Assembly (NCBI GenBank): GCA_016195665.1
Contig: JACPZD010000027.1
Coordinates: forward strand, 1-64,000
Source of the DNA: Gammaproteobacteria bacterium
GTDB taxonomy: Bacteria; Pseudomonadota; Gammaproteobacteria; SURF-13
DNA length: 64,000 bases
Reading direction: 5' to 3'
This document shows positions 1 through 64,000 of this stretch, piece after piece. A model generated the notes under the pieces. The model was not told the origin of the DNA. It did not search any database and worked only from the letters and a program-made list of their open reading frames with translations. Position numbers and translations under genes: made by a program. The stretch's first letter is position 1, and each line of letters opens with the position of its first letter.

Positions 1-99
1 CACCTGTTTCTAACGCCTCACGCCTAACTCCTCACGCCTCACCTGTTTCTAACGCCTCACGCCTAACTCCTCACGCCTCACCTGTTTCTAACGCCTCAC
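1..99. repeat. 39-bp tandem repeat, 2.5 copies (gtgagg-type family)
   Basis: A 39-bp unit starts at 1, 40 and 79 and is identical in the parts that can be compared. On the minus strand it reads as a string of GTGAGGCGTGAGGAGTTAGG-like words. The same words recur at 14129-14226, 14640-14781 and 21413-21491, so this is a dispersed intergenic repeat family. Here it runs into the 3' end of fliT and supplies its last codons. The array may continue left of the window. Confidence 0.9.
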
Positions 100-445
100 T
101 AGCGTTTTTCCCATAGGCCTGCTGCGCCCGCCGTCCAATACTAATCCCGGCCAACTCAGCTTGGCAAGTCTGCTGGGCCTGCTCCAGCATCGTCATGATG
201 CGTTGATTGATGGAGAAGGTCTGGGTCAGCACGGGGATCAGCGCTGCATCGTCCAGCGCGTAAAACGCATCGGCAAACAACTCCGCCAGCACGCCGGCCC
301 GCTGGTCTTCCAGTTCCGCCAATCTATCCCACTGTTCCGCCTCGGCTACTGTAAGCATGGCCAGGTTCAACGCGGTCAGCGCGGTCAAACGCTGCGCCTG
401 GCCAGTGTAACTCTGAACCGGCGCTATCGCATAGGTGTTCTTCAC
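71..445 (-). CDS. fliT: Flagellar export chaperone FliT-like protein
   Basis: This small (124 aa), helix-rich acidic protein is probably the FliT-type chaperone, which in other bacteria binds the filament cap FliD and the flagellar master regulator. The call rests on size, helical character and position last in fliD-fliS-fliT; sequence similarity in this family is weak. Its ATG overlaps the fliS stop (ATGA, 442-445), indicating translational coupling. The last codons, ending GAG GCG TGA, lie inside the 39-bp repeat, so the natural C-terminus may have been replaced when the repeat arrived. FliT homologues vary most at this end, so function is probably intact. Confidence 0.75.
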   Translation of the reverse strand: MKNTYAIAPVQSYTGQAQRLTALTALNLAMLTVAEAEQWDRLAELEDQRAGVLAELFADAFYALDDAALIPVLTQTFSINQRIMTMLEQAQQTCQAELAGISIGRRAQQAYGKNASEALETGEA

Positions 446-876
446 GAAGCTGCCTGAACGTGTAATTCGGCGGTCTTCGCTGAGCCGGCGCTATCGGCGA
501 TGGCGTCCCACGCGCCTTTAATCTCTTGCAGCAAGCCTGCAACCTCGTCCAGCGGGTGCGCATCATTTTCGTAGTTGGCCCGCAGCAACTGCCGCTCCAG
601 ATAATCGTACAGACTGTCCAGGTGTTCCGCGATGTCGCCCGCCGACTTGTCCAGACTCATACGCAGGCCGCCGACAATGGCCATCGCCGCGCTGATCTGA
701 CCGGCCTTCTGCGCCAACTCGCCGCGCAGCATGTGGCCCTTGGCGCTGGCGATCTTGTCGAGCGCGCCCTGAAACAGCATTTGGATCAGCCGGTGCGGGC
801 TCGCATAGGCCACACTGCTGCGTGCTTTCACCTCGCTATATTGATTCAAGGCGCTATTCGGTCTGCTATAACTCAT
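442..876 (-). CDS. fliS: Flagellar export chaperone FliS
   Basis: FliS binds the C-terminus of unpolymerised flagellin in the cytoplasm and delivers it to the flagellar export gate. The protein (144 aa) has the typical start with NQY followed by a conserved ASPHRLIQMLFQGAL helix, and the later LYDYLERQLLRAN segment. I chose the ATG at 876 because AAGGATGAG sits at a good distance; an in-frame ATG at 897 is upstream of that site and less likely. It lies between fliD and fliT in a minus-strand operon that also encodes the cap protein. Confidence 0.93.
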   Translation of the reverse strand: MSYSRPNSALNQYSEVKARSSVAYASPHRLIQMLFQGALDKIASAKGHMLRGELAQKAGQISAAMAIVGGLRMSLDKSAGDIAEHLDSLYDYLERQLLRANYENDAHPLDEVAGLLQEIKGAWDAIADSAGSAKTAELHVQAAS

Positions 877-926
877 GCTCTCATCCTTTTTATTCAAGTG
901 TTTGTCATGCTCAGTTAGGCGCGCAC

Positions 927-2987
927 TTAACGCGTGGACGTGCTCGCCAACTGTCGTGTTAGAAAATCGCTGGTGCTTTTCAGCTTGGCCACCAAACTAT
1001 CCATGGCCGCGAATTGCGCCCGCAGTCTCTGCTCCACACCCACCAGCCGCTGATTGATGGCGTCGCGCTGCTTACCGATACCCGTGATGCTTTTATTGAT
1101 CCCTTCCGTGCGGCTGGTGATGGGACCCGAGGTCGCCAGTAGGTTATCGGCCAATTTATCCAATTGATAAGCATAACCTTGAGAATAATTTACCGTACCG
1201 CGGGAAACGCCGACGGCGCCTCCGATAATCTGTAATCTGAGGCCTTCGACCGCATTGCCTGCGGCCCCGGTCAGAAATTGGCCTGAGCCGGTAGCAGCCG
1301 CACCGTTGATAGTGCCGGCCACGTCCTGACCGGCGGTGCCGGCCCCTACAGAGAATCCGAGCGTGGACGCGGTTCCAGTACCCACGGCGGTAAACTCTAC
1401 AGTGGAGGCTAAACCGTAGCGGCCGGAAACGATCTTCAAGGTATCGGTGGGACTGTCAAAGTTCACTGCTACCGATACGCCCGCATTCTTCAGGGCTCCG
1501 TCGCCATTGATTCTGGATTTGATCTCCGCCAGCAGCAAGGCGGCGGTCGTATACGTGCCTTGCGCCAAGGTGACGGTCCCCGACTGTACGCCGTCCACCT
1601 TGAGGGCCAGGGTGTTGTTGGTGGCGTCTATCACGAATGGGGTGGTAAAGGTTCCCGAACCGGGAGCGCCATCCGCCAGCGCGGCCGTCGCCGCACCCGC
1701 CTTAAAGCCCTGGGTAGCCAAGGCGCTTACCGAGACAGCATAGCTCCCGGGCTTGGTCTTATCGGTTGCGCCGGCATAGCTCACCAACGCGTCGGTGGGC
1801 TTGCCGAGCGCGGCAAACAGCCCGGCGATGTCGTTAAAGTTGTTGTCTATCGCCGTTTGTAATTTGGCCGAATCCAGCTTCAGGCTCCCGTCCGTTTGCA
1901 CGCTTACCCCGATCTGTGAAAGCACGGTGAGACTACCGCCGGAGAATTGCAGCGCATTGGTCAAAATAGAGCGGACCTGCCTTTGTATGGAAAGCGCCGA
2001 CGGATCGCCTTGCAGGAGCGCGGCCTGCTTGGTGGCGGCATTGTAGGAGGTCAAATCCTTCAGCGTCTTGCTGATGTCGTTGTACGCCTTTACAAAGGCC
2101 TCGACGTTGGACTTCACGGAGGCCGTGTCCTTTACGACCGCAAGATTCACCGTAGTCGTGGGCGCCTCCTTCAGCAGATTGAGCGTCACCCCCTGGATGA
2201 CATCGGTAATGGTATTGTTCGACTTGCTGATACCGATGATGCCATTGACATCAAGCAGGGCGTTTTGCGCGGCCACCGTTTGCACCAGGTTTTTACCGCT
2301 CCCGACGACGGCGTTCGGGTCATAGGCCAGTTGCGACAGGCCGCTGGTGTCGGTATGGGTCGTGTCGTCATCGGTCACAGTGACCTTGAGGCTGTTGTTG
2401 ACACCGGTATCTTTGGAAGTAAACACCAGCTTATTGGGAGTTCCCGCACTGCCGTCGTTAACAATGATCGCGGTCACGCCTATATTCGCGGCGTTGACGG
2501 CGTCCCGGATACCGCTCAAGGTGTTTTGCGATGGACTGATCGTCACAGTCTGTGCGGTTTTGTCCGGATTCAGCGCAAAAGGGTTGCTCCCCAGGGTACC
2601 GTATTGGAAGGTCAAGGTGCCGGAACCGACTGCACTCGTGAGGTCGGCAAAACCCCCCGAACGCAGGCTGTGCGTCTGCGCCAACTGGGTAACCTTCACG
2701 GCATAATTACCCGGTACGGCGGAGCCGCCCGCCGTGGCGGTGTATACGGTAGTATCGGCGGGGGTCGCCTTGAGGGTTTGAAACCTGGATATATCGCTCA
2801 AACCGAGCACGGCGGTCTGAAAGGAGGACAGCGCACCTTTAATGTTGCCGTAGGCACTGATCTTGGCCTGAAAGACCGCCTCTTTCTTGTCCAGTGCGGT
2901 CAGGGGTAACCGCTCCACCGCCAACAACTGACTGACGATGCTGTTGACATCGAGACCGGAGCCGATACCGGGTGCTGTGATGGCCAT
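927..2987 (-). CDS. fliD: Flagellar filament capping protein FliD
   Basis: FliD (HAP2) forms the cap at the tip of the filament and helps flagellin subunits fold into place. The N-terminus GIGSGLDVNSIVSQLLAVER is characteristic, and the C-terminal 70 residues form the expected amphipathic coiled coil. At 686 aa it is longer than the usual 450-500 aa. The extra length is in the surface domains: a segment near residues 82-210 and another near 405-570 both start with G[NS]YAV.V and look like two related D2/D3-type units. AAGG precedes the ATG at 2987. A sigma54-type promoter lies about 85 bp upstream. Confidence 0.95.
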   Translation of the reverse strand: MAITAPGIGSGLDVNSIVSQLLAVERLPLTALDKKEAVFQAKISAYGNIKGALSSFQTAVLGLSDISRFQTLKATPADTTVYTATAGGSAVPGNYAVKVTQLAQTHSLRSGGFADLTSAVGSGTLTFQYGTLGSNPFALNPDKTAQTVTISPSQNTLSGIRDAVNAANIGVTAIIVNDGSAGTPNKLVFTSKDTGVNNSLKVTVTDDDTTHTDTSGLSQLAYDPNAVVGSGKNLVQTVAAQNALLDVNGIIGISKSNNTITDVIQGVTLNLLKEAPTTTVNLAVVKDTASVKSNVEAFVKAYNDISKTLKDLTSYNAATKQAALLQGDPSALSIQRQVRSILTNALQFSGGSLTVLSQIGVSVQTDGSLKLDSAKLQTAIDNNFNDIAGLFAALGKPTDALVSYAGATDKTKPGSYAVSVSALATQGFKAGAATAALADGAPGSGTFTTPFVIDATNNTLALKVDGVQSGTVTLAQGTYTTAALLLAEIKSRINGDGALKNAGVSVAVNFDSPTDTLKIVSGRYGLASTVEFTAVGTGTASTLGFSVGAGTAGQDVAGTINGAAATGSGQFLTGAAGNAVEGLRLQIIGGAVGVSRGTVNYSQGYAYQLDKLADNLLATSGPITSRTEGINKSITGIGKQRDAINQRLVGVEQRLRAQFAAMDSLVAKLKSTSDFLTRQLASTSTR

Positions 2988-3070
2988 AGTTGTATACCTT
3001 AAAGAATATAGGCAGTGTCCGTAGTATGCAGGCCGGATTAGCCCGCTCTTACCGCCTATAGCCTAAATAG

Positions 3071-3085
3071 GCAATTTCCGCGCCA
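3071..3085 (-). promoter_or_regulatory. Sigma54-type promoter for fliD-fliS-fliT
   Basis: On the minus strand TGGCGCG, four bases, TTGC matches the -24/-12 consensus TGGCACG-N4-TTGC with the correct 11-base spacing between GG and GC. It lies between the end of flaG and the start of fliD, with transcription expected to begin near 3059. In many gammaproteobacteria fliD operons are class II/III genes driven by sigma54 and FleQ/FlrC-type activators, so the position makes sense. Confidence 0.75.
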
Positions 3086-3090
3086 GTTAG

Positions 3091-3447
3091 TTAGGCCTGG
3101 GCCCGCAAGATGATACCTTGACTCTTCTCCAGGCTGCGCGCCAGGGCCAACACCTCTTCAGACGGAATCTGACGGATCACCTCTTGAGTCTCGGAATCAA
3201 CCACCCTAATGATGGTCCGATCCGTTTCCTCATCGATGGTAAAGTGCAAATCGCGGCGCAAGGTCTGGATATAGCTATTGATGGCGCTTACGGCCTTGCC
3301 GATTTCTGTAGTGCGTACTGCCTCAGGCGCCGGCGCATTTTGCCCCTCGACAGACAAACTTTGCCGCGGCTCCACTCTCGCCGGCGCGTTTGCCGGTTTG
3401 GGCGCAGACCCCTGCGTCAGAGACGCAGTAGTTAAATTAGTGGGCAT
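3091..3447 (-). CDS. flaG: FlaG family flagellar protein
   Basis: FlaG is a small accessory protein that affects filament length in Vibrio and Pseudomonas-type flagella; its mechanism is poorly known. The protein (118 aa) has a variable, proline-rich N-terminal half and the conserved C-terminal FlaG domain, recognised by LHFTIDEETDRTIIRVVDSE and IRQIPSEEVL. It stands between fliC and fliD on the same strand, its usual place. A terminator separates it from fliC, so it may depend on read-through or its own weak promoter. Confidence 0.92.
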   Translation of the reverse strand: MPTNLTTASLTQGSAPKPANAPARVEPRQSLSVEGQNAPAPEAVRTTEIGKAVSAINSYIQTLRRDLHFTIDEETDRTIIRVVDSETQEVIRQIPSEEVLALARSLEKSQGIILRAQA

Positions 3448-3475
3448 AGTAGTTACCTCTGTGTGGCTGTGGCAT

Positions 3476-3510
3476 AAAAGACGTCCGGGACGATGTCATC
3501 CCGGACGCTT
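3476..3510 (-). terminator. Rho-independent terminator after fliC
   Basis: On the minus strand GCGTCCGGGA and TCCCGGACGT form a GC-rich stem (3481-3490 with 3499-3508) around an 8-base loop, followed by CTTTTAT. It lies about 35 bp after the fliC stop codon, as expected for the highly expressed flagellin transcript. Confidence 0.85.
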
Positions 3511-3542
3511 TCTTCATGCTTATACTGATTACCTCTCGTCCT

Positions 3543-5018
3543 TTACCGTAGCAGTGACAACACCTGTTGCGGCAGGGCGTTGGCCTGCGCCAGAATCGCC
3601 ACACCGGCCTGTTGCAGCACCTGGTTACGGGTGAGCGAGGCGGTTTCCGCTGCGAAGTCGGCATCCTGAATACGGCTGCGCGATGCACTCAGGTTTTCCG
3701 AGGTCGTCTGCAGGTTGGCGACCGCCGAGCTGAAGCGGTTCTGAACCGCGCCGAGGTCGCCACGCGAGACGTTGACCTGGCCCAGCGCCGCATCGACTAT
3801 CCCCAAGGCGAGCTGGGCATTCGCGGCGCTGGTGAGGCTCACGCTGGCCAGGGATGAAAATGCGCTGGACTGGGTCGCCGAGGTGAAGACATCCGTGTTG
3901 GCGTTGGTCAGGGTGATGGACCCTTTGCTGCTGCTAAGCGACACCACGCCACTCTTGATGGAGGAGTCGGTCGCGGCACCGCCGGTCAACGTTACACCGG
4001 AGAAGACAGCGGTCTTGGTGGCACCTGAATTGTTAAAGTCCAGGATGCTGATATCGCGCCCGTCGGTGGTCGACAGGGTCAGACTGGCTTTTGACGAGGT
4101 GCTAGTGAAGCTTGCAGTCACCCCAGTGGCGCCCTGCGCACCGTTGATGGCGCCCGCCAGTGCAGTGAGATCGGTGGGATCAGCCACTGCCACTGAGATT
4201 GCGCTGCCGTTGAGCGTGAAGCTGACGGTGCCGGCACTCGCGATACCGCTCAATGTAGCACCGTTCGAGGCAGTAGCGGTGACACCGACGCCGCTCGCAG
4301 CGCCGTTGATGGCAGCGGCGACAGCCGCGGCATCGGAGTTGGCGGCGTAGCTAATGGCGGCCGTGGTGCCGCCGCCTGTCGTAGTAATCGTCAGGTTGGT
4401 TTCGGCGCCGACGGTATTGCCACCGGTAAGGTCTGCCGCAGCCGCCTTGGTGGCACCTACGCCACCCGCGCCAATGACGGTTCCCTGCCCCTGCAGGATA
4501 TTGCTGCCCAGTGCGGTCGAGCGCGAATCGGAAATCGAGTTGACGGAAATCGTCTGGTTGGCGTTGGCGCCGACCTGGAAGCTCTGAGCGGTAAAGGAAC
4601 CGTCCAGCAGGTTAAGGCCGTTGAAGGAGGTCTGGCTGGAAACGCGGGTGATTTCCGCAATCAACTGGGCCGATTCTGCATCCAGCGAAGCACGGTCGCT
4701 GGCGCTGTTGGTGGCGTTGGCCGACTGCACCGCCAGTTCGCGAATACGCTGCAGGTTGTTGCCGATTTCGCCCAGTGCGCCTTCAGCGGTCTGCGCCAGT
4801 GAGATGCCGTCGTTGGCGTTACGGGCGGCCTGGTTGAGGCCGCGAATCTGCGCGGTAAACCGGCTGCTGATGGCGAGACCCGCCGCATCGTCACGTGCGC
4901 TGTTAATGCGCAGGCCCGAGGACAAGCGTTGCAGAGAGGTAGCCAACTGAGTTTGTGAGGTATTGAGGTTGCGCTGAGCATTCAGCGACGCAATATTGGT
5001 ATTAATAATTTGAGCCAT
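3543..5018 (-). CDS. fliC: Flagellin
   Basis: The major filament subunit (491 aa). The N-terminal D0/D1 region (about residues 1-140) is canonical: [37 protein letters not shown] and the [14 protein letters not shown] segment. The C-terminal D0 ends [20 protein letters not shown] and then [10 protein letters not shown]. The middle is a glycine-, alanine-, threonine- and serine-rich variable domain of low complexity, exposed on the filament surface. AGGAG lies at good spacing before the ATG at 5018. A near-perfect sigma28 promoter is upstream. It is the only flagellin in the window. Confidence 0.97.
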
Positions 5019-5170
5019 TTGAGTTTCTCCTGTTTGGGCTTAGCGCAGTGTCTGGGGTTGAGCTATAAGCTGGTTGACCCGTCTGCTAACTAAGTTAAGT
5101 TAATAAAAGCGTCTTTAATGTTCGGCTAGGCCGACCTTTTTCACGTTAGTTAATAACGTTTCCGAGAAGG

Positions 5171-5197
5171 TTATCGGGTAGGGGGAGGGAAACTTTA
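5171..5197 (-). promoter_or_regulatory. Sigma28 (FliA) promoter of fliC
   Basis: On the minus strand TAAAGTTT (5197-5190), an 11-base spacer and CCCGATAA (5178-5171) match the sigma28 consensus TAAAGTTT-N11-GCCGATAA at all but one position. The leader to the fliC ATG is about 145 bases. It marks flagellin as a late flagellar gene under FliA. Confidence 0.9.
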
Positions 5198-5229
5198 GCC
5201 CGTGACTGCCACTTTTTTGGCATTCGGCT

Positions 5230-5245
5230 TGGCACGGCTTATGCT
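5230..5245 (+). promoter_or_regulatory. Sigma54-type promoter before the DUF3579 gene
   Basis: TGGCACG, GCTT, ATGCT: GG at 5231-5232 and GC at 5243-5244 have the correct spacing, and the -24 half is perfect. Transcription would start near 5256, a short distance before the DUF3579 start. It is divergent from the fliC sigma28 promoter. Confidence 0.75.
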
Positions 5246-5280
5246 ACGTCTATAGAGAGACTGTGTTAGAGGTTATTTTT

Positions 5281-5607
5281 ATGTATACGGAACAAAAAGA
5301 TACATTGATCGTGGAAAGCGTGAGGGAAGACGGCCGGGTATTCCGCCCCAGCGATTGGGTGGAACGCATCTCCAGTCAACTGGCCACCTACGGCCGCGAC
5401 CACCGGCTGCACTACTCCGATCACGTACACCCGTGCCTGATCCAGGGCGCGAATTGCCTGGTGGTGAAGAAGTCGCTACAGGACGAAAACCCAAAAGCCT
5501 ACCAGTTCATCCTCAAGTTCGCCGCCGACAATCAACTGCGCGTCCAGGACGACCGCCGCAGCCAGTCCGCCCTGGTACCCACCGAACGGCGCGGCACCCT
5601 CTCGTAG
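5281..5607 (+). CDS. DUF3579 family protein
   Basis: A 108-aa soluble protein of unknown function. It is recognised as DUF3579 by VESVREDGRVFRPSDWVERI, the conserved tyrosine/glycine/arginine segment that follows, and YQFILKFAADNQLRV near the end. Two starts are possible: the ATG at 5281, preceded by AGAGG, or an in-frame GTG at 5263; I prefer the ATG. The sigma54-type promoter and the position next to flagellin suggest a link to motility or nitrogen/envelope control, but that is inference. Its stop codon TAG is part of the first REP palindrome (cgTAGgtcagg), so the extreme C-terminus abuts mobile repeat DNA. Confidence 0.85.
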   Translation: MYTEQKDTLIVESVREDGRVFRPSDWVERISSQLATYGRDHRLHYSDHVHPCLIQGANCLVVKKSLQDENPKAYQFILKFAADNQLRVQDDRRSQSALVPTERRGTLS

Positions 5608-5925
5608 GTCAGGCTGCGAAGCTGCCTGACAAGCCGTCAGGCAGGCTAACGCCAACCTGACCTACAAACCCATGCATGAGCACTTCCCGTAGGTCAGGTT
5701 GCCGAAGGCTACCTGACTAACCCATCCACAACCAAAAACCGTCAGGTAATGCTACGCACAACCTGACCTACAAATTCAAAAACTACCGTAGGTCAGGCTG
5801 CGAAGCTGCCTGACAAGCCGTCAGGTAGGCTAACGCCAACCTGACCTACAAACCCCTTCATTCGCCAAACCGTCAGGGTACGTAGTTTCGTAGCTCCGTC
5901 CGTAGCTTCGCAACGTGACCTACCA
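5603..5925. repeat. REP/BIME cluster downstream of the RAYT gene
   Basis: This roughly 320-bp gene-free stretch is made of GTAGGTCAGG...CCTGACCTAC palindromes. Units are at 5603-5668, 5689-5774 and 5787-5853, with a degenerate half-unit at 5870-5925. Each full unit is a pair of head-to-head REP hairpins (gtcagg...cctgac) preceded by the GTAG tetranucleotide that marks REP sequences mobilised by RAYT transposases. The units differ in loops and in the linker between hairpins. Confidence 0.9.
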
Positions 5926-5931
5926 GGACCC

Positions 5932-6447
5932 TCACTCAAAATCCATCCGCTTAATTTCTGCGGGTTCGGCCTCTCCCCAATTCTCGGCATAATACTCCTT
6001 GGCGACATACGCCCGGAATGACGACCAAGGGTAATCTAAAGGTAACCCCGCGCAACCGTGTTTTACCGGGTTGTAATGGACATAATCCATGTGCCGTTTC
6101 AAATCATCCTCATCACGAATGACGTGGTCCCAAAAGCGCCTTTGCCAGGCGACAAAATTACCCTCGATGCCATGTTCTGCCTTGTAAAGATGAGTAAATC
6201 CGAGCTTGAGCGATTGCATAACTGCTGAGAAGTTCCCATCGCCGCCGGGCTTTATCATCCAGTGGAAATGATTATCCATAATCACGTACGCCTCCATTTT
6301 ATAAGGATTATCCGCTTTGATCTCGCGCATCACCGACAAAAGTAATTCTTTATCAGTATCTTGTTTGAGCAGTGGCTGACGCTGATAACACACGGACGTG
6401 ATGAACACTATCGAACCAGGGCGGTAATAGCGTCTGATATTTGTCAT
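5932..6447 (-). CDS. REP-associated tyrosine transposase (RAYT)
   Basis: A single-domain Y1/HUH transposase (171 aa) of the IS200/IS605-related RAYT group, which cuts and joins single-stranded REP hairpins. Visible motifs are the HUH metal site in IMDNHFHWMI (about residues 76-85) and the conserved DYVHYNPVKHG, whose tyrosine is the expected nucleophile. The N-terminus (RRYYRPGSIVFITSVCYQRQ) is typical of the family. The gene is intact and flanked on both sides by REP pairs, so the whole unit is a REPtron. RAYT genes are usually domesticated, single copy and not mobile themselves. Confidence 0.95.
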   Translation of the reverse strand: MTNIRRYYRPGSIVFITSVCYQRQPLLKQDTDKELLLSVMREIKADNPYKMEAYVIMDNHFHWMIKPGGDGNFSAVMQSLKLGFTHLYKAEHGIEGNFVAWQRRFWDHVIRDEDDLKRHMDYVHYNPVKHGCAGLPLDYPWSSFRAYVAKEYYAENWGEAEPAEIKRMDFE

Positions 6448-6466
6448 TAATGAAGTTCCCCCAGAA

Positions 6467-6604
6467 CGTCAGGTAGGCTAACGCCAACCTGACCTACGCG
6501 CCTAAGATGGGAATTTCCCGTAGGTCAGGTTGCCGCAGGCTACCTGACGTTTCATCCGACACCAAAAACCGTCAGGGTGTGCTACGCACAACCTGACCTA
6601 CAAA
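6467..6604. repeat. REP/BIME units upstream of the RAYT gene
   Basis: A half unit (6467-6497, ending CCTGACCTACG) lies 20 bp before the RAYT start, and a full unit (6518-6604, CGTAGGTCAGG to CCTGACCTACAAA) follows. The full unit is closest to the copy at 5689-5774, sharing the long linker between its two hairpins. It ends a few bases from the vapC stop codon. Confidence 0.88.
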
Positions 6605-6609
6605 TCTTC

Positions 6610-7005
6610 TTACCAGATCGTTTTGACCAAACCGGCGCCGGTTAAATTATTGTCACACGTCACCAGCGCAGCGTTTAGGTGTATCGCAGTTGCGACAATA
6701 ATCCGGTCCGCCGGATCGTTATTAAGGGAAGATGAGAACGATACAGCCAGATCTGCGATTTCAGGGGCAATCTCTTTTACTTGAATGGCTCTGGCGGCCA
6801 ACACCGTCTTGATAAAACTGAGATAGTCGGTTCCCGGGTCCAGGCGTTTTTTAGAGATCAGCATGGCGATCTCCCATAGGGAAATATCGCTGCAAACGAG
6901 TTGCTTCTGTTGTTCGCCTTGAGCAATGGCCCGGCGCGCTGCCGGGCTCAGCCTTTTCGGTTCCAGCGCATCGTAAATGATTGCGCAGGTATCAAAGACT
7001 ATCAT
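6610..7005 (-). CDS. vapC: PIN-domain toxin (VapC family)
   Basis: A predicted ribonuclease toxin of 131 aa. PIN active-site acids can be placed: Asp in MIVFDTCAIIYDAL, Glu in ISLWEIAML, Asp in DPADRIIVATA and Asp in LVTCDNNL. The start at 7005 overlaps the antitoxin stop (6992), giving the coupled translation usual for these pairs; a longer frame from 7026 is less likely because the PIN domain begins at the second start. VapC toxins cleave tRNA or rRNA; the target here cannot be told. Confidence 0.9.
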   Translation of the reverse strand: MIVFDTCAIIYDALEPKRLSPAARRAIAQGEQQKQLVCSDISLWEIAMLISKKRLDPGTDYLSFIKTVLAARAIQVKEIAPEIADLAVSFSSSLNNDPADRIIVATAIHLNAALVTCDNNLTGAGLVKTIW

Positions 7006-7231
7006 CCAGTACCTGCCACGGGGCATTGATAGGCGAGGTCACGTCACCCACCCTGCACTTCTTGCGCAGCGCTCTTAATTGCTGTAACGCTACCGCTTTA
7101 GTCTCTATCGGGGGAACGATGCGTGCGATAACTCGCCCGTGCGAGGTAACCAATAATTCTTCACCCGCGCTCACCTTGGATAAAAAGTCGGGTAGATGCG
7201 CCCTAAGCTCGGTTACGTTAATTTTGCTCAT
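6992..7231 (-). CDS. Phd/YefM-type antitoxin
   Basis: A 79-aa antitoxin with the N-terminal Phd/YefM DNA-binding fold (MSKINVTELRAHLPDFLSKV, GEELLVTSHGRVIARIVPP) and a variable tail that should wrap the toxin. AGGTG precedes the ATG at 7231; an upstream in-frame ATG at 7270 lies inside the operator palindrome and is rejected. It is first in the operon, followed by vapC with a 14-base overlap, and likely autoregulates through the palindrome just upstream. Confidence 0.88.
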   Translation of the reverse strand: MSKINVTELRAHLPDFLSKVSAGEELLVTSHGRVIARIVPPIETKAVALQQLRALRKKCRVGDVTSPINAPWQVLDDSL

Positions 7232-7243
7232 GTTACACCTGCT

Positions 7244-7276
7244 CGCTATATGTACATTGATAATGTACATATAGCG
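7244..7276. promoter_or_regulatory. Perfect 15-bp inverted-repeat operator of the toxin-antitoxin operon
   Basis: CGCTATATGTACATT (7244-7258), spacer GAT, and its exact reverse complement (7262-7276). It lies 13 bases before the antitoxin ATG. This is the expected binding site for a dimeric Phd-type antitoxin. Because parE ends at 7298 on the same strand, the RNA hairpin could also affect parE transcript ends. Confidence 0.85.
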
Positions 7277-7290
7277 AAACGGCTTGTCAA
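7262..7290 (-). promoter_or_regulatory. Sigma70-type promoter of the Phd/PIN operon
   Basis: On the minus strand TTGACA (7290-7285), 17 bases, then TACATT (7267-7262). The -10 box lies inside the operator palindrome, so antitoxin binding would block RNA polymerase, the standard autorepression layout. Confidence 0.65.
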
Positions 7291-7297
7291 GCTGGCC

Positions 7298-9719
<2,422 letters not shown>

Positions 9720-9728
9720 GCTCGCCGG

Positions 9729-10313
9729 CTAATCGAGGTCTAGAGCCAGGGAATCGCGCACCCCGTCAGGAATAGGGTCCACCTGATGGCAATACGCCTC
9801 ATGCTCTATGCCCACTCCAATAGCCGCTCCCGCCTTGACCGCCGCGGCCATCTCGGGGCTGAGCTGAAACCGCAAAAAATGCACGGAGGAGGTCTTCTCT
9901 TCATTCGAGCGCGCGAGATCTTCATCGGCGATCGCCCACACGTGGTCAAACCCAGCCACCTTGACCCACACCCGGTCTTCGAGCCTTATCATCTTGGCCA
10001 AGGCCGAGCGGCGTTCGCCGATGTCATCATACTCAAGCATGAAGGTCGCCTTCCAATTGCCGCCGTCAGGAATCAGCGGATTGTAGGCATCCAGCTCCTC
10101 GGCAATGCCTTCCGGTTCGAAGATGCGCTCGGCGCGCAGCATCTCCTGCACCTGATACTGCATGGTCAGCCGGTCCTCAAAGTACAAACGGGCGTGCGGG
10201 CCTATCTGCACCTGACGGTTCTTCTTATGCTCCATGACCTTGGCGCGGAAGTCATTGCGGATGCGGGCGTAGTGTTCCAGCGAGTAGAGTTTGTCGGGAG
10301 ATAGTTTTTCCAT
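9729..10313 (-). CDS. DUF3501 family protein
   Basis: A 194-aa soluble protein recognised as DUF3501 by KLSPDKLYSLEHYARIRNDF at the N-terminus, ARLYFEDRLTMQYQVQEMLR near residue 65, NPLIPDGGNWKATFMLEY in the middle and IGVGIEHEAYCH near the end. The function is not known. It is regularly found beside the Fe-S oxidoreductase and ferritin-like genes seen here, so a role with them in peroxide or iron handling is plausible. The ATG at 10313 directly follows the coding direction of the ferritin-like gene, 52 bases downstream of it. Confidence 0.88.
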   Translation of the reverse strand: MEKLSPDKLYSLEHYARIRNDFRAKVMEHKKNRQVQIGPHARLYFEDRLTMQYQVQEMLRAERIFEPEGIAEELDAYNPLIPDGGNWKATFMLEYDDIGERRSALAKMIRLEDRVWVKVAGFDHVWAIADEDLARSNEEKTSSVHFLRFQLSPEMAAAVKAGAAIGVGIEHEAYCHQVDPIPDGVRDSLALDLD

Positions 10314-10347
10314 CGTTACCCTTAGGTTGTCGGATTGTCAGGAGACC

Positions 10348-10369
10348 GGCCGAATGAATTCGGCCCTAC
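10348..10369. repeat. GGCCGAATKAATTCGGCC palindrome
   Basis: A near-perfect 19-bp palindrome, GGCCGAATgAATTCGGCC followed by CTAC. The same word occurs at 17427, 26523 and 33545. It supplies the TAG stop codon of the ferritin-like gene on the minus strand. It lies within an operon, so it is not an obvious terminator; no T-tract follows on the minus strand. Confidence 0.85.
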
Positions 10370-10665
10370 TTATGCTTCTCTAAATCCACTAACGGTTTAT
10401 CCGTAAACAAATAATCCCGTAACTGTTTATCAAACTTCGGATCGTGGCGCCGGATCCACTCCAGCACCATCGCCGCATGCTCCTTTTCTTCGTCACGGTT
10501 GTGCGCGAGGACGGCGCCCAATTCTTTATCCTTACAGACATCCACCCGCTGGTTGTACCAGTCCACGGCCTCCAGCTCTTCCATCAACGAGACAATGGCG
10601 CGATGCATGTCGCGCGTCGAGTCGCTGAGCTCAGTTATTGCTTCGTGATAGCCTTCGTTGGACAT
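10366..10665 (-). CDS. Encapsulated-ferritin-like protein (EncFtn family)
   Basis: A 99-aa two-helix ferritin-like protein. It matches the EncFtn family, whose dimers make a ferroxidase site at the subunit interface. The family signature is complete: SLMEELEAVDWYNQRVD with paired glutamates, Trp and Tyr, then AHNRDEEKEHAAMVLEWIRR with the Glu and His ligands. AAGGAG overlapping the preceding stop fixes the start at 10665. Known members are cargo of encapsulin shells and end in a targeting tail. Here the protein ends PLVDLEKHK with no such tail, and no encapsulin gene is within the window. Its stop codon lies in a repeat palindrome, so a longer tail may have been lost. Confidence 0.88.
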   Translation of the reverse strand: MSNEGYHEAITELSDSTRDMHRAIVSLMEELEAVDWYNQRVDVCKDKELGAVLAHNRDEEKEHAAMVLEWIRRHDPKFDKQLRDYLFTDKPLVDLEKHK

Positions 10666-10675
10666 TTTTTCTCCT

Positions 10676-12013
10676 TCAGATCCCGTAGGCAATGCGCAGC
10701 AGCGTCAACGGATGCGTCGGCGGCTTGCCGCTGTGCATCCCTTCTTCCAGATGATGGCCCGCTATTGGGCAGTCGCTGGTGTAAAAATCCGGTGCGGCCT
10801 TGGCGATGCGGTCCATGACGGGGCTGCCGATCTTCATCGCAATTTCGTGATATTCGCGTTTCACCGCATAGGCGCCGTTGTGCCCTGAGCAGCGCTCGAT
10901 CGGTTCGACTTGGGTATCGGGCACCAGTTCCAGCGCCTCGCGGGTTTTCAGACCGATGTTCTGCACCCGCAGATGGCAGGCGACATGGTAGCTCACCTTG
11001 CCGAGCGGGCGCTTGAAGTTCTTATTGAGCATCCCGTCCTTGTGGCGCAGCATCAGGTATTCAAACGGATCGAAGACCGCATCGCGCACCTTGGCGACTT
11101 CCGGGTCGTCGGGAAACATCAGGGGCAACTCCTGCTTGAACATCAACACGCAGGACGGGACGGGCGCGACGATGTCCCAGCCTTCGTCCACCAGCTTGGC
11201 CAGCACCGGGATGTTGGCCTCCTTGGCGCGCGCGACCGCTTCGAGATCACCGAGTTCAAGCTTGGGCATGCCGCAGCATTGCTCCTTTTCGGCGAGCCGC
11301 ACCGGGATGCCATTGTGCTCAAAAATCGCAATGAGGTCCTGACCCAGTTGCGGCTCGTTGTAATTGCCGTAACAGGTGGCGAACAACGCCGCCTTTCCGC
11401 GGGTAGCGGATGAGGGCCGTGCGCTGACAGGCTTCGAAGCCGTGCGCGGCGCCTCACGTTTACGCAGCGTATCGCTGTGGTATTCGGGAATAAAGGCGTC
11501 GGGATGCACGCCTAATGTCTTGTCTAAAATTTTGCGCGCAGCCTTGTTTTTGTTCGCGGCGTTCACCGCTTGCACTACTACCGGTATGCCGGCGAGTTTA
11601 CCGACGGCGTCGGTGCTGGTGAGGATCTTGTCGCGCGTCCTGACCTCGCCCTTCTTAAACTTGACCGACTTGCCGCGCAACATGAGATGCGGAAAGTCCA
11701 CGTTCCAGGGGTGCGGCGGCACATAGGGACATTTGGTCATGTAGCACATATCGCAGAGATAGCAGTTATCCACCACCTCCCAATACACCTTCTTGTCCAC
11801 CCCGTCCAATTCCAGTGTGGGAGACTCGTCAATGGCGTCAAACAGGACGGGAAAGGAATTACACAGATTAAAACAGCGCCGGCAACCGTGGCAGATGTCG
11901 AACACCCGCTCCAACTCCTGGAGCAGCGACGCCTCGTTGTAGAACTCCGGATTTTTCCAATCCAGCGGGTGCCGGATGGGCGCCTCCAGACTGCCTTCGC
12001 GTTGATCTTCCAT
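10676..12013 (-). CDS. Fe-S oxidoreductase with two 4Fe-4S clusters and CCG domains
   Basis: A 445-aa protein related to GlpC/heterodisulfide reductase subunit D. Cysteines 41, 44, 47, 51 (CHGCRRCFNLC) and 84, 87, 90, 95 (CYLCDMCYMTKC) form two ferredoxin-type clusters. The C-terminal half has CCG-type cysteine motifs, including EQCCGMPKLELG and the CSGHNGAY segment. Such proteins pass electrons between quinone or flavin partners. It lies between rubrerythrin and the ferritin-like gene, a grouping that suggests it supplies electrons for peroxide reduction, which is inference. TGAGG precedes the ATG. Its TGA stop overlaps the ribosome site of the next gene. Confidence 0.87.
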   Translation of the reverse strand: MEDQREGSLEAPIRHPLDWKNPEFYNEASLLQELERVFDICHGCRRCFNLCNSFPVLFDAIDESPTLELDGVDKKVYWEVVDNCYLCDMCYMTKCPYVPPHPWNVDFPHLMLRGKSVKFKKGEVRTRDKILTSTDAVGKLAGIPVVVQAVNAANKNKAARKILDKTLGVHPDAFIPEYHSDTLRKREAPRTASKPVSARPSSATRGKAALFATCYGNYNEPQLGQDLIAIFEHNGIPVRLAEKEQCCGMPKLELGDLEAVARAKEANIPVLAKLVDEGWDIVAPVPSCVLMFKQELPLMFPDDPEVAKVRDAVFDPFEYLMLRHKDGMLNKNFKRPLGKVSYHVACHLRVQNIGLKTREALELVPDTQVEPIERCSGHNGAYAVKREYHEIAMKIGSPVMDRIAKAAPDFYTSDCPIAGHHLEEGMHSGKPPTHPLTLLRIAYGI

Positions 12014-12017
12014 ATAA

Positions 12018-12172
12018 CCTCAGAGAAAAGATACAAGAGAAAAGATACAAGTTACAAACTATTACCCTAGTCTTGTCCCTGACATCTTTCTTTTGTAACT
12101 ACCTTTAAACAAATACGGGGCCGTACAAAACGGCCCCGTTTTTACTTGTGACTTGCAACTTGTATCTGCCTT
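12018..12172. repeat. GATACAAG hairpin repeat between rubrerythrin and the Fe-S gene
   Basis: Tandem GAGAAAAGATACAAG words at 12018-12050 and the complementary arm ending CTTGTATCTGCC (about 12145-12172) enclose a GC-rich terminator hairpin. The element fills the gap between the rubrerythrin stop and the Fe-S protein start. It is one of eight family members in the window. Confidence 0.8.
12115..12144. terminator. Rho-independent terminator after rubrerythrin
   Basis: ACGGGGCCG (12115-12123), 7-base loop, CGGCCCCGT (12131-12139). On the minus strand, after the rubrerythrin stop, it is followed by ATTTGTTT; on the plus strand by TTTTTA. It should at least attenuate transcription from rubrerythrin into the Fe-S gene. 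Confidence 0.8.
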
Positions 12173-12176
12173 TAAC

Positions 12177-12596
12177 TTACTTGCCTAACGTATCCAGCGC
12201 CTTCTGGAAACGGTTGGCGTGGGAGCGCTCGGCCTTGGCCAGCGTCTCGAACCAGTCGGCGATTTCGTTAAAGCCTTCCTGGCGCGCGGCCTTGGCCATG
12301 CCGGGGTACATGTCGGTGTACTCGTGGGTCTCACCGGCGATCGCGGCCTTCAGATTGTCCGCCGTGGCGCCGATAGGTAGATCAGTGGCCGGATCGCCGC
12401 AGGCCTCCATGTACTCCAGGTGACCGTGCGCGTGGCCCGTCTCGCCTTCGGCCGTCGAGCGGAATACCGCCGAGACATCGTTGTAGCCTTCCACATCGGC
12501 CTTGGCGGCGAAATACAGATAACGGCGGTTGGCCTGGGACTCGCCAGCAAAGGCGTATTTCAGATTTTCGTGGGTTTTGCTTCCTTTAAGTTCCAT
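12177..12596 (-). CDS. rbr: Rubrerythrin (rubredoxin domain absent)
   Basis: A 139-aa di-iron protein of the rubrerythrin family, which reduces hydrogen peroxide in the cytoplasm. It has the two ExxH-bearing helix pairs: [17 protein letters not shown] and [15 protein letters not shown], then [17 protein letters not shown] and [14 protein letters not shown]. The C-terminal rubredoxin domain of classic rubrerythrin is missing, so another protein must supply electrons; the downstream Fe-S oxidoreductase is the obvious candidate. The ATG at 12596 is chosen because GAGGA precedes it; the frame's ATG at 12611 overlaps that ribosome site. Confidence 0.93.
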
Positions 12597-12660
12597 AGGT
12601 AAATTCCTCATCTTTAATGGTTAAATCATGACTTTAATATTAAGATCCAAAATTTAGACT

Positions 12661-14136
12661 TTGTCTAAATCTGTTTACTATCTTACAAGCCCCCGCCAGG
12701 AAGTGTCAAGCATCTCGGGTTATACGCCTAATAGATGCATGCAAGGAGATGAACTTGGTATTATTGACACCCACTCTTTTAGCCTACTTATCCACGATCA
12801 GTCCTGCAAGCGAATGTTAAACGAAAACAAAACGGACAGCGCAGGCTCCGATGAACATTATCTGGACCACCTTGCCACCATCAATAAAGATCGTGATGTG
12901 GTGGCCATCCAAGACATCTACAATACCAGCGGGGCGCTGCTGGTGCGGCAGGGGGCACGGATTGATTATGCCACCGCCAGGCGCCTTACTCAGCATAAAT
13001 CGTCCAAACCCGTAGAACACCAGCTCCAAATCGAAGGTGGCTTAACCACCGATGGTCTGAACCAGCAGCTGCAGAAATTCCTGGAACAGCATGAGGATCT
13101 GGCAACTGTCCAGCGCAGCCTCGGGGCGGACGATGATCTCGCCGTGTTATTTGAGAAACCACTCAGCCCCACCCTACTCCAGAAGCTCACGGTGATGGCC
13201 TTGCAACGGCCCACGCTCCTGGAACAGGCGTTGTTCGGGGGCTGGCTGGCGGTGCTCCTGGCGAGAGAGCTCGGTCTGCACCCGGCGGAGATCAGAAAGG
13301 CGGGCATCGCCGCCCTCACCCGTGACACAGGCTTCCTCCACCTCCCGCCCGTACTCATCGAGCAAGGACGCGAGTTTAGTCCCCAGGAGTGGCGCGCCAT
13401 GCAGAGCCACACGGTGGTAGGACAAATTATTCTGGATGACACGGCTGGGATGGATCCCGAAATCGGCCGAGCGGTGCTGGAGCACCATGAGGCCCTGGAC
13501 GGCTCCGGCTATCCGACCGGCAAGGAAGGGCCGGCGCTCGGTCTGCTCGGGCGGGTCGTTAACCTGGTCGACACGCTGTGCGCCATCCGCCTCAAAAATT
13601 TCAAAGACACCGGACGTAATCTACGTGACACCCAGCCTTTTTTGTTAATGAACAGCCATGCCTATGAGCGTAACGTCCATGACGCGATCTGTTCAATCTT
13701 GCGTAAATCGGGCCTGGAGCGCACCTCTATAAATCCACTCGGTAACCAGGCCAACCTGCTTGCTCAACTCATCGCGCAGGGCAACACCATGCGTCGCGCC
13801 CTTCCCGTTGCGAAAGAATTGAATGACCTACACGCGTGGACGGGGTCCACCGCGAGAAAGCTCGGCAAGGTCGCCCTCCAGACCTACACCCTGATAACCT
13901 CGTCGGGGCTCGTGAATGATGAGATCATCAACTGGTTAGATAGCTTGCCGCTGGAACCACAGGCCGATGAAATAGTCTTCCTTAGCGAGATCGAACTGCT
14001 GCAGAAGGAGTTACGCTGGCACCTTACTCACCTGCAGCGCGCCCTGGCGGCGTATCTTAACGAAGCCAGCCCGCACGATCCGTCTTATGGTAGGCTCAAG
14101 GAGCTGGCCGTGGGGCTAGAAAACAGTGAGGCGTGA
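12661..14136 (+). CDS. HD-GYP-like domain protein with degenerate HD motif
   Basis: A 491-aa cytoplasmic protein containing a degenerate HD-GYP domain at about residues 190-320. HHEALDGSGYPTG (275-287) and the upstream H250 are kept. The metal-binding HD of the usual HDxGK is replaced by RDTGF (221-225), and the later AD is VD. It may have lost cyclic-di-GMP phosphodiesterase activity and act as a sensor or scaffold. The rest is helical with no membrane segment. The start is uncertain: TTG at 12661, ATG at 12739 or 12814 are all possible. The stop (GAG GCG TGA) lies in the gtgagg-type repeat, as in fliT. Confidence 0.75.
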   Translation: MSKSVYYLTSPRQEVSSISGYTPNRCMQGDELGIIDTHSFSLLIHDQSCKRMLNENKTDSAGSDEHYLDHLATINKDRDVVAIQDIYNTSGALLVRQGARIDYATARRLTQHKSSKPVEHQLQIEGGLTTDGLNQQLQKFLEQHEDLATVQRSLGADDDLAVLFEKPLSPTLLQKLTVMALQRPTLLEQALFGGWLAVLLARELGLHPAEIRKAGIAALTRDTGFLHLPPVLIEQGREFSPQEWRAMQSHTVVGQIILDDTAGMDPEIGRAVLEHHEALDGSGYPTGKEGPALGLLGRVVNLVDTLCAIRLKNFKDTGRNLRDTQPFLLMNSHAYERNVHDAICSILRKSGLERTSINPLGNQANLLAQLIAQGNTMRRALPVAKELNDLHAWTGSTARKLGKVALQTYTLITSSGLVNDEIINWLDSLPLEPQADEIVFLSEIELLQKELRWHLTHLQRALAAYLNEASPHDPSYGRLKELAVGLENSEA

Positions 14137-14226
14137 GGGGCTTGAAACGTGTAAGGGGTGAGGGGTGAGGAGTCGTACACCCCTACGCTTTTTTTACGCC
14201 TCACGCCTAACTCCTCACGCCTCACC
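14129..14226. repeat. gtgagg-type repeat, inverted pair
   Basis: GTGAGGCGTGAGGGG and further GTGAGG words on the plus strand are followed, after ACGCTTTTTTTACG, by the reverse-complement block ACGCCTCACGCCTAACTCCTCACGCC. The two halves can fold into a long hairpin between the convergent HD-GYP-like and membrane-protein genes, and may act as a terminator for both. Confidence 0.8.
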
Positions 14227-14231
14227 TTTTT

Positions 14232-14624
14232 CTAATGAGGTTTCACCTCTACCAGCAAGGCCCCGGTGATAATTACGAAGGCGCGCACCCAGAGGATCGC
14301 CTTGCCCTGGCCGCGGTGGTCTTCGCGGGCCGTTTCATCGCCGCGCAATAACCGCCGCCCCGCCTGAATCTGCATGACGTAGAGCATATAGAGCGAGAGC
14401 AGCAGCAAAAAATGCGTCCACAGCAGGAAAGACGTAAGCTCTCCCTCGACGATCAGCCGGCGGTGCCAGTCCTTGCTCATATAAAGGTAGACCGGCATGG
14501 CGATATCGAACAGCATGATCGCTACCATGACCGGTATGTGCACGGTGCGCCGTTTGGCCCAGACAAACGCCGCCAGCATCACCAGGTAGGTAAGGAAGGC
14601 GGCCAGCACGGTAGCGGCAATCAT
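14232..14624 (-). CDS. Small integral membrane protein, function unknown
   Basis: A 130-aa protein with four predicted membrane helices: residues about 2-22, 30-48, 62-84 and 108-127. Between helices 2 and 3 it has a WHRR motif, and there is a charged loop RRLLRGDETAREDHRGQGK before the last helix. I do not recognise the family. Histidines near helices 2 and 3 could bind haem, but the pattern is not diagnostic. Repeat DNA bounds it on both sides, and it has no operon partner. Confidence 0.6.
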   Translation of the reverse strand: MIAATVLAAFLTYLVMLAAFVWAKRRTVHIPVMVAIMLFDIAMPVYLYMSKDWHRRLIVEGELTSFLLWTHFLLLLSLYMLYVMQIQAGRRLLRGDETAREDHRGQGKAILWVRAFVIITGALLVEVKPH

Positions 14625-14639
14625 GCCGCCATGCTACAG

Positions 14640-14781
14640 GGGCTAGGGGCTAGGGGCTAGGGGGTTTGAAACTTGTGAGGGGTGAGGGGTGAGGGGTGAG
14701 GAGTGAGGAGTGAGGTGTCGTACACCCGCCTTACGCCTTACGCCTAACTCCTCACGCCTCACTTGTTTGCAACGCCTCACC
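14640..14781. repeat. Gene-free repeat block: GGGGCTAG words and gtgagg-type inverted pair
   Basis: Three copies of GGGGCTA(G) at 14639-14662 are followed by GTGAGG words (14677-14715) and the complementary TCACGCC/CCTCACGCCTCAC block (14728-14781). It separates the small membrane protein from the divergent VKOR fusion gene. No gene is seen in 14625-14852. Confidence 0.8.
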
Positions 14782-14852
14782 CTACAGCCTTGTCGAATTC
14801 AGCACAACTCTGTTAAAGTGGATGGGCTTGCATTCGATCGGAAACTCACACT

Positions 14853-16181
14853 ATGGTCAGTATCCCAGCCTCGGCAACCAACCCCCAAGCCAGGACCTCC
14901 ACCACGCTCATTTTAATAGGCGTCGCCGTGCTGGCCTGTCTGCTCACGCTCTATCAATGGATAGAGTTGGTGCAAATACGCAGCGGCGGCGCGGCGCCGC
15001 TCTGCTCGTTCAGCGCCAGCCTCGATTGCACGGGCGTATGGAACTCCAAACTCTCCGGATTCATCCATGAGTCCACCGGCATCCCTATCGCGGGCTGGGG
15101 ACTCGCCTGGAGTCTGGTCGTGCTGGCCTTGTCTGTCTGGACGTGGCTGCAATCAAGGCGCGGGCAGCCCACCAATGATGCGGTATGGGCGCTGCGGCTG
15201 GTGGTCGGCGCCGGTACGCTGATCTCGCTCTTGTTGCTGGCCTACAGCGCCTACCTCAAGGTCTTCTGCCCGACCTGCCTGCTGTTTTATCTCCTGGTGT
15301 GGGTGACGGCCTATCTGGTCTTTGTACCGATCAAGGCGCGCGGGGCTGACTGGTTCCAGTCAGCGTTGCTGAGCGGCGGACTGCTGGTGGCCGCGCTCGC
15401 CATCCTGATCTACCCGGGGCTGCACACCCCCCGTGAAAATCTCATTACCGCCAGGCTCTCCGACGTAGCCAATGTGAAGCAGTCCAAGACCCCTGCCAGC
15501 CCGCTGGAGGAGTTTCTCAATTCGCTGCCGGTCGCCGTGCAACAGGCTGCCAGTAATTCGCTGGAGGTCTACCGCACGTCGCCATTTATTTCCACCCCGC
15601 CCGACCCCAAGCGGATCACCTTCGGTACGCTCAACGCGCCCGTGCACATGATCGAGTGGACCGACATCCGCTGCCCGCACTGCAAGAACCTTGAAGAGGC
15701 GCTGACCGAGCTACGCAACATCACCCCGCCCGGCTCCTGGAGCCAGGAAACCCGGCACTTCCCGCTCGACAGCGACTGCAATCCGAAAGTCGGCCGCTCA
15801 GGTGGCGGGGTCAGTTGCCTGGCCGCCAAGCTGGAGATTTGCCTCATGGGCTCGCCGGAATTCAGCCATGTGCGCGCAACGATGTTTAAGGAACAGGCCA
15901 ATCTCACCAAGGAACGGATCTGGGAAATCACCACGAAAGACCCGGAACGGCGCAAGGCCCTGGAGAGTTGCGTAGCGTCACCCGAGACCGCCAAAACCTT
16001 GAACGAAGATATCGATCTGGCGGAAAAATACCAACTCGAAGGCACCCCCCTGGTGGTCATAAATGGCCGCAAGGGCACCGCGGTGCCGGCTTTCATTCTC
16101 GGCGTCATCATGGCCAAAGGGCGCGACGACGATCCGGCCTTCCTGTTACTACCCGCCCCCAGCCGCGCAGTGGCACAATAA
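14853..16181 (+). CDS. VKOR-DsbA fusion, disulfide-bond forming protein
   Basis: A 442-aa fusion. Residues about 15-190 form a bacterial vitamin-K-epoxide-reductase-like membrane domain with five helices, loop cysteines C51 and C59 and the catalytic CPTC (139-142). It passes electrons from new disulfides to quinone. Residues about 260-435 are a periplasmic thioredoxin/DsbA-like domain with CPHC (274-277) and a cis-proline GTPLVV. The fusion replaces the separate DsbA/DsbB pair. It is transcribed just ahead of the di-haem peroxidase, itself a periplasmic protein needing thiol control for haem attachment. Confidence 0.9.
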   Translation: MVSIPASATNPQARTSTTLILIGVAVLACLLTLYQWIELVQIRSGGAAPLCSFSASLDCTGVWNSKLSGFIHESTGIPIAGWGLAWSLVVLALSVWTWLQSRRGQPTNDAVWALRLVVGAGTLISLLLLAYSAYLKVFCPTCLLFYLLVWVTAYLVFVPIKARGADWFQSALLSGGLLVAALAILIYPGLHTPRENLITARLSDVANVKQSKTPASPLEEFLNSLPVAVQQAASNSLEVYRTSPFISTPPDPKRITFGTLNAPVHMIEWTDIRCPHCKNLEEALTELRNITPPGSWSQETRHFPLDSDCNPKVGRSGGGVSCLAAKLEICLMGSPEFSHVRATMFKEQANLTKERIWEITTKDPERRKALESCVASPETAKTLNEDIDLAEKYQLEGTPLVVINGRKGTAVPAFILGVIMAKGRDDDPAFLLLPAPSRAVAQ

Positions 16182-16271
16182 TTGCCTTTCAAATGCCAGT
16201 AAATACCGGTGGCTAGGCCGCCTGTTGGGCTGTGTCTTAGTCTTAAATTGGCTTGAGGATATATATACATT

Positions 16272-17372
16272 ATGAAAAAGAGTCTTAGGTCGCTGCTTTT
16301 GCTGATTACCGTGAGTTGGATGGGCGTAAGCCTTGGTGATAACCTGTTAGGCCTTCCGCCGGTGCCGATCTCTGCAGACAATCCGTCTACGCCCGAAAAG
16401 ATCGCCCTCGGCAAGGCCTTGTTCGAAGACAAACGTTTGAGCGGTGACGGCACGGTCAGTTGCTCGAACTGCCACAATCCGGGCAAGGGCTTCACCGATG
16501 GGATGAGCGTGTCCGAGGGCATCAATCGCAGCAAGGGTACCCGCAACGCACCCACCCTGATTAACGCCGCCTATTTCACCTCTATGTTTTGGGATGGCCG
16601 CCGCCCCACTTTGGAGGCGCAGGCCCAGGACCCGTTCGTCAATTCGATTGAGCATGGCCTGAAAGATCACAACGCCCTGCTCGACATCGTCCGCAAGGAT
16701 GCCGCCTACCCCGGCCAGTTTAAGGCCGTGTTCGGGGCGGAGCCCGGCAAAATCACCATCAATCATGTCACCATGGCCATCGCCAGCTATGAGCGCACCC
16801 TGGTGAGCGGTGACTCACCCTTTGACCGCTATATGTATGCCGGAGACAAAACCGCCCTCTCGCCTGAGGCGGTGCGCGGATTGGAGATCTATAAAGGCAA
16901 GGGCCGTTGTTCTACCTGTCATGTTATTGGCGATAAATACTCGTTGTTTACCAACAACAAATTCCACAACCTGGGCGTGAACTTCAGTAAAGTGGAGCCG
17001 CGCATGTTTGAGATCGTCAACGCCTTCCGTGTCGCGGCAGCCAAAGGCCAAAGTCTGGATGAATCGGTGCTCAAGGGTTCGGACTTTTCCCAGTTGGGCC
17101 GGGTGCTGGTGACCATCACCCCCACCGATCTCGACAGCAAGGCCATCGGCCAGTTCAAGACGCCCACGCTACGCAACGTCGCCCTGACCGCGCCCTATAT
17201 GCACGATGGCAGTATTGCGACGCTCGAAGAAGTGGTGGAACTTTATAACAAAGGCAACGAAAAGAATCCGCGCCTCGACCCGTTGTTCAAGCCATTGAAC
17301 CTGACTCCGCAGGAAAAGACCGATCTGGTGGCGTTTATGAAATCGCTCACCAGCCCTACACTGCCTCAGTAA
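16272..17372 (+). CDS. Di-haem cytochrome c peroxidase / MauG family protein
   Basis: A 366-aa periplasmic protein with a signal peptide (residues 1-22) and two c-type haem sites, CSNCH (64-68) and CSTCH (213-217). FWDGR at about 106-110 carries the tryptophan that lies between the haems in this family. TPTLRNVALTAPYMHDGS-type residues near 295-315 and the ending QEKTDLVAFMKSL are typical of bacterial CcpA. It reduces hydrogen peroxide with electrons from cytochrome c, or, as in MauG, oxidises a partner protein. The next gene is convergent beyond a terminator. Peroxide removal fits the nearby rubrerythrin. Confidence 0.92.
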   Translation: MKKSLRSLLLLITVSWMGVSLGDNLLGLPPVPISADNPSTPEKIALGKALFEDKRLSGDGTVSCSNCHNPGKGFTDGMSVSEGINRSKGTRNAPTLINAAYFTSMFWDGRRPTLEAQAQDPFVNSIEHGLKDHNALLDIVRKDAAYPGQFKAVFGAEPGKITINHVTMAIASYERTLVSGDSPFDRYMYAGDKTALSPEAVRGLEIYKGKGRCSTCHVIGDKYSLFTNNKFHNLGVNFSKVEPRMFEIVNAFRVAAAKGQSLDESVLKGSDFSQLGRVLVTITPTDLDSKAIGQFKTPTLRNVALTAPYMHDGSIATLEEVVELYNKGNEKNPRLDPLFKPLNLTPQEKTDLVAFMKSLTSPTLPQ

Positions 17373-17385
17373 CTCAGCAAGCCAT

Positions 17386-17423
17386 AAAAAAGCCCCGTGG
17401 AAAAAACTCCACAGGGCTTTTTG
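17386..17423. terminator. Bidirectional Rho-independent terminator between the peroxidase gene and fba
   Basis: AAAAAGCCCCGTGGA and TCCACAGGGCTTTTT pair with one mismatch around a short A-rich loop, with T-tracts on both strands. It ends the plus-strand di-haem peroxidase gene and the minus-strand tkt-to-fba run. Confidence 0.92.
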
Positions 17424-17426
17424 TTT

Positions 17427-17449
17427 GGCCGAATAAATTCGGCCCTACA
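17427..17449. repeat. GGCCGAATKAATTCGGCC palindrome
   Basis: GGCCGAATAAATTCGGCC followed by CTACA, placed between the terminator and the end of fba. Same family as at 10348, 26523 and 33545. Confidence 0.85.
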
Positions 17450-17464
17450 ACCTACAATATTAAA

Positions 17465-18568
17465 TTAACGTCCGCCGACTGCGGCCTTGGCGCGGGACGC
17501 GCCTGCAGTGACGCGCGGATCCAGCTCGCCCTTGGCGTATCTCTTGACCATCGTTTCCATGTTGATGGGTTTGATCTTGGCGGCCTGGCCGGCGCAGCCG
17601 AAGGCTTCGTAGCGCAGCTTGCAGATTTCCATCATGGCCTTGGTGGCGGCCTTGAAGAATTTGCGCGGATCGAATTCGGAGGGGTCTTCAGCCATCGCCT
17701 TGCGCATCGCCCCGGTGGCGGCCAGGCGCAGGTCAGTGTCAATGTTGACCTTGCGCACGCCGTGTTTGATGCCCTGCTGAATCTCCTCCACCGGCACGCC
17801 GTAGGTCTCGCGGATCTCGCCGCCGTATTTGTTGATGATTTCCAGCCAGTCTTGCGGCACGGAAGATGAACCGTGCATCACGAGATGCGTGTCGGGGATG
17901 CGGGCGTGGATATCCTTGATGCGCTGGATGGCGAGGATGTCGCCGGTGGGCGGACGGGTGAATTTGTATGCACCGTGGCTGGTGCCGATGGCGATGGCGA
18001 GGCTGTCCACCTTGGTGTCGGCGACAAACTGCGCGGCCTCTTCGGGGTCGGTAAGCAGCATGGAGTGATCGAGCGTCTCGTCGGAACCGTGACCGTCTTC
18101 CTCACCCATCTTGCCGCTTTCCAGCGAGCCCAGACAACCCAGCTCGCCTTCTACCGACACGCCGCAGGCGTGGGCGATTTCCACCACCTTGCGCGTGACC
18201 TCGGCGTTGTATTCGTAGGAGGCCGGGGTCTTCATGTCTTCTTTGAGTGAGCCGTCCATCATCACCGAGGTGAAGCCGCTCTGGATGGAGCGTATGCATA
18301 CCCCGGGTGAGGCGCCATGGTCCTGGTGCATGACGATGGGGATGTGCGGGTACATCTCCGCCGCCGCCCACATTAAATGACGCAGGAACGGCTCGCCGGC
18401 ATAGGAACGCGCGCCGGCGGAGGCCTGCATGATGACGGGTGAGTTCACCGCATCGGCGGCCTGCATGATGGAGTGCATCTGCTCCATGTTATTGACGTTG
18501 TAGGCGGGCACGCCGTAGCCGTGTTCGGCGGCGTGATCCAATAATTGACGCATGGAAATTAAGGGCAT
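17465..18568 (-). CDS. fba: Fructose-bisphosphate aldolase, class II
   Basis: A zinc-dependent aldolase of 367 aa that joins or splits fructose 1,6-bisphosphate and, in the Calvin cycle, sedoheptulose bisphosphate. VMHQDHGAS (about 79-87) carries zinc and catalytic residues; [19 protein letters not shown] and MHGSSSVPQ are the other zinc and phosphate-binding segments; [10 protein letters not shown] holds the C-terminal phosphate site. It is last in tkt-gap-pgk-pyk-fba, followed by a terminator. The length and motifs fit the CbbA-type class IIB group used in autotrophs. Confidence 0.96.
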
Positions 18569-18631
18569 GGTGTGTCTCCTTGACTAAAATCAGGTGTTCA
18601 TTTTACAGATTATACTCAACAAAATACGGGG

Positions 18632-20092
18632 CTATAAGTCAATTTTATCCATTATCGGCTCCGCCATTCTCCCGACACAGACGATTTTCATGGCGTTGGT
18701 GCCGCCGTGGACACCCATTAGGTCGCCCTTGGTGATGATGGCGAGGTCACCGTCGTGGAGCGCGGCGCGGCGCAGCAACTCGTCTATGGCTTCCTTGTTG
18801 ACCTGGGCGTGATTGGTGCTGTTGACGTCAAAGCTGACCGGATAAACGCCTCGATACAGAGTCACCTTTCTACCCGTCTCGGGGTGCTTCGTCAAGGCAA
18901 AGATCGGGATGCCGGAGCTGATGCGCGACATCCACAGCGGGGTGGAGCCGGACTCGGTCAACGCCACGATGGCCTTCACACCCAGATGGTTGGCGGTGTA
19001 CATGGTCGCCATGGCGATGGCTTCGTCTATGCGTTCGAAATGGGTGTGGATGCGGTGGTCCGAGACCTGGGCGATCGGCTGCTTTTCCGCCTCGCGGCAG
19101 ATGCGGTCCATCGCCGCCACGGCCTTGGCGGGATATTTCCCGGAAGCCGTCTCGGCGGACAGCATGACGGCGTCGGTGCCGTCCAGCACCGCATTGGCGA
19201 CGTCGAACACCTCGGCGCGGGTCGGTATCTGATTCTCAATCATGGATTCCATCATCTGCGTCGCGGTGATGGCGACCCGGTTCATGGTGCGTGCCAGCTT
19301 GATGATGTGCTTCTGCACCGGCGGCAGGGCCGCGTCACCGATCTCCACGCCGAGATCGCCGCGCGCGATCATCACCACGTCGCAGGCCTCGATGATCTCT
19401 TCCAGGGCGTCAATCGCCTCGGCGCGTTCGATCTTGGCGACGATGCCGCCGTGTCCGCCCGCGGCGCGCAGCAGCGCGCGCGCCTCGTGGATGTCGGTGG
19501 CGCTGCGCGGGAACGAGACGGCCAGATAATCGGCCTGCAAGGCCGCGGCGAGTTTGATATCGGCACGATCCTTGTCGGTGAGGGCCTTAGCCGACAGGCC
19601 GCCGCCTTGGCGGTTGATGCCTTTATTGTTGGAGAGTTCGCCGCCCACCACCACACGGGTCACTATCTCGGCGGGCCCGACCTCGTCCACCCACAGCACG
19701 ATGCGGCCGTCGTCCAGCAACAGCGTATCGGCCCGTTTGACATCATTGGGGAGATCTTTATAGGTGATGCCCACGCGCTCCCGGTTACCGCCCAGGGGAT
19801 CGAAGTTGGCATCGAGGATAAACCGCTGACCTTCTTCGAGAGTGACCTTGCCGTCCTTGAAGCGATCAATGCGGATCTTGGGTCCCTGTAAATCCGCCAG
19901 GATTCCGATGGGACGGCCGTAGGCCCGTGCCCGGGCGTTGACCATTTCCACCCGGGCCTTATGTTCATCGGGACTGCCGTGGGAAAAATTGAGACGCACG
20001 ACATCCAGCCCGGCCTCTATCATCTTGTCCAGGACGTGGGGGTCGTTGGTGGACGGGCCGAGGGTGGCTACAATTTTGGTTCGTCGTGTCAT
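18632..20092 (-). CDS. pyk: Pyruvate kinase
   Basis: Pyruvate kinase (486 aa, full length) converts phosphoenolpyruvate and ADP to pyruvate and ATP. Visible are RTKIVATLGPSTNDP at the start, the nucleotide site RLNFSHGS, the catalytic lysine segment IVAKIERAEAI, MIARGDLGVEI with the metal ligands, and the ATQMMESMI motif. The C-terminal allosteric domain ends normally. The ATG at 20092 lies just after a hairpin repeat and has no clear ribosome site. It sits between pgk and fba on the same strand. Confidence 0.97.
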   Translation of the reverse strand: MTRRTKIVATLGPSTNDPHVLDKMIEAGLDVVRLNFSHGSPDEHKARVEMVNARARAYGRPIGILADLQGPKIRIDRFKDGKVTLEEGQRFILDANFDPLGGNRERVGITYKDLPNDVKRADTLLLDDGRIVLWVDEVGPAEIVTRVVVGGELSNNKGINRQGGGLSAKALTDKDRADIKLAAALQADYLAVSFPRSATDIHEARALLRAAGGHGGIVAKIERAEAIDALEEIIEACDVVMIARGDLGVEIGDAALPPVQKHIIKLARTMNRVAITATQMMESMIENQIPTRAEVFDVANAVLDGTDAVMLSAETASGKYPAKAVAAMDRICREAEKQPIAQVSDHRIHTHFERIDEAIAMATMYTANHLGVKAIVALTESGSTPLWMSRISSGIPIFALTKHPETGRKVTLYRGVYPVSFDVNSTNHAQVNKEAIDELLRRAALHDGDLAIITKGDLMGVHGGTNAMKIVCVGRMAEPIMDKIDL

Positions 20093-20097
20093 ACAAC

Positions 20098-20204
20098 TAC
20101 AGAGAAAAGATACAAGGGTAAAGAGAGAAGTAACAACTCCGTAATTGCCGCAGGTTCAGGGCTTTTTTTTCCGCTTTTCTCTTTTCCCTTTTCCCTTTTA
20201 TCTT
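20098..20204. repeat. GATACAAG hairpin repeat between pgk and pyk
   Basis: GAGAAAAGATACAAGGG next to the pyk start and runs of CTTTTCCC words up to the pgk stop codon are imperfect inverted arms. The element fills essentially the whole 110-bp gap between two co-directional genes. Confidence 0.75.
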
Positions 20205-21390
20205 ATTCACGTTGTTTCGCCCGTTCCTCCAATATCGCAACCGCCGGCAGTTTCTTGCCTTCCAGAAATTCCAGGAATGCGCCGCCGCCGGTGGAGATAT
20301 AGGACAGCTTGGTGTCAATGCCGTACTTCGAAATGGCCGCCAGGGTGTCGCCCCCGCCGGCCAGCGAAAACGCCGGGCTGGCGGCGATGGCCTTAGCCAG
20401 GGCCTCGGTGCCCGCGGCAAACTGGTCGAATTCGAACACGCCCACCGGCCCATTCCAGACGATGGTGCCTGCGCCTTTCAAGATCTCGGCAAGACGCGCC
20501 GAGGTCTTCGGACCGATGTCGAAAATCATGTCGTCGGATTCCACTTTACTGACGTCTTTCAGCGTCGCCTTGGCCGCTTCGGAAAACTCCTTGCCGCACA
20601 CCACGTCCGTCGGCACGGGGATCTCCGCGCCGCGCGCCTTGGCCTGTTCGGAGAGCCGCTTGGCCTCGGGGACCAAGTCGGGCTCGTACAACGACTTGCC
20701 GACATTGTAACCCGCCGCGGCGATAAAGGTGTTGGCGATGCCGCCGCCGACGATCAACTGATCCACAATCTTGGATAACGACTCCAGGATCGTGAGCTTG
20801 GTGGACACCTTGGAACCCCCGACGATGGCCACCATTGGCCGTTTGGGTTCCTTGAGCGCCACATTGAGCGCCTTTAATTCACTGGAGAGCAAGGGCCCCG
20901 CACAGGCGATGGGGGCATACTTCGCCACGCCGTGCGTGGAGGCCTGCGCGCGGTGCGCCGTACCGAAAGCATCCATGACGAACACGTCACAAAGGGCCGC
21001 CATCTTTTTAGCCAAGGCGTCGTCATTGGCCTCTTCGCCCACGTTGAAGCGCACGTTTTCGCACAACACCGCCTCGCCGTTGGCGATCTCTATGCCGTTG
21101 AGCCAATCCTTCACCAGGCGCACCTTCTTGCCGAGGTGTTCGGAAAGGCTCTCCGCGATAGGGGCCAGCGAGTATTTTTCATCGTTCACACCTTCTTCCG
21201 GCCGGCCGAGGTGTGACATCACCATCACCTTGGCGCCCACGTTGATGAGGTACTCGATGGTCGGCACCGTGGCGTAGATGCGCGTCTCGTCAGTGATCTG
21301 GCCGTTTTTGATCGGCACGTTGAGATCGGCGCGAATCAGCACCCGTTTGCCTTCGAGGTTTCTTAAATCTTCTAGTTTGATGACTGACAT
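20203..21390 (-). CDS. pgk: Phosphoglycerate kinase
   Basis: A 395-aa monomeric kinase interconverting 1,3-bisphosphoglycerate and 3-phosphoglycerate, used in glycolysis and the Calvin cycle. Markers are [20 protein letters not shown], the substrate site [27 protein letters not shown], the [13 protein letters not shown] block and the C-terminal nucleotide site GGGDTLAAI with [13 protein letters not shown]. All are in the usual positions. It lies downstream of gap and upstream of pyk. Confidence 0.97.
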
Positions 21391-21412
21391 GATTGTTTTC
21401 CTAGCGAGTAAC

Positions 21413-21491
21413 AGCGAGGCGTAAGGGGTGGGGCGTGAGGCGTAAAAAACTGTTTCCCCTCACTCTTCACCCCTCACTCCTCACTCCTCAC
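21413..21491. repeat. gtgagg-type repeat between gap and pgk
   Basis: GAGGCGTAAGGGGTGGGGCGTGAGGCG is followed after AAAAACTG by CCTCACTCTTCACCCCTCACTCC, giving an imperfect inverted repeat. It fills the gap between gap and pgk, both on the minus strand. Confidence 0.75.
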
Positions 21492-22502
21492 TCATTTGGC
21501 GTTCACCAACGCCACCGTAACGTCCAGCATCCGATTGGAGAAACCCCATTCGTTGTCATACCATGCGAGCACCTTGACCAGTTTACCTTCGACAACCTTG
21601 GTCAGCGTGGAATCGTAGGTGCTGGAGGCCGGGTCATGATTGAAATCCACGGACACCAGCGGCTTGTCGTTGTAATTCAACACACCCTTCAGTTCGCCGT
21701 TGGCCGCCTCTTTCATGATGGCGTTGATCTCATTCACGCTGGTCTCGCGCGCGGCGACGAAGGTCAAGTCCACCAGCGACACATTGATGGTCGGCACACG
21801 CACCGCGAAGCCGTCGAGCTTGCCTGCGAGCTCTGGCAGCACCAGGCCGATGGCGGCGGCGGCGCCGGTCTTGGTGGGGATTTGCGACATGGTCGCGGAG
21901 CGCGCGCGGCGCAGGTCCGAGTGATACACGTCAGTCAGCACCTGATCGTTGGTGTAGCTGTGCACCGTGGTCATCAGGCCATGCACGAGACCGATTTTTT
22001 TATGCAACGGCGCCACCAGCGGCGCCAGGCAGTTGGTGGTGCAGGAGCCGTTGGAGATCACGGTATGCGTAGCCTTCAGGGTCTTGTGATTCACCCCGTA
22101 CACAATGGTCGCGTCCACATCTGTGCCCGGCGCGGAGATGATGACCTTCTTTGCACCCGCTTTGAGGTGCAGGCCGGCCTTCTCTTTGGTGGTGAAGATG
22201 CCGGTGCACTCGTGCACCACGTCCACGCCCAGCTCGCCCCAGGGCAGCTTGGAGGGATCGCGCTCCGCGCATACGCGGATGCGGTCACCATTGACGATCA
22301 TAAAATCGCCTTCGACTTTTACTTCGCCGGGGAATTTTCCGTGCACCGTGTCGTACTGCGTGAGGTGCGCGTTGGTCTCGGCATTGCCTAGGTCGTTCAC
22401 AGCGACGATTTGAATCTCCTTGTTGCGATTACCTTCATACACCGCTCGCAACACGTTGCGCCCAATGCGGCCGTAGCCGTTGATTGCTACTTTGATTGCC
22501 AT
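21492..22502 (-). CDS. gap: Glyceraldehyde-3-phosphate dehydrogenase
   Basis: A 336-aa type I GAPDH. The Rossmann start [20 protein letters not shown], the active-site [13 protein letters not shown] with its catalytic cysteine, and the C-terminal [14 protein letters not shown] are clear. It interconverts glyceraldehyde 3-phosphate and 1,3-bisphosphoglycerate. Calvin-cycle gap genes often lie beside tkt and pgk as here. GGAGAG gives a strong ribosome site. The residue after the first beta strands cannot by itself settle NAD versus NADP preference. Confidence 0.97.
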
Positions 22503-22555
22503 TTGTTTCTCTCCAAAATATTAAATTGAAATCGTTAGCAGCGTGGCCCTGTCAG

Positions 22556-22647
22556 GCGAGAGAAAAGAGCAAAGATACAAGAGAAAGTAGGTACTGTGTA
22601 CAGATGATGAATACTCTTCCGTTTTTCCCTTTTCTCTTGTATCTGCC
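22556..22647. repeat. GATACAAG hairpin repeat between tkt and gap
   Basis: GAGAAAAGAGCAAAGATACAAG (22559-22580) and TTTTCTCTTGTATCTGCCG (about 22629-22647) are inverted arms. The arm begins immediately after the tkt stop codon. Confidence 0.8.
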
Positions 22648-22648
22648 G

Positions 22649-24646
22649 CTAGAGCAGATCCTCGATCGCGCTCACCACGTTCTCGACGGTGAAGCCGAAG
22701 TGCTTGAACAGGTCCGGCGCCGGAGCTGACTCGCCGAAGGTGTTGATGCCGATGACCTTGCCGTCGAGACCCACGTATTTGATCCAGCAATCCGTCACAC
22801 CGGCCTCTACTGCCACGCGCGCGGTGAGGTGCTTCGGCAACACCGATTCACGGTAGGCCTGGTCCTGCGCATCGAACACCTGCGTGCAGGGCATGGAAAC
22901 CACGCGGATTTTGATGCTGCGCTCATAAAGTTGCTTGGCCGCATCCACCGCGAGTCCGACCTCGGAACCCGTGGCGATGATGATGCCCATGAGGGGCGGC
23001 TCTTCCGGCTCATACACTACGTAGCCGCCGCGTTCGATATTGGCGATCTGTTCCTCGCTGCGCGGCTGGTGATTGAGGTTCTGGCGCGAGAACACCAAAG
23101 AGCTGGGGCCGCCGGTGTATTCAATCGCGGCCTTCCACGCCACCGCGGACTCCACCGCATCGCACGGACGCCACAGGCGCATGTTCGGAATCACGCGAAG
23201 CGTGGCTAGCTGTTCGATAGGCTGATGAGTGGGCCCGTCTTCTCCCAAACCGATTGAGTCGTGCGTGTACACGAAGATCACGCGCTGTTTCATGATCGCC
23301 GCCATGCGCAGTGCGTTGCGCGCGTATTCGGAAAAGATCAAAAAGGTGGCGCCGTAGGGGATGAAGCCGCCGTGCAGCGCAATGCCATTCATGATGGCGG
23401 ACATGCCGAATTCGCGCACGCCGTAGTAAATATAATTGCCATCGGACACCGTGTTGCTGATGCCCTTGGAGCCTTTCCAAATCGTCAGATTGGAGCCCGC
23501 GAGATCCGCTGAGCCGCCAATCATCTCGGGCAGCAGCGGGCCGAAGCCATTCAACGTATTCTGCGAGGCCTTGCGCGAGGCGACGGTCTCTGCCTTTGCG
23601 TTCACGGCGGCGATAAACTCCTGCGCCTTCGCAGCCCAGTCGGCGGGCAGTTCGCCCTTTAGTCGGCGCTCCAGTTCTGCAGCCAATTCCGGAAATGCCT
23701 TCTTATAAGCGGCGAAGCGCTGATTCCACTCGGTCTCGGCCTTCGCGCCCTTGGCGCGCGCATCAAAGCCCTGATAATACTCGTCGGGCATCACAAACGG
23801 CTCATGTTTCCAGCCGAGATTTTCACGCGTGGCGGCGACTTCCTTCTCGCCGAGCGCCGCGCCGTGGCAGTCGTGGCTCCCGCACAGATTGGGCGCGCCG
23901 AAGCCTATCACGGTCTTACAGCAGATCAGCGACGGTTTGTCGTTCACCGAGCGCGCTTCCATGATGGCCTTTTTCACCGCATCGGGATTGTGCCCGTCCA
24001 CGCCGGGCGCCACGTGCCAGCCGTAGGCCTCGAAGCGCTTGGGCGTGTCATCGGTGAACCAGCCCTCGACGTGACCGTCTATCGAGATGCCATTGTCGTC
24101 GTAAAAGGCAATCAGCTTGCCCAGCCCCCAGGTGCCCGCAAGCGAGCAGGCCTCGTGCGAGATGCCTTCCATCAAACAACCGTCGCCCAGGAATACATAG
24201 GTGTAGTGGTCTATGATGGGGTGGCCGTCCTGATTAAACTGGCCGGCCAGTACCTTTTCGGCGAGCGCCATGCCAACCGCGTTGGTGATGCCTTGGCCGA
24301 GCGGCCCGGTGGTGGTCTCGATGCCGGGCGCGTAGCCGTATTCAGGATGGCCTGGCGTCTTGGAGTGCAATTGCCGGAAACGCTTTATCTCGTCCATGGG
24401 CAGGTCGTAGCCGGAGAGATGCAGCAGCGAGTAGTGCAGCATCGAGCCGTGGCCATTGGACAAAATAAAACGGTCGCGGTCCGGCCATTTGGGATTGGCC
24501 GGGTTGTGCCTTAAAAAATCGTTCCACAACACTTCCGCGATGTCGGCCATGCCCATGGGCATGCCGGGATGGCCGGACTTGGCCTTCTCCACCGCGTCCA
24601 TGCTGAGCACACGGATGGCGTTGGCTAACTCTCTACGGGACGGCAT
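22649..24646 (-). CDS. tkt: Transketolase
   Basis: A thiamine-diphosphate enzyme of 665 aa that moves two-carbon units between sugar phosphates in the pentose phosphate and Calvin pathways. Markers are [20 protein letters not shown], the ThDP-binding [18 protein letters not shown] with the DDNGISIDG that follows, [20 protein letters not shown] in the pyrimidine domain, and a normal C-terminal domain. It is the first gene of tkt-gap-pgk-pyk-fba and lies 81 bases after the phosphoribulokinase-family gene. Confidence 0.97.
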
Positions 24647-24727
24647 GTATTTCTCCTAAAGATCAAAATAAAATTCTTCCCGGAACTCCGGCGGCTGATA
24701 CCGCACCATTTGCCTGCACAGCGCCGC

Positions 24728-25651
24728 TTACTTCACGACGCCGGAGGCTGCGGTCAGCATATGGTAAGCGATGAGCAGTTGAGACAACGCCAGCGGGTGC
24801 GACTTCAGCGTCTCGCCGGTGGTGCCGGTGATGGCGCCGATGTCGTCGTTGCGCAGATGATGGTGCTCGCCGGGGATGTAGCTCCACAGTAAATCTTCCA
24901 GTTGTTTGGCCTTGGCGTCGGTGATCGCCCCGGAGATCTCAAGCCGGTCCACCGGCAGATCCATGTCCCTGTCCAGCACCAGCTTGAGACCGTTGCCGCC
25001 CTCCTCCAGCACCTGGGATAGATCCGGGTGCGTGGGGAGTGTGGGGCGCAATATGATGGAGACATTCAGATGACCGCCGGTTTCTTCCTTATGTTCCGGA
25101 GGCGGATAAAAACAGATGACCATGTCGGCCCATTTGCGCTGCGGACGGATAAAGGCCTCGGAGTCGGGCTCACGCATCTTCATCTCCTTGCGCACCGCCT
25201 CCGCGGTATGTCCGCGCTTGCTGGTGTCGCGCTTCATCTTCCACTGGAAGCGCAGCTCCTCCGGCGGGGCGAGATAAAGCTTCACGTCGTAGCAATCGCG
25301 CATGGCCTTGGTGTAGTAGCCCAACAGGCCCTCGACGATGATGAATTCCTTGGCCTCCACATAGTTGGGCGGATCGAAGTCGCCGGTCGAGTGATTGTAA
25401 TGCGGCTTGAGGATAGGCTGGCCGTCCTTGAGCAGCTTGAGGTGCTGCTCAATGACGTCCAGGTAATTGCAATCGGGATGCAGCGCGGTCATGCCGAGGC
25501 GCGCCCGGTCTACACGGTTATATTTATGGTAATCATCGGTGCAGATCGTGGTGACACGATCCTCCCCTAATACCTGCGCGATACCCTTGGTAATAGTGGT
25601 TTTACCGGCGGCGGAATCGCCGACAATGCCCAGTACGATAGGTTTTTTCAT
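24728..25651 (-). CDS. prk: Phosphoribulokinase / uridine kinase family protein, likely phosphoribulokinase
   Basis: A 307-aa P-loop kinase. GIVGDSAAGKTTITKGIAQ (7-25) is the Walker A region; ICTDDYHKYNRVDRARLG and LHPDCNYLDV follow; KPHYNHSTG and EGLLGYYTKAMRD are further family motifs. The P-loop (GDSAAGKT) is closer to the plant/cyanobacterial-type enzyme than to the octameric proteobacterial form with GSSGAGT. Position ahead of tkt-gap-pgk supports a Calvin-cycle role, making ribulose 1,5-bisphosphate. No RuBisCO or regulator CbbR is in the window, so a uridine-kinase-like function is not excluded. Confidence 0.8.
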   Translation of the reverse strand: MKKPIVLGIVGDSAAGKTTITKGIAQVLGEDRVTTICTDDYHKYNRVDRARLGMTALHPDCNYLDVIEQHLKLLKDGQPILKPHYNHSTGDFDPPNYVEAKEFIIVEGLLGYYTKAMRDCYDVKLYLAPPEELRFQWKMKRDTSKRGHTAEAVRKEMKMREPDSEAFIRPQRKWADMVICFYPPPEHKEETGGHLNVSIILRPTLPTHPDLSQVLEEGGNGLKLVLDRDMDLPVDRLEISGAITDAKAKQLEDLLWSYIPGEHHHLRNDDIGAITGTTGETLKSHPLALSQLLIAYHMLTAASGVVK

Positions 25652-25937
25652 CTCACTGCCCTATAAATAATAATTCGTGGGGTATCACCCCTGCGAGCGT
25701 ACCTGCCCGTAGCCCGTTTGCGGCAGGAAATCATTGATTTCACAGCAGGCAACAACACGCGGCATGTCCCCCAGCGACCTTACTAATGCCCGCTAACCGG
25801 GGATGGGAGGTCTCTATGGCAGGTATTCAAACGCCCTTAGCGGCCGCATCGAAGCGACCGCGTCTGGTATTTTCGCTTACCTGCAGCGTTTCGGCAATAG
25901 CCCGGCGGGGGAAACGTCTATCCGTGAGATCTAATTA
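25652..25937. other. Gene-free leader region upstream of prk
   Basis: These 286 bp lie between the thioredoxin-like gene and prk, both on the minus strand. I see no gene or named riboswitch. A GC-rich block at about 25780-25910 with several short inverted words could be a structured leader. No repeat family found elsewhere in the window is present. Confidence 0.5.
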
Positions 25938-26504
25938 TTACCCGGCAACCTGCTCTGACCACTTGATCGAACAGCCCATGCTGGGGATTTGTTCGCGCGG
26001 GCCCCGGCCGGTCTCGGCGATCTGTTTCATCGCCTCGAACAAATCACGGTGGGCGTCGGGCGGGGCAGTCTCCTTGCGGCTGGCGTCCAGACGGCCACGG
26101 TATTGCAACTCGAGTTTGCTGTTATAACCGAAGAAGTCCGGCGTGCAGACCGCGCCATAGGCCCTGGCGACTTCTTGGGTCTCATCCCAAAGATACGGAA
26201 ACGGGAAGCCATACTCCTTAGCGACCTTCTGCATGTTCCCGAAAGAATCTTCGGGATACTCCTTGGGATCGTTGGACATGATCGCCACACTTTTGACGCC
26301 GTAGCTCAGCAATTCCCTGGCATCGCGCACGATGCGCTCGCGCACCGCCTTCACATAAGGGCAATGGTTGCAGATAAACATGACCAGCAGACCCTTATCG
26401 CCCTTGCATTCCGCGAGAGTCCAAATCTTACCGTCCACGCCTGGCAAGGCAAAATCCACTGCCGGACGGCCAAAATCACAAACCGGGGTTTCCAGACTCA
26501 CCAT
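25938..26504 (-). CDS. Thioredoxin-like (AhpC/TSA fold) protein
   Basis: A 188-aa protein of the thioredoxin family group usually annotated as thioredoxin-like or alkyl-hydroperoxide-reductase/TSA fold. It has CNHCPYVKAVRERI (about 50-63) with a CxxC, then IMSNDPKEYPEDSF, YLWDETQEVARAYGA and a cis-proline CTPDFFG. No signal peptide is seen, so it is likely cytoplasmic. A role as a peroxiredoxin or thiol reductase is inferred from the fold only. It stands alone upstream of prk and divergent from metK. Confidence 0.85.
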   Translation of the reverse strand: MVSLETPVCDFGRPAVDFALPGVDGKIWTLAECKGDKGLLVMFICNHCPYVKAVRERIVRDARELLSYGVKSVAIMSNDPKEYPEDSFGNMQKVAKEYGFPFPYLWDETQEVARAYGAVCTPDFFGYNSKLELQYRGRLDASRKETAPPDAHRDLFEAMKQIAETGRGPREQIPSMGCSIKWSEQVAG

Positions 26505-26522
26505 GGCATATCTCCTAATGTT

Positions 26523-26547
26523 CAGGCCGAATGAATTCGGCCCTACA
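26523..26547. repeat. GGCCGAATKAATTCGGCC palindrome
   Basis: GGCCGAATGAATTCGGCC followed by CTACA in the divergent space between the thioredoxin-like gene and metK. Same family as at 10348, 17427 and 33545. Confidence 0.85.
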
Positions 26548-26636
26548 TGAATGATACTGAAAAAAATTCCGTTTAGGGTAAACTATATAATTTTGACACC
26601 GATATAATGCCGTAAGATTAGCAGACGAGGAATAAC

Positions 26637-27806
26637 ATGGCGCATACACACACCTTCACCTCTGAGTCGGTCTCCGAGGGACATCCCGACAAGATCGCCG
26701 ACCAGATCTCCGACGCCGTTCTTGACGCCATTCTGGCGCAGGATACCGCTGCGCGGGTGGCTTGCGAGACCCTGGTGACCACAGGGATGGTCATGATCGC
26801 CGGGGAGATCACCACCTCGGCCTGGGTAGACATGCAGGCGGTCGCTCGCCAGACCATCAAGGAGATCGGCTATAACAGCTCGGAGATGGGTTTCGATTGG
26901 GAATCCTGCGCCATACTGACCTCGATAGACAAGCAGTCGGCCGACATCGCCATGGGCGTGGACGAGACGAAAGAACACGAGCAGGGCGCGGGCGACCAGG
27001 GCCTGATGTTCGGTTACGCCAGCAACGAGACCGACGTGCTGATGCCGGCGCCCATCACCTACGCGCACCGGCTGGTGAAGCGCCAGGCCGAGGTGCGCAA
27101 GAACGGCACGCTGCCGTGGCTGCGGCCCGACGCCAAGAGCCAGATCACCTTCCGCTATGTGGATCACAAACCGGTGGGTATAGATGCGGTAGTGCTGTCC
27201 ACGCAACACAGTCCGGATATCTCCCACAAGGCGCTCCAGGAAGCGGTGATGGACGAGATCATCATGCACGTGCTACCCGCCGAGTGGATCACCAAGGACA
27301 CCAAGTATTTCATCAACCCCACCGGCCGCTTTGTCATCGGCGGCCCGATGGGCGACTGCGGCCTGACCGGCCGCAAGATCATCGTGGACACTTATGGCGG
27401 CATGGCGCGCCACGGCGGCGGCGCGTTTTCCGGCAAGGATCCCTCCAAGGTAGACCGCTCGGCGGCCTACGCCGGCCGCTATGTGGCCAAAAACATCGTC
27501 GCGGCGGGGCTCGCCGACCGCTGCGAGATCCAGATCTCCTACGCGATCGGCGTCGCCGAACCGACCTCCATCAACATTGAGACCTTCGGCACCGGCAAGA
27601 TAGATCAGGCCCAGCTCATCAAGCTGGTGCGCGGACACTTCGATCTGCGCCCGCGCGGACTGATCAAGATGCTCGACCTGCTGCGTCCGATCTACCGCGC
27701 AACCGCGGCGTACGGCCACTTCGGGCGCGATGAGGAGAGCTTCAGTTGGGAGCGCACCGACAAGGCCGCGGCGCTGCGCGACGCGGCGGGCCTTAAAGCC
27801 GCTTAA
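26637..27806 (+). CDS. metK: S-adenosylmethionine synthetase
   Basis: Makes S-adenosylmethionine from methionine and ATP (389 aa). Markers are [20 protein letters not shown], the [14 protein letters not shown] motif, [20 protein letters not shown], and the P-loop-like [24 protein letters not shown] lies before the ATG. The leader is short (under 90 bases), with two TATAAT words (26586-26591 and 26603-26608); I see no SAM riboswitch. It starts a metK-ahcY-metF run covering the methyl cycle. Confidence 0.97.
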
Positions 27807-27816
27807 GGAAACCAGA

Positions 27817-27896
27817 GTAGGGTGGGCACGTTTTATGTGCCCACGCGGTAGTGACGAATAATATAATGGTGGGCACAGAAGACGTGCCCACCCTAC
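27817..27896. repeat. GTAGGGTGGGCACG inverted-repeat element between metK and ahcY
   Basis: GTAGGGTGGGCACG and GTGCCCAC at the left, GGTGGGCAC and GTGCCCACCCTAC at the right form two small hairpins nested in one large palindrome. It fills most of the metK-ahcY gap. The ahcY start at 27920 lies just beyond it. No SAH riboswitch is recognisable here. Confidence 0.85.
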
Positions 27897-27919
27897 ATCT
27901 TCAAGAAAATGGAAAACAT

Positions 27920-29233
27920 ATGAGCAGCCAACCCGTTACAAACCTTCACCCCGACTACAAGGTCGCCGATATCAATCTCGCAGATTGGGGCCGCAAGGAA
28001 ATCGCCATCGCCGAGACCGAAATGCCGGGCCTCATGGCGCTGCGCGAGGAATACGCGGGACAAAAACCGTTACAGGGCGCACGCATCGCGGGCTGTTTGC
28101 ACATGACCATCCAGACCGCCGTGCTGATGGAGACATTGATCGCGCTTGGCGCCGAGATTCGCTGGTCATCGTGCAACATCTTTTCCACCCAGGATCACGC
28201 AGCGGCGGCGATGGCGGCAAACGGCATCCCCACCTTCGCCTGGAAGGGCGAGATCGAAGAGGAGTTCTGGTGGTGCATAGACCAGACTATCTTCGGGCCG
28301 AATGGCTGGCGCCCCAACATGATTCTGGACGACGGCGGCGATCTGACCCAGGTGATGCATGAGAAATACCCCGACCTGCTCAAGGATGTGCGCGGGCTGT
28401 CCGAGGAAACCACCACCGGCGTGCACCGTTTGTATGAAATGATGAAGGCGGGCGCGCTGAAAGTCCCCGCCATCAACATCAATGACTCGGTCACCAAATC
28501 CAAGTTCGACAATTTATACGGCTGCCGCGAATCGCTGGTGGACGGCATCAAGCGCGCCACCGACGTGATGATCGCCGGGAAAATCTGCGTGGTGCTGGGC
28601 TACGGCGACGTGGGCAAGGGCTGCGCGCAATCTCTGCGCGGCTTGGGCGCCACGGTGTGGGTCACCGAGATAGACCCGATCTGCGCCTTGCAGGCCGCGA
28701 TGGAAGGCTACCGTGTGATGCGCATGGACGACGTCGCCGATCAGGCCGACATCTTCGTCACCGCCACCGGCAATATCAACGTGATTACCCTGCAGCACAT
28801 GCGGCGCATGAAGAACAACGCCATCGTGTGCAATATCGGCCACTTCGATTCCGAGATAGACATCGCCTCCTTACGCCAGTACAAGTGGGAAAACATCAAG
28901 CCGCAGGTAGATCACGTGATCTTTCCCGACGGCAAACGCCTCATCGTGCTCGCCGAAGGCCGCCTGGTAAACCTGGGCTGCGGTACGGGGCATCCCAGCT
29001 TCGTGATGTCCAACTCCTTCACCAACCAGGTGATGGCGCAGATCGAGCTGTGGCAAAATCATAAAAAATACGAGCGTAAGGTCTACGTGCTGCCGAAGAC
29101 GTTGGACGAAAAGGTCGCGCGCCTGCACTTGAAAAAGCTCGGCGCCAAACTCACCGAGCTTACACCGAAGCAGGCGGAGTATCTGAGCATCTCCGTCAAC
29201 GGGCCGTACAAGCCGGAACACTACAGGTACTAA
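27920..29233 (+). CDS. ahcY: S-adenosylhomocysteine hydrolase
   Basis: An NAD-dependent enzyme (437 aa) splitting S-adenosylhomocysteine to homocysteine and adenosine, so recycling the product of methyl transfer. Markers are [36 protein letters not shown], the lysine/aspartate segment [20 protein letters not shown], the NAD site [20 protein letters not shown], and the C-terminal [10 protein letters not shown], which is the universal end of the family. The ATG at 27920 is chosen because the longer frame would translate the repeat. Confidence 0.97.
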
Positions 29234-29322
29234 CGGCAGATACAAGATAAAAGATTCAAGATACAAGTAAAACGACAAACACGGCAACCCTTGTATCTTT
29301 TCCCTTGTATCTTGTATCTGTT
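29234..29322. repeat. GATACAAG hairpin repeat between ahcY and metF
   Basis: CAGATACAAGATAAAAGATT and further words to 29267 form the left arm; CTTGTATCTTTTCCCTTGTA and on to CTTGTATCTG (29288-29318) form the right arm, about 31 bases each with few mismatches. It starts directly after the ahcY TAA and ends ten bases before metF. It is the clearest copy together with the next one. Confidence 0.92.
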
Positions 29323-29327
29323 TCTCT

Positions 29328-30179
29328 ATGCAATCCCAAAAACAACACGAACGGGTCTTCAGCTTCGAATTCTTCCCGCCCAAAAACGAGGACGCCGCCG
29401 TCAAGCTGCGTGAAGCACGCAACGCACTCGCCAACCTCAAACCGCGTTTCTTTTCCGTGACCTTCGGCGCGGGCGGCAGCACGCGCGACCGCACCCTGGA
29501 AACCGTGGTCGAGGTACGAAAGTCCGGCCTGCAAGCCGCGCCGCACTTGTCCTGCATCGCCTCCACCCGCGCCGAACTGCGCGAACTGCTGAGCACCTAT
29601 AAACAGCACGGCATCCGCCACATCGTGGCGCTGCGCGGCGACCTCCCCGCGGGAGCGAGCAAGCCCGGTGAACTGCCCTATGCGCGCGACCTGGTCGAGT
29701 TTATCCGCGCCGAGACGGGCGATCATTTTCACATCGAGGTGGCCGCCTATCCGGAGTTTCACCCGGAGGCGCACGACGCCGCGCACGATTTACAAAACTT
29801 CAAGCGCAAAGTCGAGGCGGGCGCAAACAGCGCCATGACGCAATATTTTTACAACGCGGACGCCTATTACCGCTTTGTGGAAAGCTGTGAAAAGATGGGT
29901 ATCACATTGCCCATCGTGCCCGGCATCATGCCTATTACCCATTACGTTCAGCTCGCCCGCTTCTCCGACCGCTGCGGCGCGGAAATTCCGCGCTGGCTGC
30001 GCAAACGCCTCGAAGCCTTTGGCGACGACGCCGCATCACTGCGCGCCTTCGGTCTCGACGTCGTGAGCGAACTGTGCCGCGCACTGCTCGACGCGGGCGC
30101 GCCGGGCCTGCACTTCTACACCATGAACCAGGCTGCGCCCACGATTGCGATTTGGAATAATCTGCGGCTGGGTCAATGA
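29328..30179 (+). CDS. metF: 5,10-methylenetetrahydrofolate reductase
   Basis: A flavoprotein (283 aa) reducing methylene-THF to methyl-THF for methionine synthesis. FSFEFFPPKNEDAAVKL at the start, FFSVTFGAGGSTRDRTLE, HIVALRGDLPAG and the FIVPGIMPI-like block are the family signature. It is the third gene of the methyl cycle run. The hairpin repeat occupies the space where a ribosome site would be, and I find no Shine-Dalgarno sequence before the ATG. Confidence 0.96.
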   Translation: MQSQKQHERVFSFEFFPPKNEDAAVKLREARNALANLKPRFFSVTFGAGGSTRDRTLETVVEVRKSGLQAAPHLSCIASTRAELRELLSTYKQHGIRHIVALRGDLPAGASKPGELPYARDLVEFIRAETGDHFHIEVAAYPEFHPEAHDAAHDLQNFKRKVEAGANSAMTQYFYNADAYYRFVESCEKMGITLPIVPGIMPITHYVQLARFSDRCGAEIPRWLRKRLEAFGDDAASLRAFGLDVVSELCRALLDAGAPGLHFYTMNQAAPTIAIWNNLRLGQ

Positions 30180-30182
30180 AAG

Positions 30183-30270
30183 GCAGGTACAAGATAAAAG
30201 ATACAAGATACAAGAAAAACGACGAACATTTTTCCCTTGTATCTTTTCCCTTGTATCTTGTATCTGTTTT
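30183..30270. repeat. GATACAAG hairpin repeat between metF and bioA
   Basis: GCAGGTACAAGATAAAAG and on to CAAGATACAAG (to about 30213), then CTTGTATCTTTTCCCTTGTA and CTTGTATCTG (30236-30267). It starts four bases after the metF stop and ends six bases before the bioA ATG. Its arms are nearly identical to those of the ahcY-metF copy. Confidence 0.92.
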
Positions 30271-30273
30271 TCC

Positions 30274-31623
30274 ATGACCAACGACGAGTTCTCGCGGCGC
30301 GATCTTGCCGTACTATGGCACCCTTGCACGCAGATGAAGGATCACGAGCAGTTCCCGCTCATCCCTGTCAAACGCGCGCAAGGCGTGTGGCTGGAAGACT
30401 ACGACGGCAAGCGTTACCTCGACGCGATTAGTTCGTGGTGGGTGAACCTGTTCGGTCACTGTAATCTGCGCATCAACGCGGCGTTACGCGATCAACTAGA
30501 TCAATTGGATCACGTGCTGCTTGCCGGCTTTACTCATGAGCCTGTCATTGAGCTTTCAGAACGATTGATTCGGCTTGCACCCGCAGGGCTCACGCGCTGC
30601 TTTTATGCCGATAGCGGCTCGGCTGCGGTGGAGATTGCGCTCAAGATGAGTTTCCACTATTGGCGCAATCTGGGGCAAACCGGGAAAACAAAATTTATTA
30701 CCCTCAGCAACAGCTACCACGGCGAAACCCTGGGCGCGCTGGCGGTAAGCAACGTGCCGCTCTATAAGGAAACCTATGCGCCGCTGTTGATGGATGTCAT
30801 CAGCATAACCTCACCGGACTGTTTTTATCGAGAAGCTGGCGAAAGCTGTAGCGACTATTCAAGGCGCATGTTTGCTCATATGGAGCAGGCCTTGGAGAAG
30901 CATGCGACAGAGGCCTGTGCGGTTATCGTCGAGCCGCTGGTGCAGTGCGCGGGCGGCATGCGCATGTATGACCCGGTTTATTTAACCCTGCTGCGCGAAG
31001 CCTGCGACCGCCACGGCGTACACCTCATTGCCGACGAGGTTGCCGTGGGCTTTGGCCGCACCGGAAAGATGTTTGCGTGTGAACACGCGGCGGTGACACC
31101 GGACTTTCTTTGTTTGGGCAAAGGCCTGACCGGAGGCTATCTGCCGCTCTCCGCCGTGCTTACCACGGACAGGATTTATCTGGCCTTTTACGGCGATTAC
31201 GCCACACGCAAGGCCTTTTTGCACTCGCACAGTTACACGGGGAATCCGCTGGCCTGCCGCGCGGCGCTGGCGACACTGGATATTTTTGAGCAAGACAAGG
31301 TGCTGGAACACAATCAGACACTCGCACGGGCGATGCGCGACGCCACCGCACAGCTCTCAAATCACCCGCACGTCGCCGAGGTACGCCAGACGGGCATGAT
31401 ACTCGCCATTGAGATGATTAAGGATAAAGCCACCCGCACACCCTACCCGTGGCAAGAGCGGCGCGGGTTATCCGTGTATCGCAATGCGCTAGAACAAGGG
31501 GTTTTGTTGCGGCCGCTCGGCGATGTGATTTACTTCATGCCACCGTATGTGATTACGCCGGAACAGATAGGCCATCTGACCAATGTCACCCGGCAGGCGA
31601 TCAATGTTGCGACCCAGGATTGA
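30274..31623 (+). CDS. bioA: Adenosylmethionine-8-amino-7-oxononanoate aminotransferase
   Basis: A PLP enzyme of biotin synthesis (449 aa), which uses SAM as amino donor. Markers are LWHPCTQMKDHEQFPLIPV, ISSWWVNLFGHCN, the YADSGSAAVEIALKMSFHYW block and the PLP lysine in LCLGKGLTGGYLPLSAVL. Use of SAM gives a loose link to metK. A longer frame from 30145 would translate metF's end and the repeat, so the ATG at 30274 is used. No Shine-Dalgarno sequence is visible. Confidence 0.95.
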   Translation: MTNDEFSRRDLAVLWHPCTQMKDHEQFPLIPVKRAQGVWLEDYDGKRYLDAISSWWVNLFGHCNLRINAALRDQLDQLDHVLLAGFTHEPVIELSERLIRLAPAGLTRCFYADSGSAAVEIALKMSFHYWRNLGQTGKTKFITLSNSYHGETLGALAVSNVPLYKETYAPLLMDVISITSPDCFYREAGESCSDYSRRMFAHMEQALEKHATEACAVIVEPLVQCAGGMRMYDPVYLTLLREACDRHGVHLIADEVAVGFGRTGKMFACEHAAVTPDFLCLGKGLTGGYLPLSAVLTTDRIYLAFYGDYATRKAFLHSHSYTGNPLACRAALATLDIFEQDKVLEHNQTLARAMRDATAQLSNHPHVAEVRQTGMILAIEMIKDKATRTPYPWQERRGLSVYRNALEQGVLLRPLGDVIYFMPPYVITPEQIGHLTNVTRQAINVATQD

Positions 31624-31669
31624 CGGAGGCATTGGTTGGGGGCATAAAGTCTCACCCCTAGCCCCTGTC

Positions 31670-33535
31670 TCATAACGGATTGTCGAGAAAATACCGGTCC
31701 ATGACCTGGCGCGCCACCGGGGCGGCGGCGGTGGAGCCGTGACTGCCGTTCTCGACGATCACCGCGACAGCGATGCGCGGATCGTCGGCGGGGGCGAAGG
31801 CGATAAACAGGGCGTGATCGCGGAGCCGCTCGGCGACCTTCCCCTGCACATATTTTTCATCCTGTTTGACGCCGAAAACCTGCGCCGTGCCGGTCTTGCC
31901 GGCGATTGTGTACTGCGCGTCCAGCCCAATCCTGCGTGCCGTACCATGCTCGCTGTGCACCACCCGCACCATTGCATCAACTACGCTCTGCCAATGCGCG
32001 GGATTGACGATGGTGACTTGCTCCAGAGGTTCGCCGGCCAAAGGGGTCAACGCATGGCTGACAGAGTCCTCGACCGCCTTGACCAGTGCGGGCGGCCAGC
32101 GCTTGCCGCGATTGGCGAGGGTGGCGGTGGCCACCGCCAGTTGCAGAGGCGTCACCAGGGTGTAGCCCTGGCCGATCCCGGCGATCAGCGTCTCGCCCGG
32201 ATACCAGGGCTGGTTATGGACACGGCGTTTCCATTCCGGTGAGGGGATGAGGCCCTCCAGTTCCCCTGTGACGTCTATGCCGGTCTTGACGCCGAAGCCG
32301 AAGCGGGTCAAAAAATCGTGCAGCCGGTCTATGCCGAGAGCATGCGCCAAGGTGTAGAAATACACATCACAGGACTCGACGATGGCCTTGTCGAGGCTGA
32401 CCGAGCCGTGACCGCCGTGTTTCCAGTCACGATACTGGTGCGCCTGTCCCGTGAGGGTATAAAAGCCAGGGCAGAAAGCATTTTGGTCGAGGCTGATCTC
32501 TTTCATCTCCAGCCCGCCCAGGCCGACAAAGGGTTTGATCGTGGAGCCGGGCGGATAAGCGCCACGCAGCGCGCGGTTGTACAAGGGTTGATCGGGTGAA
32601 TTGTGCAGGGCGTCGTAGCTCTTGCTGTCTATGCCGTTGACGAACGGGTTAGGGTCATAGCCCGGCATGCTGACGAACGCCAGCACTGACCCGTCGCGCG
32701 GATTGAGCGCCACCACCGCGCCGCGATTCTGTCCCAGCGCCTGTTCCGCGACAGCCTGTAGGCGGGCGTCCATATTAAGATGGAGGTTTTGCCCGGCCTG
32801 GGGCGGTGTGGTTGCCAAGACTCTGAGCCTGCGGCCCTGGGCATTGGTTTCCACCTGCTCGAATCCCACCCGGCCGTGGAGAATCTCTTCGTACGATTTT
32901 TCCACGCCGGTCTTGCCTATGTGGGTAGTGCCGCTGTAGTTGGAAGTATCCAAATCGCCGAGCTCTTCTTCGCTGATCCGGCCTACATAACCGATCGCGT
33001 GCACACCCAATGCCCCCAAGGGATAATGGCGGGAGAGACCGGCCGCCACATCCACACCGGGAAAGCGCGGGCGGTTGACCGCGAAGCGCGCGACCTCCTC
33101 CTCGCTCAGACGAAAACGCAGCGGCACGCCTTTGGCGCTGCGTTTTTGCGCTAGCGCCTTACGGAAGCGCTTGATGTCGGCATCCGTAAGCGCGACGATT
33201 TCCCGCAGGGCAACCAGGGTCGCGTCCAGATCGGGGACCTGTTCGGGGACGATCTCCAGGCTGTAGGCCGGCAGGTTCTGGGCCAGCACCACCCCGTTAC
33301 GGTCGTAGATCAAACCGCGGCCAGGCGGCAGCGCCGCGAGGGTGATACGGTTATTTTGCGAGAGTGTGGCGTAGTGTTCGTGGTAGACGATTTGCAGATA
33401 CACCAGCCGTACGATGACCAGCGCCATCAAGGAAAGCACAGCCGCGACCGCGACAACCACCCGCCGGTTGAACAACCGGGCCTCGTGGATGCGATCGCGG
33501 ATCGAGTTTTCGGGGGCTACGCGGGTGTCTATCAT
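31670..33535 (-). CDS. mrdA: Penicillin-binding protein 2
   Basis: The transpeptidase of the elongation machinery (621 aa). One N-terminal membrane helix (about residues 28-48), a pedestal domain, and the transpeptidase with active-site GSTIKPFVGL (SxxK), SCD in VESCDVYFYTLAHALG, and KTGTAQVFG. It cross-links peptidoglycan along the lateral wall, with RodA and MreBCD. It is last in mreB-mreC-mreD-mrdA; rodA would be expected next but lies elsewhere. Confidence 0.96.
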   Translation of the reverse strand: MIDTRVAPENSIRDRIHEARLFNRRVVVAVAAVLSLMALVIVRLVYLQIVYHEHYATLSQNNRITLAALPPGRGLIYDRNGVVLAQNLPAYSLEIVPEQVPDLDATLVALREIVALTDADIKRFRKALAQKRSAKGVPLRFRLSEEEVARFAVNRPRFPGVDVAAGLSRHYPLGALGVHAIGYVGRISEEELGDLDTSNYSGTTHIGKTGVEKSYEEILHGRVGFEQVETNAQGRRLRVLATTPPQAGQNLHLNMDARLQAVAEQALGQNRGAVVALNPRDGSVLAFVSMPGYDPNPFVNGIDSKSYDALHNSPDQPLYNRALRGAYPPGSTIKPFVGLGGLEMKEISLDQNAFCPGFYTLTGQAHQYRDWKHGGHGSVSLDKAIVESCDVYFYTLAHALGIDRLHDFLTRFGFGVKTGIDVTGELEGLIPSPEWKRRVHNQPWYPGETLIAGIGQGYTLVTPLQLAVATATLANRGKRWPPALVKAVEDSVSHALTPLAGEPLEQVTIVNPAHWQSVVDAMVRVVHSEHGTARRIGLDAQYTIAGKTGTAQVFGVKQDEKYVQGKVAERLRDHALFIAFAPADDPRIAVAVIVENGSHGSTAAAPVARQVMDRYFLDNPL

Positions 33536-33544
33536 TATTGTGTA

Positions 33545-33592
33545 GGGCCGAATTCATTCGGCCTAGCCATGCGAATGAATTCGCACCTACCC
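33545..33592. repeat. GGCCGAATKAATTCGGCC-type palindrome, extended copy
   Basis: GTAGGGCCGAATTCATTCGGCC followed by a second, related half GCGAATGAATTCGC and CACCTAC. It fills the gap between mreD and mrdA. Same family as at 10348, 17427 and 26523. Confidence 0.85.
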
Positions 33593-34075
33593 GTTTGTAA
33601 CATAGCGGCGGCGCAGATCGCGCAGTAGGAAAAACACCCATGGCCATAGCAACATGCTGGTGAGCGCGGGGAGCCAGTATTTCCAACTACGCGGCGGCTG
33701 GCCGATGACCCCCTGCACCCAGAGATTCAGCATCTGCTCCATGATGATGAGCAGCATGACCATGAACGCCTGCTGCCACACCGGAAACAGACGCGCCTGA
33801 CGGTGCAGTTTGATGGCGATGTAAGCCACCACCGCCAGGGCCAGGGCGTGTTGTCCCAGCAAGGCGCCGTTTATTACGTCGAGCAATATCCCCATCACCC
33901 AGGCGATGCCGACTCCCACCCGCTCGGGCACAGCCAGACACCAATAAATCAGCACCAGCGCCACCCACTCCGGCCGGTACACCTGGGCGGCGGCGGGCAT
34001 GGGAAGCAGGGTAAGCAGCAACGCGCTCACCAGGCTCAACGCAATCACCCAACCGCCGGTGTAGCGCGCGCTCAC
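33587..34075 (-). CDS. mreD: Rod-shape determining membrane protein MreD
   Basis: A 162-aa membrane protein with about five helices; part of the elongasome, joining MreC to the cytoplasmic MreB filament. YRPEWVALVLIYWCLAVPER is a typical MreD segment, followed by GILLDVINGALLGQHALAL. It begins with GTG overlapping the mreC stop (GTGA, 34072-34075). Confidence 0.93.
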   Translation of the reverse strand: MSARYTGGWVIALSLVSALLLTLLPMPAAAQVYRPEWVALVLIYWCLAVPERVGVGIAWVMGILLDVINGALLGQHALALAVVAYIAIKLHRQARLFPVWQQAFMVMLLIIMEQMLNLWVQGVIGQPPRSWKYWLPALTSMLLWPWVFFLLRDLRRRYVTNG

Positions 34076-35052
34076 TCAATCGGTCCTTCTGATTCCGGAG
34101 GTGGAGAAATCTCTGCAGCAGGTGGGGCCGGATTCACCGGCGCGGGTGGTGCAACCACAGGCGCTGTGGGTACCGGCGGGGGTGTAACCGCAACCTTCGG
34201 CGGCGCGGCTTCTGTGACGACCAGCAACACCTCGCGGCTGCGTTCGATATGCGCGGCAGGCACGGCGCTGACGCGCGCGAAGGAGAGGCCGGGCTGGTTT
34301 TCCACCGCGACGATGGTGGCGACGGGATAAGAAGGCGGAAAGCGCCCGCCTAAACCGGAGGTGACCAGCAGGTCGCCGACCCGCACGTCGGCATTCTTGG
34401 TGATATAAGGAATGTCGAGGCGATTAAATGAGCCGGTTCCGACCGCGAGGGCGCGCAGACCGTTGCGATTGATCTGCACCGGCAGCGCGTGACTGGGATC
34501 GGTGATGAGCACCGCGGTGCTGGTGAGAGGTCCGGCATGCAGTACCTGACCCATCACGCCATCGGCGTCCAACAGCGGCTGGCCGGCCTTGACTCCGTCA
34601 CGCGAACCCTTGTTAAGCAGGATCTGATGCCGGAACGGATCCATGTCCACCTGCAACAGCTCGGCCACCAGCAGGCGTTCGCGGATTTGCAATGACGACT
34701 GCAAGAGGTCTCTCAGCCGCTTGTTTTCGGTCTCCAGGGCGGCGAATTTTTGCAACCGGCCCTTGAGCAGCAGATTCTGCTCGCGCAGTCCGGTGTTTTG
34801 ATCCAGCAGCGCATTGCGGCTGGACAGGTTTTCGCCGGCCCAGTTACCCGCCCTGGCCGTCAGGTCAACGATATATTGCAGCGGATAGACAGCCAGGGAG
34901 AGGCCCGCCCGCACCTCGCCCAGCAGGTGCAGGCGATGGTCCAAGGTCATCAGAATAATCGAGGCGGCGCACAAAATGAACAGCCGCAGACCGGTCGCCG
35001 GACCGTAAACAAACAGGGGCTTCATGTGACGCTGAAAGAGAGGAGAACTCAT
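34072..35052 (-). CDS. mreC: Rod-shape determining protein MreC
   Basis: A 326-aa periplasmic protein anchored by one N-terminal helix (about residues 20-40), with a coiled coil (LREQNLLLKGRLQKFAALE) and two beta domains containing LLNKGSRDGVKAGQPLLDAD and GVMGQVLHAGPLTSTAVLIT. It links PBP2 to the cell-shape machinery. The last 45 residues are a proline- and alanine-rich tail with repeated PP and AP words, longer than in E. coli and probably disordered. Confidence 0.95.
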   Translation of the reverse strand: MSSPLFQRHMKPLFVYGPATGLRLFILCAASIILMTLDHRLHLLGEVRAGLSLAVYPLQYIVDLTARAGNWAGENLSSRNALLDQNTGLREQNLLLKGRLQKFAALETENKRLRDLLQSSLQIRERLLVAELLQVDMDPFRHQILLNKGSRDGVKAGQPLLDADGVMGQVLHAGPLTSTAVLITDPSHALPVQINRNGLRALAVGTGSFNRLDIPYITKNADVRVGDLLVTSGLGGRFPPSYPVATIVAVENQPGLSFARVSAVPAAHIERSREVLLVVTEAAPPKVAVTPPPVPTAPVVAPPAPVNPAPPAAEISPPPESEGPIE

Positions 35053-35119
35053 CGCTTAATCCGCCCCATTAGCGGCGCCTGACCCTATAGGGTTTGCAGT
35101 GGCGCAGATCAAGTATCCG

Positions 35120-36576
<1,457 letters not shown>

Positions 36577-36672
36577 GGGAAAAGGGAAAAGATACAAGGG
36601 GAAAGGGCATTAAGGAGACGTGTAGGCGTATTGTTCTTTTCCCTTTTTCCTTTCCCCTTTTCCCTGTTATAA
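36577..36672. repeat. GATACAAG/GGGAAAAG hairpin repeat between gatC and gatA
   Basis: GGGAAAAGGGAAAAGATACA (36579-36598) and TCTTTTCCCTTTTTCCTTTC on to CCCTGTTATA (36634-36670) are inverted arms. It begins right after the gatC stop and ends ten bases before the gatA ATG. A purine-rich variant of the family. Confidence 0.8.
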
Positions 36673-36681
36673 ATAATACAT

Positions 36682-38136
36682 ATGCACACCAAAACCCTAG
36701 CCGAATTATCGCGTGCCCTGCAAAAGCGCGAGATCTCCAGTGTAGATCTGACGCGCGCCTATCTTGAGCGCGTCGCGCGGCACAATTCCGCACTCAATTG
36801 TTACATCAGCGTCACAGCGGAACAGGCCTTGGCGCAGGCGCAGGCCGCCGATGCGCGCCTTGCAAAAAATGAGGGCGGCGCGCTCACCGGCATCCCCATT
36901 GCGCAGAAAGACATTTTTTGCACTAAAGGCGTGAAGACCAGTTGCGGCTCCAAGATGCTCGACAACTTCACCGCTCCGTATGACGCAACCACGGTCGAGC
37001 GTTTTAATCAGGCCGGCGCAATCATGCTCGGCAAGACCAACATGGACGAGTTCGCCATGGGTTCCTCCAACGAGACCAGTTACTACGGCCCGGTGAAAAA
37101 TCCGTGGGATCTCGCCGCCGTACCCGGCGGATCTTCGGGCGGTTCCGCCGCGGCCGTGGCCGCACGTCTTGCTCCTGCGGCGACAGGCACCGACACCGGC
37201 GGCTCCATCCGCCAACCGGCGGCGCTGTGCAACCTCACAGGCTTGAAGCCGACGTACGGCAGAGTGTCGCGCTACGGTATGATCGCTTTCGCCTCCAGTC
37301 TGGATCAGGGCGGCCCGATGGCCCGCAGCGCGGAGGACTGCGCCCTGCTGTTGCAAGTGATGGCGGGCTTTGACCCGCGTGACTCCACCAGCGTAGATCG
37401 TCCCGTGCCCGACTACTCGGCGGCTCTCAATGAATCCATCAAAGGTTTGCATATCGGCCTGCCCAAAGAATATTTTGCCGAGGGTCTCGACCCAAACGTC
37501 GCCGCCGTCATTAACACGGCAATCAAGGCATATGAAAAACTCGGTGCGACCGTTAAAGAGATCAGCCTGCCCAACACCCATCTCGCCGTGCCGACCTATT
37601 ACGTGATTGCCCCCGCGGAATGTTCGTCTAATCTGTCACGCTTTGACGGCGTGCGCTTCGGCTACCGCTGCAAAGACCCCAGGGATCTCGAAGATTTGTA
37701 CAAACGCTCGCGCGGCGAAGGGTTCGGCGCAGAGGTCCAGCGCCGCATCATGATCGGCACCTATGTACTGTCCGCCGGATACTACGACGCTTATTACCTC
37801 AAGGCGCAAAGACTGCGCCGTCTCATCAGCGACGATTTCAAAAAGGCCTTTGCCGAGGTGGACGTCGTCATGGGACCGACATCTCCCACGCCAGCCTTCA
37901 ATCTCGGCGAGAAGACTAACGACCCAGTGACCATGTACCTGTCCGACATCTACACCATCGCCGCCAACCTCGCCGGGCTGCCGGGCATGTCTATACCGGC
38001 AGGTTTCGTGGGCCAGCGTCCGGTAGGTTTACAGATCATCGGCAATTATTTCGACGAGGCGCGCTTGCTGAACGTCGCGCATCAATATCAACAAATCACC
38101 GATTGGCATGCACGCATGCCGCAGGGTTTTGAGTAA
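36682..38136 (+). CDS. gatA: Aspartyl/glutamyl-tRNA amidotransferase subunit A
   Basis: The amidase subunit (484 aa), which releases ammonia from glutamine. The Ser-cisSer-Lys triad is visible: lysine in [11 protein letters not shown], and serines in the glycine/serine-rich [14 protein letters not shown] and [15 protein letters not shown]. It needs GatB and GatC. No clear ribosome site precedes the ATG, because the repeat fills the gap from gatC. Confidence 0.97.
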
Positions 38137-38142
38137 ACAAGT

Positions 38143-39579
38143 ATGGAATGGGAAACCGTCATCGGTCTTGAAATACACGCCCAGCTCGCCACGAAAAGCA
38201 AAATCTTTTCCGGCGCGCCGATCGTCTATGGGGCGCCGCCCAACACGCAGGCCTGCGCGGTGGATCTCGGCCTGCCGGGCGTGCTGCCGGTACTGAACGC
38301 AGAAGCCGTGCGCATGGCGGTGAAGTTCGGTCTCGCGGTCGGCGCCAGGATTGCGCCGCGTTCGATCTTTGCGCGTAAAAATTATTTCTACCCGGATCTC
38401 CCCAAGGGTTACCAGATCAGCCAATACGAACTGCCGGTGGTGGCGCAAGGCAGTATCGAGATTGAACTCGAAGACGGCGGCGCCAAGACCATCGGCATTA
38501 CCCGCGCACACCTCGAAGAAGACGCCGGCAAATCGCTGCACGAAGACTTCCACGGCATGACGGGGATAGACCTCAATCGCGCCGGCACGCCGCTGTTGGA
38601 GATCGTCTCTGAACCCGATATGCGCTCCGCCAAAGAGGCGGTCGCCTACATGAAAAAAATCCATTCGCTGGTGCGCTATCTGGAAATCTGCGACGGCAAC
38701 ATGCAGGAAGGTTCGTTCCGTTGCGACGCCAACGTCTCGGTGCGACCCAAGGGCCAGCATGAATTCGGCACCCGCGCGGAGTTGAAAAACATCAACTCAT
38801 TCCGCTTTGTCGAGAAGGCGATCAACTACGAGGTGCAGCGTCAGATTGAATTGATCGAGGGCGGTGGCAGCGTGGTGCAAGAGACCCGTCTCTACGACGC
38901 GGACAAGGACGAAACGCGCCCGATGCGTTCCAAGGAAGAGGCGAACGACTACCGCTATTTCCCCGATCCTGATTTGCTGCCGCTGGAAATCGAGAGCGCC
39001 TTTATTGAGCAGGTCAGAAAATCTTTACCCGAACTGCCGGACGAAAAGAAGCGGCGTTTTATGAGCGAGCACGGCTTGTCGGTCTACGAGGCGGGTGTGC
39101 TCACCTCAAGCCGCGAGGTGGCCAATTATTACGAGGCCACTCTGCACGCCGGCGGTGGGGAAGCGAAGCTTTGCGCCAACTGGGTGATGGGCGAATTGCT
39201 GGGGGCGTTGAACAAAGACAATCTCGACATCACGGCCAGCCCGATCAGCCCGGAACAACTCGGCGGCATGTTGCGGCGCATCACCGACAACACGATCTCG
39301 GGCAAGATCGCCAAGCAAGTCTTCGAGGCCATGTGGAACAAAGAGGGCGACGCCGATACGGTTATTAAAAAGAAGGGGCTCCAACAAGTCACCGACAGCG
39401 GTGCGATTGAAAAGGTGATAACTGAAGTGATCGCAAAGTTTCCCGAACAGCTCGCGCAATACCGCAGCGGTCAGGAAAAATTATTCACCTTCTTTGTCGG
39501 CCAGGTGATGAAGGCGAGCCAAGGCAAGGCCAACCCGGCGCAGGTCAACGATTTGCTCAAAGAGAAACTTAAACCGTAA
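38143..39579 (+). CDS. gatB: Aspartyl/glutamyl-tRNA amidotransferase subunit B
   Basis: The tRNA-binding and kinase subunit (478 aa). [20 protein letters not shown] at the start, [32 protein letters not shown] and the [10 protein letters not shown] block are the family marks, and the YqeY-like tail domain is complete. It follows gatA by six bases. With GatA and GatC it converts Glu-tRNA(Gln) and/or Asp-tRNA(Asn). Confidence 0.97.
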
Positions 39580-39741
39580 CAACGCCAATGGCTTATCGTC
39601 CGTGAGATCAAGGACTACACCCCGCCCGGCACGGCGCCAAATGCGCTGACGGCTCCCAAGGGTGAAGCAGGACAGGCCAAGATGCATCTGCTTGATACGC
39701 GGTGAGCAGGTCAACAACGTGGAAATAGCCGATCTGACCCA

Positions 39742-39843
39742 CCGGAACTGGACTGGCGCTTCGACTATGCGATGATCTGGGGTGTGATGCTGGTGATTGT
39801 GATCGGGATGCTGGCGTACTTCCGCCGCAAGCGTTGGATGTGA
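39742..39843 (+). pseudogene. corA: 3' remnant of a corA magnesium-transporter gene
   Basis: One frame reads PELDWRFDYAMIWGVM and continues as a hydrophobic helix to LAYFRRKRWM and a stop. This is the C-terminal membrane segment and basic end of CorA. Upstream the frame is not continuous with any CorA sequence, and no start codon or soluble domain is present. The preceding 160 bases (39580-39741) encode another short fragment in a different frame (VREIKDYTPPGTAPNALTAP to a TGA near 39705) that I do not recognise. The region looks like a deletion junction between two gene remnants. Confidence 0.65.
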
Positions 39844-39864
39844 ATCAGATTGAACCCATGGAAT

Positions 39865-40824
39865 TCAGTCCAGCACCAGGCCGTCCGGCATGATACTCAG
39901 GTGACCGTGCCGTGAGCGGCGTACGACCGAGATGCCGAGATGCTCGGCGGTGCGTACATTGATGAGCAGGGAGACATCGCTTAACGGGGCAACGGCCGGC
40001 CTTTTGTCAGGTTGCAGCAGGCGCTCCAGCGCCATGTCGGCGAGACGCTCCCCCAGGCGCGCATAGTCGGGAAGAAATGCAAACAGGACGCCTCTTTTGG
40101 CGTGCGCCGGATTTTCGGAAAACAACACTATCTTATTTTTCCAGGCAAACTCCAGCAAGAAGTCAAGAATCACCTCCCCCTGCGCATCGAACACATCATC
40201 GCACAACCAAATTGCATCATGCTGATCGAGCTTTTTCGCCAGCAACCCCCGGTAGGCTTGCATGCGGGCGCTCATGGCCGGTACGCCCACTGGGTAATCG
40301 AACAGCTCCAACCCTAACGGCCCGGCAGCCTGACGCCCCTGATCGGCGAGACAGGCATAACTCCCCTCGAAAAATACCCTGTGCACGCGCTGGATCTCCG
40401 GTGTAAACGCCTCCATCCGCGACAAAGCCACATCAGGATCGGTGCGAAAGGTGATCCCGGACACGCCGGGGTGGAGCGTAGCGGGATTCAATATCGCCGC
40501 CCCGGCGATGACCGGCAAAACGCCATCCAATTTTTCCGCCGCCTCCACACCGCGCCAGCCCAGCGCGATGACGGCGTCAACATGCTGTTCCTGCAACCGC
40601 TTCTTTAAGGCGTATAATTCAGTGTTATGTTTGAGAGTAACACGTGTCAGGCGGCCACCCGCCCGCCTTTCGATCCCTTTCACGATTTCTGAAAATACCT
40701 CGCTGTAAGACGCAGACGTCCCGGGAATGAGGACCGCGAGCGATACCGGTTCTGCGCTGGCAGGCCCCGTCACGAGCTGTAACACGCCCAAAGCTGGAAG
40801 CACATATTTTTTATAAGTCCCCAC
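39865..40824 (-). CDS. ABC-type substrate-binding protein, PF04392-like
   Basis: A 319-aa exported protein with a signal peptide ending near ASA-EP (residues 1-24). The rest is a periplasmic two-domain binding fold of the uncharacterised ABC substrate-binding group: SLAVLIPGTSASYSEVFSEI, DAVIALGWRGVEAAE, PVIAGAAILNPATL, and GVLFAFLPDYARLGERLADM in the second lobe. No permease or ATPase gene is adjacent, so it could be an orphan binding protein or a sensor partner. It is divergent from the HTH gene. Confidence 0.78.
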   Translation of the reverse strand: MGTYKKYVLPALGVLQLVTGPASAEPVSLAVLIPGTSASYSEVFSEIVKGIERRAGGRLTRVTLKHNTELYALKKRLQEQHVDAVIALGWRGVEAAEKLDGVLPVIAGAAILNPATLHPGVSGITFRTDPDVALSRMEAFTPEIQRVHRVFFEGSYACLADQGRQAAGPLGLELFDYPVGVPAMSARMQAYRGLLAKKLDQHDAIWLCDDVFDAQGEVILDFLLEFAWKNKIVLFSENPAHAKRGVLFAFLPDYARLGERLADMALERLLQPDKRPAVAPLSDVSLLINVRTAEHLGISVVRRSRHGHLSIMPDGLVLD

Positions 40825-40975
40825 CGCCGCACGGCCTGTTGACGCCCAGCTACCCCACGTGACCTTGATGCAGCACCCTCATAATGAGCCATTATTGCGC
40901 TATACACAACTATTATCAATATCTAATTGCGTGTGGCGCTTTGCATGGGCCGTGCATTATTGGCACATTTCAACT

Positions 40976-41446
40976 ATGAACATTACACGCACCGAGCTGG
41001 GCTCCACCCTACGGCGGCTGAGACTGGCCCGTGGACTGACGTTAGCCGATATCGCCTATGCCGCAGGCACCGACCCGGCCAACATATCGAGACTGGAGCG
41101 CGGCATGCAGGGCTACAGCGACCAACTGTTGACCGCCATCGCGGACCTCTTCGGCATGCGCATGTGGGAATTATTCAAGGAGGCGGAAGGTCGGCCCGTG
41201 CATCAGGTCCGGGAAGAGCACGGCCATTACGGCGCCGTGCCGGCGAAGCAGTTACAACTGGTGAGTCAACGCTATGTCCATGCCTCACCCGCCGCACGCA
41301 GGCTGATTGATAGGACGGTCAAGCTGGCGGCCTCCGGCAAGCTGTCCGACCAGGCCGCGGCCAGCCTGCTGACACTGCTGCGCAGCCTCTCGAAAACCGC
41401 TGCAAAAAAACCAAAATCGAAAAAGGGTAAGCGGAAACCCCGCTAA
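40976..41446 (+). CDS. XRE-family helix-turn-helix regulator
   Basis: A 156-aa protein with an N-terminal XRE/Cro HTH (LGSTLRRLRLARGLTLADIA, then GTDPANISRLERGMQGYSDQ), a middle region without known motifs, and a lysine/arginine-rich tail ending KPKSKKGKRKPR. The ATG at 40976 is chosen because it immediately precedes the HTH; the frame stays open upstream to 40859. It is divergent from the substrate-binding protein gene and may control it, which is inference. Confidence 0.82.
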   Translation: MNITRTELGSTLRRLRLARGLTLADIAYAAGTDPANISRLERGMQGYSDQLLTAIADLFGMRMWELFKEAEGRPVHQVREEHGHYGAVPAKQLQLVSQRYVHASPAARRLIDRTVKLAASGKLSDQAAASLLTLLRSLSKTAAKKPKSKKGKRKPR

Positions 41447-41449
41447 GGA

Positions 41450-41545
41450 ACACAAAACACCTCACCGCAGAGGACGCGGAGGAGCCTTTTCAACAACTGG
41501 CTTGATATTTCCTCCGCGTCCTCCGTGGTGAAGCTTTTCCACCCT
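41450..41545. repeat. Inverted repeat with GCAGAGGACGCGGAGG arms
   Basis: CACCGCAGAGGACGCGGAGGAG (about 41460-41485) and its complement CCTCCGCGTCCTCCGTGGTG (41513-41532) form a long stem between the convergent HTH and pilR genes. Similar copies are at 49019-49090 and 60296-60430. It can act as a shared transcription end. Confidence 0.88.
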
Positions 41546-41548
41546 GGT

Positions 41549-42871
41549 TTAATCCAGGCCGAGCTTCTTTAAGCGATAGCGCAAGGCGCGGAAGGTGATG
41601 CCGAGCAGTTTAGCGGCGGCGGTTTTGTTGTAGCGGGTCTGCTCCAGGGCCTTCATGATGGTTTCTTTTTCGATGGTGTCGAGGTAGGGCTCCAGGGTCA
41701 GCTTTTCTTTGTCGGGCGGCGGAGTGTAGTCCGGCAGGCGCAGATCATCCACATCTATAGTGTTACCCTCGCACAGGGTCATTGCACGCTCCAGAATATT
41801 TTCCAGCTCGCGCACGTTACCCGGGAATGAATACCCGAGTAAAGCATCCAGCGCATCTTGGGTGAGCGTGGGTTTAGGCATGCCAGAGCTGCGCGCCAAA
41901 CGATCGAGGTTATAGTCAGCGAGCAGGGGAATATCCTGCGGGCGCTCGCGTAGACTGGGCACACGCAGCTCGATCACATTGATGCGGTAGTACAGGTCCT
42001 GGCGGAACTCGCCTTTTTTCACCAGACCAGCGAGGTCTTTGTGGGTGGCGCTGAGGATGCGCACATCCACCGGGGTTTCCTTTTCCACGCCGACCGGCCG
42101 CACTGCCTTTTCCTGGATGGCGCGCAGCAATTTGACTTGCATATGCAAGGGCAGCTCGGCCACCTCGTCCAGGAACAGCGTGCCGCCGCTGGCGGCCTGA
42201 AACAGTCCGATCTTGTCCGCGCTCGCGCCGGTGAAGCTGCCCTTCTTATGACCGAAGAATTCGCTCTCCATCAGTTCGGTGGGGATGGCGCCGCAATTGA
42301 CCGGCACGAAGGGCCGATCGGCACGCGGCCCCTGTTCATGAATGAGGCGGGCCACCAGCTCCTTGCCGGAGCCGGATTCGCCGCTGATGTACACCGGCGC
42401 CTGGCTGCGCGCCAGTTTGACGATGGAGGCGCGGATCAATTGCATGGGCGGGGACTCGCCTAGCAACAGGAAGTTCGAGCGTTGACTGATAGTGGTCCGA
42501 TTACCGGACAACTTCAAGGCGCTCCCCACCAGGTTGCGCAACACAGGCAGGTCCACCGGCTTGGAGACGAAATCAAACGCCCCGGCCTTCAGGGCCTGGA
42601 TCGCCGATTCCATATTGCCATGCGCGGTGATCATCGCCACCGGCGTCTCCGGGGCGTTTTTCTGTATGTACTCAACCAGCTCAATGCCGTTGCCGTCCGG
42701 CAGCCGCATGTCGGTGAGGCACAAATCAAAACGCTGTTTGGACAATAGACTGCGCGCCTGGGCGAGATTCTCGGCGCTCTGGGTGGCGATGTTCATGCGC
42801 TGCAGGGTAAGCTCCAGCAACTCGCGGATATCGGGCTCGTCGTCCACCACCAGGGCCAGGTGTTGCGCCAT
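41549..42871 (-). CDS. pilR: Sigma54-dependent response regulator PilR
   Basis: A 440-aa NtrC-type regulator. The receiver domain begins LALVVDDEPDIRELLELT, with the acceptor Asp in LCLTDMRLPDGNGIELV. The AAA+ domain has GESGSGKELVARLIHEQG, the sigma54-contact loop GSFTGA and GGTLFLDEVAELPLHMQ. The Fis-type HTH is at the C-terminus (RYNKTAAAKLLGITFRALRY). Its ATG follows the pilS stop by one base. PilR normally activates pilin transcription; pilA is not in the window. Confidence 0.93.
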   Translation of the reverse strand: MAQHLALVVDDEPDIRELLELTLQRMNIATQSAENLAQARSLLSKQRFDLCLTDMRLPDGNGIELVEYIQKNAPETPVAMITAHGNMESAIQALKAGAFDFVSKPVDLPVLRNLVGSALKLSGNRTTISQRSNFLLLGESPPMQLIRASIVKLARSQAPVYISGESGSGKELVARLIHEQGPRADRPFVPVNCGAIPTELMESEFFGHKKGSFTGASADKIGLFQAASGGTLFLDEVAELPLHMQVKLLRAIQEKAVRPVGVEKETPVDVRILSATHKDLAGLVKKGEFRQDLYYRINVIELRVPSLRERPQDIPLLADYNLDRLARSSGMPKPTLTQDALDALLGYSFPGNVRELENILERAMTLCEGNTIDVDDLRLPDYTPPPDKEKLTLEPYLDTIEKETIMKALEQTRYNKTAAAKLLGITFRALRYRLKKLGLD

Positions 42872-42872
42872 G

Positions 42873-44501
42873 TTACGCGACCTGCCTGCGCCGCGGGTCG
42901 GCGAAGGTGATGCGGAAACAACTGCCGCCGCCGGGTTGCGCAAAGTAATTAAGGTGCGCCTGGTTGCTCTCGCACAGTTCGCGCGAGAGGTACAGGCCCA
43001 GCCCGGTGCCTTCCTGCTGGGTGGTGAAGAACGGTTCGAAGATGTGGTCCAACACTTGCGGGTCCACACCCGGCCCGGAATCAATCACGTCGAGATAGGG
43101 CGTCTGCGTGCCGAGGAAAACACTCGGCTGGAGTTTCAGTTTGGGGTGCGCCTGGGGCGGCGAATAACGCAAACCGTTTTGACACAAATTCCACATCACT
43201 TGGTGAAGCTGACTGGGGTCCATGCGCACGGTGATCTCCTGCCCATAAGACACTTGCACGATCTCGCCGGCTTCAATGTTGTAACTGCGGCTGAATTCCG
43301 CGATGAATTCATCGAGCCAGGGGCCCAACGGGAAATTACTAAGCTGGGAGCGGTCACGGCGGCTCAACGAGAGGATATTTTCAACGATGTTATTCATGCG
43401 TTGTGACTGTTCGCGGATGATCTCGATGAACCGCCGATCCTCCCTGTCCAGATGGGGCGATTCCGCCAGCAACTGATTGGCGTGGCTGATCGCCCCTAAT
43501 GGATTGCGGATCTCATGGGCGATGCTCGCGGTAAGCCTGCCCAGCGAGGCGAGCTTCAGGTGTTGCGCCTGCTGGTTGATGCTCGATGTATCCTCAAGAA
43601 AAATCAAGGTGCCGCCGCTCTTTTCGCCGCCCAGGCGGGCGAAGCGGGGCAATACCTCGGGTACATTTTTGGTGGGCTGAAATGCGGCCGGCTCATCCTC
43701 CGGCGCGCGGCGCCAGCCGCGCAGCAGGCGGGCGAGCTTGGGGTTGAGATCGTCAATCGTGGACTTGGCCTCGCCGGGCGTTAACCCCAACAGCCCTCTG
43801 GCCGACTCGTTGATAAGCTGCACCCGGTCCGCCGCATCCAGCACCAGGATGCCGGTCTGCATGCGCTGGATCACGTAGTCGGAGAGTTGCACCATGGTGG
43901 CTAGGTCGGCGCCGCGCTGGGTCGCCAGCGCCTCACTCTCGCGGCTGCGCTTGGCGAGAATCCGGCCCAGCACTGCGGTGGCGAAATAGGCGAGACCGAG
44001 CAGGCCGGCCTGCGTGTAACTGCCCTGACTGGGAGAACCCTGCAAGTGCGCGGAGCCCTGCTCGATGAGTGTGGCGAGGCTGGCGGCGGCGGCAAACACG
44101 ATGGCGGTGCGCCCCCCGCTGAGAATACTGCCGCCGGCGACGGCGACCACCAGCAGCACACCAAGCCCACTATTGACGCCGCCGCTCACGTGCATCATCC
44201 ATGTAATCAGGGCGATGTCTATCAGCACCTGCCCATAAAGCTGAATGCGAAACGGCGGCCAGCGCAGCGCCCACGCCAGCACCATGACACTGCTGAACAG
44301 CAGATAACTTACACTCAACCAAAAAAAGGCCTGCGGATCCGTTTCGCCCAGGGGCGTGGGCGTGCGCTCAATCCACAGCAGGATCAAAATCAGGCAGGCG
44401 AGGGTCAGGCGATACAGGACAAAAAGCGCCAGCGGTTTCCAGGTCAGCGCCGGCTTATTGGATACGGCGCTATCGAGATCCTTGTCGAGAAAGTCCAGCA
44501 T
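42873..44501 (-). CDS. pilS: Sensor histidine kinase PilS
   Basis: A 542-aa membrane kinase. About six helices lie in residues 25-185, followed by a PAS domain (VQLINESARGLLGLTPGEA) and the kinase core: H box TASIAHEIRNPLGAISHANQ, N box MWNLCQNGLRYS, G1 DSGPGVDPQVLDHIFEPF and G2 GTGLGLYLSRELCE. It works with PilR, encoded directly downstream. In Pseudomonas PilS senses pilin in the membrane. Confidence 0.93.
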   Translation of the reverse strand: MLDFLDKDLDSAVSNKPALTWKPLALFVLYRLTLACLILILLWIERTPTPLGETDPQAFFWLSVSYLLFSSVMVLAWALRWPPFRIQLYGQVLIDIALITWMMHVSGGVNSGLGVLLVVAVAGGSILSGGRTAIVFAAAASLATLIEQGSAHLQGSPSQGSYTQAGLLGLAYFATAVLGRILAKRSRESEALATQRGADLATMVQLSDYVIQRMQTGILVLDAADRVQLINESARGLLGLTPGEAKSTIDDLNPKLARLLRGWRRAPEDEPAAFQPTKNVPEVLPRFARLGGEKSGGTLIFLEDTSSINQQAQHLKLASLGRLTASIAHEIRNPLGAISHANQLLAESPHLDREDRRFIEIIREQSQRMNNIVENILSLSRRDRSQLSNFPLGPWLDEFIAEFSRSYNIEAGEIVQVSYGQEITVRMDPSQLHQVMWNLCQNGLRYSPPQAHPKLKLQPSVFLGTQTPYLDVIDSGPGVDPQVLDHIFEPFFTTQQEGTGLGLYLSRELCESNQAHLNYFAQPGGGSCFRITFADPRRRQVA

Positions 44502-44515
44502 AGTCCCGGAAAACG

Positions 44516-44749
44516 TCAGTGACTCCCAAATTTGTCACGGTGTTCGACGGAACAATAATAGGCGTCGCCCTGCCTGACTGCCTCGCCCTCCAGCACATGC
44601 AGGCCGCAGTGCGCGCAGCGCACCATGTTACCGATGCGCGGAGGGCGCTTGACCCGCGGCGCGTTCCAGGCGCGCAGGTAATTGCGCACCAGAACAAAGG
44701 CTATCCAGATCAGCAGCCCCAGCGCAATCAAACGTAGCAGGTTGCTCAT
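44516..44749 (-). CDS. PP0621 family small membrane zinc-ribbon protein
   Basis: A 77-aa protein with one N-terminal membrane helix (residues 4-23) and a cytoplasmic tail with CAHCGLHVLEGEAV and YYCSVEHRDKF, a CxxC plus C/H metal site. It fits the PP0621 family, which regularly precedes pilS in gammaproteobacteria. It ends 14 bases before the pilS start, so it is the first gene of the pilS-pilR operon. Confidence 0.82.
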   Translation of the reverse strand: MSNLLRLIALGLLIWIAFVLVRNYLRAWNAPRVKRPPRIGNMVRCAHCGLHVLEGEAVRQGDAYYCSVEHRDKFGSH

Positions 44750-44829
44750 ACGGCGCTAGCATAGCCATTTTTGCGTAAATCCGCCATTTACTCCACAATA
44801 ACGGTTTTGCTCCCGATTCACTATTCAAG

Positions 44830-46041
44830 ATGAACCTGCACGAATATCAGGCCAAGCAACTGCTCGCCGCCGCCGCGGTACCCATCACCGAGGGCGCCCC
44901 CGCGTCCTCTGTCGAGGAGACGCTCATCGTCGCCCGGCGGTTGGGCGGCGAGAGCTGGATCATCAAGGCGCAGGTGCACGCGGGCGGACGCGGCAAGGCG
45001 GGCGGCGTCCGGCGCGTGCATAGCCTGGCCGAGGTGGAGAACGCCGCATCCGCGCTGCTCGGCTCGCGGCTGGTGACCGTGCAAACGCCGCCGCAGGGCC
45101 TGCCGGTGCACAGCGTGCTGGTCGAGCGGCCGTGCGCCATCGCGCGCGAGTTGTATCTCGCCCTCACCGTGGAGCGCAGCCGGGAACGGGTGATCATGAT
45201 CGCCTCGGGCACGGGCGGGATGGATATCGAACAGCTTGCCGCGAAAGATGCGGCGGTCGCTCCCGGCATCCTGCCTCCCGCGACACTGGCACATCCCTAT
45301 GCGGCGCAGATCCACAGCGCGGAGATACACCCCGTGGCCGGGTTGCAAGCCTATCAATGCCGTGATATCGGCTTCGCACTGGATCTTGGCGATAAACAGA
45401 TTGCTCAATTTACCAAAATCGCGCTCGCGCTATACCGGCTGTTCCTGGAAAAAGACGCAAGCCTCATCGAGATCAATCCGCTGATCGTGACCGGCGCGGG
45501 AGAATTGCTCGCGCTGGACGCCAAGATCACGCTCGACGACAACGCGCTGTATCGCCACCCCGACCTCGGCGTTCTGCGCGATGAGACACAAGAGGATGTG
45601 AGAGAGAACAGCGCGCGGCAATTCGGGCTCAACTATATAAGCCTGGACGGCGACATCGCCTGCATGGTGAACGGCGCGGGTCTCGCGATGGCGACCATGG
45701 ATTTAATCAAGCTGCACGGCGGCGCGCCCGCGAATTTTCTCGATGTCGGCGGCGGCACCACGGCGGACAAGGTGGCCGAGGCGTTCAAACTCATCCTCTC
45801 CGACGGTAAGGTAAAGGCGATACTGGTCAACATCTTCGGCGGTATCGTGCGCTGCGACCTGATTGCCGAGGGCATCATCAAGGCGGTCTCGGAGGTGGGC
45901 ATCACGCTCCCCGTCATCGTGCGTCTGGAGGGCAATAACGCCGAACGGGCGCGCGAGTTGCTGCGCATCAGCAATCTAAAAATCATCGCCGCGAGTGATT
46001 TGACCGATGCGGCTATAAAGGCAGTTGCAAGTGTCAAGTAG
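44830..46041 (+). CDS. sucC: Succinyl-CoA synthetase beta subunit, carrying an in-frame repeat insertion
   Basis: The ADP-forming beta subunit (403 aa) of the TCA cycle enzyme. The ATP-grasp start [73 protein letters not shown] and [16 protein letters not shown] are all normal. It is about 15 residues longer than the E. coli protein. The excess is at residues about 142-159 ([15 protein letters not shown]), encoded by a palindromic repeat at 45253-45306 that also occurs elsewhere in the window. The site is in the ATP-grasp region, between two conserved segments, so activity may be preserved. Confidence 0.95.
45253..45306 (+). repeat. Palindromic element, copy A, in frame inside sucC
   Basis: The core GTCGC-TCCC-GGCA-TCC-TGCC-TCCC-GCGAC (45257-45285) is a symmetric hairpin: paired ends, unpaired TCCC blocks, an inner 4-bp stem and a 3-base loop. 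Thirty bases are identical to copy C at 62661-62690, and similarity continues for about 24 more bases on the right. Copy B lies in the MutT-ThiE gene in the opposite orientation. Confidence 0.92.
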
Positions 46042-46089
46042 CACCTGTCTTTACTCGTCCCTGGCCCCCAGCCCCTAACCCCTGTATTT

Positions 46090-46983
46090 ATGAGCATTCT
46101 GATAGATAAAAACACCAAGGTCATTTGCCAAGGCTTCACCGGCAAGCAGGGCACGTTTCACTCGGAGCAGGCCATCGCCTACGGCACGCACATGGTGGGC
46201 GGCGTGACGCCGGGCAAGGGCGGCGAGCGTCATTTGAACCTGCCGGTGTTCAACACGGTGCGCACGGCGGTGCGGGAGACCGGTGCGGACGCCAGCATGA
46301 TTTACGTACCCGCGCCGTTTGCCGCCGATGCGATACTGGAGGCGGCCGATGCGGGGATAAAAATCATCGTGTGCATCACCGAGGGCATCCCGGTGCTCGA
46401 TATGCTCAAGGTAAAGGCCGCGCTCGGCTCGTATGATACGCGGCTCATCGGCCCGAATTGCCCCGGCGTCATCACACCCGGCCAATGCAAGATCGGTATC
46501 ATGCCGGGGGCGATACACAAGCCCGGACGCATCGGCATCGTGTCGCGCTCCGGCACGCTCACTTACGAGGCGGTACATCAGACCACGCAGAACGGTCTGG
46601 GGCAAAGTACCTGTGTAGGCATCGGCGGCGACCCGATTCACGGCATGAATTTTATTGACTGTCTGGAGTTGTTTGAGCACGATCCGCAGACCGAAGGGAT
46701 TATTCTGGTCGGCGAGATCGGCGGAGACGATGAAGAACGGGCGGCGGACTACATCAAGGCACAGGTGAGCAAACCGGTGCTCGCCTACATTGCCGGCCAG
46801 ACCGCGCCGCCCGGCAAGCGCATGGGCCATGCCGGCGCGATTATCTCCGGGGGCCGCGGCGGCGCCGCGCATAAATTCGCCGCGCTGGAAGCGGCGGGCG
46901 TTACAGTCACGCGCTCGCCCGCGGAGATGGGCAGCGGAATGCTGAAATTGCTGGAGCCTTCGCAACACTCCGCCGCGCGATGA
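46090..46983 (+). CDS. sucD: Succinyl-CoA synthetase alpha subunit
   Basis: The CoA-binding alpha subunit (297 aa). Markers are [34 protein letters not shown], the [20 protein letters not shown] block and the active-site histidine segment [17 protein letters not shown] (here KRMGHAGAI). It forms the heterotetramer with SucC, 48 bases upstream. It overlaps nadE by four bases (ATGA). Confidence 0.97.
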
Positions 46984-48602
46984 GCATTACCCTAAGGATA
47001 GTAGCGGCTCAGCTCAATTTCCGCGTCGGCGACATAGCGGGCAACGTGCAGAAAATCATCGCGGCCGCGGCGCGCGCACGCGATGACTTGCACGCCGATC
47101 TGGTGGCATTCCCCGAGCTGACGCTCACCGGATATCCACCGGAGGATCTGCTGCTGCGCCCCGATCTGCAAGCGGCGGTGTTGAGCGGTATCGCCGAATT
47201 AAAACGCAGCCTCCGCGGCATTGATGTCCTGGTGGGTTATCCGCACGAAGAGTCCGGCCGCCTCTACAATGCCGCAGCCTTGATCCGTAACGGCGAGATC
47301 GTCGTGCGTTATTACAAGCAAGAACTCCCCAACTACGGCGTATTTGACGAAAAGCGTTATTTCACACCGGGCGATAACCCCGGCCTGGTGGACGTCAAAG
47401 GTGTACCCGTTGCGATCACCATCTGCGAAGACATCTGGCTGCCGCAACCGATGCAGCAGGCAAGGCAGGCCGGCGCGCGGCTATTGGTCAACATCAATGC
47501 CTCGCCGTTCCAGTTGGGCAAGGGCGGCACGCGCGCAGAGCTGCTCAATCAACGCGCCCGCGAGGGCGGCATGCCGATCGTGTATGTCAATCTGGTGGGC
47601 GGTCAGGATGAGCTGGTGTTCGACGGTGAATCACTGGCGGTGGATGCTCGCGGCGAACTGGTGTTGCGCGCGCCCGCCTTCACAGAGGGGCTCTATCCGC
47701 TCGATATTGCGGTTAACAAAACCATCACCCTCCTGCCCGCCGAGTGCGCCGCGCCCTTGCCGGAGGCGCAAAGCGCCTATCGGGCGCTGGTGCTGGGGGT
47801 TCGTGATTACATCGAGAAAAACCGCTTCAGCGGAGTGGTGATCGGCCTTTCCGGAGGGATTGACTCGGCGGTGACCCTGGCCCTCGCGGTGGATGCGATA
47901 GGCGCCGAGCGTGTCGAGGCGGTGATGATGCCGTCGCGCTATACCGCGCAGATAAGTATCGAGGATGCCGGAAGTATCGCGCAGGCGCTGGGCGTGCAAT
48001 ACAGTGTCATCTCCATCGAGCCTGCCTTTCAGGCCTTTTTGGAAAGCCTCAAGGAAGAGTTTACCGGCCTGCCCGCCGATGTCACGGAGGAGAACATTCA
48101 GGCCCGTTGCCGCGGCGTGATCCTGATGGCGATCGCCAACAAAAAGCGCAGGATCGTGCTCTCCACCGGCAACAAGAGCGAAATGGCGGTCGGTTACGCG
48201 ACGCTCTACGGCGACATGGCGGGCGGCTTCGCGCCGCTAAAGGATACCCCGAAGATGCTGGTGTACCGCATCGCTGAGTATCGTAACGGCATTCACCCCG
48301 TCATTCCGCGCCGGGTCTTCGAGCGCCCGCCCAGCGCCGAACTCGCCCCCAACCAGAAAGACGAAGACGCCTTGCCGCCCTATCCTATACTCGATCCCAT
48401 CCTGGAGATGTATGTTGAGCAGGACGAGCGCCCGGAGGACATCGTGGCCGCCGGTTTCGACGAGCAGACAGTGCGCCGGGTGATCCAAATGGTCGACCGC
48501 AACGAATATAAGCGGCGCCAGGCGGCGCCCGGGGTACGTATCACGCGGCGTGCCTTTGGACGCGATCGGCGCTATCCTATTACCTGGGGTGGACGGCAGT
48601 AA
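46980..48602 (+). CDS. nadE: Glutamine-dependent NAD+ synthetase
   Basis: A two-domain enzyme (540 aa) making NAD+ from deamido-NAD+. The N-terminal nitrilase-like glutaminase has Glu in [18 protein letters not shown], Lys in [18 protein letters not shown] and Cys in [11 protein letters not shown]. The C-terminal synthetase has the P-loop [17 protein letters not shown] and [20 protein letters not shown]. Its start is coupled to the sucD stop. Confidence 0.97.
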
Positions 48603-48623
48603 GGGATCGGGTATGGAGAATAA

Positions 48624-49001
<378 letters not shown>

Positions 49002-49013
49002 AAGCTCATAAAA

Positions 49014-49095
49014 AACCATTCACCGCGGAGGACGCAGAGGAATACGATCAAAAGGTGATTTATTTCTCCTCCGCGTCCTCCGCGGTGAATGTTGT
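49014..49095. repeat. Inverted repeat with GCGGAGGACGC arms
   Basis: CACCGCGGAGGACGCAGAGG (49021-49040) and CTCCGCGTCCTCCGCGGTGA (49070-49089) form a stem of about 20 bp between the convergent glnB and bamD genes. Same family as at 41450 and 60296; probably a shared terminator. Confidence 0.9.
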
Positions 49096-49113
49096 TTTTA
49101 TAGAAAAACCGGC

Positions 49114-49908
49114 CTACTTCACCACCAGACCCTTTACCTCTGCGATGTCAGGGTGATTGGGCTGATTCAGCTCCAGCACCCGCAGGGCGTCGGCCGATAA
49201 ATCGTCCATTCCCATGATCTTGTAGGCCTTGGCCATGATGCCCAAAGCATCGGGCACTGCGGGTGTGCGCGGGTAATTTTCCACCACATACTTGGCGCGA
49301 TTGGCCGCCGCGACGTAGGCCTCCCGTTTCATATAGTATTTGGCCACATTCACCTCATATTGGGCGAGGTTGTTGCGCAGGTAGGCCATGCGCTGCGTCG
49401 CGTCTTGCGTATATTTGCTGCTGGGGAAGCGCTTGGCCAGCTCGGCGAAATCCTGAAACGACTGGCGCGCGGCGCCGGGGTCGCGCTGGGTCGGGTCTTG
49501 CGGCAGATAGCGCTCCCACAGGCCCTTGGACTGGTTGAAATTCGCAAGGCCCTTGAGGTAATAGGCGTAATCCACAAACGGGTGGCGCGGATGGAGTTTG
49601 ATAAAACGATCCGCCGCCGCGACCGCCGAGGCGGGTTCGTCGTCCTTATAATAGGCGTAGATGAGCTCAAGCTGGGCCTGCTGGGCATAACGCCCGAAGG
49701 GATAACGGGCTTGCAGGCTTTCAAAATACTTGATGGCGATTTCATAATCCCCATCGTTCATCGCCGACTTGGCCTCGGAGTAGAGACGGTTGGCCGTCCA
49801 ATCCTTGGTGGTGTCTATCTGCTCGGGCAGCAGCGAACACCCCGCCGCCAGCAACAACAGCCCGGCCAGGAATAGTTTGGTGATGCCTGGTGTGATACCT
49901 TGTTTCAT
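49114..49908 (-). CDS. bamD: Outer-membrane assembly lipoprotein BamD
   Basis: A 264-aa lipoprotein of the BAM complex, which inserts outer-membrane proteins. The lipobox LLLAAGC puts the lipidated cysteine at residue 24. The mature part is built of TPR-like repeats, including YEIAIKYFESLQARYPFGRY, AQQAQLELIYAYYKDDEPAS and HPFVDYAYYLKGLANFNQS. It is divergent from rluD, as in E. coli. Confidence 0.95.
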   Translation of the reverse strand: MKQGITPGITKLFLAGLLLLAAGCSLLPEQIDTTKDWTANRLYSEAKSAMNDGDYEIAIKYFESLQARYPFGRYAQQAQLELIYAYYKDDEPASAVAAADRFIKLHPRHPFVDYAYYLKGLANFNQSKGLWERYLPQDPTQRDPGAARQSFQDFAELAKRFPSSKYTQDATQRMAYLRNNLAQYEVNVAKYYMKREAYVAAANRAKYVVENYPRTPAVPDALGIMAKAYKIMGMDDLSADALRVLELNQPNHPDIAEVKGLVVK

Positions 49909-49962
49909 AGTACGCCCGCTCGATTACTGTCCGTTCGCTCTAGTATACCCCGACTGCCGCTC

Positions 49963-50937
49963 ATGACTAAACCCGAACAACCCCGCGCCACCATCCCCAT
50001 GGAACTGGCCGGCAAACGTCTGGACCAGGCGTTGGCCGAGCTTTTCCCGGACTATTCGCGCGCGAGGCTGCAGCAGTGGCTGCGCGCCGGCCAGGTGCTG
50101 ATAGATGGGCATCAGCGGCGGCCGCGGGACAAGGTGCTCGGCGGCGAAGGGGTCGTGATCACCCTAACCCCGCAACAAGAGGTCAGCAACCTCCCGCAGC
50201 CGATCGCGCTGGACATCGTCTACGAGGACAGCGCCCTGCTGGTGATCAACAAATCCGCGGGCCTGGTGGTTCACCCGGGGGCCGGCAATCCGCAGGGCAC
50301 CTTGCTCAATGCCCTGTTGCACCATGCGCCTGAACTTGCCCACGTGCCGCGCGCGGGCATCGTCCATCGTCTGGACAAGGACACCAGCGGTCTGCTGGTC
50401 GTGGCGCGTAACCTGGTTGCCCAGAAGGCCCTGGTGGAGCAACTCCAGGCCCACAGCCTGCAACGCGGCTACGAGGCGATTGCAGCGGGCGTGATGACGG
50501 CCGGCGGCCGCATTGAGACGCAGCTCGGCCGCGATCCGCGTGCGCGCACGCGCATGAGCGTGGCCAGAGAAGGTCAAGGCAAACTCGCCATCACCCATTA
50601 CCGCGTCATAGAGCGCTTCCGCGCCCACACCCACATCAAGCTCCAACTGGAGACCGGCCGCACCCACCAGATCCGCGTGCACATGGCCCACATCCGCCAC
50701 CCGATCATCGGCGATCCCGACTACGGCGGACGTCTGCGCCTGCCGCCCGGGGCGAGCGAGGCGCTCATCGAGGCGTTGCGCCAATTCAAACGCCAGGCCC
50801 TGCACGCCGCGAGCCTGGGGCTGATACACCCCGCTACCGGCGAGCTAATGCACTGGTCGGCGCACTTGCCGATGGACATGAGGCAATTGCTTCAAGTCCT
50901 GAAGGAAGACAATGATGCCTATCTCTCAGCACCCTGA
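49963..50937 (+). CDS. rluD: 23S rRNA pseudouridine synthase RluD
   Basis: A 324-aa RNA-modifying enzyme with an N-terminal S4 domain (GKRLDQALAELFPDYSRARL) and the synthase domain with the catalytic aspartate in HRLDKDTSGLLVVAR. LETGRTHQIRVHMAHIRHPI is the usual RluA-family motif. It modifies helix 69 of 23S rRNA. Starts at 49900 or 49963 are both possible; I use 49963, closer to the family's length. It overlaps pgeF by 26 bases. Confidence 0.95.
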   Translation: MTKPEQPRATIPMELAGKRLDQALAELFPDYSRARLQQWLRAGQVLIDGHQRRPRDKVLGGEGVVITLTPQQEVSNLPQPIALDIVYEDSALLVINKSAGLVVHPGAGNPQGTLLNALLHHAPELAHVPRAGIVHRLDKDTSGLLVVARNLVAQKALVEQLQAHSLQRGYEAIAAGVMTAGGRIETQLGRDPRARTRMSVAREGQGKLAITHYRVIERFRAHTHIKLQLETGRTHQIRVHMAHIRHPIIGDPDYGGRLRLPPGASEALIEALRQFKRQALHAASLGLIHPATGELMHWSAHLPMDMRQLLQVLKEDNDAYLSAP

Positions 50938-51688
50938 CTTGATCAGCCCCGACTGGCCCGCGCCGCAGCGGGTGCGCGCCTGTAGCACCTCTCGCAGCGG
51001 CGGCGTGAGCGGGCCGCCCTTAGCCTCTCTCAATCTGGCCGGGCATGTGGGCGACGCTACGGAAAAGGTCGCGGAAAATCGCGCCCGGCTTAAACAAGCG
51101 TTAGACCTGCCTGCCGAACCGGTGTGGCTCAAACAAGTGCATGGAACCCGCGTCGTGGATGCGGCCGGCATCGGTACATCCCTGTACGTCAACGGGACAC
51201 CCGAGGCCGATGGTTCGTACAGCCGCGAGACCGGCATCGTATGCGCGGTGCTCACCGCCGACTGTCTGCCGCTGCTGCTGTGTGACGAACAAGGCTCGCG
51301 CGTCGCCGCCGTGCATGTGGGCTGGCGTGGGCTCGCTGCGGGCGTCATCGAGGAGACCCTGCAACACTTGGGCGACACCCGTCAACTCATGGCCTGGCTG
51401 GGTCCTGCCATCGGCCCGTACAGCTTTGAGGTGGGTAGCGAGGTACGCGAGATCTTTGTGGCCCACGATGCAGAGGCGAATCACGCCTTTCGTCCGAGTC
51501 CCGCAGGGCGTTGGCTGGCGGACCTTTATCGTCTTACCCGGCAACGTCTCAACGCACAGGGCGTCACGCGGATTTACGGCGGCGGGTGGTGCACCTACAG
51601 CGAATCGCAACGTTTTTATTCCTACCGGCGCGACGGCGTGACGGGGCGCATGGCGACGCTGATTTGGTTAGAAACAGATACAAGGTAA
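50912..51688 (+). CDS. pgeF: Peptidoglycan editing factor / multicopper-oxidase-like PgeF (YfiH)
   Basis: A 258-aa laccase-domain protein. It belongs to the YfiH family, reported both to edit peptidoglycan precursors and to act on purine nucleosides. The zinc-site motifs are present: KQVHGTRVV, LTADCLPLLLCDEQG, and VHVGWRGLAAGV. It lies in the rluD-pgeF-clpB order. Its last residues (ETDTR) and TAA stop are encoded by the hairpin repeat that follows, so the original end has probably been altered. Confidence 0.93.
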   Translation: MMPISQHPDLISPDWPAPQRVRACSTSRSGGVSGPPLASLNLAGHVGDATEKVAENRARLKQALDLPAEPVWLKQVHGTRVVDAAGIGTSLYVNGTPEADGSYSRETGIVCAVLTADCLPLLLCDEQGSRVAAVHVGWRGLAAGVIEETLQHLGDTRQLMAWLGPAIGPYSFEVGSEVREIFVAHDAEANHAFRPSPAGRWLADLYRLTRQRLNAQGVTRIYGGGWCTYSESQRFYSYRRDGVTGRMATLIWLETDTR

Positions 51689-51750
51689 AAGGGGAAAGAT
51701 ACAAGCTAAAGTCTTTTCCCTTGTATCTTGCACCTTGTATCTTGAATCCG
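51674..51750. repeat. GATACAAG hairpin repeat at the 3' end of pgeF
   Basis: CAGATACAAGGTAAAAGGGG (51676-51695) and AAAGATACAAG pair with CTTTTCCCTTGTATCTTGC and CTTGTATCTTGAATCC (51712-51749). The left arm contains the TAA stop codon of pgeF. It lies before the co-directional ZIP gene. Confidence 0.88.
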
Positions 51751-51775
51751 GCTTTAAGGTATCATGACCCGCTAA

Positions 51776-52543
51776 ATGGAACTCCTTACCTGGATCATTG
51801 TTTTCAGCCTGCTGGGCGGCGTGTTGAGCATCATAGCGGCGAGCGCCTTTCTGCTGCTGCCGGAGCGCCTGCTCAGCCGCCTGCTCCCCCCGATGGTGAG
51901 CTTTGCGGTAGGCGCACTGCTCGGCGTGGTATTTCTTGATCTCCTGCCCGAAGCCATGACCGCACCGGGCGTGGATGTGCATCAGGTGAGCTTCACCGTG
52001 CTCGCCGGGCTGCTGGGTTTTTTCCTGCTGGAAAAAACCGTGCTGTGGCGACACCATCATCACGGTGACGCGCAGGTGTGCGAACACACCTCAAACAAGG
52101 CGGCTGGCACGCTGATCCTGCTCGGCGACGGCATCCACAATTTCGTGGACGGCATATTGATCGCCGCCGCGTTCCTCACCGATTTCCATCTGGGCGTACT
52201 CACCAGCATTGCAGTAGCCGCGCATGAAATCCCGCAGGAAATGAGCGACTTCGTGGTGTTGCTGCATAGTGGCTTTAGCCGCGCCAGGGCGCTGCTTTAC
52301 AATGTGCTATCGTCCCTCACCACGGTAGTGGGCGCACTGCTCGCCTATTACAGCCTGTCCTCCCTACAGTACACCATTCCCTATGTGCTGGCCGTGGCGG
52401 CGGCGAGCTTTATCTATATCGCCGTGGCGGACTTGATACCCGGCCTGCACGAGCGCACCCAGTTGCGCGCGGCCTTGCAGCAAATCAGCCTGATCGTATT
52501 GGGCGTAGTGGTGATTTACGCCGCCGAATGGATGCTGCATTAA
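51776..52543 (+). CDS. ZIP family metal transporter
   Basis: A 255-aa membrane protein with about eight helices, of the ZIP family that imports zinc, iron or other divalent metals. The metal path motifs are GDGIHNFVDGILIAAAFL (HNxxDG) in helix 4 and AVAAHEIPQEMSDFVVLL (HEIPQE) in helix 5. A histidine cluster (HHHHGDAQVCEHT) is in the loop before them. It separates pgeF from clpB, which are adjacent in E. coli, so it looks like a later arrival. Confidence 0.93.
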   Translation: MELLTWIIVFSLLGGVLSIIAASAFLLLPERLLSRLLPPMVSFAVGALLGVVFLDLLPEAMTAPGVDVHQVSFTVLAGLLGFFLLEKTVLWRHHHHGDAQVCEHTSNKAAGTLILLGDGIHNFVDGILIAAAFLTDFHLGVLTSIAVAAHEIPQEMSDFVVLLHSGFSRARALLYNVLSSLTTVVGALLAYYSLSSLQYTIPYVLAVAAASFIYIAVADLIPGLHERTQLRAALQQISLIVLGVVVIYAAEWMLH

Positions 52544-52546
52544 ACC

Positions 52547-52573
52547 CTTTAAATAACTCGTTGCGGCCCACAT
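52547..52573 (+). promoter_or_regulatory. Candidate sigma32 heat-shock promoter of clpB
   Basis: CTTTAAA (52547-52553), a 13-base spacer and CCCACAT (52567-52573) resemble the sigma32 consensus CTTGAAA-N13/14-CCCATNT. It is 35 bases before the clpB start, where E. coli clpB also has a heat-shock promoter. One mismatch in each box. Confidence 0.65.
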
Positions 52574-52608
52574 ATCAGCGCTGACACGAACGTTATAAGG
52601 AAACTCCC

Positions 52609-55191
<2,583 letters not shown>

Positions 55192-55299
55192 GCGCCCAAG
55201 ACCCTAGCTCGACATGAGCGCCAAATCCAATCCCGCCACAGCCGGCCTCGCCAATCATCCGGAAGATGGTGCGGCTCACCGCCGTCGCCACAGCTCTAA

Positions 55300-55409
55300 G
55301 TTACTCATAAGTCAGTAATTAAGACTACACTTCATGCTACGTCTCCGCCCCCTATTGAGGGGGCGGGACAGGGTGGGGTAGAGTAAACAGGGTTTTTACT
55401 CAGGAGTGT
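55300..55409. repeat. 110-bp dispersed repeat, copy 1
   Basis: Begins GTTACTCATAAGTCAGTAA and ends TTTACTCAGGAGT, with an internal hairpin CCGCCCCCTattgAGGGGGCGG at 55345-55367. It is alike at about four of five positions to 58494-58602, in the same orientation. It lies in the 285-bp gene-free region after clpB, which otherwise holds only a short unsupported frame at 55214-55318. Confidence 0.88.
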
Positions 55410-55439
55410 AACGCATAAGAAACAACCCTTCGTGAACCT

Positions 55440-55467
55440 AAAAACCGGGCGAAAGCCCGGTTTTTTT
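55440..55467. terminator. Bidirectional Rho-independent terminator
   Basis: AAAAACCGGGC, GAAA loop, GCCCGGTTTTTTT. It has T-tracts on both strands: it can end leftover transcription from clpB on the plus strand and, ten bases after its stop, the small minus-strand ORF at 55477-55626. Confidence 0.92.
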
Positions 55468-55476
55468 GGGCCCGAA

Positions 55477-55626
55477 TCATCCCTTCCGCCGCCGGATGGC
55501 CATGTAAAAAATTCCGACAAACTCCCCAAAAACCATGCCTCCGCCGGTAATGACGCCGGGTAGAAGTTGGCTAAGGAAATGGAGATGCCCGGCGAATTCT
55601 TCATATCGGGAAACAGGGTCCTGCAT
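55477..55626 (-). CDS. Small predicted membrane protein, 49 aa
   Basis: A short frame with a protein-like composition: a hydrophilic start (MQDPVSRYEEFAGHLHFLSQ), a glycine-rich hydrophobic helix from about residue 23 to 44 (VITGGGMVFGEFVGIFYMA), and a basic end IRRRKG. The terminator hairpin lies immediately after its stop, which supports it being a real transcription unit. No clear ribosome site is seen before the ATG, and I do not recognise a family. Confidence 0.5.
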   Translation of the reverse strand: MQDPVSRYEEFAGHLHFLSQLLPGVITGGGMVFGEFVGIFYMAIRRRKG

Positions 55627-55659
55627 GCCGTCAGATTAAGACATCAAGGAAACAGCTAT

Positions 55660-55688
55660 TTGACGTCATAGCGTTAAAGCGCTACCAT
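55660..55688 (+). promoter_or_regulatory. Promoter and short operator of the RHH/RelE toxin-antitoxin pair
   Basis: TTGACG (55660), 17 bases, TACCAT (55683), seven bases before the antitoxin ATG. Between the boxes is an inverted repeat TAGCG-N6-CGCTA (55669-55684), the likely antitoxin binding site. The very short leader leaves little room for a ribosome site. Confidence 0.5.
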
Positions 55689-55695
55689 TCACTCT

Positions 55696-55929
55696 ATGAA
55701 TACAGAAACCAAACGTGCAACCGTTTATTTCGATCCCGATCTCCACCGCGCCTTGCGGCTGAAGGCAGCCGAAACGGACCGATCCTTGTCCAATTTGGTG
55801 AACGAGGCCGTGCAATTAAGCCTTGCAGAAGATGCGGAGGACTTGGCCGCAGTCAAGAAGCGGAGGCGGGAGCCCAATCTTGTTTTCGAGGATGTGGTAA
55901 CGGACCTGAAACGACGTGGGAAGATATAG
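55696..55929 (+). CDS. Ribbon-helix-helix antitoxin
   Basis: A 77-aa protein with an N-terminal ribbon-helix-helix DNA-binding domain (RATVYFDPDLHRALRLKAAE, then DRSLSNLVNEAVQLSLAED) and a basic C-terminal tail (VKKRRREPNLVFEDVVTDLK) expected to bind the toxin. It is CopG/ParD-like. It overlaps the toxin gene by 14 bases. Confidence 0.85.
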   Translation: MNTETKRATVYFDPDLHRALRLKAAETDRSLSNLVNEAVQLSLAEDAEDLAAVKKRRREPNLVFEDVVTDLKRRGKI

Positions 55930-56188
55930 GGTCCTGATCAAGCCCTCCGCGGTAAAGGAGATAGAGTCCATACCGCAAAAGAAGGATCGGATGCGGATTG
56001 TTAACCGCATTCAACAACTGGCAGACAACCCGCGTCCGCCGGGTTTCAAGAAACTCTCAGGTCACGAATATTACCGGATTCGGCAGGGTACCTACCGCAT
56101 CGTTTATGCCGTCCATGATAACGAGCTTGTCGTCTATGTTGTTAAGGTGGGCCACCGTAAAGATGTATATCGGGCGAAAATAATCTAG
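55916..56188 (+). CDS. RelE/ParE-superfamily toxin
   Basis: A 90-aa toxin with the RelE fold: [20 protein letters not shown] at the start, [40 protein letters not shown] and [11 protein letters not shown] near the end. RelE toxins cut mRNA on the ribosome. A GTG at 55916 inside the antitoxin gene is the likely start. Confidence 0.9.
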
Positions 56189-56231
56189 GGAAAGTAATGC
56201 CGCTCGCCAAAACCATGCAATTGTCTATCCT

Positions 56232-57452
56232 GTGAGCATCAACCTTAAGGCCCCATCCGTCTTGCACCCGATCGCTGGTATCCGGCTAGGCGCCACCTCG
56301 GCGGGGATCAAAAAGCCCGGCCGCCGCGACCTGGTTATCATCGAAATCTGCGAGGGTGCAAGCGTCGCCGCGGTGTTCACGCAAAATGCCTTTTGCGCCG
56401 CACCCGTTACTGTCGCGCGCGCGCACCTTTCTTCGGCGCCGCCGCGCCTGCTGCTTATCAACACGGGTAACGCCAATGCGGGCACCGGCGCGCAGGGACT
56501 CGGCGCTACCCATAACTGTTGTGAGGCGCTGGCGCGGCTGGCGGATTGTTCTGAACAAGAGGTGCTGCCGTTTTCCACCGGTGTGATTGGTGAACCCTTG
56601 CCGGTCGCCAGGATTGTGGAGGGGCTGCCTGCGGCCTATGCAAACTTGAGCGTCACCGGCTGGCACGACGCCGCGCACGGTATTATGACCACCGATACCG
56701 TCGCCAAGGGGGTGTCGCGCCAGATTGAGATGATGGGGGCGCTGGTCACTGTCACCGGTATCGCCAAGGGCTCCGGCATGATCCGGCCGGACATGGCGAC
56801 CATGCTGGCCTACATCGCCACCGATGCGGCGATTTCTCATGACGTCTTGCAACAGTGCCTGAACGAGTCCGTTAAGGTGTCGTTTAACCGCATCAGCGTG
56901 GACGGCGACACCTCCACCAATGACGCCTGTGTGTTGATCGCCACCGGCCAGAGTTCGCTCGCCCTCATTGACAGTACCGCCCATCCCGCCTACGGCGACA
57001 TGCTTCGAGTGATTACTGAGGTTTGTGTGGAACTCGCTCAAGCCATTGTGCGCGACGGTGAAGGCGCGACAAAATTTATTACATTGGAGATCAGCGGCGG
57101 CGCGAGCGAGGCGGAGTGCGACGCCGTCGCCTACAGCATCGCCCACTCGCCGCTGGTCAAGACCGCGTTTTTCGCGAGCGACCCCAATTGGGGCCGCATC
57201 CTCGCCGCCATCGGCCGTTCGGGGGTCGCCGGTCTCGACATCGAAGGCATCACCATTCACCTTGATGACGTGTGCATCGTGCGCAATGGGGCGCGCGCAC
57301 CGGACTACACCGAGCAGCAAGGCCAGCAAGTCATGCGCCGCGAAGACATCACCGTAAAGGTGGATCTCGGCCGCGGAACGCACGGCGCCACCGTGTGGAC
57401 CTGCGATTTCTCCTATGATTACGTGCGCATCAATGCCGAGTACCGAACGTAA
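56232..57452 (+). CDS. argJ: Bifunctional ornithine acetyltransferase / N-acetylglutamate synthase
   Basis: ArgJ (406 aa) recycles the acetyl group in arginine synthesis. It cleaves itself at a conserved threonine, seen in [20 protein letters not shown] (the T of ATML). Other markers are GVTAPKGF-like start [45 protein letters not shown] and the C-terminal [14 protein letters not shown]. It starts with GTG. Whether it is mono- or bifunctional cannot be read off. Confidence 0.95.
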
Positions 57453-57460
57453 ATATCCGC

Positions 57461-58504
57461 ATGGATGAACATCTGAATCACCAACATGTCGTAGCAGCGG
57501 CGATTTTTAACAAACAGGGCGAGGTGTTGCTGGCCTTGCGGCCCGCGCATTTACATCAAGGCGGTTTGTGGGAATTTCCGGGCGGGAAGATCGAGGCGGA
57601 TGAAGACGTGCGCACGGCGCTTGCCCGCGAACTGCACGAGGAACTGGGGATCACGGTCACTCGCGCCCGGCCGTTGATCCGCATTCCGCATCGTTATCCA
57701 GATAAGGCTGTGCTCTTAGATGTGTGGCGGGTGGATGATTTTGCGGGCGAAGCTCACGGCCGGGAGGATCAACGCCTGGAATGGGTGGCGGTGAACCGGC
57801 TGCGTGACAAGAGTTATCCTGCGGCCAATCTTCCCGTCATCACGGCGCTGGAATTACCCTCGCTCTATCTCATCAGCGAAGAACCCGCGACGTACCGGGA
57901 TGTACTAGTGTCGCGGGAGGCAGGATGCCGGGAGCGGCCGGACCCGGCCGCCTTTCTCGCCACCCTCGAAGCCTGGTTGAAAAACGGCGCGAGACTGATT
58001 CAGTTGCGCGCCAAGACCCTGGACGAAGACGCTTACGCCGCGCTGGCCGTTAACGCGCTGACCTTGTGCAAGCACTATAACGCAGAACTGCTTTTGAATG
58101 CCCCGGTGCAAATCGTCATGGAGCTGGGCGCCCCCGGCATTCATATGAGCAGTGCGCAACTGCTGGGTTTTGAAACCCGGCCGGTGGGAAAAGAAAAGCG
58201 GGTCGCCGCCTCCTGCCATACCGCGGCGGAACTTGCCCATGCACTCGCCATCGGCGTGGACTTTGTAGTGGTTTCTCCGGTGCTGCCCACAACAAGTCAC
58301 CCGGGGGCCGCGACACTGGGCTGGACAGGCCTACGGGCGCTGACCGAGCAGGCCACCGTGCCGGTGTACGCCTTGGGGGGGATGCAGCCGGAACACCTCG
58401 ATCCGGCCTGGCAATACGGGGCGCAGGGGATTGCCGTGCGCGGCGTCTGGCCGAGCGTCAAACCGGCCGAATTCATGGCTCATTTTCAGAGTCGTTACTC
58501 ATAA
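57461..58504 (+). CDS. mutT: Nudix hydrolase MutT fused to a ThiE-like domain, with an in-frame repeat insertion
   Basis: A 347-aa fusion. Residues 1-135 are MutT, which removes oxidised nucleotides such as 8-oxo-dGTP; the Nudix box is at 41-64 (GGKIEADEDVRTALAREL and EELGI). Residues about 160-347 are a thiamine-phosphate-synthase-like barrel (RLIQLRAKTLDEDAYAA, GIHMSSAQLLGFE, VVSPVLPTTSHPGAA). The linker at residues 143-161 ([16 protein letters not shown]) is encoded by a palindromic element also found in sucC and before pilC. The stop codon TAA lies in the 110-bp repeat that follows. Confidence 0.92.
   Translation: MDEHLNHQHVVAAAIFNKQGEVLLALRPAHLHQGGLWEFPGGKIEADEDVRTALARELHEELGITVTRARPLIRIPHRYPDKAVLLDVWRVDDFAGEAHGREDQRLEWVAVNRLRDKSYPAANLPVITALELPSLYLISEEPATYRDVLVSREAGCRERPDPAAFLATLEAWLKNGARLIQLRAKTLDEDAYAALAVNALTLCKHYNAELLLNAPVQIVMELGAPGIHMSSAQLLGFETRPVGKEKRVAASCHTAAELAHALAIGVDFVVVSPVLPTTSHPGAATLGWTGLRALTEQATVPVYALGGMQPEHLDPAWQYGAQGIAVRGVWPSVKPAEFMAHFQSRYS
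57887..57943 (-). repeat. Palindromic element, copy B, in frame inside the MutT-ThiE gene
   Basis: The reverse complement matches the copy in sucC: GCTCCCGGCATCCTGCCTCC and on through CGCGACACT, with similarity over about 45 bases. One end base pair of the outer stem is changed. It is inserted in the opposite orientation to copy A relative to the gene, and read in a different frame, yet it leaves the frame open. Confidence 0.9.
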
Positions 58505-58602
58505 ATCAATAAGTAAGACTGCACTTCCCGCTACGTCCCCGCCCCCTGTGCAGGGGGCGGGACAGGGCGGGGGTAGGTAAAACAGGGTGTTTACTCAGGA
58601 GT
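58494..58602. repeat. 110-bp dispersed repeat, copy 2
   Basis: GTTACTCATAAATCAATAAG to TTTACTCAGGAGT, with internal hairpin CCGCCCCCTgtgcAGGGGGCGG. It supplies the TAA stop of the MutT-ThiE gene. Together with copy 1 it brackets 3.1 kb containing the small ORF, the RHH/RelE pair, argJ and mutT, in direct orientation. Confidence 0.88.
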
Positions 58603-58643
58603 CATAAAGTAAGATGACATGTTTTACTTTATGACTCCTGAGT
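58593..58643. repeat. Perfect 20-bp inverted repeat overlapping the yacG stop
   Basis: ACTCAGGAGTCATAAAGTAA (58593-58612), 11-base loop, and its exact reverse complement (58624-58643). It lies between the convergent MutT-ThiE and yacG genes and includes the TAA stop of yacG. It can act as a hairpin terminator, though no T-tract follows. Confidence 0.9.
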
Positions 58644-58838
58644 ACCGGGCAGATCTTCGGTGTCTTGTTCGCCCGCCGTTCCTTTGCCGGCCCGCTCTGG
58701 AATCCGGTAGCCTTCCCCGGCCCACGTGCCGAGGTCTATCTGTTTGCAACGCTCACTGCAGAAAGGTTTCCAGCGCTGTTCCTTGGTCCATTCGACTGTT
58801 TTACCACAGGTGGGGCATTTGACGACGCTCATGCTCAT
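58629..58838 (-). CDS. yacG: DNA gyrase inhibitor / zinc-ribbon protein YacG
   Basis: A 69-aa zinc-finger protein that binds and inhibits gyrase in E. coli. The four cysteines are in [12 protein letters not shown] and [19 protein letters not shown]. The ATG at 58838 overlaps the zapD stop (ATGA), which favours it over the frame's ATG at 58847. The final residues (GTQES) come from the 20-bp inverted repeat. coaE-zapD-yacG is a conserved operon. Confidence 0.93.
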
Positions 58839-59602
58839 ATCACGCAACAGGTCATCTCAAATTCCACATCTTCGGCGGTTTGCAGGGCGCGGCCGTTGGC
58901 CACCGGTTCCATAAAGCGCACCGTGAAGCGGTGTTTGCCGCCGCTGATCTCGGCGTAATAGGGCGAGTCCCGAGGGATCTGGATGCGTACCAACTGGCAG
59001 GGTGTTTCCGGGTCGAGCGACTTTTGATAAAAACCGCCGATGGCGAGTTCGCGGGTAGGCATGGCGCACTCGCGCACCAGGCGCAGAATCAGCCCCACCG
59101 CGTATCGCACGCTGTCCAGCGAAGTGAGCCAGCGCTCCAGATCGCCGAGGCGCTCGTAAGCGGGGCGCTGCAGCCAGTAGTGGTAGGCGGGAAGATCAAA
59201 GTCGCAGGTGCCGCCCGGTGTGGCGCTGCGCTGTTTGATGCTGGTGATGAATTCGTTCTGGCGCACCAGTTGGCCGGGTTGACCGCTGAGGGTGTGCAGC
59301 CGGTCAACCAGCACATCAATCTCGTCCAATATCTGGACGAGACGCGGCTGGTCCACGCCGGGGGCATGCTCCAGCCGCGTGAGGGTGGCGGCGTGGCGTT
59401 CCAGTTCCTTTAGAATCTCGGTGCGCAGATCGCTGCGCCCGCACACATTGAGGATGTCGAGCAGGGTTTCCATCGTCGCCCGGCTGTCCCATTCGGTGTC
59501 GCCCTGCAACGTGTGCTGGATCTGGTGAAACAGAAACTCCAGCCTCAGAAAGGTGCGTACCCTTTCATTAAGCGGTTGTTCGTATGTAATCGTTTCTACC
59601 AC
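58835..59602 (-). CDS. zapD: Cell division protein ZapD
   Basis: ZapD (255 aa) bundles FtsZ filaments at the division ring. [20 protein letters not shown] at the start, the helical middle, and [19 protein letters not shown], then [13 protein letters not shown] near the end are the family marks. It sits between coaE and yacG. Confidence 0.95.
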
Positions 59603-59657
59603 TAGCGTTACCAGCGAAGGGGCGGGGCAAAACGCGCCATAAACGAACTATTGTCCA

Positions 59658-60278
59658 TTACTTGGCGCGCGCTGGCAAACTCTCACGGCCTAGATCCCTA
59701 TAGAGCCTGTCCAATTCGCTCACCCGCCGCTCCAGTTCGGCGAGACCTTTATCATTGACGATCACGTCATCGGCGCGCGCCAGCCGCTCACACCAGCCGA
59801 TCTGGGCCCGCAACATGGCGGCGGCCTCGGCGGCGCTTAGCCCGTCGCGCGCCATGACGCGCCGATATTGCAGGCTGTGAGGTGTATCCACCACAAGAAT
59901 GCGATCTACTTCGGTCTCTTGCCCCGTCTCCAGCAACAGCGGAACGCACAGCACACAGTAAGGACCTGCCAATTTGTCCACACGCTCGCGCATCGCCGCG
60001 CGGATGGGAGGATGTAAAATGGCCTCCAGGGCCTTGCGGCGGGCGGGATCGCTGAAGATGATACGCCGCAGGCGCGGCCTGTCCAAGGCGCCTTGAGCGG
60101 TGATGATATCCGCGCCGAAGGCCTCGACGATGCGGGCCAGGGCGGGTGCGCCGGGGACCACCAGCTCACGCGCAATGACATCGGCGTCCAGCACCGGCGT
60201 CCCGAGCTTGGCGAACAGCCCTGCCACGGTGGATTTGCCGCTGCCTATGCCGCCGGTCAGGCCGACTTTGTATATCAT
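59658..60278 (-). CDS. coaE: Dephospho-CoA kinase
   Basis: Catalyses the last step of coenzyme A synthesis (206 aa). Walker A GLTGGIGSGKSTVAGLFAKL, then LDADVIARELVVPGAPAL, and the VPLLLETGQETEVDRILVVD lid region are clear. It follows pilD on the minus strand. Confidence 0.96.
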   Translation of the reverse strand: MIYKVGLTGGIGSGKSTVAGLFAKLGTPVLDADVIARELVVPGAPALARIVEAFGADIITAQGALDRPRLRRIIFSDPARRKALEAILHPPIRAAMRERVDKLAGPYCVLCVPLLLETGQETEVDRILVVDTPHSLQYRRVMARDGLSAAEAAAMLRAQIGWCERLARADDVIVNDKGLAELERRVSELDRLYRDLGRESLPARAK

Positions 60279-60289
60279 CCTAATAAAGC

Positions 60290-60435
60290 TCTTGCACCGC
60301 AGAGGACGCAGAGAATAGGGAGGAAAAACAAGTCCTCAGCTCGTTCTGCCGCGTCACCCTCTGGGCGAGCGGGCTTGTGAAGTTAACCACCTGAACCTCT
60401 TTGCGTTCTCCGCGCTCTCTGCGGTGTAACACCGT
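60290..60435. repeat. Inverted repeat with GCAGAGGACGCAGAG arms, expanded copy
   Basis: CACCGCAGAGGACGCAGAGA (60296-60315) and CTTTGCGTTCTCCGCGCTCT on to CTGCGGTG (60400-60428), with about 85 bases between the arms. Same family as at 41450 and 49014. It lies between pilD and coaE, both on the minus strand, unlike the other two copies, which are between convergent genes. Confidence 0.85.
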
Positions 60436-60454
60436 TTAGGATCATAGATGTGGG

Positions 60455-61327
60455 CTAGGCCAGCCCGGCAAACTGCAAGTAAGCCTGGGTCAAATCCTTC
60501 CCCCATAGCAAACTAATCCACCCCGCCAGGGCCAGATACGGGCCGAAGGGGATGGGCACATTCTTATCCCTGCCCCGCAACAATATCAGGGCTATCCCCA
60601 CCAACGCCCCCAACAGGGATGACAGTAATATGATGACCGGTAGGGCCTGCCAGCCCAGCCAGGCCCCCAGCATGGCGAGCAGCTTGAAGTCGCCGTGCCC
60701 CATGCCCTGCTTGCCGGTGACCAGCTTGAACATGATATAGACCGACCACAGGCTGAGGTAACCCGCCAAGGCGCCGATGATAGCGGTCTCGCTGTCCACG
60801 AACACATTAAACAGGCTTAAGCCAAGACCGGCCCATAAAAAAGGCAACGTGATGCTATCCGGCAACAGTTGATGATCGAAGTCTATGAAGCTCAGGGCGA
60901 TCAACGCCCAGGTCAGCGGCAGCGCAGCGAGTCCCACCCCGCCGGCGCCGAAATACCATGCGACTACCGCCGACAAAAGCGCCGTCGAGACCTCGACGAT
61001 GGGATAGCGCAGCGCTATGCGCGCCCCACAGCCCGCACATTTACCACCCAACAGCAGGTAACTCAACAGGGGAATATTCTCTGCGGCCTTGACGCCCCTT
61101 CCGCACTGCGGACAGTGCGAGGGGGGGTGCAATAGATCGAAGCGCGCCGGTGCGACGGTCTGTGGTGCGCCACTCAACTCCGCACAATGCGCGCGCCATT
61201 CGCGCTCCATCATCTGCGGCAACCGGTGGATCACGACATTCAAAAAACTGCCGACAATAAGGCCTAGTAACCCCGCAGACAAGATAAATAGCCAGGGAAG
61301 CGTCTGGAAGATGTCCATCATCGGCAT
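60455..61327 (-). CDS. pilD: Type IV prepilin peptidase / N-methyltransferase PilD
   Basis: A 290-aa membrane aspartyl protease that cuts and methylates prepilins. The N-terminal methylase part has a zinc motif (CPQCGRGVKAAE and CAGCGARI). The catalytic aspartates are in SFIDFDHQLLPD and GMGHGDFKLLAMLG. It has about seven helices. It follows pilC across a hairpin repeat. Starts at 61327 and 61321/61318 are all possible. Confidence 0.95.
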   Translation of the reverse strand: MPMMDIFQTLPWLFILSAGLLGLIVGSFLNVVIHRLPQMMEREWRAHCAELSGAPQTVAPARFDLLHPPSHCPQCGRGVKAAENIPLLSYLLLGGKCAGCGARIALRYPIVEVSTALLSAVVAWYFGAGGVGLAALPLTWALIALSFIDFDHQLLPDSITLPFLWAGLGLSLFNVFVDSETAIIGALAGYLSLWSVYIMFKLVTGKQGMGHGDFKLLAMLGAWLGWQALPVIILLSSLLGALVGIALILLRGRDKNVPIPFGPYLALAGWISLLWGKDLTQAYLQFAGLA

Positions 61328-61328
61328 A

Positions 61329-61418
61329 CAGAGAAAAGAGGCAGGAGAAAAGAGAAAAGTACCGGCATACTTCCGGGGATAAATCTTTTCTCTTGTCTCT
61401 TTTCTCTTGTACCTGCCT
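61329..61418. repeat. GATACAAG-type hairpin repeat between pilC and pilD
   Basis: CAGAGAAAAGAGGCAGGAGA and AAAGAGAAAAG (61329-61359) pair with CTTTTCTCTTGTCTCTTTTC and TCTTGTACCTGCC (61385-61417). It begins just after the pilC stop and ends two bases before the pilD ATG. Confidence 0.82.
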
Positions 61419-62633
61419 TTATACCACTGCCCCCAACTTGAATATAGGCAGATACATCGCCACTACCAAACCGCCGACCAGCACGCCCAGTATCACCATG
61501 ATGAGCGGCTCGAGCAGGCTGCTCAAGGAGTCCACCTGGTTGTCCACCTCTTCCTCGTAGAAATCGGCGACCTTGGTGAGCATCGTGTCCAGCGCGCCGG
61601 ATTCTTCTCCGATTGCGGCCATCTGCACCACCATGTTCGGGAACAGATTGGATTGACGCATGGCCTGGTTCAACTGCTGGCCGGTGGATACCTCGTCGCG
61701 CATCTTGAGGATGCCGTCCGCGTAGACGATGTTGCCCGATGCCCCGGCGACCGATTGCATGGCCTCCACCAGCGGCACGCCGGCGGCGAACATGGTGGCG
61801 AGGGTGCGCGCGTAGCGGGCGATAGTGGCCTTGGTGACGATGCCGCCGATGATCGGCGTTTTCAGCAGCATGCGATCGAGCAGCCGGCTGAATTTGCGCG
61901 AGCGGCGCTTGGCCTGGACGAGTCCCATGACGGCCAGTATGATGCCGCCGAAGATCGCCCACCACCACTGCTGGAAGGCCGCCGAGAGGTCAATGACGAA
62001 GCGGGTCAGGGCCGGCAGGTCGGCGCCGAATCCCTTGAACAAGGACTCGAACTGCGGGATGACAAAAATGAGCAGGATGGCGGTGATGATGAAGGCCACC
62101 ACCAGCACGGCGGTGGGATACCACAGGGCCTTTTTGATCTTGCCTTTCAGGTTCTCGATCTTTTCCTTGTAGATGGCGATCTTGTGCAGCAGGGTTTCCA
62201 AAATACCGGCGTGTTCGCCGGCGCGCACCAGATTGCAGAACAATTCGTCGAAGTAATAGGGGTGTTTTTCCAGCGCCTCGGTCAGTGAGGTGCCGCTCTC
62301 CAGATCGCCCTTGATGGCGAGCATCAACTCCTGCATGCTGGGATTGTTATTCCCGCGGCCGATGATCTCGAAGGATTGCACCAGCGGCACGCCCGCCGAG
62401 ATCATGGTGGCAAGCTGGCGGCTCATGACGGCGATGTCTTTGGGGGTGATCTTCTTCTTGCGGCGCCCGAAGTTAGAGCGCTTTTTGATCTTGATGGGGT
62501 TGATGCCCTGCCGGCGCAGATCCGCCTTGACCAGCGCGACGGTCGTGGCGCGCGTCTCGCCCTTGATACGGTTGCCCAGTCTGTTGGAACCTTCCCAAAT
62601 GAAGGTATCTTGTTTAATCGCCTTTGCAGCCAT
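61419..62633 (-). CDS. pilC: Type IV pilus inner-membrane platform protein PilC
   Basis: A 404-aa GspF/PilC membrane protein that couples the assembly ATPase to pilin insertion. FIWEGSNRLGNRIKGETRAT near the start, the two repeated GspF domains with LATMISAGVPLVQSFEIIGR and TLATMFAAGVPLVEAMQSVA, and three membrane helices are visible. The frame opens upstream at 62720, but that part translates a repeat; the ATG at 62633 is chosen. Confidence 0.95.
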   Translation of the reverse strand: MAAKAIKQDTFIWEGSNRLGNRIKGETRATTVALVKADLRRQGINPIKIKKRSNFGRRKKKITPKDIAVMSRQLATMISAGVPLVQSFEIIGRGNNNPSMQELMLAIKGDLESGTSLTEALEKHPYYFDELFCNLVRAGEHAGILETLLHKIAIYKEKIENLKGKIKKALWYPTAVLVVAFIITAILLIFVIPQFESLFKGFGADLPALTRFVIDLSAAFQQWWWAIFGGIILAVMGLVQAKRRSRKFSRLLDRMLLKTPIIGGIVTKATIARYARTLATMFAAGVPLVEAMQSVAGASGNIVYADGILKMRDEVSTGQQLNQAMRQSNLFPNMVVQMAAIGEESGALDTMLTKVADFYEEEVDNQVDSLSSLLEPLIMVILGVLVGGLVVAMYLPIFKLGAVV

Positions 62634-62660
62634 AATGTTCAAGACCTCTCGTGTAACACA

Positions 62661-62715
62661 GGTCGCTCCCGGCATCCTGCCTCCCGCGACATTAGCACGT
62701 CCGTGTGCGGCACAA
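62661..62715 (+). repeat. Palindromic element, copy C, between pilB and pilC
   Basis: GGTCGCTCCCGGCATCCTGC and on to CCCGCGAC (62661-62690) are identical to copy A in sucC, and the next 24 bases match at about three of four positions. This is the only intergenic copy of the element in the window, lying 28 bases before the pilC start. Confidence 0.92.
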
Positions 62716-62781
62716 GACAAACTACTCCTTATTCGACATTAGCGGCAGAAGAATGGATAACTTTAGTGTCTCGGTCAAATT

Positions 62782-64000
62782 TTATTCGTTGGTGACCCGG
62801 TTGACTTCCTCAAGGCTGGTAACGCCCTGTTTGACCTTCTTCAGCCCCGACTCGCGCAGGTCGGCGACCCCTTCTTTTTTGGCCTGATCGTTGATCTGCA
62901 TGGAGTTGCCGTCCGCCATGATGATACGCCCCATTTCCTCGGAGACCGTCATGACTTGATAGATGCCGACCCGGCCGCGGTAACCCTCGGCGCAGTTCTC
63001 GCAGCCGGCCCCGGGGCCGTAGACCTTGAAATTGCCGATCTCTTCCGGCTTGAAGCCTTCTTCGAGCAGCGCCTCCTTCGGAATGTCCAAGGGTTTTTTG
63101 CAATGGGGGCACAAACGCCGGGCGAGGCGCTGGGCAATGATGAGCGAAATCGAGGAGGCGATGTTGAATGGCGCGACACCCATGTTCACCAGCCGGGTCA
63201 GGGTCTGCGGGGCGTCGTTGGTATGCAGGGTGGAGAGCACCATGTGGCCGGTCTGCGCGGCCTTGATGGCGATCTCGGCCGTCTCGAGGTCGCGGATCTC
63301 TCCCACCATGATGACGTCCGGGTCCTGGCGCAGAAAGGCGCGCAGCGCCGAGGCGAAGGTGAGGCCGGCCTTGGGGTTGACATTGAGCTGGTTGATGCCG
63401 GGGAGATTGATTTCCACCGGGTCTTCGGCGGTGCAGATATTGCGGTCGGCGGTGTTGAGGATAGTCAGCGCGGTGTACAGCGACACGGTCTTGCCGCTGC
63501 CGGTGGGGCCGGTGACCAGCACCATGCCGTAGGGGCGGTGGACGGCGTCTATAAAGAGTTTCTTTTGCTCTTCTTCGTAACCCAGCGCGTCTATGCCGTG
63601 CTGGGCGCTGGCCGGGTCCTGGATGCGCATCACGATCTTTTCGCCGAACAGCGTGGGGCAACTGCTGACGCGGAAGTCCACTGCGCGATTCTTGGAGATC
63701 TGCATCTTCATGCGGCCGTCCTGCGGGACGCGCCGCTCCGAGATGTCGAGCCGCGACATCACCTTGAGCCGTGCGGCGATGCGATTGGCGAGCGCTACCG
63801 GCGGCGAGGCCACCTCACGCAGCACGCCGTCCTGGCGAAACCGCACCCGCAGCGCCTTTTCATAGGGCTCGAAGTGGACGTCCGACGCCCCTTTGTTGAT
63901 GGCGTCCAACAAGACCTTGTTGACGAACCGCACCACCGGCGTGTCGTCTACATCCGCCTCGGAGGCATCAGCCGCGGCCTGCTCGTCGCCGGAGGTGATC
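62782..64000 (-). CDS. pilB: Type IV pilus assembly ATPase PilB (5' part outside window)
   Basis: The C-terminal 406 residues of the GspE/PilB hexameric motor that drives pilus extension. Visible are [20 protein letters not shown], Walker [17 protein letters not shown], the Asp and His boxes, Walker [21 protein letters not shown], and the zinc site CPHCKKPLD with [17 protein letters not shown]. The N-terminal domain lies beyond the window edge. It is followed by pilC and pilD. Confidence 0.96.

Follow-up and report, generated by a model that had tools for sequence, protein, structure and literature searches.

A probably mobile palindrome of codon length within the protein genes of Gammaproteobacteria

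A palindrome of 51 bp, equivalent to 17 codons, occurs in about 104 copies in a gammaproteobacterial genome of 2.38 Mb, where most copies run in frame through protein-coding genes and where insertions of the same unit can be recognised against empty alleles in related genomes. On the balance of these observations, we consider it probable that the element is a non-autonomous mobile palindrome that has become adapted to life within protein genes. Three copies, designated A, B and C, lie in the window, the whole stretch of 64,000 nucleotides that was analysed (Table 1).

Copy number, unit and hairpin structure

Throughout the genome, a 23-base core of the palindrome, searched with up to 3 mismatches, was matched 103 times (49 forward, 54 reverse; 28 exact) versus 0 times for the reversed control pattern, which excludes chance and local duplication as the source of the copies. 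Equally, with up to 3 mismatches allowed, a 21-base core was matched 3 times in the 64-kb window and 0 times in 100 shuffles. A preliminary description of the window, drawn up around copy C, had held that a genome without further copies would point to chance or local duplication; the genome-wide count gave the opposite result.

The 104 copies with flanks could be aligned without gaps, three matches at locus edges being left out for want of flank. The unit measures 51 bp in 89 of the 104 copies and 69 bp (23 codons) in the remaining 15, which carry a longer right hairpin, and both lengths are divisible by three. Information content rises steeply at the unit ends and stays at background level outside; inside, hardly any change is seen in the left 30 bases, while the 21 bases to the right vary. 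The same unit length is seen in tandem copies, which are spaced exactly 51 bases in one locus of this genome (L050) and show the 51-base period in arrays of other genomes as well (L126, L155, L159, L162). Together, the copies occupy about 0.2% of the genome, with one copy in about every 23 kb.

The unit comprises two hairpins with compensatory base changes. Folded as single-stranded DNA, it forms a 30-base left hairpin, in which a 5-bp stem, an almost invariant TCCC/TCCC internal loop and a 4-bp stem follow each other, and then a second small hairpin. Folding z-scores are -3.1 and -2.8 for the consensus strands and only -2.3 and -0.9 for a sequence like copy C. Among 218 distinct sequences from 271 places, mutual information recovered the right-hand pairs 34-45, 30-50, 35-44 and 33-46 unprompted. 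In 180 distinct short-form sequences, chosen for intact CC.T, C/T at 30 and A/G at 50, a choice that biases the count of pair 30-50, the pair 34-45 is TA in 96, CG in 68, GC in 5, AT in 3 and another combination in 8. With pair 30-50 excluded, the score for covariation on both sides is 1.01, whereas 500 shuffles gave a mean of 0.15 with a maximum of 0.23, and slid partners at most 0.16; the score is strong but, since the copies are related, does not translate into a probability. Furthermore, left-stem variants in other genomes (TCAC...GTGA, CCGC...GCGG, GACA...TGTC) preserve the pairing.

Table 1. Copies of the palindrome in the window and the genes that contain or adjoin them
Feature	Position	Strand	Remarks
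Copy A, 51-bp palindrome	45256..45306	+	in frame in sucC (frame +0), encodes 17 residues; the 51 bp are missing from sucC of relatives
Copy B, 51-bp palindrome	57888..57938	-	in frame in the MutT-ThiE fusion gene (frame -1), encodes 17 residues
Copy C, 51-bp palindrome	62662..62712	+	between pilB and pilC, most likely in the pilC leader; left arm as in copy A; without counterpart in relatives
sucC, succinate-CoA ligase beta subunit	44830..46041	+	host of copy A; NCBIfam NF001913 above cut-off
Nudix hydrolase / thiamine phosphate synthase-like (MutT-ThiE) fusion	57461..58504	+	host of copy B; NCBIfam NF006530 above cut-off
pilC-like gene (presumed)	61419..62633	-	downstream of copy C; start ATG at 62633, backed by relatives
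pilB-like ATPase gene (presumed)	62782..63999	-	upstream of copy C; runs past the window end

Copy C is a palindrome, as had been described, and is found between two genes that we take to encode a pilB-like ATPase and a pilC-like protein, the latter name coming partly from the preliminary description; copy A, in agreement with its earlier assignment as coding, lies within sucC. The identity of these two copies over 30 bases, from which recent movement or gene conversion had been proposed, was recovered as 31 identical bases (GGTCGC...GCGACA) within 54 bases of 89% identity. Movement finds support in the copy number, the empty sites of relatives and the nested and tandem insertions, but a recent event linking A with C does not follow, because the 30-base left arm is nearly invariant across about 104 copies and in other genera.

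The pilC reading frame stays open across copy C, and the ORF caller placed its start at a TTG at 62720. As the relatives begin pilC at an ATG that matches the downstream ATG of the window, copy C most likely sits in the leader, outside the gene body. The element is missing from the pilB-pilC spacer in 5/5 relatives; its insertion cannot be isolated precisely because the spacer (window 62634-62781) holds further DNA beyond copy C that is also missing in the five relatives. For copy A, the predicted model of SucC (mean pLDDT 74.8) places the insert at residues 143-159, mostly within the stretch of lowest confidence (134-156), which weakly hints at compatibility with a flexible loop.

Insertion into genes and empty sites in relatives

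By a codon-usage test, 65 of the 104 copies lie in an open reading frame that continues through the element, the best frame being identical on the two flanks, and 39 failed; the codon model was built from 16 window genes, the test is heuristic and some weak scores were counted. The consensus is open in frames +0, +2, -1 and -2 and has stops in +1 and -0. Coding copies are distributed as (-,2) 38, (+,0) 15, (-,1) 10 and (+,2) 2, with 0 in both stop-containing frames. After removal of 14 nested or tandem copies, 55/90 are coding, with (-,2) 34, (+,0) 15, (-,1) 6 and (+,2) 0. Within each orientation the frames are unequally used, which strand bias cannot produce by itself but which would follow from selection acting on the peptide or from targets biased in codon phase.

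Of 40 host ORFs scanned with NCBIfam, a part of those listed, 39 were matched at E <= 1e-5, with some matches weak or under the curated cut-off. Clear hosts include succinate-CoA ligase beta, enolase, TrpE, LysA, FolC, mannose-1-phosphate guanylyltransferase, RecG, PriA, DnaG, HflX, MnmE, Lnt and UvrA (just above cut-off). Valine-tRNA ligase (valS) and PcnB each carry two inserts, and oligopeptidase A is a clear host too, a second insert being located in an equal-length ORF of locus L078. One ORF that matches CbbX and CsoS2 (carboxysome scaffold) models (L050, 1752-5156) accommodates five units in one orientation and one in the opposite, two of them in tandem. Several copies are also found within a few kb in genes that match AddA and AddB models under curated cut-offs (L007, L044, L045; contig C5 of this genome, G000, about 8-14 kb).

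Five genomes of the same family, G001 to G005, contain 19, 30, 6, 42 and 16 matches, respectively, versus 105 here, and comparison with them supplies empty sites. Four insertions of G001, in genes that by our own reading encode Tgt, GlmM, TopA and TsaD, were set against G005, G003, G002 and this genome (and G004 for Tgt), and every compared allele is without the element. The flanks in G005 are 87-95% identical to those in G001, and the two genomes differ by a net 51 at Tgt, TsaD and TopA and by 54 at GlmM, where one additional codon of local change is included; the TopA value is a recount by eye of the printed alignment, the flank arithmetic having given 49. In sucC of the window, the element is missing in the five relatives, with a net difference of 51 versus G001, G003 and G005 and a larger one versus G002 and G004, and E. 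coli SucC (1jkj_B) has a gap at the position of copy A. At the compared empty and filled sites, no duplication of target bases was seen. From such genome comparisons we infer that the element is mobile. On the other hand, a RecG-like site holds the element in three genomes, in the short form in two and in the long form in the third, and a ValS loop is used in two; some copies are therefore old, transferred or at hot spots. In a GcvT-like site, one genome has three tandem units and a relative two, again with a net difference of 51.

Beyond the family, a scan of genome contigs for the exact pattern gave at least 119 stretches. Among the matches listed, the named records are nearly all from Gammaproteobacteria, with MAGs of this class, Sedimenticola, Thiohalophilus, Halomonas, Methylomonas, Gilvimarinus, Pseudomonas and Nitrosomonas eutropha as named carriers; single MAG records labelled Klebsiella and Phycisphaerae, equally among the matches listed, may be mis-binned. 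The element was present in 31/369 genomes of a class sample and in 3/398 of a phylum sample, namely this genome and two from one genus of another class. Plasmids, phages and E. coli genomes gave no match to the 52-base consensus by blastn, and viral contigs gave 0 matches to the exact pattern.

In other genomes, the peptide is inserted into the same gene families at differing places. In ORF clusters of the named loci, it occurs in 9/11 HsdM-like and 8/8 ValS/IleS-like proteins, at several different places and mostly as variants of one 17-residue sequence; these cluster names, as well as RecG- and GcvT-like, are of our own reading. HsdM-like type I restriction-modification proteins of several genera have the peptide at several sites (nine loci), which suggests a favoured or tolerant target.

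How the palindrome might move

A non-autonomous mobile palindrome could operate as follows. A candidate enzyme encoded elsewhere would recognise the hairpin of the left arm, probably in single-stranded DNA, and would paste one unit beside a G without target duplication. With a length divisible by three and stop codons in only two of the six frames, the unit would in many cases survive within a gene, as a peptide of 17 or 23 residues in a tolerant loop, with protein function as the filter; selection would then favour the frame whose product is the small, glycine-rich D-V/A-Q-G-x-x-N/S-V-A-G-G-R-x-P-G-A-T. The wider proposal, to which we give an even chance, is a family of codon-length mobile palindromes spread through the class Gammaproteobacteria, the insertion of which usually leaves a working protein with a flexible linker of 17 or 23 residues and the unit of which is moved, also into its own inverted copies, by a putative hairpin-recognising enzyme.

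With nested and tandem copies excluded, the base preceding the unit is G in 72/90 and the third base past the unit is a purine in 83/90, a weak target preference that is not clearly visible on the empty alleles. Ten of the 104 copies are nested in an inverted copy, with split points in the reverse unit only at 26 (four), 29 (five) and 33 (one), and four are in tandem. Such nesting is above chance, as elements that occupy only about 0.2% of the genome would yield far fewer cases.

Candidates for a mobilising enzyme were sought in the neighbourhood of the copies, and the preliminary description was right in that no dedicated transposase is visible beside any of them. None of the nine Y1_Tnp (Y1/RAYT transposase) genes of this genome has a copy within the examined flanks, a search for Y1_Tnp in G005, which carries 16 copies, found nothing at E <= 0.001, and the single copy near one Y1_Tnp gene of G004 is about 0.9 kb off and on one side only; a RAYT as the mobiliser accordingly finds no support here. 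A hidden autonomous element as common neighbour was discarded as well, the ORF clusters of the loci L119-L237 being host genes with no transposase among the 25 largest clusters. Equally, between the clustered copies of locus L049, nothing mobile was found, the ORFs being PBP1B-like, as confirmed by NCBIfam, and GltX- and NlpC-like by our own reading. REPIN/RAYT and IS200/IS605-type systems combine hairpins, lack of target-site duplication and non-autonomous copies, all of which the element shares; unlike in REPIN/RAYT systems, no RAYT gene of this genome is flanked by it.

An explanation that dispenses with a dedicated enzyme is template switching, in which a stalled replication strand folds at the hairpin, switches template and pastes a copy elsewhere, while gene conversion homogenises the copies. 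No enzyme is linked to the copies, their left arm is nearly invariant, and inverted copies nested at three fixed points together with tandem arrays are products expected of hairpin-primed switching. However, the sharp unit ends and the net difference of exactly 51 at 4/5 loci in unrelated host sequence suggest defined ends, and the recurrence of the 51-bp unit across many families of the class would require repeated horizontal transfer, so that we judge this course of events unlikely.

Transcription of most copies, to be expected from their location in genes, might alternatively feed an RNA route, in which the folded element is reverse-transcribed from messages and inserted by a resident reverse transcriptase; structure kept by compensatory changes fits RNA as well as single-stranded DNA. 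Yet coding copies occur in both orientations, which would put both strands into messages, and the window gave no Rfam match at gathering thresholds; this route appears improbable.

Still less credible is a functional genome motif, such as an uptake or protein-binding sequence, which selection would maintain and which would spread through transformation and homologous recombination. The far stronger conservation of the left arm than of the right and the several hosts that match DNA-repair and replication families (AddA, AddB, RecG, PriA, UvrA, DnaG) would agree with it, but recombination is unable to place a 51-bp unit anew where all compared relatives have an empty site, the density is low, at about 1 per 23 kb, and copies nest in one another. 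A likeness of A and C by chance or local duplication in the window has practically no standing against the genome-wide matches and the dozens of copies in other genera.

Relation to known repeats and other repeats of the window

The element can be placed beside several known classes. Delihas (2007) reportedly dealt with coding small mobile sequences; like these and like MITEs such as ERIC, the element is a short non-autonomous repeat that is sometimes intragenic, but, unlike in MITEs, its unit is not bounded by terminal inverted repeats, and the sites examined show no target-site duplication.

In its behaviour, the element resembles a Rickettsia palindromic element (RPE), in an unrelated host group. 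RPEs and the coding palindromes of Wolbachia are described as many-copy palindromic repeats in ORFs that keep the frame and give ordinary proteins of metabolism and repair an additional peptide; RPEs measure about 100-150 bp, occur in Rickettsia and Wolbachia and are mostly conserved in position between Rickettsia orthologs (PMC3767692, PMC10969869). The palindromic repeat with many genomic copies, inserted in ORFs with the frame intact, is common to both, whereas the gammaproteobacterial element departs from these descriptions in its length of 51 or 69 bp, in its hosts, in its independent sites and in the empty alleles found among congeners.

The GTAG/CGTC REP superfamilies (Di Nocera 2013) are short hairpin repeats that form dimers and clusters and, though mostly intergenic, are in some cases found in genes (PMC3733652), features that are again shared. 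In that account, RPE-4 and RPE-6 are equated with CGTC REPs, which have no dedicated transposase, and a REP is defined by an unpaired GTAG/CGTC tag at one end, a single stem of 8-9 bp and a loop of 4-5 bases, the CGTC type having AT at stem positions 1-2 and a CCA tail (PMC3733652). Measured against the definition as worded there, the element differs in that no GTAG/CGTC tag precedes a stem of 8-9 bp that has AT at the base and in that most of its copies are coding; a CGTC does occur at bases 47-50 of most copies, inside and after the small hairpin, at the unit end.

Neither the sequence of the element nor its peptide strings, nor the topic, was found in the literature searched, and where a 2024 review touches on a similar process in other prokaryotes, it is termed only conceivable (PMC10969869). 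The palindrome represents a clear case of a coding palindrome outside the rickettsial bacteria: it is present in many copies, its sites can be empty in congeners, and members of the same gene families have received it independently. Two questions become testable with it, namely what moves such elements and whether useful protein segments arise from them.

The window also holds other repeats. Its RAYT-like Y1_Tnp gene (6121-6396), as the preliminary description had recognised, sits amid a different repeat, CGTAGGTCAGG... (5603-6605), which contains GTAG as do GTAG-tagged REPs and is unrelated to the 51-bp element. A second interspersed family, of the kind AGATACAAGATAAAAG, is found in both orientations at 12011, 20090, 29227, 30174, 51665 and 61319 and elsewhere. 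Clusters of short repeats of the CTAACGCCTCACGCC type occupy 10-99, 14112-14780 and 21407-21509, and two 88-base copies, 83% identical and containing a GC-rich hairpin, are situated at 55300-55387 and 58494-58581.
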